Source: a virus
IMG/VR virus record: IMGVR_UViG_3300010970_000045
Coordinates: 1,909-27,341 of that record
Length of the DNA stretch: 25,433 nucleotides
Reading direction: 5' to 3' (one strand)
Below are positions 1-25,433 of this stretch, in pieces. Below the pieces are notes generated by a model. The model saw nothing but the letters and a program-made list of their open reading frames with translations, searched no databases and was not told the origin of the DNA. Every line of letters starts with the position of its first letter. The stretch's first letter is position 1. Position numbers and translations under genes: made by a program.

Positions 1-625
1 CAAGTGCAACGAGGTGCTGGCTAAGCACTTCCCAGAAGCAACACAATTTACAGATGTGACTACGGTAAAGGGAGAGGATTTAATAAATGCAGGATTTAAT
101 CCAAGCACAGGAATTATTACAGGAGGATTTCCCTGCCAAGACCTCAGCGTCGCTGGCAAAAGGGCTGGTCTTGCTGGTGAAAGAAGCGGGTTATTCTGGG
201 AAATTGCAAGACTTGTGGAAGAAACGCAAACAGAATACTTCGTCATCGAAAATGTCCCTGGTCTGCTTACCAGTAACAAAGGACGAGATTTTGGGGTCGT
301 CGTTGGAACGATGGCCGACCTCGGGTATTCTATCGGGTGGCGGGTGCTTGATGCTCAACACTTCGGAGTACCCCAGCGCCGGCGCCGTGTCTTCATCGTT
401 GGCAAACGTACTACAGACGGAACAAGTGTCGCAGAAATACTATTTAAGTCCGACAGCCTGCGAGGGGATCATACGCAGAGCCAACCGAAGAGGCAAGACG
501 CTGCCACCAGTACTGCAAGAAGCTTTGGTCAGACAGGCTTTGCCAAATACTCCGAAGGAGTAACTACCCTTACTGCAACTTCCTACAAGAGACCGGAAGA
601 TAATGTTGTGGTACACAAAGAGTAG
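1..625 (+). CDS. C5-cytosine DNA methyltransferase, N-terminal/catalytic part (5' partial, frame broken at 3' end)
   Basis: This is the catalytic half of a DNA (cytosine-5) methyltransferase, which would transfer a methyl group from SAM to cytosine in phage DNA, most likely to evade host restriction. The frame is already open at base 2 and reads KCNEVLAKHFP, a normal internal stretch, so the true start lies left of the window. Counting from the ATG at 14, GGFPCQ (37-42) carries the catalytic Cys41, ENV (79-81) is motif VI and QRRRR (121-125) is motif VIII. The frame then enters the variable target-recognition region and stops at 623-625. Motifs IX and X are missing here but continue in the +1 frame from 603. 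The gene looks like one methyltransferase broken by a single-base frame change. The family call is firm; sequencing error, pseudogene and recoding cannot be told apart. Confidence 0.9.
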   Translation, partial: KCNEVLAKHFPEATQFTDVTTVKGEDLINAGFNPSTGIITGGFPCQDLSVAGKRAGLAGERSGLFWEIARLVEETQTEYFVIENVPGLLTSNKGRDFGVVVGTMADLGYSIGWRVLDAQHFGVPQRRRRVFIVGKRTTDGTSVAEILFKSDSLRGDHTQSQPKRQDAATSTARSFGQTGFAKYSEGVTTLTATSYKRPEDNVVVHKE

Positions 626-1082
626 GCGGGCGCAGAATGTGGACGACTACGAGACTTGGGTGGAAGGTGGCGTTATGCCAACGTTAAATGCTTTTGATAA
701 TGGAGATGTAAGAACTACCGTACTGGTATTTACTTCATCTTCATTTGCACAATACACAGAAGGAGTAGGAACTTTGAGATCTAATGGCGGAGATTTAGGT
801 GGAGGATCAAAAAGTTTGATAATCTCTTTTGATACACAGTTTGGTAGCAACGCCACCACCTTTGAGGATATGTCTCCGACACTCAAAGCTAGTCAGCAGC
901 CACCTTCAGTAACTGGAACCTCAGTACGTCGGCTCACACCTTTAGAGTGTGAACGGCTGCAAGGTTTTCCTGACGGTTGGACAGAAGGCCAGTCTGATAC
1001 CCAACGCTACAAGCAAATGGGCAACGCGGTTGCTGTGCCTGTTGTCGAATGGATCATAGGAAATATATGTGATACTCTTTAA
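603..1082 (+). CDS. C5-cytosine DNA methyltransferase, C-terminal part (motifs IX-X) in shifted frame
   Basis: This ORF is the C-terminal continuation of the preceding methyltransferase in the +1 frame. It holds the rest of the target-recognition region (about residues 1-105), then motif IX (RRLTPLECERLQGFP, 109-123) and motif X (GNAVAVPV, 140-147), which help form the SAM pocket and normally close the protein. It has no catalytic PCQ of its own. The nominal ATG at 603 lies inside the upstream ORF, overlaps it by 23 nt and has no clear ribosome-binding site, so independent translation is doubtful. Joining the frames around CACAAAG (615-621) would give a product near the usual size for phage Dcm-type enzymes. 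The stop at 1080-1082 is followed by a hairpin facing the convergent minus-strand operon. Confidence 0.8.
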   Translation: MLWYTKSRRAQNVDDYETWVEGGVMPTLNAFDNGDVRTTVLVFTSSSFAQYTEGVGTLRSNGGDLGGGSKSLIISFDTQFGSNATTFEDMSPTLKASQQPPSVTGTSVRRLTPLECERLQGFPDGWTEGQSDTQRYKQMGNAVAVPVVEWIIGNICDTL

Positions 1083-1107
1083 GTACCTTCTCTCGGGACA
1101 GCAATAC

Positions 1108-1153
1108 CACTAGCCCTCACCGTTAACCTCTTTCCGGTGGGGGTTAGTGCTTT
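1108..1153. terminator. Bidirectional hairpin between convergent methyltransferase genes
   Basis: A 15-bp stem pairs 1108-1122 (CACTAGCCCTCACCG) with 1135-1149 (CGGTGGGGGTTAGTG), with two G-U wobbles and a 12-nt loop. On the plus strand it is followed by CTTTCT, only a weak T tract. It lies between a plus-strand gene ending at 1082 and a minus-strand gene ending at 1144, so the hairpin overlaps the last codons of the minus gene. It probably ends or stabilises transcripts from both sides. Confidence 0.65.
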
Positions 1154-1746
1154 CTAATCCAGTACTGCAGGTTCACCGCAAGCACGTCATACTCCCCGCT
1201 ATGACGCAAGAGGAAGAGGTCAATGCCCGGCTTAGGGCGCTGGTGCATAGGGTAATGATCGCCCCAAGTGTAATCATCAAAGGCCATAATGCCGCCGGAC
1301 TTTAGTAAAGGCCAGCTCAGTTCAGCATCGAGCAGCACACCTACGGTGGTGTGGTCTGCATCTACATAGATGAAGTCAAAGTACTCACCTAGTGGACGAT
1401 CACAACCATATTGTGCAAGTAAATGATCAGTAGTAGTGCAACGATAAACGTTTATTTGTTTTTTATATTTAGATATTTTATTCAGGTATATCTTATAGAC
1501 TTCATCAAAGTCTAAGTTCTTATGGCCTTCTTCATCGCTGCCTCGCCAAGTATCTACATCAGTAAGTTTTGAGTATCGGTCTGTAAGTATGTTCTCTAAC
1601 ATCCATACACTAGCATCTCCGGTGTATGCACCAAGTTGCAAGAAACGTAGAGCAGGATGTTCTGCTAGCGGGAGTAGATGTTGCTCAAAGTTAGGCTGAG
1701 CAGTCTGCTTAAACCAGTTCGGGTACTTCTCACCCGCCGTTGACAT
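1144..1746 (-). CDS. Class I SAM-dependent methyltransferase (Methyltransf_24-like)
   Basis: This is a 200-residue protein with a Rossmann methyltransferase layout. Motif I is FLQLGAYTGDAS (35-46), which binds the SAM methionine and adenosine. An acidic strand, DFIYVDADH (124-132), is followed by the helix GVLLDAELSWPLL and then GGIMAFDDYTW (151-161). This order, with a conserved D-H after the strand and DDY after the GG turn, is typical of the Methyltransf_24 group, which often acts on sugars or small molecules. The substrate is unknown; O-methylation of a surface glycan or of a nucleotide-linked group are options. It is the last gene of the early operon. Its ATG lies inside the FmdB-like gene upstream (17-nt overlap), so translational coupling is likely. 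Confidence 0.7.
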   Translation of the reverse strand: MSTAGEKYPNWFKQTAQPNFEQHLLPLAEHPALRFLQLGAYTGDASVWMLENILTDRYSKLTDVDTWRGSDEEGHKNLDFDEVYKIYLNKISKYKKQINVYRCTTTDHLLAQYGCDRPLGEYFDFIYVDADHTTVGVLLDAELSWPLLKSGGIMAFDDYTWGDHYPMHQRPKPGIDLFLLRHSGEYDVLAVNLQYWIRKH

Positions 1747-1903
1747 AGAACCCTGACCCGTTAAAGGTGATACCGCCTACTGCCCACACACGAGTCATCG
1801 AGTTGTGGCAGGTAGTGCAGACCGGTGCTACTGCATCATCGTGGATAGATCGCTCAACGCTGTAACTGCTCTTGCAGGTAGAGCACTCATAGTCATACGT
1901 CAT
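1730..1903 (-). CDS. FmdB-like zinc-ribbon protein
   Basis: This 57-residue protein begins MTYDYECSTCKSSYSVER and continues with a second CxxC pair (CTTC), then MTRVW and a C-terminal stretch ending FNGSGFYVNGG. That pattern (YEC-x2-C, VER, C-x2-C, RVW, FxGSGFY) is the FmdB/CxxC_CxxC zinc-ribbon family, common in bacteria and phages, with a proposed regulatory role but no firm function. The ATG at 1903 overlaps the stop of the upstream nuclease gene (ATGA), and its TGA at 1730-1732 lies inside the next gene. Both junctions support the call despite the small size. Confidence 0.75.
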   Translation of the reverse strand: MTYDYECSTCKSSYSVERSIHDDAVAPVCTTCHNSMTRVWAVGGITFNGSGFYVNGG

Positions 1904-2283
1904 ATCTTTACCGCCTCATTTATATCTAAGTAACCTACTAACTTAGTAATCTTCTGGTTACGGGAAAACTCAGTAGTAGCTGGCATCCAATGGTTGACCC
2001 ACTCTGGTTCTGGTAGATCCATTAGGTCAAAAGAATAGACCCCTTGCGGGGTCGAGTTGATGTAGTACGGGACTAAGTCTCGCTCTGCTGACTGCGTTAT
2101 TAACTTGCGATACTTCATCTCTTCAATAAGCAGCGTCGGGTAATGGGTATGACGACACTTGAGTTCGATGTAGTGACCAGCAATCTTGCTGATGCAATCA
2201 AAGGAGTCATAGATACCAGGGCTGCGCTCTAGATCTGGATATAGATCAGCCTTTAAGTAGTCAAAGAGTTCTGCTTCTTTCAT
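1900..2283 (-). CDS. PD-(D/E)XK-type nuclease
   Basis: This is a 127-residue protein when started at the ATG at 2283, which overlaps the TGA of the sigma-like gene (ATGA) and begins MKEAELFDYLKADLY. A start at 2340 is possible but would run 61 nt into the upstream gene. The core carries YDSFDCIS followed by HYIELKCRH: an acidic residue, then an E-x-K strand, the minimal signature of the PD-(D/E)XK nuclease fold. An endonuclease role in recombination or DNA processing is inferred; the subfamily is not recognised. A purine-rich GGGGAGA about 11 nt upstream could serve as the ribosome-binding site. It is embedded in the replication operon between sigma-like and FmdB-like genes. Confidence 0.55.
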   Translation of the reverse strand: MKEAELFDYLKADLYPDLERSPGIYDSFDCISKIAGHYIELKCRHTHYPTLLIEEMKYRKLITQSAERDLVPYYINSTPQGVYSFDLMDLPEPEWVNHWMPATTEFSRNQKITKLVGYLDINEAVKI

Positions 2284-2912
2284 CGGAACGGGTTCTCCCC
2301 ACCGAGGATCTCCTGCAACCGGCGCAGAGATGCTGTGCATCTGCGGTCAGCTGTAGATGTAGCACACTCTAGGTATTGTGCTACCTGTTGTAGCGTTGCG
2401 TTCTCGTGGTGACGCATACGAAGTATCACTTGATCCTCTTGCTCTAACTGCAAGAAGCCCTTCTTAATATCTATCAGCGAGGCTAGTAGGCCACCGCCTT
2501 CTGCCGGACTAGATGAACCACGTGGTTGCCCGTCGCGGATCATCTCCTGCACCTGCTCAATAACTGTGCCATCTATAACGGATGCAATAACAAACGGTAG
2601 TAGTTGACCAAGAGTAAAGGTTTCGTAATAGACTTCATCGTTGATCTGGTAACCAGCCTTGGCTGCCTTCTCCTTGCGAGCATAGCGTTCTGCTACGCGT
2701 CGCATCTGCCAAGCAATACGCTTCTCGTTATGTTTAATATCTTCTTCATCTGGAACGCTCATCAGTTCTGCGATCCACTCTTCACGTGAGATAGCCCAAG
2801 CCATACACTCTTGTACTAGATCTTCACGTTCGACGTAAGACTTATAGCGACGGTGAAGTGTGTATGCCACGCTAGGCGCTAGGTCATAGACAACTGGATG
2901 CAGCTCAGTCAC
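2280..2912 (-). CDS. RNA polymerase sigma-factor-like protein
   Basis: This sigma-70-related protein is a likely phage transcription factor. Near the N-terminus, REDLVQECMAWA resembles the region 2 DLVQE helix. Near the C-terminus, QEDQVILRMRHHENATLQQVA followed by a helix ending ASLRRLQEIL matches a region 4 helix-turn-helix, which would read a -35 element. A long linker lies between, about 100 residues with a Ser/Gly-rich loop. The longest ORF starts with ATG at 2945, but the GTG at 2912 has GGAAG at a good distance and overlaps the upstream stop (GTGACTGA), so I prefer it. It could switch the host polymerase to phage promoters, for example those of the late operon, though no matching promoter set could be defined here. 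A region-4-only regulator is the alternative. Confidence 0.6.
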   Translation of the reverse strand: MTELHPVVYDLAPSVAYTLHRRYKSYVEREDLVQECMAWAISREEWIAELMSVPDEEDIKHNEKRIAWQMRRVAERYARKEKAAKAGYQINDEVYYETFTLGQLLPFVIASVIDGTVIEQVQEMIRDGQPRGSSSPAEGGGLLASLIDIKKGFLQLEQEDQVILRMRHHENATLQQVAQYLECATSTADRRCTASLRRLQEILGGENPFR

Positions 2913-3303
2913 AGTCAACTTCCGGAACTGAAGGCCAGACGCCATCTAGAACCATTAGTGCAATAGCAGAGTAGTTAAGTAAGTCAATGAACGAGTCACG
3001 CAGACTCTCGTTCTCTGGTAGCGCACCGCTATCAATTAGATGATTGATGCGTGCAGTCTTATCGTGCATACGCACACGTAGCCCGTTAAGCGGGCCACCG
3101 GGGGACAAAGATATATTGGTTGGGCCGTAGTCTCTATGCTTCTTTAGGAGTAGATTACCTGCGCTATCTAGGATCTCCCACATATCAGCAGCGAACTGGT
3201 TCACCTTGTTCTCATTGGACGTATTAACAGCGTCTCCTTGCTTATGTCCTCGGAAAGGATTTGAAAGCCCATACGCTGCATAGTCTGTATTATCTGTAGC
3301 CAT
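2905..3303 (-). CDS. DUF1599-like (nucleotide-modification-associated/MazG-like) protein
   Basis: This is a 132-residue, mostly helical protein. The segment LLLKKHRDYGPTNI, then LRVRMHDKTARINHLID, then ESLRDSFIDLLNYSAIALMVL matches the small DUF1599-type phage domain that I associate with nucleotide metabolism or DNA modification and that resembles all-alpha NTP pyrophosphohydrolases. Conserved Lys/Asp/Glu/Asn residues (KKHRDYG, HDKxxR, DSFIDLxNY) fit a nucleotide- or metal-binding site. The first 35 residues are low in conserved features. The ATG at 3303 lies just after the Toprim stop (3310-3312) with GAAGGGTGAG upstream. Whether it hydrolyses a nucleotide here is inference. Confidence 0.6.
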   Translation of the reverse strand: MATDNTDYAAYGLSNPFRGHKQGDAVNTSNENKVNQFAADMWEILDSAGNLLLKKHRDYGPTNISLSPGGPLNGLRVRMHDKTARINHLIDSGALPENESLRDSFIDLLNYSAIALMVLDGVWPSVPEVDCD

Positions 3304-3309
3304 TCGTCT

Positions 3310-3960
3310 CTACTCACCCTTCTCACCGACTAACAAAGCTCTCGTAGCGTCTGCTCCGTAGGCTAAGTAGTAGTCATTTATATCCATACCAGGTGGTAGT
3401 GTAACAATAACTGAGTTTAATATCTCATTAGCGACACGCTTGGAGAACTCTGCTCCAGGGTTAGACCCATCTTCTTTAACGTCGTTATCGCCAACAACAT
3501 AAACCGTATCGTAGCCATTAAATAACTTAGGAAAGTGTGGCTTCCAAGCCTGCACACCGGGGACTCCGACTGCTGGAATACCAAGGACACCGCTAGTAAT
3601 TACTGCATCTAACTCGCCTTCGCAGATAACGATATAAGGCGACATCTCTAGGATATCTATAACGTTATACAGGTGAGCCTTCTGCCCAGTAGGTGAACCA
3701 TACTTAGGTTTGCCATCGTCAATGCGACGGAACTTAAAGCCTACGCAACTGCCACCGGCGGTGATGTACGGGATAGAGATCCAACCCTCATACATCTCGT
3801 GTCCGTTATGCGGACTGGTGACTGTGCCTAACTCAAAGCGTGCAGCAACCTCTTCAGATATTCCACGTTCTGCTAGCGCGACGAGAACCTCTGGACTTAT
3901 CTCCTGTGCGTATCGCTGCGCCGCTTCCAGCAGCAATTTCGATTGCGCGTTTGAGGCCAT
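3310..3960 (-). CDS. DNA primase, Toprim catalytic part
   Basis: This 216-residue protein carries the Toprim core of a DnaG-type primase. YIVICEGELDAV (109-120) holds the catalytic Glu, and VVGDNDVKEDGSNPGAE (155-171) holds the DxD metal site. It is followed by LPPGMDINDYYLAYG, typical of phage primase C-termini. The N-terminal helix-rich part (RGISEEVAARFELGTV, 32-47) is the usual linker between the zinc finger and Toprim. It would lay down RNA primers for phage replication with the helicase encoded upstream. Its ATG lies 107 nt inside the zinc-finger ORF in the +1 frame, so the primase is either two polypeptides or one frameshifted gene. The ATG at 3960 has no strong ribosome-binding site. 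Confidence 0.85.
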   Translation of the reverse strand: MASNAQSKLLLEAAQRYAQEISPEVLVALAERGISEEVAARFELGTVTSPHNGHEMYEGWISIPYITAGGSCVGFKFRRIDDGKPKYGSPTGQKAHLYNVIDILEMSPYIVICEGELDAVITSGVLGIPAVGVPGVQAWKPHFPKLFNGYDTVYVVGDNDVKEDGSNPGAEFSKRVANEILNSVIVTLPPGMDINDYYLAYGADATRALLVGEKGE

Positions 3961-4231
3961 CGTTAAACTCCATATTCTCTAGTATGCACACTAAGTTCGC
4001 AGCGTTACCGCCTTTGCCGCAAGTGTGGCAGAAATATAAATTGTCATACGTATTTATTACAGCTGACCTACGGGAGTCGCTGTGCAGGCAGCATCGAACA
4101 GAGACTGCCTTGCCCTCTCTTACTTCACCTCCATAGTGCGAGACTATCGCTCCTATGGGGATTGAGTTTGCATCAACGGAACCTTTGAACCTGCCCGCTT
4201 TACGAGTCCTGCTCCAGTCTTGTGCTGGCAT
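3854..4231 (-). CDS. DNA primase, CHC2-type zinc-finger part
   Basis: This is the N-terminal zinc-binding module of the primase. In the longest reading (GTG at 4237), Cys49/Cys50 and His52 (VRCCLHSD) and Cys70 and Cys73 (YFCHTCGKGG) form the CHC2-like ribbon that recognises the template, followed by NAANLVCILENMEFNDGLKRAIEIA as in DnaG-family proteins. I prefer the ATG at 4231, which has AAGGGG upstream. After about residue 105 the frame becomes low-complexity and basic (GDKSRGSRRASRTWNI) and stops, while the conserved linker continues in the +1 frame. This suggests the last 30 codons are either an out-of-frame tail or a dual-coding overlap with the Toprim gene. Confidence 0.8.
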   Translation of the reverse strand: MPAQDWSRTRKAGRFKGSVDANSIPIGAIVSHYGGEVREGKAVSVRCCLHSDSRRSAVINTYDNLYFCHTCGKGGNAANLVCILENMEFNDGLKRAIEIAAGSGAAIRTGDKSRGSRRASRTWNI

Positions 4232-4332
4232 ACACACCCCTTATCGTCGCACTTCTGGTGCCAATGTGAAGCACGTTTGAAATGATTGACCGAGTTCTCT
4301 TCTCCGGCTTTAAGACATTGTGAGCAGATCAC
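4153..4332 (-). CDS. Small Cys/His zinc-binding protein (59 aa)
   Basis: This 59-residue reading starts with GTG at 4332, overlapping the previous stop (GTGA). It reads MICSQCLKAGEENSVNHFKR and then HWHQKCDDKGCVCQHK. The C-x2-C plus H/C cluster looks like a compact zinc site of the kind seen in small phage zinc proteins. The C-terminal 25 residues run into the zinc-finger primase ORF in another frame and look less constrained. Function is unknown; its place directly before the primase suggests a replication accessory role. Confidence 0.5.
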   Translation of the reverse strand: MICSQCLKAGEENSVNHFKRASHWHQKCDDKGCVCQHKTGAGLVKRAGSKVPLMQTQSP

Positions 4333-4463
4333 TCTTCTACTACTTCCTCATCAAGTGTGAACTCTTCAGTTGCTGGCTCTGCGTCAGCAGTCTTGATTGC
4401 TTCTTCTAGTGGGGTTGCATCCCACGTTTCTGTGCTTGTGATTTCTCCGCCTGGTACTGGCAT
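4329..4463 (-). CDS. Small acidic protein (44 aa)
   Basis: This 44-residue ORF starts MPVPGGEITSTETWDATPLE and ends in a strongly acidic tail (FTLDEEVVEE). The ATG at 4463 follows the TAA of the coiled-coil gene (4464-4466) directly, and its TGA overlaps the GTG of the next gene, so it fits the operon junction by junction. No family is recognised. Its high negative charge would suit a DNA mimic or partner-binding peptide, but that is only a possibility. Confidence 0.5.
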   Translation of the reverse strand: MPVPGGEITSTETWDATPLEEAIKTADAEPATEEFTLDEEVVEE

Positions 4464-4676
4464 TTATTTAACCTTTCTAATTGAGTACAGTTCACCGTCA
4501 ACGACGATGACAGTTTGCTTAACTTCACCTTTTACATTTACTAAGATACCTGCGTCAACCAATACGTTTTTAAACGTAGCGATTTCACTTTGCAGTCTTT
4601 CGATCTGCCACTTCCAAGCAACGTTAGCCTCAAAGTTCTGGACCTGTCTTATTAGTTCTTCTTTAGTGCTTCTCAT
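4464..4676 (-). CDS. Small coiled-coil protein (70 aa)
   Basis: This is a 70-residue protein. Residues 1-40 form a likely coiled coil (STKEELIRQVQNFEANVAWK onwards), followed by DAGILVNVKGEV and a short beta-like tail (VIVVDGELYSIRKVK). The ATG at 4676 has GGAG four to five nt upstream and overlaps the resolvase-like stop by 14 nt. Its coil plus GIL-V-V layout resembles the 53-residue gene at 5009-5170. Function is unknown. Confidence 0.65.
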   Translation of the reverse strand: MRSTKEELIRQVQNFEANVAWKWQIERLQSEIATFKNVLVDAGILVNVKGEVKQTVIVVDGELYSIRKVK

Positions 4677-5022
4677 TCTTCTCCTTCAACCACTGGGTTA
4701 AGTCTTGGATTACCCAAGCCTTGTCTATCGAAGCGTTGCGACGCTTAACTATGACGTAAGACAAGGGAACTTCCCCGATTCCACGAGCCTTTGCATAGTT
4801 AAGCGCCTCAACCTGTGCTTCACTCCAGAACTCAGGCAGGTTGATTGCCTTTCTGTTCTTGAGTTCTAGTATGTATGTCTTCCCACTTACGATACATACC
4901 AGATCTCCCTCGTCGTTAGCGCCAGCCTTGGTGAGTCGTTCAGCTAGCACTCCGACCGAACGGAGAAACTTCATTACATCAGTCTCAAACTGAGCGCCTT
5001 TGCGCCCGTTAGGGTTTGCCAT
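4663..5022 (-). CDS. Holliday-junction-resolvase-like PD-(D/E)XK nuclease
   Basis: This is a 119-residue protein starting MANPNGRKGAQFE. The core reads GAQFETDVMKFLRSVG, then AGANDEGDLVCIV, then YILELKNRKAINL: the E / GDL / E-x-K order of the Hjc/Endo VII-like PD-(D/E)XK resolvase families. It would cut branched DNA during replication or packaging. The longest ORF begins at 5058, but the ATG at 5022 with AGGTAAAG upstream keeps the conserved MANPNGRKGA start and shortens the overlap with the preceding small gene to 14 nt. It sits two genes after the helicase. Confidence 0.7.
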   Translation of the reverse strand: MANPNGRKGAQFETDVMKFLRSVGVLAERLTKAGANDEGDLVCIVSGKTYILELKNRKAINLPEFWSEAQVEALNYAKARGIGEVPLSYVIVKRRNASIDKAWVIQDLTQWLKEKNEKH

Positions 5023-5170
5023 CTTTACCTGTGTCATAGACGGCATTGCCGTCCTCATCTACTGTTACCTTCAAGATACCTAACTCGATAAGTACCAGTA
5101 TCAGATTACGCATATCATTACGTAACTGTTTGATTTCATTCTTTACATATTGTAATTCAGTATTAGCCAT
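5009..5170 (-). CDS. Small coiled-coil protein (53 aa)
   Basis: This 53-residue ORF starts MANTELQYVKNEIKQLRNDM. A helical, probably coiled-coil N-half is followed by LIELGILKVTVDEDGNAVYD and a polar tail. The ATG at 5170 lies in the last codons of the helicase gene (8-nt overlap). Its stop at 5009-5011 lies 14 nt inside the resolvase-like gene, matching the local packing. It has no recognised family but resembles the 70-residue coiled-coil gene at 4464-4676 in layout. Confidence 0.6.
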   Translation of the reverse strand: MANTELQYVKNEIKQLRNDMRNLILVLIELGILKVTVDEDGNAVYDTGKDGKP

Positions 5171-6017
5171 TGACTACGTAGTTCCCTTGATATCCGGTCA
5201 TTGCATCGTTTTTAATCATAACACCCCACGCATCCTTATCTGATATCTGACAGGCTGCATAGTTTACAAAGAGCGTAGCGTAGTCAGAAGCATCTGCAGT
5301 GTGTGGCCCAAAGCGGTTCTTTACTGCAGCAACGCAAAGAACTGCTTGGTTTGGATCATACCCAAGGGTCAGTATCAGGGCTGGTAATTGACTTACCTTG
5401 CCGTGAATAGCACGGCGAGCAGGTGGCTTTGACGGTGAGCCATACTCGCTTTGCTCGCTAACGTGGTGCAGTACCAGTACGCAGGCTTCTGTCTTACGTG
5501 CCATATCGTGCAACTCCATCATAATTGCACGCAGGCCAGCCCACTCGTTCTCAGTTTCTGCTGCCACGTTCATTAAGTTATCAATGACAATTAACTCAGG
5601 AGCTATTCCGTATAACTCCACATACGCTTTGATCTCTAACTCGATGTCATCTAGTGACGGTGACGAGTCAAAGACCCACTTGATATGGTTGAGTTTGCCA
5701 AAGTGGTTGTCGTAGTAGTGACTGTTCTTAGACAGGTTCATTTCTACTGTGACTTGTGAATGACCGGACGCTGCTGCAGCGGCTCGCATCATTACAGTTG
5801 TGGTATCAGTATCGGCAGAGAAGAATAGAGTTGGCACCTTTGCCTTCATTGCATAAATAAGAGCAAACATACTCTTACCAGCGTTAGGCGCAGCTGCCAC
5901 CATACAGACTTGTCCTCGCCGGAACTTAATCTGCTTGGCAGATAGTGCGTGCCACACGTCAGGTAGTGGCGTTGCTTTAGTAAGCACACCACTCCAAGCA
6001 CGTGATAGGTCAAGCAA
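5163..6017 (-). CDS. DnaB-like replicative helicase ATPase (RecA-fold)
   Basis: This is a 284-residue RecA-fold ATPase that lacks the N-terminal domain of full DnaB. Walker A is APNAGKS (43-49), an aspartate-rich strand after LFFSAD (65-69) follows it, Walker B is ELIVIDN (141-147, Asp146), and LVLHHVSEQ (181-189) is the sensor/H4 region. It would unwind DNA at the phage fork and work with the primase downstream. The start codon is TTG, not ATG: AAGGAG lies about 9 nt upstream within the end of the WhiB gene, and the two genes overlap by 8 nt. A RepA-like hexameric helicase is the nearest alternative. No polymerase is seen in the window. Confidence 0.8.
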   Translation of the reverse strand: MLDLSRAWSGVLTKATPLPDVWHALSAKQIKFRRGQVCMVAAAPNAGKSMFALIYAMKAKVPTLFFSADTDTTTVMMRAAAAASGHSQVTVEMNLSKNSHYYDNHFGKLNHIKWVFDSSPSLDDIELEIKAYVELYGIAPELIVIDNLMNVAAETENEWAGLRAIMMELHDMARKTEACVLVLHHVSEQSEYGSPSKPPARRAIHGKVSQLPALILTLGYDPNQAVLCVAAVKNRFGPHTADASDYATLFVNYAACQISDKDAWGVMIKNDAMTGYQGNYVVNG

Positions 6018-6276
6018 CGTCTGACTCCTTCAATGTAATATTCTTTTGACGACGAAGAGTTCGTCGCTCATTCTCTGTAAGACCGCCCCATATTCCGAAG
6101 CGTTCTTTGTTTATTCCCCACTCTGCACATTCGCTACGATGTAGGCAACTTCTGCAAATAGACTTAGCCATTAGCATTTCAACAGAGTTACTTGATCCAT
6201 CTGATTTCTCAGGAAACCAGAAGTCGCCACCTACCTGAGCGCAAGCAGGGTTCTCATAGAACCTTGGCTCGCGCAT
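6010..6276 (-). CDS. WhiB-family iron-sulfur transcriptional regulator
   Basis: This 88-residue protein starts at the ATG at 6276 (MREPRFYENPAC), just past the stop of the upstream gene. An ORF extension to 6357 exists but runs into that gene. Four cysteines (12, 41, 44, 50) give the C-x28-C-x2-C-x5-C cluster that holds a [4Fe-4S] centre in WhiB-like proteins. It is followed by FGIWGGLTENERRTLRR, the G-[IV]-W-G-G turn and basic tail that contact sigma factor and DNA. Phage WhiB proteins are known to modulate host transcription, for example by competing with host WhiB at the primary sigma factor. It is the main sequence evidence for an actinobacterial host. Confidence 0.92.
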   Translation of the reverse strand: MREPRFYENPACAQVGGDFWFPEKSDGSSNSVEMLMAKSICRSCLHRSECAEWGINKERFGIWGGLTENERRTLRRQKNITLKESDVA

Positions 6277-6280
6277 CGAG

Positions 6281-6673
6281 TTATCGGATCCAGATAGTGT
6301 CGCACTTGTCTGTTGCACCCTTTGGTGCAGCACACATATAGCCCTTCCAAGGTCCACGAGCTGATGTACCAGAACGAAGTGCCATTACTCCGTGACGGCA
6401 TTGTTGATCTCCACCGGTAGGTGCAGGAGCAGCAACTGGTGTTGCATTAAATGCTGCAGCAACTGCTGCAACTGTTGGTGCTGGTGCAGCCACTGGTGCA
6501 GGTGCTACGCCACCAGTAAGTTCGTGACCAGTTGATCGAATGTTAAGTGCGTTCATAGCAAGGTCTGCTAATCCGCTTTCAAGTTCTGTAACGCTTGTTG
6601 CGTACAGGTTGATAAGAGTTCCGTCGGCTAACTTGTAGTTAATCTGGAACTTAGTTGTGTCCGGTGCTGACAT
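6281..6673 (-). CDS. Zinc-binding protein with Ala/Pro-rich linker, unknown function
   Basis: This is a 130-residue protein starting MSAPDTTKFQINYKLADGT at the ATG at 6673. The upstream ATG at 6688 is part of the GGAGGA ribosome-binding site. An N-terminal domain of about 50 residues is followed by a linker of Ala/Pro/Val repeats (residues 57-90). A C-terminal segment, CRHGVMALRSGTSARGPWKG, continues with two further cysteines and ends DTIWIR. The Cys/His spacing suggests a small zinc domain. Its place between the Cas4-like nuclease and WhiB suggests a replication or recombination accessory such as a ssDNA-binding factor, but no OB fold is evident. Function is left open. Confidence 0.7.
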   Translation of the reverse strand: MSAPDTTKFQINYKLADGTLINLYATSVTELESGLADLAMNALNIRSTGHELTGGVAPAPVAAPAPTVAAVAAAFNATPVAAPAPTGGDQQCRHGVMALRSGTSARGPWKGYMCAAPKGATDKCDTIWIR

Positions 6674-6674
6674 A

Positions 6675-7634
6675 TTACTTTCCTCCACTTGGTTTGATGT
6701 TTAATCTAATAGACTCTTTGCCAACTGTCTTTGGTACAAAGCCTAATAGTTTCTCTACTTGTGTTGCATCAACTGTCTCACGGCCTTTAACCGTTGTCCA
6801 ACTGATCTGAATACCACTAGCAGTAACGCCAGTAGTTCCCTCGAAGGATGACTTCAAGGAATCCTTCTCTTTTTCCAACTCTTTGATCTTCTCGTCTAAC
6901 TGTAGATACTTCAGTGCGTGGTTGTCAATTTCTGCGTCCTCAATCACGACTTCACTAAGGACGATACGTTCTTTTATTAGACCTACGCAACCCATCTCTC
7001 CAGATGCGTCGTAGTACTGGCAGTAGTTCTTGCAGAAGGACTCATCCTTCTCCGGTGCTGGTGCCTCTGTCAAGTTCTTAACGTTAGCCAACCACTGCAG
7101 CGCCTCTAGCGCTGAGACTTCATCGTAAGGTTCTGTGTGTACCTTGACATCCTTCTCGCTACCATCACGTGCAATCGCTACTAGGTTAACTGTCTTAACT
7201 TCATAGCCATTCTTAGATAGCAAGTAGCCATAGACCTGCACCTGCCAGCGCTGTTGCGCTGACGGGAAGTATGAAAGGTTCTTAACCTTAGATGTCTTCC
7301 AGTCAATGACTGCACCGATACCCGGTACGAATAAGTCAACGTGTGCTTTCATATCACCGTACTCAACTGCAGTCTCGACTAAGTAATCCTTACCTTCTGG
7401 ATCCAGTGTTGTGATTGCATCTTCGATAGCTGCGTGAATAGCAGTACCCATAATTGCAGCCAACTTAGACTGGTTCTCGTTAGTCTCTGGCTGTGCGTTA
7501 AGTCGGTACCAGACCTTACGACGGCAGCCACCGATCTCTGATGGACCAACCTGTGTCTGCTTGCTACGGTCACGACCTGCATCTTTAGAGTGCAGTACGT
7601 GCAGTAGTAATTCCTTTGGATCCTCAATCGCCAT
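6675..7634 (-). CDS. Cas4/RecB-like PD-(D/E)XK exonuclease with 4-Cys cluster
   Basis: This is a 319-residue nuclease. His67 (GTAIHAAIE), Asp100 (AHVDLF), Asp111-x-Lys113 (VIDWKTSK) and QVQVY (131-135) form the RecB/Cas4 active site. Cys37 together with Cys201, Cys205 and Cys216 matches the four-cysteine iron-sulfur arrangement of Cas4/AddB-like enzymes. A charged coiled coil follows (DEKIKELEKEKDSLKSSF). It would resect DNA ends for recombination-dependent replication. No CRISPR repeats or other cas genes are present, so an adaptation role is not supported. It overlaps the small zinc gene upstream by 11 nt, with GGAG seven nt before its ATG. Confidence 0.82.
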   Translation of the reverse strand: MAIEDPKELLLHVLHSKDAGRDRSKQTQVGPSEIGGCRRKVWYRLNAQPETNENQSKLAAIMGTAIHAAIEDAITTLDPEGKDYLVETAVEYGDMKAHVDLFVPGIGAVIDWKTSKVKNLSYFPSAQQRWQVQVYGYLLSKNGYEVKTVNLVAIARDGSEKDVKVHTEPYDEVSALEALQWLANVKNLTEAPAPEKDESFCKNYCQYYDASGEMGCVGLIKERIVLSEVVIEDAEIDNHALKYLQLDEKIKELEKEKDSLKSSFEGTTGVTASGIQISWTTVKGRETVDATQVEKLLGFVPKTVGKESIRLNIKPSGGK

Positions 7635-7794
7635 CGTTTAACTCCTTATCAAGTTTATCTAAATACTTCATAAAGTTTTCTCCAACAAGTTCTACTATTT
7701 TATTGCCACATTCCCAGCAGATAATTTCGTCAGCCCATTCAAAATCTTCGTGGACTTTCCTTACTTCATTATGATTGCGACAAAGCCCTCTCAA
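7624..7794 (-). CDS. Small zinc-finger-like protein (56 aa, TTG start)
   Basis: This 56-residue reading starts with TTG at 7794, preceded by AAGGA six nt upstream. It reads TLRGLCRNHNEVRKVHEDF, then ADEIICWECGNKIVELVG, then a helical tail YLDKLDKELNDGD. Cys-x2-His and Cys-x2-Cys pairs suggest one zinc site. It ends 11 nt inside the Cas4-like gene. The composition and frame bias look genuine; function is unknown. Confidence 0.5.
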   Translation of the reverse strand: MRGLCRNHNEVRKVHEDFEWADEIICWECGNKIVELVGENFMKYLDKLDKELNDGD

Positions 7795-7901
7795 TGTAGA
7801 TCCTTATAAATAAATTGAATAATGGTGATGTGACAACTCGACAAGTAACCAGCCGTTAGTCCTCGGCTTAATTGCCACATTCTTACCTGACTTACGACCA
7901 T
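7791..7901 (-). CDS. Possible 36-aa ORF; competing frame also looks coding
   Basis: Two frames compete here. The ATG at 7901 overlaps the previous stop (TAATG), has AAGGAG upstream and runs to a TGA overlapping the next TTG (TTGA), so its junctions are ideal, but its peptide (MVVSQVRMWQLSRGLTAGYL onwards) looks unremarkable. The neighbouring frame, ending at TAA 7804-7806, reads GRKSGKNVAIKPRTNGWLLV and looks more protein-like, but it lacks an ATG and offers only an internal GTG. One of them is probably translated, or a base has been lost or gained. Confidence 0.3.
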   Translation of the reverse strand: MVVSQVRMWQLSRGLTAGYLSSCHITIIQFIYKDLH

Positions 7902-8110
7902 TATTCTAACTCCTTCTCAATAGCGTCTTTAATTACATTAGATAAAGACAAAACACCTTGATTAAACTCTTCGTTAGCACGTACTTGTCCATCATCGTAT
8001 CCTTGTAAAATTTCCACTACTGCACGCAGTGCAGCATAAGGCGTCTCTAGTGTGCGACTTTCCCTGTAATTCTTGCTGGCGATATTTGCTAGCAGTTCTT
8101 CGTATGTCAT
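7901..8110 (-). CDS. Small helical protein (69 aa), unknown
   Basis: This is a 69-residue, mostly helical, acidic protein beginning MTYEELLANIASKNYRESR and ending DAIEKELE. It has no cysteines, membrane segment or known motif. The ATG at 8110 overlaps the stop of the membrane microprotein (ATGA). It lies in the early operon between the proteasome-like gene and the nuclease. It is coding by length and junctions; function is not recognised. Confidence 0.65.
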   Translation of the reverse strand: MTYEELLANIASKNYRESRTLETPYAALRAVVEILQGYDDGQVRANEEFNQGVLSLSNVIKDAIEKELE

Positions 8111-8193
8111 CTGTTATCTCTCTTCGTTAACCAATAGTCGAAAGCATAAGCCCCGACAAAGCCAATTAGCAAACCGAACCAAAAGCCAATCAT
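8107..8193 (-). CDS. 28-aa single-pass membrane microprotein
   Basis: This 28-codon gene starts with an ATG at 8193 that shares bases with the stop of the proteasome-like gene (TAATG). Its TGA at 8107-8109 shares bases with the next ATG (ATGA). The product begins MIGFWFGLLIGFVGAYAFDY and ends WLTKRDNR: one glycine-spaced hydrophobic helix with a basic C-terminal tail, so N-out/C-in topology is expected. Exact interlocking at both ends makes chance unlikely. It may anchor or regulate the adjacent peptidase, or act on the membrane independently; neither is shown. Confidence 0.6.
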   Translation of the reverse strand: MIGFWFGLLIGFVGAYAFDYWLTKRDNR

Positions 8194-8753
8194 TATTCCC
8201 AACCTCTCTGCTGTGACTCCAACTGTATTGGAGGACAGGTATTTATATCAAGTACAGACGCGATCTTTACTGCTCTTTCTGCAATTACCTTTGCCATCAG
8301 CAAGCTCTTGTACGAACTAGGCTTGAGCGAGTACAGGTAGCCCAGTGCGTATGGCCCACCACTACCTGCCGTGAAGAGTCCGTTCTCACTACCGTTAAAG
8401 GAAAGATCTGGGCCGATAGAAAATAGATACGAGTCGAACGCTAATAGGTAGCAGAAGTTTGCTTCCTTATCGTTTGGCTCATACCCATTCTCTTTGAACG
8501 CATTGTAGATACTAGGTATGACAGTCTTACCCATCCACGTCACCGGATCCTGAGACTTGTACATCGGTGGCTTCCAGTTATAGATCAGGATATCTCCTGG
8601 GCGTGAGTCACCGGTTACACCTAACAGGTACTTACCCTTGCGTACAATCTTGGGCGTCTGCGTACTAATGATGCGCTGGTCGCCATCGGTCACTTGCGAA
8701 TCTGCGCCCATCACAACGAAGTCAGGGCCTTGCACAGCTACTAATGTTGTCAT
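8193..8753 (-). CDS. Proteasome beta/HslV-like Ntn-hydrolase peptidase
   Basis: This 186-residue protein has the fold signature of self-compartmentalising proteases (20S beta, HslV, Anbu). After removal of Met1, the N-terminus is TTLVAVQ with a Thr1 nucleophile. VMGADSQVT places the catalytic Asp at mature position 17, PKIV gives the catalytic Lys at mature 34 (canonical 33), and TAGSGGPYALGYL supplies the Ser-Gly-Gly (canonical Ser129). AERAVKIASVLDI matches the closing helix and Asp of HslV. There is no propeptide, as in HslV. Length matches HslV (about 175). Substrates could be host regulators or phage proteins. No HslU/ARC-type ATPase is in the window, so it may use a host unfoldase or act alone. 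It is the first gene of the early operon, with an apparently leaderless mRNA. Confidence 0.8.
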   Translation of the reverse strand: MTTLVAVQGPDFVVMGADSQVTDGDQRIISTQTPKIVRKGKYLLGVTGDSRPGDILIYNWKPPMYKSQDPVTWMGKTVIPSIYNAFKENGYEPNDKEANFCYLLAFDSYLFSIGPDLSFNGSENGLFTAGSGGPYALGYLYSLKPSSYKSLLMAKVIAERAVKIASVLDINTCPPIQLESQQRGWE

Positions 8754-8759
8754 AGGCCA

Positions 8760-8788
8760 AGTATAACACGGCGTGTCTCATTTCACAT
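8760..8788 (-). promoter_or_regulatory. Leaderless minus-strand promoter for the early operon
   Basis: Reading the minus strand, an extended -10 TGTTATACT covers 8768-8760, and only six bases (TGGCCT) separate it from the ATG at 8753. Transcription would start at or next to the A of the ATG, giving a leaderless mRNA, an arrangement common in Actinobacteria. The -35 region (around 8783-8788) is weak, fitting an extended -10 promoter. Confidence 0.6.
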
Positions 8789-8812
8789 TACTAGGTTGAG
8801 TATGTGTATAAT
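8782..8812 (+). promoter_or_regulatory. Divergent plus-strand promoter
   Basis: A perfect TATAAT lies at 8807-8812, with TTCACA at 8782-8787 as a possible -35 (19-nt spacing). Transcription would begin about 8819-8820, just before a GTG at 8823 and the GC-rich hairpin region. The -35 stretch overlaps that of the minus-strand promoter, so the two may compete or share a regulator. Confidence 0.55.
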
Positions 8813-8835
8813 ACGAACGTAAGTGAGTAACGGTA

Positions 8836-8955
8836 AGCGGCCCCTGTCGGGGCCGAGGCGTAGCCGAGAGGCGACTGACCACAGGAAGGAGCCGTGCCGG
8901 GCAATGCGGTTCCACCCCTTTGTAATGCCTAAAATCAAGCGCCTATTCAGGCGCA
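8836..8955 (+). ncRNA. GC-rich hairpin-forming 5' leader (candidate cis-regulatory RNA)
   Basis: Three stems are clear. GGCCCC (8839-8844) pairs with GGGGCC (8849-8854) around TGTC. GGAGCCG (8888-8894), which contains the Shine-Dalgarno core, pairs with CGGTTCC (8907-8913) and leaves the ATG at 8904 in the loop. GCGCCT (8939-8944) pairs with AGGCGC (8949-8954) around ATTC. GCCGAGAGGC (8863-8872) can form a small hairpin too. The tract is far richer in GC than its surroundings. It could be a translational switch, or simply a structured coding start. No known Rfam class is recognised. Confidence 0.4.
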
Positions 8956-9152
8956 CAGAATACCTCTCAAAACCGTTTGGAAGCGATCTGAGGGCCTTTG
9001 GGCCTGTCCACGTCTGTCCGTGTGGGTCGCAGGTCTTTAACGTTATGGCGACCTTTGAAGACTATGAACTGGTCTGGTACTTCCTAGATGCAACCTGTGT
9101 TAACTGCGGGAACCTAGTAACTGTTCCTTGTCCGGTGGACAAAGAGGCATAA
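8904..9152 (+). CDS. Zinc-ribbon protein of unknown function
   Basis: This is an 82-residue protein when read from the ATG at 8904 (MRFHPFVMPKIKRLFRRTEY). Alternatives are the GTG at 8823 (109 aa, adding a basic Arg/Lys-rich segment) and the ATG at 8925. The C-terminal half holds CPCGSQVF and, 29 residues later, CVNCGN, then VPCPVDKEA: a four-cysteine zinc ribbon with a possible fifth Cys. GGAAGGAG ends 12 nt before the 8904 ATG but may be hidden in a stem. It is the only plus-strand gene between the two minus-strand operons. Function is unknown; a small nucleic-acid-binding regulator would fit. Confidence 0.7.
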   Translation: MRFHPFVMPKIKRLFRRTEYLSKPFGSDLRAFGPVHVCPCGSQVFNVMATFEDYELVWYFLDATCVNCGNLVTVPCPVDKEA

Positions 9153-9195
9153 AAAAAGAAGCCCCCCACCCAGGATTTCTCCTGAGCAGGGGGCT
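9150..9195 (-). terminator. Intrinsic terminator of the late operon
   Basis: On the minus strand a stem AGCCCCC/GGGGGCT (9194-9188 with 9166-9160) encloses a second stem CAGGA/TCCTG, and is followed by TTC and seven T residues (9157-9151). It lies just after the holin gene (ending at 9219) and before the tail of the plus-strand gene. Polarity shows it ends the long late transcript. The plus strand lacks a T tract after the hairpin. Confidence 0.85.
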
Positions 9196-9218
9196 ATTGC
9201 CTCGCGCTTATGGGTTAA

Positions 9219-9407
9219 TTACTTAGACCCACGACCAAACTCTGTAGCCTTTGGATCTAGTGCCTTTAGCACTGGACCAGCAACTGCAGCTAGTGCTGCA
9301 TAGCCGAGCTTCTTTGGATCTGTTTCTCCTGCTAAGTAGAGAGCAATCACTGCTGCTACTCCCGCACGAAGATATGTTGCGAGTACTGCTTTTGTCTTTG
9401 CGTTCAT
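9219..9407 (-). CDS. Holin-like membrane protein
   Basis: This 62-residue protein has two hydrophobic segments, about residues 8-28 (VLATYLRAGVAAVIALYLAG) and 33-50 (LGYAALAAVAGPVLKAL), a short charged turn (ETDPKK) and a basic C-terminal end (FGRGSK). The N-terminal MNAKTKAVLATY and the DPK and FGRGS motifs resemble class II-type holins that I associate with actinophages. It would form membrane lesions that release or activate the endolysin. The ATG overlaps the endolysin stop (ATGA). It is the last gene before the terminator. Confidence 0.75.
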   Translation of the reverse strand: MNAKTKAVLATYLRAGVAAVIALYLAGETDPKKLGYAALAAVAGPVLKALDPKATEFGRGSK

Positions 9408-9859
9408 TTGGCTTCCTTCTTCTTAGGTAAAGGCTTAGGTAAGTTAGCCTTTACTTTATTGATTGCCTTTGCCTTTGGAACCCAAGGGAACCAAGGGGAG
9501 GTGTCATCTCCACATCCGTCTTTGATCGAGATATGGAGATGCTTGTTGTGCTGATTGATACCGGTGTAAACGTGCTCACCAGTTTTGGCTGTCCAAATCT
9601 TGCCCTTAAAAATTAAGTACTTAACACGTGGATCTTTCTGCAACTCTGAATAGATAACAGAGCAGTTAACTCCCTTAGATGGGTCGTTAGTTAGATCTAC
9701 TGCAAACCCTGAGTTGTGGTCAGAGTTTGGGTTCTGGTGTACGTGTGCCTTAGATGGCAATAAACCATCGCTTGCCTTCTTGCGCTTAGGCCAGTGGGCT
9801 GTTGCTTGACGCAGTACTGCAATAGCAGCAGGCGTAGCACGCTTTGCTAATGGGATCAT
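9404..9859 (-). CDS. Endolysin, peptidase M15-like zinc metallopeptidase
   Basis: This 151-residue protein carries the M15/LAS zinc-peptidase signature. SDHNSGFAVDL (46-56) gives His48 and Asp55 as zinc ligands, and NKHLHISI (105-112) gives the catalytic or ligand histidines 107 and 109. Such enzymes cut peptide cross-links in peptidoglycan. No signal peptide or wall-binding domain is present, only a lysine-rich tail from about residue 128 (PKAKAINKVKANLPKPLPKK) that could bind anionic wall polymers. It lies between two membrane-protein genes in a compact lysis cassette, with 1-4 nt overlaps on both sides. Confidence 0.82.
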   Translation of the reverse strand: MIPLAKRATPAAIAVLRQATAHWPKRKKASDGLLPSKAHVHQNPNSDHNSGFAVDLTNDPSKGVNCSVIYSELQKDPRVKYLIFKGKIWTAKTGEHVYTGINQHNKHLHISIKDGCGDDTSPWFPWVPKAKAINKVKANLPKPLPKKKEAK

Positions 9860-10053
9860 TACTTCTCCGCTATCAACTTGTAGAGGTCGTCAATGCGATC
9901 CTCTAATCTTTTGACGGAATCTTTGAGACTGCTGCCACCGTTGGGCTTAAGTTCATTTAAGTAATGTTTTACTAACCATCTAATAGATGCAGCAACACCT
10001 CCGATAATTGTTATTACTGATACTGCTACTGTTGCATAGTCTTGTAGTTGCAT
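9859..10053 (-). CDS. Small membrane protein with coiled coil (holin/antiholin candidate)
   Basis: This is a 64-residue protein. Residues 7-28 (ATVAVSVITIIGGVAASIRW) form one transmembrane helix, and residues 42-64 (LKDSVKRLEDRIDDLYKLI) form a coiled coil, joined by a Pro/Gly turn. Single-span proteins of this design often neighbour endolysins in actinophages and are annotated as holin partners. It overlaps the endolysin ATG by one base (TAATG). It may regulate the two-span holin at 9219-9407. Confidence 0.65.
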   Translation of the reverse strand: MQLQDYATVAVSVITIIGGVAASIRWLVKHYLNELKPNGGSSLKDSVKRLEDRIDDLYKLIAEK

Positions 10054-10556
10054 TAGACCGTCCGGATCGTGTTATAGGTTTCAAGTATTTCTAAAGCCCA
10101 TTTAACTTTATCTTCTACTCGTTGCCCGTATGGTTGGCTAGTTGACCAGAGTTCAAGGTTTTCAATTCTGTTGTCTGCCCGATCTCCGTTTTTATGATGT
10201 ACTGATTCGTGTGATAGTAAAGGTCTTCCTAAGTGTTGTTCCATTACTTCTCTGTGAACTTTTATTGATTTGTTATTCTTCTTGTAAACCATATAACCAT
10301 TAGAATCTGGTATAGGTTTATATGCAGGTTCCAATGGTTTTTCTATTTGTAAGTCACCAGTGTTTTTAAGTCTATTAATATGACCCGTGCAATAACCTAA
10401 ACCTTTGTGAACTTTTTTACAGGATTCAATAGAGCACATCTTTACCCTGCTTTTTCTTACTCTTAAAAGTTTTCCTGATTTGAGTAAATGCTCATAATGT
10501 GACGAGCAATAATTTCTTGCCTTTATTGGTTTTTGGCAGTTTTCTATTTGACACAT
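10053..10556 (-). CDS. HNH homing endonuclease with duplicated N-terminal zinc motif
   Basis: This is a 167-residue free-standing HNH endonuclease. Two copies of a C-x4-C-x9-C-x2-H zinc motif open the protein (C2, C7, C17, H20 and C41, C46, C56, H59), probably for DNA recognition. The catalytic HNH_3-type core is [20 protein letters not shown] (118-137), followed by a helix. It is more AT-rich than its neighbours, as expected for a mobile gene. Its last five residues, TIRTV, are identical to those of the preceding 734-residue protein. It separates the tail module from the lysis cassette. Confidence 0.88.
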
Positions 10557-10557
10557 A

Positions 10558-12762
10558 TCACACGGTTCTTATCGTCACTAGTAACAAGCCACCATAACCA
10601 CTGAACCTTTTATCAGTTGGTGTCTTGTTGATGAAATCCATCTCTTCGATAAGTCCAATATAAGATTCACCAGTTCTGAAGTCTTCGACCTTGATGGTAT
10701 CGCCAGCATTTTCTACTGACTCTAGCTGTGACATACGGTCATAGGCTGCACCTTCGTAACCTACTTCGTTGCCGAACTTATCCATCTCACGGTCATAACA
10801 CATCACTGGGTATTGGATTAGTCGTTGACGTGGAATAGCAGGGAGTGCCTTGATCTGATAGCCAGTAAATAGCGGGCCAACAGCAGGGTTAGTTGATGAA
10901 CGGTTAAAGATAAACTTAAAGCCAAGGTATTGTTGAGAACCGGTTGGGTAGTTGATGTTAACTTCAGGGACGTTATCGCCCTGAGCAAAGGTACCGATTG
11001 TGTACTCAGTACCAGTAGAGGTAACAGACTGGATGCTGAAAGCACCGTCAGTAGTATCTACTCGACCTTGGAGTAACTTAAAGATCTTGTTTTCCAAAGT
11101 GTTGTAGCGTACAAAGCCAGTCTGTAGGTAGCCAGTTTCTAGTACTTCGGTAGCAGACTGAATGTAGACAGTTCCATCAGAACCGTTACCAGCGTTGCAA
11201 AATGCAAGGCGTGCAGTGTCACCCATAAAGGAACTTGCTGTGGTGTAGTGGCCTAGAGTGTCATCAGGATCATATAGATCAAAAGCGTAAGCAAAGATAA
11301 GCGGGCTGATCTCAGTACCAAGGTTTACACGAGTAACACCTACTTGGCCTTCAACGCCTGTTGTGGCCCAGATGTACTTGTCTCTGAAAGAGAAGTCATA
11401 TACCGGCTGATCTGTTTCAAACAGTAGTGGGCCGTAGGCAATCGAACCATCTTGGTCTGATACCTGAGCAATACGCATACCTTGGTTTGTGCCGATAGCC
11501 ATATAGCCGAGGTAGTACGAAACCTTAAATGTTGTTTCACCGACTGGCAGTTCAGCTGCTGTGATAGCGCTAGTCAGGGTAGGCATAGCACCGGTTGTTT
11601 CCAGTGTGAACTTATAGATGTTTGACTGGATGCCGCTGTAGCCAGAGATGTAGATAGCAGCACCGCTTGAAGTGATGCTAGTAAAGATATGATCTGGGTC
11701 GTTGTGTGAATAGACCGCAGTAGGCAAAGTTGTAGCGCTGGTTGAGAACTCATACACCTTGTCGTTAACGCACATAATGATACGTTCTTTGGTGTACTCG
11801 ATTACCGCGTTAGTTACAGTAATACCGTTAGCGCTAATCATTAAAGTAGGCGATACAGAACTATCGTCAGATAGTAGTTTCTTATAGACTCTTAACCTTG
11901 GAGTTCCAGCATTAAGCACATTGGTAACCCAATAAGCATAAACGCCATCATCGCAGATGGCATAGACTGGATAGTCAGATCCTGAGTTGTAATCAATGAA
12001 GTGAAGAATCTCGGCTACGCCAGTACCTACTGGACTAACCGCAGTTGAAGTTACGTTTGCAGCAGTCTTAGCGTAGGTAAAGGTGGTTGTAGTTGGTACG
12101 CCAGTGATGGTGTAGTCGCCGTTAAAGGTGGCATCTACGCCAGTAATGGTGAGTTCCATACCAGTAGATAGACCGTGTGCTGCTGTAGTAGTCAGCGTTG
12201 CCACGTTGCTAGTCAGCGCCTTGTTGTTAATGGATACGGTAATAGCAGGAAAGATCTTGTCTACGTCGTATTCATCAGATAGCAGTACACCGTTGTAAGT
12301 ATTGCTGTTCTTATCCCATTGAATAGAACGCATCATCTGCCAAGGGCGACCATCTGTGCGGATACCACCAGTAGTTATATGTTGGCTATCGCACTTAGGT
12401 AGCAGTGTTGCCTGTCCTTTAGTCCAGACATCCATACCCTTTGACTCTGTGTACTGGAAGCGCAGTGACTCATCCTGTGCTGGTTCAAAGAACTTAATGC
12501 CTTGACCAAAGTGGAATGAAGACTGTGAACGTAGCCACCAACCAGTGAGCGTCTGCTCACCCGGTTCACGGGTAGTATCAAGCTGTTGCTTGCGGTACTG
12601 CGCCGTAACTCGACGGTATGGGTTCTCATCTAACGGAGTAATAAAGAACGGCAGACCTGCGATTGCAACATCGTAGGCGTAGCCACTAGGTGTGTAAGTG
12701 GCCCCTGCAGGGTTGGAAAGGGTAAGGGGCAAGCCCTCGCTGATATCAGACCCATAGGCCAT
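10558..12762 (-). CDS. Large virion structural protein (tail-associated), 734 aa
   Basis: This is a 734-residue, beta-rich protein without a signal peptide. The centre has a module around residues 175-250 with [20 protein letters not shown] and GDYTITGV, a beta-sandwich type seen in phage tail proteins. Elsewhere, repeated strand patterns ([35 protein letters not shown]) suggest a propeller-like body. The C-terminus ends [15 protein letters not shown]. Its position at the end of the tail genes, just before lysis, suits a tail tip, nozzle or hub component. The ATG at 12762 has AAGGAG upstream. Specific family not recognised; catalytic residues not seen. Confidence 0.7.
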
Positions 12763-12772
12763 TACTTACTCC

Positions 12773-12856
12773 TTAGTATATTTGTTCTTCTACTTCGTCA
12801 ACTGCATCATCTATGTCTTTAACTATTGGTATTAAATCTTCAATCCAGGTCAACAT
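12773..12856 (-). CDS. 27-aa acidic amphipathic microprotein
   Basis: This short ORF begins MLTWIEDLIPIVKDIDDAVD and ends EVEEQIY, followed directly by the AAGGAG of the 734-residue gene. It starts inside the last codons of the endonuclease VII gene, which may have landed next to it. It is an acidic helix with no relatives recognised. The tight junctions and protein-like composition support it, but its size limits certainty. Confidence 0.4.
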   Translation of the reverse strand: MLTWIEDLIPIVKDIDDAVDEVEEQIY

Positions 12857-13277
12857 TATATTTTCTAATATAATCAAGAGCTGAATTTATGTATTCAGGA
12901 TTATCTTTTAAAAAACCAATAGCAGAATTGCAATTTCTGCATAATAAGCCTCTTACACATTTGCCACAAGAATTTTCTCCAGGGCAACAATTATGATCGT
13001 GATCCACATAGAAATATGAGTAATCAATTTCTTTTGTTTCACATATTGCACAACCATCATTCTGAAGTTTTAACATTTCTTTATACTCTTCTAAACTTAT
13101 GCCGTATTTGTGCTTTAATTTAGAATTTTTAATTGATTCTGGGTTTGCTTTACGCCAAGCATTATTTTTAACGCTTTGCTTTTTCTTTACTTCAGGGCGT
13201 TGATTATACTCACGTTTATACGCTTGTATCTTTTCACGTTCTTCCGGAATATCCCAGTAGTTTTTTCTTGTAGCCAT
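12840..13277 (-). CDS. Endonuclease VII-like HNH nuclease
   Basis: This 145-residue protein has the recombination endonuclease VII (His-Me finger) signature. C76 and C79 (GCAIC) and C113 and C116 (LCRNC) form the zinc pair, and YVDHDH (90-95) is the catalytic His/Asp stretch, followed by VRGLLCRNCNSAIGFLKD. Two more Cys (ENSCGKC) lie in the loop. The first 50 residues are basic and helical. It is AT-rich relative to flanking genes and sits between two structural genes, so a homing endonuclease is more likely than a debranching enzyme. Confidence 0.85.
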   Translation of the reverse strand: MATRKNYWDIPEEREKIQAYKREYNQRPEVKKKQSVKNNAWRKANPESIKNSKLKHKYGISLEEYKEMLKLQNDGCAICETKEIDYSYFYVDHDHNCCPGENSCGKCVRGLLCRNCNSAIGFLKDNPEYINSALDYIRKYNVDLD

Positions 13278-13283
13278 TATCTT

Positions 13284-13514
13284 TTACTTAGATAGTGCTG
13301 CGATTTCGTCAGCAGTTAGTCCGAGTGCTGCCAACTTAGCCTGACCTGATGCCTTGGCTTCTGCTGCTGCAGTTGCTGCTGCTTCACGCTCTGCTTGTTC
13401 TGCTGCAAATGCTGCTGCACTTGCTTCATTTTGTGCAATTTCTTCTGCAGTTAATGGGCGTTCTGTTACTTCGCCTGTCTCGCAGTTTACTTCGATTGCT
13501 GTTGGTGTTGTCAT
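13284..13514 (-). CDS. Small Ala/Glu-rich helical protein (tail-module accessory)
   Basis: This is a 76-residue protein. MTTPTAIEVNCETGEVTERP is followed by a long Ala/Glu-rich helix (AEQAEREAAATAAAEAKA) and ends with LGLTADEIAAL. Such proteins lie beside tail-fibre genes in many phages and may act as assembly chaperones or short fibre linkers. An SD-like AAGGAG precedes the ATG. Function is inferred from position and composition only. Confidence 0.6.
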   Translation of the reverse strand: MTTPTAIEVNCETGEVTERPLTAEEIAQNEASAAAFAAEQAEREAAATAAAEAKASGQAKLAALGLTADEIAALSK

Positions 13515-13524
13515 TTATATCTCC

Positions 13525-14031
13525 TTATGATTTGGATATGCCGTAAAGTGAAGCAGATGAGTATTGTGCAAGGGTATTAGACCCAAAAGATAAAGTTATA
13601 GATGTTACAGCAGAAGTTACTGTACTAAATAATCCATAGGCTAATTGAGCATATGTGGTAGTTGCATTTTTTTCCATAACGTGATCCAAAGAACATATTT
13701 TAGCATCGGATGTTGTGTAGTTAGGAAGATAAAGTTCGCCACTAGTAAAAGTATTGGCTGTATCTCCAGTTCCAGGTATGTAATCAATTCTGAAACTACC
13801 GCCTACGTCATAAGAACTGGCGGAAGTACCGCTACCAATAAGAGTTTTTGTTACTCCTGCTGTTGAATTAAGTTGAATGAAACCATAATCCACTGAAGGA
13901 TAGCTTCCCAATTTAAGGGTAAACTTAAGAATTAAATCTGTATAAGTAGCAGGAATACTACTAAAAGAAATAGTAGAAGCGCCACCAGCGCCAACAGTTA
14001 CAGTGTTGCCAATTTTAAGAAATGTAGCCAT
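13525..14031 (-). CDS. Receptor-binding-type beta protein, paralogue 1 of 3
   Basis: This 168-residue Ser/Thr-rich beta protein has VTVGAGGASTISFSSIPATY near the start (residues 10-29) and ends AQYSSASLYGISKS. The same N-terminal FSSIP-x-TY block and C-terminal LYGI end occur in the two genes upstream, so the three are tandem paralogues. Such short beta modules at the end of a tail operon are typical adhesion or decoration proteins. The coding sequence is more AT-rich than the neighbouring 734-residue gene, hinting at separate acquisition. Confidence 0.6.
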   Translation of the reverse strand: MATFLKIGNTVTVGAGGASTISFSSIPATYTDLILKFTLKLGSYPSVDYGFIQLNSTAGVTKTLIGSGTSASSYDVGGSFRIDYIPGTGDTANTFTSGELYLPNYTTSDAKICSLDHVMEKNATTTYAQLAYGLFSTVTSAVTSITLSFGSNTLAQYSSASLYGISKS

Positions 14032-14501
14032 TATGCCGCCTTAATTCCGTAAATAGTGATGGTAGAACCAGTAGCCCAGTTATATGCTAAAAATTGGATC
14101 GAAGTTATAGCGGCGGTGCTTCTCCACAGATTTATATCAGTATTAACATATCTTCTACCGCCACCGCGAGTAAGCAATGTTTTGAATGTTGTCGTATTTG
14201 TGTAATTTAGAATATGTCCGTGAATTGCAGCAGTGCCATCTGATACACCTGACAACATATAAGCTATGTTACTGCCTCTAAAACTACCAGCACTGCCTCC
14301 ATCACCATACAAATCTGTCCAAGAATAGTTGCTTCCAGTATCGCCATTAAATTGCATATTTGTATTAACTCCAGAAATTGTTGGAGTGTATATTACATAA
14401 TGAATGTCTGTATATGTTTGAGGAATACTGGTAAAGTTTACGGTGGTAGGGGATCCACCTGCAACAGTTGCAGTTGCTATCGGTTCGTAAGTTTTTGGCA
14501 T
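14031..14501 (-). CDS. Receptor-binding-type beta protein, paralogue 2 of 3
   Basis: This is a 156-residue beta protein: VAGGSPTTVNFTSIPQTYTD (14-33), then FNGDTGSNYSWTDLYGDGG, FKTLLTRGGGRRYVNTD and LWRSTAAITSIQFLAYNW, ending TITIYGIKAA. The order FxSIPxTY, FN-D-G-NY, KTL-x-GG, L-S-AI-S, YGIK is shared with the 14504-15073 gene. It overlaps its downstream paralogue by one base. It is a probable trimeric tip or adhesin domain; the ligand is unknown. Confidence 0.6.
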   Translation of the reverse strand: MPKTYEPIATATVAGGSPTTVNFTSIPQTYTDIHYVIYTPTISGVNTNMQFNGDTGSNYSWTDLYGDGGSAGSFRGSNIAYMLSGVSDGTAAIHGHILNYTNTTTFKTLLTRGGGRRYVNTDINLWRSTAAITSIQFLAYNWATGSTITIYGIKAA

Positions 14502-14503
14502 AA

Positions 14504-15073
14504 TTATTTAATCCCATACAGAGCGAAAGAAGAGTATTGAACGAAGTTGGCTGATCCAGTTTGAGCGTAAAAGGTCATAGAAGAAATTGCTGAAGTACTA
14601 GACCATAGACCGCTAGTATATTTTAACTCGCTACCTAATGCAGTATTATCCTCTGAACCGCCTAAAAATCTTAAAGTCTTATATTTGTTGGTTGACGCAT
14701 AATCTAAAATATCCCAAACGCCAGCAGCAAATACATTGGCTGTTGCATTTGCCGCGGAGTTAATTCCTGATCTGCTGTAGGTTTCTCCTGTATCTGCTAA
14801 AGCACCTACTGTACTGTTGTAACCGTAAAGTATGTGGCGAGTGTAATTAGCGCCAGAGTCAGAATTAAAGCGAACGGCTAGCGAGTCAGTAACATCTGCT
14901 CGGTTGCATCGTGAGATGTATCGAATCTGAAGGTGTGAGTAAGTGCTAGGAATACTGCTAAAAGTAATTGTGTTTGACCCACCAGCTCCAACGGTTACGG
15001 TTGCTATTGACTCAAAATCACCAACAGCACGCGGATAATTTTGAGATGCCAAAATGCCTAAGATTGGACTCAC
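14504..15073 (-). CDS. Receptor-binding-type beta protein, paralogue 3 of 3 (longest)
   Basis: This 189-residue protein starts MSPILGILASQNYPRAVGDF, an extra N-terminal segment absent from its paralogues that probably attaches it to the virion. It then has VTVGAGGSNTITFSSIPSTY, FNSDSGANYTRHILYGY, KYKTLRFLGGSEDN and LWSSTSAISSMTFY, and ends SFALYGIK. As the copy with the anchor segment it may be the parental fibre gene, the other two being derived decoration or variant copies. Confidence 0.6.
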   Translation of the reverse strand: MSPILGILASQNYPRAVGDFESIATVTVGAGGSNTITFSSIPSTYSHLQIRYISRCNRADVTDSLAVRFNSDSGANYTRHILYGYNSTVGALADTGETYSRSGINSAANATANVFAAGVWDILDYASTNKYKTLRFLGGSEDNTALGSELKYTSGLWSSTSAISSMTFYAQTGSANFVQYSSFALYGIK

Positions 15074-15423
15074 GCTAGGTCACCCACAATCAAGAACGTA
15101 TTGCTTGCTGTGCAGATTACAGTTCCTGCAGAGTAACGTGCTCTCAAAATTGGAGCAGCCGCAGACGCACCGGTTGATGTAATAGTCACGCCAGCACCTG
15201 CTGCAAAAGATGTAAGTCCTACTCCGATAGATGCCACGTTAATCTGTTGACCTGCAGTAAAGACTGAAGGTGGAACAGTCACTGTTATTGCAGAAGCATT
15301 GGATGTTGTAACCAACTTGTTTTCAGCATCTGCTGCTACCAAGGTATACGTGGTACCAGTTTGAGCGTTAAAGGCAAGAGCAGCACTAGCACTCGTTGTG
15401 CCGCCTACTAAATTAACCGCCAT
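15070..15423 (-). CDS. Virion beta protein sharing a domain with the 15744 gene
   Basis: This is a 117-residue protein. From residue 18, FNAQTGTTYTLVA, KLVT, SNASAIT, TVP and TAGQQIN, ending with a VGDLA tail, match the C-terminal domain of the 268-residue gene at 15744-16550 closely. It is therefore a free-standing copy of that fibre domain. Strand-rich and Thr/Ala-rich, it is probably a tail-fibre component. It overlaps the next gene by 4 nt. Confidence 0.6.
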   Translation of the reverse strand: MAVNLVGGTTSASAALAFNAQTGTTYTLVAADAENKLVTTSNASAITVTVPPSVFTAGQQINVASIGVGLTSFAAGAGVTITSTGASAAAPILRARYSAGTVICTASNTFLIVGDLA

Positions 15424-15744
15424 TTAGTTTCCTTCCGATCCGAACGCACTAAAGGATGATGTTCCTGTAGTCGAGTAAATTGTAATAACATCTGTGTTTG
15501 CCAAGGTAATACCAGAAGTGATCGCTAGTAACGAACCGCTAGGTACCTGTATGCCGTAGGCGATATAGTGTTGATTGGCAAGAGTTGCACCTGCAGGGCG
15601 CACTGCGATACGAATGGTATCTGCTGCCCCACCAGTATTGGTTACGTTCAGCGTAGATACAATCGTTGCATTAGTTGCTGTATACAACGTAGTTGCAGTT
15701 GTTGCCGAAGGCGCTGATTGCGCTAAGACTTTATACGTTGCCAT
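15424..15744 (-). CDS. Phage virion protein, tail-fibre associated
   Basis: This 106-residue beta-rich protein starts MATYKVLAQSAPSATTATTL and contains STLNVTNTGGAADTIRIAV and HYIAYGIQVPSGSLLAITSG. Proteins of this layout recur next to fibre genes in aquatic phages and are thought to be virion proteins. It begins on the last base of the 268-residue gene (TAATG) and sits between the two genes that share the repeated domain. Confidence 0.6.
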   Translation of the reverse strand: MATYKVLAQSAPSATTATTLYTATNATIVSTLNVTNTGGAADTIRIAVRPAGATLANQHYIAYGIQVPSGSLLAITSGITLANTDVITIYSTTGTSSFSAFGSEGN

Positions 15745-16550
15745 TAGGATAGGTCCCCGATCACTGTGAAGTTGTTGCTTGAGGTGCAGATAATTGTGGC
15801 AGCTGAGTATTGCGCCCGTAGTTTAGGTGCGGTTGATGTTGCACCGGTTGAAGTCAGCACAGTAGTTCCGTCAGAGGCGATACTGACTTGGCCTGCACCG
15901 ATCTGCTGGATGTTGATCTGCTGGCCTGTAGTAAAGATACCGTTAGGTACAGTCAATGTAATAGCGCTAGCGTTGCTTAGCGTTACCAGTTTGTTAACAT
16001 CGCCTGCTACTAGAGTGTAGGTAGTACCAGTCTGGGCGTTGAAAGTTAAGTTAACATCAGTAGGCGTGGCCCACTTGAGTCCAGTTGCTGTGGTTGAGTC
16101 AGCGGTAAGTATCTGGTTGTTGCTTCCGATACCCAATCGAGCGGGTGTAGCGCTAGCAGTAGCGGCGATGATATCGCCCTTAGTTGTAACCAAAGACTTT
16201 GGAATTGCAGCATCTGCTGTAGCAACTCCTGCTGTAAAGAATGTTGCGTCATCTCCAGTAAAGACGTGCTTTGCTGTGGCACCTGCTGTGTGACTAATAC
16301 CAGATGTGCCAGCCTGAGCGCGGACTACAGTAAGCGTATCTCCAGAGATAGCGGTGACCGCTACGATTTCTTCGTTCTGCGTATCCACATCTAGTGCGAT
16401 AAGGAACTGATCTACGTTACCTGCGGCAAGGGATACACCACCCATAAGCGATGAACCAGTACCAGCAGCAACAGTGACAGTTACGGCACTGTTAGATATT
16501 GTTGCAGCAAGCGTTGTTGCTACTGAGGTGGTGCTATATTTTCTGGTCAC
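15744..16550 (-). CDS. Tail-fibre-like protein, 268 aa
   Basis: This is a modular fibre protein. An N-terminal beta domain (residues 1-110, with GDTLTVVRAQAGTSGISHTAG and an Asn/Glu-rich turn) is followed by the widespread fibre motif IPKSLVTTKGDIIAATASAT, PARLGIG and GLKWATP (116-163). A C-terminal domain (170-268) is duplicated as the separate gene at 15070-15423. The VTTKGDI and GLKWATP motifs mark tail-fibre or structural proteins in many phages. Confidence 0.7.
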   Translation of the reverse strand: MTRKYSTTSVATTLAATISNSAVTVTVAAGTGSSLMGGVSLAAGNVDQFLIALDVDTQNEEIVAVTAISGDTLTVVRAQAGTSGISHTAGATAKHVFTGDDATFFTAGVATADAAIPKSLVTTKGDIIAATASATPARLGIGSNNQILTADSTTATGLKWATPTDVNLTFNAQTGTTYTLVAGDVNKLVTLSNASAITLTVPNGIFTTGQQINIQQIGAGQVSIASDGTTVLTSTGATSTAPKLRAQYSAATIICTSSNNFTVIGDLS

Positions 16551-16559
16551 TTACTTGCC

Positions 16560-17442
16560 TCACTTTGTATAATGTAAACGGATGGGAAACTTGTCTGAAA
16601 GTTTGAGTGACTCGTCATTAAGGCGCTGGTTGTATAGCGCGTAGATGTAACGAGATGAGTTAGCACCAGCAGATCCTGGAACCTTGCTATCTGCTAGATC
16701 TGCTTCAGCAGATGTCAAGTTGATACGACCTGGATCTACGTATGAAAGCAGACGATAGGCCGCACCGAGAGTAATAACATCGCGGCAAGAATCTGGTAGA
16801 CCTGTTACATCTGCAAAGTCATCAGTGTTGGCATCCATCGTAGATGGGTTTGCTGCATACCAGACCTGAACGGTACGTCCCGGTTGAATGTTCTCGTAGA
16901 TGTTCACAGTCTTCTGTGAGTTAAAGGTTGCTGTGTTTGCCATCAAGTCTTGGCGCCAGCGGTTAATAGGCAGCCATTCTCTAGATGAACCAGTTGTCTG
17001 CCAAGACATATAGATAACATTCTGGCAATCATCTGGCAGGGCGTATGTAGTCTGGCTTGCGTTAAAGGTAAAGGTAGTTGAGTAGATAGCCCACAACTTA
17101 GGATAGACAGAGTTGATTGTGTCGTTGATCGCTTGCTTAATCATTGTGCGAGGAAACGTTGGGCTTAGTACAACCTGTGAGTACTGGCTGTGTGGTGCAG
17201 GGCTTGTGTTCTGGTAACCACGACCAAAGCCTGGAGCAGCGTTAAGAGTGTTATTAGCCTTTACAAAGTTATCAATCCAGATGAGTTCATCATCAATCTC
17301 GATAATACCTTTAGCAAGGTTGTCAGCTGAACCGACTTGTATTGCTAGGTCGGTAGTGTTAATCGCTGAGTCGAGATAGGTAATGCGGTCTTGGCGCAGG
17401 GTGTATCCGGCGAGGGAAGATCTAACTTCCTGAACCATTGAA

Positions 17443-17456
<14 letters not shown>
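16560..17456 (-). CDS. Virion structural protein (tail/neck), 298 aa
   Basis: This 298-residue protein begins MATLDSMVQEVRSSLAGYTL. A beta-rich part with DLAIQVGSADNLAKGIIEID and WIDNF precedes a helical, adaptor-like segment (RTMIKQAINDTINSVYPKLW) and a C-terminal region with ITLGAAYRLLSYVDPGR. The mix of strand and helix and its place among tail genes suggest a neck or tail-tube component of a short-tailed virion. No enzymatic motif is seen. It overlaps the glycosyltransferase by 14 nt. Confidence 0.6.
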
Positions 17457-19696
<2,240 letters not shown>

Positions 19697-19700
<4 letters not shown>

Positions 19701-19987
19701 GAGCTGAGTCCTTGGAGAGCAGCGTTTGCAGTGAGGCCAGTAGTACCAGCGATGTAATTACATACGCCGCTGTAATCAAGGTGGGTGTTCGCACTGCCCG
19801 AAATACCCGCAATATCATTTAGAACTCCTACTGTGTCTGTGTGCTTTGTGGTTACTCCACGTGCCACAGCCCAAGCACGGGCTGCGCCTGCTTCATCTAG
19901 ATAAGATGAGATTGGTGGGTAGGTGCCGCCATTAGCGAGTCTATTAAGTTCTGCTACCAGTGTTGATCCCGGTGTTCCTGTTGGCAC
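19697..19987 (-). CDS. Small virion protein, unknown
   Basis: This 96-residue protein starts MPTGTPGSTLVAELNRLANG and contains LDEAGAARAWAVARG, DTVGVLNDIAG and YIAGTTGLTANAALQGLSS. The LN-x2-AG and AGTTGL motifs recur in small structural proteins placed just before tail genes in many phages. It overlaps the beta-sandwich gene by 4 nt. Function not recognised; virion association is inferred from position. Confidence 0.6.
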
Positions 19988-19996
19988 CTATCTACC

Positions 19997-20161
19997 TCAC
20001 TTCTTCTTTTTGCGAGCTGCTGCTGCGTTGTCTACTAGGTTCGGATATGGTCGTCCGGCTGCTTTGGCTTTAGCCTTAGCAGCAGTTTTCTGTGCAGGAG
20101 TTAATTTGGTTGATTTCTTCTTTGGGTTCTCTTGATCCCAGAACGCTTTCTTCTTCACCAT
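19997..20161 (-). CDS. Small Lys/Ala-rich basic protein (54 aa)
   Basis: This 54-residue protein starts MVKKKAFWDQENPKKKSTKL, continues AKAKAAGRPYPNLVDNAAAA and ends RKKKK. It is strongly basic, perhaps a DNA-binding virion protein. Its start overlaps the end of the endonuclease VII gene by 7 nt, and a GTG one codon later has better spacing from AAGGAG. It matches the style of the basic microproteins encoded just upstream. Confidence 0.55.
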   Translation of the reverse strand: MVKKKAFWDQENPKKKSTKLTPAQKTAAKAKAKAAGRPYPNLVDNAAAARKKKK

Positions 20162-20538
20162 TTCTCCTTATTAGCATAATTTTTTAACCTAGATATTACT
20201 AAGTTTAGGTCATCACCTAATTTGCCAAGTGACGCATTGCACTGTCTACAAAGCGCTCCTCGATAAGATCCTGTTATGTGGCAATGGTCAAGAACTTTGT
20301 CATTATTAAATTCTTTAGAACATATACCGCAATTTGTTTCTTGGTTATATTGTTCTATATTTTCTTCAGTAAGTTTTGCGCCTCTGCCTTTCCAGTGATG
20401 TTTCTTTGAAACACCTGAATTCCATCTGGTTTTTCCATATTCTGTTTTTATATTATTTACATTATTATGGAAACATTTAGCACAATAACCACTGTTAGAT
20501 TTTTTCTTAAATGAAGAGTCGCATCCTGTGCATTTCAT
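20155..20538 (-). CDS. Endonuclease VII-like HNH nuclease
   Basis: This is a 127-residue endonuclease VII-type protein. The core is NCGICSKEF (C70, C73), VLDHCHITG (catalytic DHCH 84-87) and YRGALCRQCNASLGKLGDD (C97, C100). An extra N-terminal zinc motif, C3, C6, C19 and C22, gives two zinc sites. AT-rich and set between two lysine-rich structural genes, it looks like a homing endonuclease insertion. It ends KEKW, like the RVKW end of the upstream gene. Confidence 0.87.
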   Translation of the reverse strand: MKCTGCDSSFKKKSNSGYCAKCFHNNVNNIKTEYGKTRWNSGVSKKHHWKGRGAKLTEENIEQYNQETNCGICSKEFNNDKVLDHCHITGSYRGALCRQCNASLGKLGDDLNLVISRLKNYANKEKW

Positions 20539-20539
20539 A

Positions 20540-20803
20540 TTACCACTTTACACGATCAGCCCAGTAAGCGGCTGACATTTTGCCTTTTTGTATATTGGCT
20601 TTATGACGTGCTTTGAATGATGCTTGTCTTGCTGTTGGCTTCTTGTCGCCAGTAACGCCTTGTTGTCCGAAGCGGATCGTCTTTACTTGATCGCCCAACT
20701 TGGCAACAACCACGTGAGACTTAGTTGGATGGCTTGGTGTTCTCTTAGGCTTGTTAAAGCCTTCAACACCAGCACGCTCTAGACGTGGATCCTTCTTAGC
20801 CAT
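20540..20803 (-). CDS. Conserved basic phage protein (87 aa)
   Basis: This is an 87-residue basic protein: MAKKDPRLERAGVEGFNKPK, then HPTKSHVVVAKLGDQVKTIR, FGQQGVTGDKKPTARQ and ASFKARHKANIQKGKMSAAY, ending WADRVKW. The pattern GFNKPKRTP, SHVVVAK, KTIRFGQQGV, FKARH, GKMSAAYWA is one I recognise as a widespread small phage protein found near capsid genes, of unknown function. Its positive charge suggests DNA contact in the virion. Confidence 0.75.
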   Translation of the reverse strand: MAKKDPRLERAGVEGFNKPKRTPSHPTKSHVVVAKLGDQVKTIRFGQQGVTGDKKPTARQASFKARHKANIQKGKMSAAYWADRVKW

Positions 20804-20956
20804 CTACTTCTTCTTCTTTGACATACCTGCTTCGCTAAGTGCGATAGCAACGGCTTGCTTCTTAGACTTAACTACTGGACCCTTTTTACCAGAGTGCAGA
20901 GTTCCAGCCTTAAATTCTTTCATTACCTTCTTGACCTTGGCTGGTTTCTTATTCAT
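20804..20956 (-). CDS. DUF6496-like basic protein (50 aa)
   Basis: This 50-residue protein starts MNKKPAKVKKVMKEFKAGTL, then HSGKKGPVVKSKKQAVAIAL, and ends SEAGMSKKKK. This matches the small DUF6496 family (KVM-x-EF-x-G-LHSG, GPVVK, KQAVAIALSEAG) found in bacteria and phages. The ATG overlaps the previous stop (TAATG), and its TAG abuts the next ATG. Function unknown; probably DNA- or RNA-binding. Confidence 0.75.
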   Translation of the reverse strand: MNKKPAKVKKVMKEFKAGTLHSGKKGPVVKSKKQAVAIALSEAGMSKKKK

Positions 20957-21093
20957 TACTTCTTCTTACCCATCTTCTTAGGCATCATCTTTGCCTTAGC
21001 GCCGTATTCCATCTTGCGCTCTTTCTTACCTTCAGTCATTTCGTGCTTCTTCTTAGCAGCCTTTGACTTGTACATTTCACCTTTTGCTGACAT
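20956..21093 (-). CDS. Lys/Met-rich microprotein (45 aa)
   Basis: This 45-residue protein starts MSAKGEMYKSKAAKKKHEMT, then EGKKERKMEYGAKAKMMPKK, and ends MGKKK. Over a third of the residues are lysine. It is joined to both neighbours by TAATG junctions. No family recognised; the basic, methionine-rich composition would fit nucleic-acid condensation or packaging aid. Confidence 0.6.
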   Translation of the reverse strand: MSAKGEMYKSKAAKKKHEMTEGKKERKMEYGAKAKMMPKKMGKKK

Positions 21094-21167
21094 TATTTCT
21101 TTCCCTTCGGACCTTTGCCGTATCCTGCTTGACCTTTTTTCTTACCGCATCCGCATTTGATACACAT
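21093..21167 (-). CDS. 24-aa Cys-Gly-Lys microprotein
   Basis: This 24-codon ORF reads MCIKCGCGKKKGQAGYGKGP and ends KGKK. Three cysteines in CIKCGCG could bind one metal ion. TAATG junctions on both sides place it firmly in the run of tiny late genes. Function unknown. Confidence 0.5.
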   Translation of the reverse strand: MCIKCGCGKKKGQAGYGKGPKGKK

Positions 21168-21301
21168 TACTTCTTACCGCCTACGCCTGTAGAGATTGAC
21201 TCATAAGTCATATACTTGCGGTTGCTATCAAACTGCTTGTCAGCTGCTGGGTAGTATTCAGCCTCTTCAACGTTCTTGACAATAACTACTTTTTTGTCCA
21301 T
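21167..21301 (-). CDS. Small protein (44 aa), unknown
   Basis: This 44-residue protein starts MDKKVVIVKNVEEAEYYPAA, then DKQFDSNRKYMTYESISTGV, and ends GGKK. It starts four bases after the previous stop with AAGGAG upstream, and ends in a TAATG junction. It has a basic tail like its neighbours but a more balanced core. No family recognised. Confidence 0.6.
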   Translation of the reverse strand: MDKKVVIVKNVEEAEYYPAADKQFDSNRKYMTYESISTGVGGKK

Positions 21302-21304
21302 TTG

Positions 21305-21706
21305 TTACTCCTTGTATGTGAGGTTAGTTCCATCAAAGGCTTTGCCACCTTCGTTGGAAATTCTGACTGCCGCATCAATATCAGGCTGTCTGGTTGAACG
21401 CGGTTCGATACCCTGACGCACTGCGTCGTAGTAGTTACCGAGTTCCTTATCGTGAGCCTTAGCAGACTGGTAGCCACGAGTGGTGGCTTCTCCGGTGCTA
21501 AGAGTTAGACCCTGCGCTTTGCAACCAAAGCAAGGGTTGCTACCGCATTTACTGTGGTCTGGGTTTGAATACCATTCAGACTTAAAAGGCGTATCTGAAG
21601 TAGTATCGCAATCAGTACATCCATACTTAGAGGCGTACTCGTTGACGTTACCGTCTGTTAAATCGTAAGACCATTCAAGGACTTTAGTTGTGTGATTACA
21701 TTCCAT
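21305..21706 (-). CDS. Cys-rich zinc-binding-like protein (133 aa), unknown
   Basis: This is a 133-residue protein. The N-half is rich in Cys/His (MECNH, YGCTDCD, SKCGSNPCFGCKAQG), suggesting one or two zinc sites. The C-half is polar, with TTRGYQSAKAHDKELGNYYD and IDAAVRISNEGGKAFDGTN. EWSYDLTDGNVNEYASKYG near the start looks conserved-protein-like. It lies in the head gene cluster and overlaps the upstream gene by one base. Function not recognised. Confidence 0.6.
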   Translation of the reverse strand: MECNHTTKVLEWSYDLTDGNVNEYASKYGCTDCDTTSDTPFKSEWYSNPDHSKCGSNPCFGCKAQGLTLSTGEATTRGYQSAKAHDKELGNYYDAVRQGIEPRSTRQPDIDAAVRISNEGGKAFDGTNLTYKE

Positions 21707-22029
21707 TAGGCCACCGGTGTTAGGTATTCGCTGTAACCAGCGTCAATAAGGATCTGTGCTTCAGCATCAGTTAGCGTGTAAGCGTGACCACCGAGGTAAT
21801 AGGTGTCAGCGTTTGCTAGATCATCCTGATAAGGAGTTCTGCTTTCAGTAACGGTAGTACCGTTTACTAGAAGGGTTACTCCACGTGGAACATCTGTAAG
21901 AAAAGATGGGATAGCACCTGTGTAAGAACCACCTGCAAGCGGGCGTCCTGCTAAGCGAGCATAGGGATTGAAGTAAGTGCTATCGCACCAAGTTTCATTC
22001 TCCCAAGGTGTTACAAGTGTGTATGCCAT
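21706..22029 (-). CDS. Head-region structural protein (107 aa), unknown
   Basis: This 107-residue protein starts MAYTLVTPWENETWCDSTYF, then RLAGRPLAGGSYTGAIPSFL and VPRGVTLLVNGTTV, and ends YTLTDAEAQILIDAGYSEYL. The final segment, a short helix ending DAGYxxYLTPV, recurs in small phage proteins encoded right after the capsid gene. It follows the capsid gene after a hairpin. It may be a capsid decoration or head-completion protein. Confidence 0.6.
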   Translation of the reverse strand: MAYTLVTPWENETWCDSTYFNPYARLAGRPLAGGSYTGAIPSFLTDVPRGVTLLVNGTTVTESRTPYQDDLANADTYYLGGHAYTLTDAEAQILIDAGYSEYLTPVA

Positions 22030-22050
22030 TGTATTCCTTTCATAAGTGAT

Positions 22051-22074
22051 GGAGGCAGGTTTGACCCTGCCCCC
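22051..22074 (-). promoter_or_regulatory. Hairpin after the major capsid gene (attenuator/mRNA stabiliser)
   Basis: On the minus strand GGGGGCAGG (22074-22066) pairs with CCTGCCTCC (22059-22051) around a six-base loop: nine pairs with one G-U. No T tract follows, so full termination is unlikely. It would partly attenuate readthrough or protect the 3' end of the capsid mRNA, and so set high capsid output relative to later genes. Confidence 0.55.
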
Positions 22075-22086
22075 ACCGTTGCACTA

Positions 22087-23016
22087 TTAGTTAATAGATG
22101 AAGCTGACTCAATGCGATAGAGTGCTGCTTCACGGAGGCGTGCAAAGCCACCCATATAGTACCAACCGATGGTACGGAAGCGACGGAGTGCATCAATCTC
22201 TGGACCAATGATGGTAGAGATGTCTTGACCCTGTGCTTCAGCAAGTGCTTCACGACCAGCGATAACAGCCTTGTAGACGTTAACTGATCCTGAGTTTGCA
22301 GAGTAAGGCACACGTGGTGTCTCAACTACAAACGCACCTTCGATTACGCCAACTGCACCAGCCACGAATGGTGTGCGGTCTACGTACTGTGTCAGCGCCT
22401 GGAATCCGCCAGTGCCTGATTCGGCACGGAGGTCAGCAGCCTGACGTGGGTGTAGGTATGCAGCGTACAAGTCATTGATACGTGGCACAGCCTTGTTTGT
22501 GCGAAGCTGAGTTACAGCCTCACGGATATCAGCAACAGCCATAGTCATTGAAGATGTGATGGTGTTGGTTGTTGTAGCAGTTCCTGCGTAGATGACGTTT
22601 GAGCCACCTGTGAGAACTGTTGCAACTACAGAGTCAATAGAGTCTGCTGAGTTGTAAGCGATGATGTCAGCAAGTGCTGAGTCAACATCGTTGAAAGAAG
22701 TTAGGTTCAACTTCTTAGTTGTTGTTACGGCTGAGCCGTATTCGTTAAGTGTTACAGTAACCTGATTTGGGTTACCCAATGCAATGCTTGATACATCTGA
22801 TGTTTCTGTCAATGTAGATGTTGCTTGTGCAAGATCTGAATAGATAGAGAACACAACTGATGAACCTGGCATCGCCTGTTGTACTGGCTTGACATCTGCA
22901 ATCGCACGCATTACCGGGATGCTACGAAGAGCCATACGAACATATTGGTCGTATGCGGTTTTGACGAGGTTGCTAATGTCCGATGTTCCGGTTAAGGAAC
23001 CTGATGGAATTGCCAT
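22087..23016 (-). CDS. Major capsid protein (N4-gp56-like, HK97 fold)
   Basis: This is a 309-residue major capsid protein. The N-terminal arm is MAIPSGSLTGTSDISNLVKT, followed by strand-rich segments and an alpha region DLYAAYLHPRQAADLRAESG, then YVDRTPFVAGAVGVIEGAFV and ETPRVPY. A C-terminal segment reads IGWYYMGGFARLREAALYRI. The LHPxQxxDLR and GAVGVIEG motifs are typical of the N4-gp56 family of HK97-fold capsid proteins. It follows the scaffold gene and is trailed by a hairpin, consistent with high expression. Confidence 0.88.
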   Translation of the reverse strand: MAIPSGSLTGTSDISNLVKTAYDQYVRMALRSIPVMRAIADVKPVQQAMPGSSVVFSIYSDLAQATSTLTETSDVSSIALGNPNQVTVTLNEYGSAVTTTKKLNLTSFNDVDSALADIIAYNSADSIDSVVATVLTGGSNVIYAGTATTTNTITSSMTMAVADIREAVTQLRTNKAVPRINDLYAAYLHPRQAADLRAESGTGGFQALTQYVDRTPFVAGAVGVIEGAFVVETPRVPYSANSGSVNVYKAVIAGREALAEAQGQDISTIIGPEIDALRRFRTIGWYYMGGFARLREAALYRIESASSIN

Positions 23017-23044
23017 TAGGTGTTACCTTTCGTTGTTGTGGAGG

Positions 23045-23515
23045 TTAGAGTCCAGACTGCCTAATAATGTCGTCCAGTTCTTCCTTGCTGTTAGCGTTCA
23101 TCAAGCGAGACATAACATCGGCTCCGCGTTCAGGTGACATACCTGCATCTGCGGCTCCGGTCATACGCTTGTAGGCTGCAGCGTCGGCTGGATCTACATT
23201 AGGTTGGTTCTGGTTCGACGAGAGTTCAATGCCGAATACATCTGCATTGGCCTCTAGCCATTTAGACACCGACTCTTCAGTTGGGTCAATGTCCTGTGGG
23301 ATAAATGAAGCGATCTTCTGATTTACCCCGCGAGCTGCGAGGGCATCCTTGATTGTTCGCTCGCGTTGGCCTTTGCTCAAGGTTTCAAACTGGGAACGAA
23401 GTTCCTGTAGTTCTTTATCCTTTTGCTTGGCTGCTTTGCGTAGTTGTTTTACAAGGTCATTCGACGAATCGTTTGTGTAGTCATCGTCTTCATCCTCGTA
23501 CTCGTAATTGGACAT
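23045..23515 (-). CDS. Capsid scaffolding protein
   Basis: This 156-residue protein has a very acidic N-terminus (MSNYEYEDEDDDYTNDSSND), a coiled coil (LVKQLRKAAKQKDKELQELR), a middle helical part and a C-terminal segment MSPERGADVMSRLMNANSKE ending IIRQSGL. Acidic, helical, Gln/Asn-rich and placed just before the capsid gene, it fits the scaffold role of guiding procapsid assembly. GGGAGA lies upstream of the ATG. No separate maturation protease is evident. Confidence 0.8.
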   Translation of the reverse strand: MSNYEYEDEDDDYTNDSSNDLVKQLRKAAKQKDKELQELRSQFETLSKGQRERTIKDALAARGVNQKIASFIPQDIDPTEESVSKWLEANADVFGIELSSNQNQPNVDPADAAAYKRMTGAADAGMSPERGADVMSRLMNANSKEELDDIIRQSGL

Positions 23516-23636
23516 AGTCCATCTCCCTATCGTTAGTTGATTTCGTCAGCCTCATATTCCAATGGGGATTGGGTATGGCTCCGACTCCTGGTATTGTTAT
23601 CACTCCACTAGGCCAGTCGTTCTAGTGGCAGGTCTG
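23516..23636 (-). other. Short gap with inverted repeat; no clear gene
   Basis: This 121-nt gap separates the 377-residue gene from scaffold. CCACTAG (23605-23611) and CTAGTGG (23622-23628) form a 7-bp inverted repeat without a T tract. A GTG-started frame at 23603 reads ITIPGVGAIPNPHWN and another frame ends SPLEYEADEIN. Each looks protein-like in part, which may mark a decayed or frame-broken small gene. Confidence 0.35.
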
Positions 23637-24770
23637 TTATAGGTTGCCGGCTCGTTCTCGGCCTAGCGCACCTTGTGCCGCTCCGGATTTACCGCCGAAG
23701 GCTGCTTGTTCTAAGCCAACAAGTTCTTGTCGTCTTTTACGAGCAGCAGCTGCGCCTTCAAGATTAAATACTTCTTGTTCGGCTTGCATCTGACCGTATG
23801 TAGGGCGGTTATAGAACTCAGCAAGTTGGCTGCCACGTGGTGCAACTTCTGCAACTGTTTGGAATCCAGTCATTGCTTGATCCTTGGTTACACCGTAACC
23901 TGCAAGCATCTGTGCTCGTGCCTCTGATGCTGCAATTTCTTCTGGTGTCTTACCTAGGCTTAGCCCTGCAGCTGATGCTGCACCACCGATTTCAGCGGCA
24001 GTTACCTTGCGCTGGATATCCTTTATAGCATTAGCGGGATCAAGGGTATAAGCCAAGATATCGCCATTAGTAATACCAGGATAAAACTGCTTAAGAGTTT
24101 CAAGTACCTGTGGATTAGACTTTAATACTCGATCTTGTGCGGTAAGAATACGACTTTCAAGTTCCGTATTGCTTACATCGTTAGCAATTAGTTTTTCAAA
24201 ACCTTCTTGGCGACCTAAATCACCCTTAGTGTAATAGGTAGCAGGAAGACCGTAGTTACGCATTACGTTCTGGTACTGGTCTTCTAGTGCAATATAATCG
24301 CCTTCATCAAGAGCCGTTAAGCCTTTCTTAATTCTTTCTGCGTTAGCAGCAAAGCGCTTTTGGTAGGCAGGAGTCTCGCGCAAGCGAAGTGTAAATTCAG
24401 AAGAACCAACGCTTGGATCAACAATTAAACCCTTGAGTGGTTCTACTAAAGATCCTAAACCGTACTTTGAAAACTGCTCAAATAGTATGTCGTATGCAGA
24501 CTGGCGCTTAGAGTTGTCTTGAGTTCCGCCACCGCCACCGCCGCCACCGCCGGTGCCACCACCACCGCCGCTAGGCTCACCATCACCTGTAGGTACAGGC
24601 TTAGTTGAGCCGATAGGCACTGAACCATCTGCTGCAATACCTCTTGCGTCTACATCAATCTCTTCACCGCTTTGGGTGACGATTGTTGCTATTGGCAAAA
24701 ATACTTCAGTAGGTTTTGGAGCAGCCTTGAAGCCGCCTTCATCAAGGCGTGATACGTCTATTCTAGCCAT
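23637..24770 (-). CDS. Internal virion protein-like, with poly-Gly hinge
   Basis: This is a 377-residue protein. An N-terminal beta part (MARIDVSRLDEGGFKAAPKP) is followed by a Gly-rich hinge around residues 67-82, then a long helical body: YDILFEQFSKYGLGSLVEPL, FTLRLRETPAYQKRFAANAE, YQNVMRNYGLPATYYT, QFYPGITNGDILAYTLDP. A C-terminal end reads LEQAAFGGKSGAAQGALGRE. I recognise this layout from internal or minor virion proteins of aquatic phages; ejection with the genome is likely but unproven. It sits upstream of scaffold and overlaps no neighbour. Confidence 0.65.
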   Translation of the reverse strand: MARIDVSRLDEGGFKAAPKPTEVFLPIATIVTQSGEEIDVDARGIAADGSVPIGSTKPVPTGDGEPSGGGGGTGGGGGGGGGTQDNSKRQSAYDILFEQFSKYGLGSLVEPLKGLIVDPSVGSSEFTLRLRETPAYQKRFAANAERIKKGLTALDEGDYIALEDQYQNVMRNYGLPATYYTKGDLGRQEGFEKLIANDVSNTELESRILTAQDRVLKSNPQVLETLKQFYPGITNGDILAYTLDPANAIKDIQRKVTAAEIGGAASAAGLSLGKTPEEIAASEARAQMLAGYGVTKDQAMTGFQTVAEVAPRGSQLAEFYNRPTYGQMQAEQEVFNLEGAAAARKRRQELVGLEQAAFGGKSGAAQGALGRERAGNL

Positions 24771-24772
24771 CG

Positions 24773-25433
24773 TTACCCCTGTAATCCAAAGTCTTTAAGA
24801 ACGCGTAGAGCAATATCTGATACTTCATTTTTAGCATTATTTGTATATTGCCAACGAGAGTCTTTGCGAAGCGCCTTTTCAAATTGATACAAAGGCATTT
24901 CCTTGTCTTGACCTATAGCAGATCTAAGAGTGGGATCGTTGATATCAATAGTCTCTGGGTTAAGTTCAAGGATTGCAGCCATACGGGTCTTGTATGGTTG
25001 ATAAACTGTTTCTAAGTCAACCCCGGAAGCAACCATTTCCTTAATACTATCGGGCATACCCATAGCAGCAATGGAACGGATACGCTTGTTAATTGTATCT
25101 AGGGTTTGACCTGCTTTAAGATCAGCAAGGAAGTTATTAACTTGAACATCGCTAAGGCTTAGCAAATTTGCTCTGGCAAAATCTTTAATTTTCTGAGCCT
25201 CAATATCTTGGCTTTCTATCTTACGAGTTGCAACCTCTGATGATAGTTTGCCAAGAGTTGCTAGTTTTCCTAGTTTCTTATCGGCACCGTAGGTACCAGT
25301 ATTGATAACATCAGTAAGAAGTTGTTCCTCATTAATTCCACCGGTGCGGATACCGTTAGTAGTCTTGTAAGGATTCCTCTTCTGGGCGTCAACAAGAATG
25401 GCAGAAAGATCTTTAATTTCTTTTGCAGATGGG
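24773..25433 (-). CDS. Helical virion-associated protein (5' partial at window edge)
   Basis: The frame is open from the window edge (about 220 residues visible) and ends at 24773. The visible part is helical and polar: IKDLSAILVDAQKRNPYKTT, GINEEQLLTDVINTGTYGAD, KLGKLATLGKLSSEVATRKI, then MPDSIKEMVASGVDLETVYQ and ALRKDSRWQYTNNAKNEVSD. An internal TTG at 25165 is not a credible start, because clear coding continues upstream of it. It lies two bases before the 377-residue gene and resembles it in helical style, so a second internal or ejection protein is likely. Its full length is unknown. Confidence 0.7.
   Translation of the reverse strand, partial: PSAKEIKDLSAILVDAQKRNPYKTTNGIRTGGINEEQLLTDVINTGTYGADKKLGKLATLGKLSSEVATRKIESQDIEAQKIKDFARANLLSLSDVQVNNFLADLKAGQTLDTINKRIRSIAAMGMPDSIKEMVASGVDLETVYQPYKTRMAAILELNPETIDINDPTLRSAIGQDKEMPLYQFEKALRKDSRWQYTNNAKNEVSDIALRVLKDFGLQG

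Follow-up and report, generated by a model that had tools for sequence, protein, structure and literature searches.

The window, which is the whole 25,433-nucleotide stretch of viral DNA that was analysed (positions 1,909 to 27,341 of IMG/VR record IMGVR_UViG_3300010970_000045), contains a minus-strand open reading frame (ORF) from 8753 to 8193. Its product has 186 amino acids and its translation starts MTTLVAVQGPDFVVMGADSQ. The gene heads a presumed early operon that continues with a small ORF, an exonuclease gene, a gp49-like gene, a WhiB-like gene and a helicase gene, while the late structural and lysis genes terminate upstream of it, at 9195-9160. The features of this region, in the order in which the operon is read, are:

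9160-9195, minus strand: intrinsic terminator of the late (structural and lysis) transcript, a 16-pair stem with a T tail
8823-9152, plus strand: small cysteine-containing ORF, divergent, beside the promoter; 29 of 57 close loci contain a homologue
8760-8768, minus strand: extended -10 promoter element TGTTATACT, separated from the ATG by 6 nt, conserved in position upstream of the gene
8193-8753, minus strand: proteasome/HslV-like Ntn-hydrolase gene with its ATG at 8753, identified by PF00227, PHROG 1040, the structural model, residue invariance and dN/dS
7901-8110, minus strand: small ORF of 69 amino acids that follows the peptidase gene in its operon and recurs in 16 of 57 close loci
6675-7634, minus strand: Cas4/RecB-like PD-(D/E)XK exonuclease (PF01930/PF12705, PHROG 1674), found in 57 of 57 close loci
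6281-6688, minus strand: mycobacteriophage L5 gp49-like protein of the same operon (PF25690, E 1.2e-8), found in 44 of 57 loci
6010-6357, minus strand: WhiB-like regulator (PF02467, E 1.2e-14)
5163-6017, minus strand: DnaB-like helicase/RecA-type ATPase that belongs to the replication module and is not an unfoldase (PF03796; PHROG 243, E 5e-74)

The divergent ORF has no Pfam family and its true start may lie downstream of 8823. The 69-residue ORF has no known family above the cut-off.

The product of the peptidase gene matches Pfam family PF00227 (Proteasome) at E 9.5e-7 and 29.1 bits, over the curated cut-off of 22.4, and residues 1-182 match PHROG 1040 ('peptidase HslV family') at E 2.7e-23. 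The NCBIfam HslV equivalog models give 34.4 bits against a cut-off of 137 and 33.2 bits against 157.75, which makes the protein a relative of HslV and not HslV itself, and the NCBIfam archaeal proteasome beta models also match under their equivalog cut-offs. True HslV identity is ruled out by these cut-offs and by the lack of HslU, which was not recognised within the window. A search with the family profile found HslV at 7e-9 and BPH at 2e-6, with weaker matches to 20S beta subunits, and PrcB was absent among its matches at E 0.001. An AlphaFold monomer model (mean pLDDT 83.7, pTM 0.81), built from a 12-sequence alignment, has a predicted four-layer Ntn fold with paired helices, including H1 at 50-59 and H2 at 70-88 of the 185 mature residues. 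Foldseek searches of the PDB with this model returned BPH as the best match (E 5e-11) and HslV as the next, and VIA-align gave Z 17.5-19 (about 18 for BPH and HslV) over about 165-174 residues, nearly the whole chain, and Z 17.9 against the M. tuberculosis proteasome. On its sequence profiles and modelled fold, the protein is placed in the proteasome/HslV Ntn-hydrolase superfamily, in a compact HslV/BPH-like branch. A defence-system library contained no match for it.

The active site is highly conserved. In mature numbering, that is after Met removal, the window protein has Thr1, Asp17, Lys34, Gly47, Ser130-Gly-Gly, Asp168 and Thr171, of which Lys34 aligns with Lys33 of HslV and the proteasome. 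These residues, together with Thr2 and the full Gly-Ser-Gly-Gly at 129-132, are invariant in the close family, a set of 53 full-length homologues (47 distinct) that are about 61-93% identical to the window protein. When aligned with HslV, Asp168 and Thr171 presumably correspond to Asp166 and Ser169 of 20S subunits. Thr1 is retained in all 40 alignable members, and Asp17 and Lys33 in all 41, of a diverse set of 41 sequences that reaches 25-30% identity and includes E. coli HslV. Most phage homologues share a Pro-Pro pair that follows the first helix and is not present in E. coli HslV. The window gene is under strong purifying selection, with dN/dS against it of 0.04-0.13 in comparisons with unsaturated dS. 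A chance or decayed ORF is ruled out by the profile matches, dN/dS and the invariant residues. The earlier note had read the ORF, from the letters alone, as a proteasome/HslV-like peptidase with a complete active site, and this reading is borne out by the PF00227 and PHROG 1040 matches, by the Ntn fold of the AlphaFold model and by the invariant residues; free variation of Thr, Asp and Lys is excluded, as they are kept to about 25-30% identity.

Upstream of the gene, the distance from a TGnTAnnnT box to the start codon is exactly 15 nt in 34 of 39 distinct upstream sequences and 16 nt in two more, and much of the region that flanks the box varies among close relatives. The simple sigma-70 scan did not report this extended -10 box, and no clear -35 box was found upstream of the peptidase gene. 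Conservation of the box in 36 of the 39 sequences points to a promoter of the gene's own at the head of the operon, as had been claimed. The spacing of the box would place the transcription start on the initiator codon, and the peptidase mRNA is therefore probably leaderless, a common mode in actinobacteria (cf. PMC3160421). Such an mRNA would leave no room for a propeptide, so that Met removal alone would expose Thr1, which supports the earlier prediction that the protein has no propeptide. Gene order and promoter together suggest that the window gene is expressed early. Different upstream sequences are found in the exceptions, L003, L016/L031 and L048. Two of these close homologues (L003:7028 and L048:9339) have ATC at the expected ATG position, along with an upstream GGAG motif and an apparent overlapping upstream gene, and an AUC start or translational coupling is possible there.

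Relatives were recovered in three scans of viral contigs (57, 149 and 144, counts that may overlap), and proteasome-like peptidase genes are present at more than 200 viral loci. The earlier statement that such enzymes are rare in phages does not hold, given these loci, the existence of a PHROGs family and the phage homologues described in PMC8665760; proteasome-like genes are common in actinobacterial viruses. No bacterial relatives were found in two scans of genome contigs, although the strict patterns used make this weak evidence for their absence. The WhiB-like gene at 6010-6357 indicates an actinobacterial host, as previously proposed, and WhiB is also encoded by 16 of 20 other phage contigs that carry such a peptidase gene. 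By synteny, the cultured phages closest to the window virus are Planktophila phages LanE43-AprE7 and F5, whose host is a cultured Ca. Nanopelagicales strain (Ca. Planktophila), and the window virus probably infects freshwater actinobacteria of the Ca. Nanopelagicales. Megablast of the whole window against named phages gave no match. Homologues are also found in Vibrio and Aeromonas phages. In a Vibrio phage (L247:1495-1992), a polypeptide deformylase gene lies close to the proteasome-like gene and could help to expose the N-terminal nucleophile. Aeromonas phage 4L372XY (L246:2959-4355) has two adjacent genes that are both annotated 'peptidase HslV family' and whose products possibly form a two-subunit particle.

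The position of the gene differs between the window lineage and its relatives. The homologue of E7 and F5, about 30% identical to the window protein, lies directly behind the portal gene, and in loci of this E7 type the peptidase gene directly follows the portal in 80 of 82 cases; the portal was identified by Streptomyces phage portals and PHROG 104. The E7-type gene starts 13-18 nt past the portal stop and is preceded by a Shine-Dalgarno-like AGGGGA site, in contrast to the leaderless-type promoter of the window type. In the cultured Planktophila phages and about 80 relatives (L148:5698-8036 and L159-L238), the peptidase gene occupies the usual prohead-protease slot. Near-complete window-type contigs contain the terminase, the portal and the next head genes with no peptidase gene behind the portal, and the gene instead heads their presumed early operon. 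Window-type and E7-type proteins are sisters in one tree with weak support (85/61), and an alternative grouping of the window type with a third, larger group, the DSL type, is not rejected (p-AU 0.28); firm orthology of the window and E7 types was set aside for these reasons, and the two may be orthologous genes of which one changed place or may have been acquired separately. Some DSL-type contigs have the gene order phosphoesterase, peptidase, SPP1-type portal, scaffold-sized gene and MCP phrog_1357, and others have the peptidase gene among small genes, sometimes near WhiB. In one freshwater actinophage lineage (L113:4829-8653), the gene upstream of the peptidase gene, at a distance of 2 nt and just before the SPP1-type portal, encodes a calcineurin-like phosphoesterase. 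A tie of the peptidase to one capsid type was rejected, as MCP phrog_1357 occurs in only 2 of 20 other records with the gene, some of which are fragments.

PHROG 1040 includes proteins of Actinomycetia phage DSL-LC01, Planktophila phages LanE43-AprE7 and F5 and Arthrobacter phage Hum25. The window protein shares with this family, which has many actinophage members, its profile, catalytic residues and compact length, but it is only 29-36% identical to the proteins of the named phages and lies in a different gene neighbourhood. In the survey of Fuchs, Alva and Lupas (2021; PMC8665760), 22 proteasome-like families were newly described, with no function known for them and without AAA+ partners; they include PPH and AAH of phages, but the authors were unable to find any phage specific to actinobacteria that encodes AAH. 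The window protein resembles AAH and PPH, which are group I homologues found in phages and bacteria, in its lack of a propeptide, compact group-I-like layout, occurrence in phages and lack of an AAA+ partner. PPH proteins have about 140 residues and no helix H2, however, and PPH identity is ruled out by the length of the window protein (185 mature residues) and by H2 (70-88) in the model. The BPH of Thiobacillus denitrificans (5ovs) and HslV are the best structural matches and have the same Thr1, Asp17 and Lys33, as well as GSGG in HslV, but identity to them is about 20-24%, HslV equivalog scores are 33-34 bits versus 137-158, and there is no HslU. Actinobacterial PrcB (20S beta) has the same fold and catalytic Thr, whereas the window protein is shorter and has neither a propeptide nor an alpha subunit. 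The window family is thus a new lineage of an already known kind of proteasome homologue, neither rare nor categorically new; what is new with respect to the survey is that the phages carrying these proteasome-like genes are actinobacterial.

Judged from sequence and gene order, early proteolysis is the most likely function and a head-assembly protease is its best rival. It appears moderately likely that the protein is an active HslV/BPH-like N-terminal-threonine peptidase of a freshwater actinobacterial phage and that it works early, against host proteins or phage proteins made early. Soon after entry of the DNA, host RNA polymerase would transcribe from the extended -10 promoter, producing a leaderless mRNA that begins at the ATG and a primary product that begins fMet-Thr-Thr, from which host deformylase and Met aminopeptidase would expose Thr1 with no need for a propeptide. 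The subunits would then form an HslV/BPH-like ring that hydrolyses unstructured proteins or substrates delivered by a host AAA+ unfoldase, since the phage brings no unfoldase of its own. The observation that no unfoldase is encoded nearby extends to relatives, as the AAA_2 unfoldase domain was found in none of 10 related records and the AAA domain in none of 7 window-type contigs. A phage AAA+ partner in E7 and F5 was discarded because the AAA matches coincide with the DnaB-like helicase ORF, and the two weak AAA matches of DSL-LC01 lie away from the peptidase gene. The place of the gene at the front of the exonuclease/WhiB/helicase operon argues for early action in the window lineage. In E7-type phages, which belong to the same larger group, the homologue is part of the late head module, and an early function directed at the host would not be family-wide unless the role changed.

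As a head-assembly protease, the enzyme would act during procapsid maturation by clearing or processing scaffold, portal-associated or ejection proteins, with the window copy made early and acting late. Portal adjacency in two lineages favours this possibility: the gene follows the E7-type portal, and in the second lineage an unrelated SPP1-type portal comes after it, then a scaffold-sized gene and MCP phrog_1357. In addition, no other protease was recognised among the head-module genes scanned, and window-type genomes have no peptidase gene behind the portal. However, the window-lineage gene heads a presumed early operon under its own promoter, Streptomyces phages with the same portal family have no homologue at E 0.01, 18 of 20 other gene-bearing phage records (some of them fragments) are without MCP phrog_1357, and in many phage records the gene lies at a distance from the head module, in the midst of small genes. 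A head-assembly role for the window protein is tentative and, on balance, unlikely. The more general proposal that proteasome-type threonine peptidases constitute a new class of phage head-assembly protease, with the window copy under an immediate-early leaderless promoter, is doubtful; it draws on two lineages with different portals, the same capsid family, a portal-adjacent gene and no other recognised protease.

Early proteolysis presupposes that the protein hydrolyses peptides, which is not guaranteed because proteasome-like folds include the ligase connectase, of the same superfamily and with the same Thr/Asp/Lys centre, and are therefore capable of ligation (PMC8665760). It is quite improbable, however, that the window protein acts in the manner of connectase, as a protein ligase or a highly specific transpeptidase or processing enzyme and not as a degradative peptidase, given that the connectase signature, a helical insertion between strands S3 and S4, is absent and that the modelled layout is compact and HslV/BPH-like with both helix pairs. 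Interference with the host 20S Pup-proteasome, by a phage subunit that is incorporated into PrcA/PrcB or caps it, poisoning or re-targeting the particle, is highly improbable even though WhiB indicates actinobacterial hosts, many actinobacteria possess a proteasome and the fold matches that of M. tuberculosis. Sequence and fold are nearer to HslV/BPH than to actinobacterial 20S beta subunits, which lowers the likelihood of mixed rings with PrcAB; a simple poison would not be expected to keep an intact active site; and homologues also occur in phages of Vibrio and Aeromonas, which are not known to have a 20S proteasome. Poisoning of the host proteasome is unsupported.

The survey in PMC8665760 catalogued phage proteasome homologues and gave none a function. 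The family is now tied to phages of abundant freshwater actinobacteria, and its function can be tested in two cultured phages that carry a homologue and whose host is known. The two contrasting expression settings in related phages lead to testable predictions, namely early degradation or head assembly.

The window also carries other genes. Three HNH/endonuclease VII-like genes lie between late genes on the minus strand (10053-10556, 12840-13277 and 20155-20538); few close relatives have them, and they are likely free-standing homing endonucleases. A collagen-like triple-helix repeat protein is encoded at 18514-19365 on the minus strand (PF01391, E 1.2e-37), and the adjoining gene at 17443-18504 encodes a glycosyltransferase with TPR repeats. 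Three tandem paralogous proteins are encoded at 13525-15073 on the minus strand, in a variable late region, and are multiplied in relatives too. At one end of the window (2-1082, plus strand), a C5 cytosine methyltransferase is split into overlapping ORFs, of which 2-625 matches positions 34-169 of PF00145 and 603-1082 matches positions 269-322. The same two-ORF layout recurs in contig G002, which makes a sequencing error unlikely.
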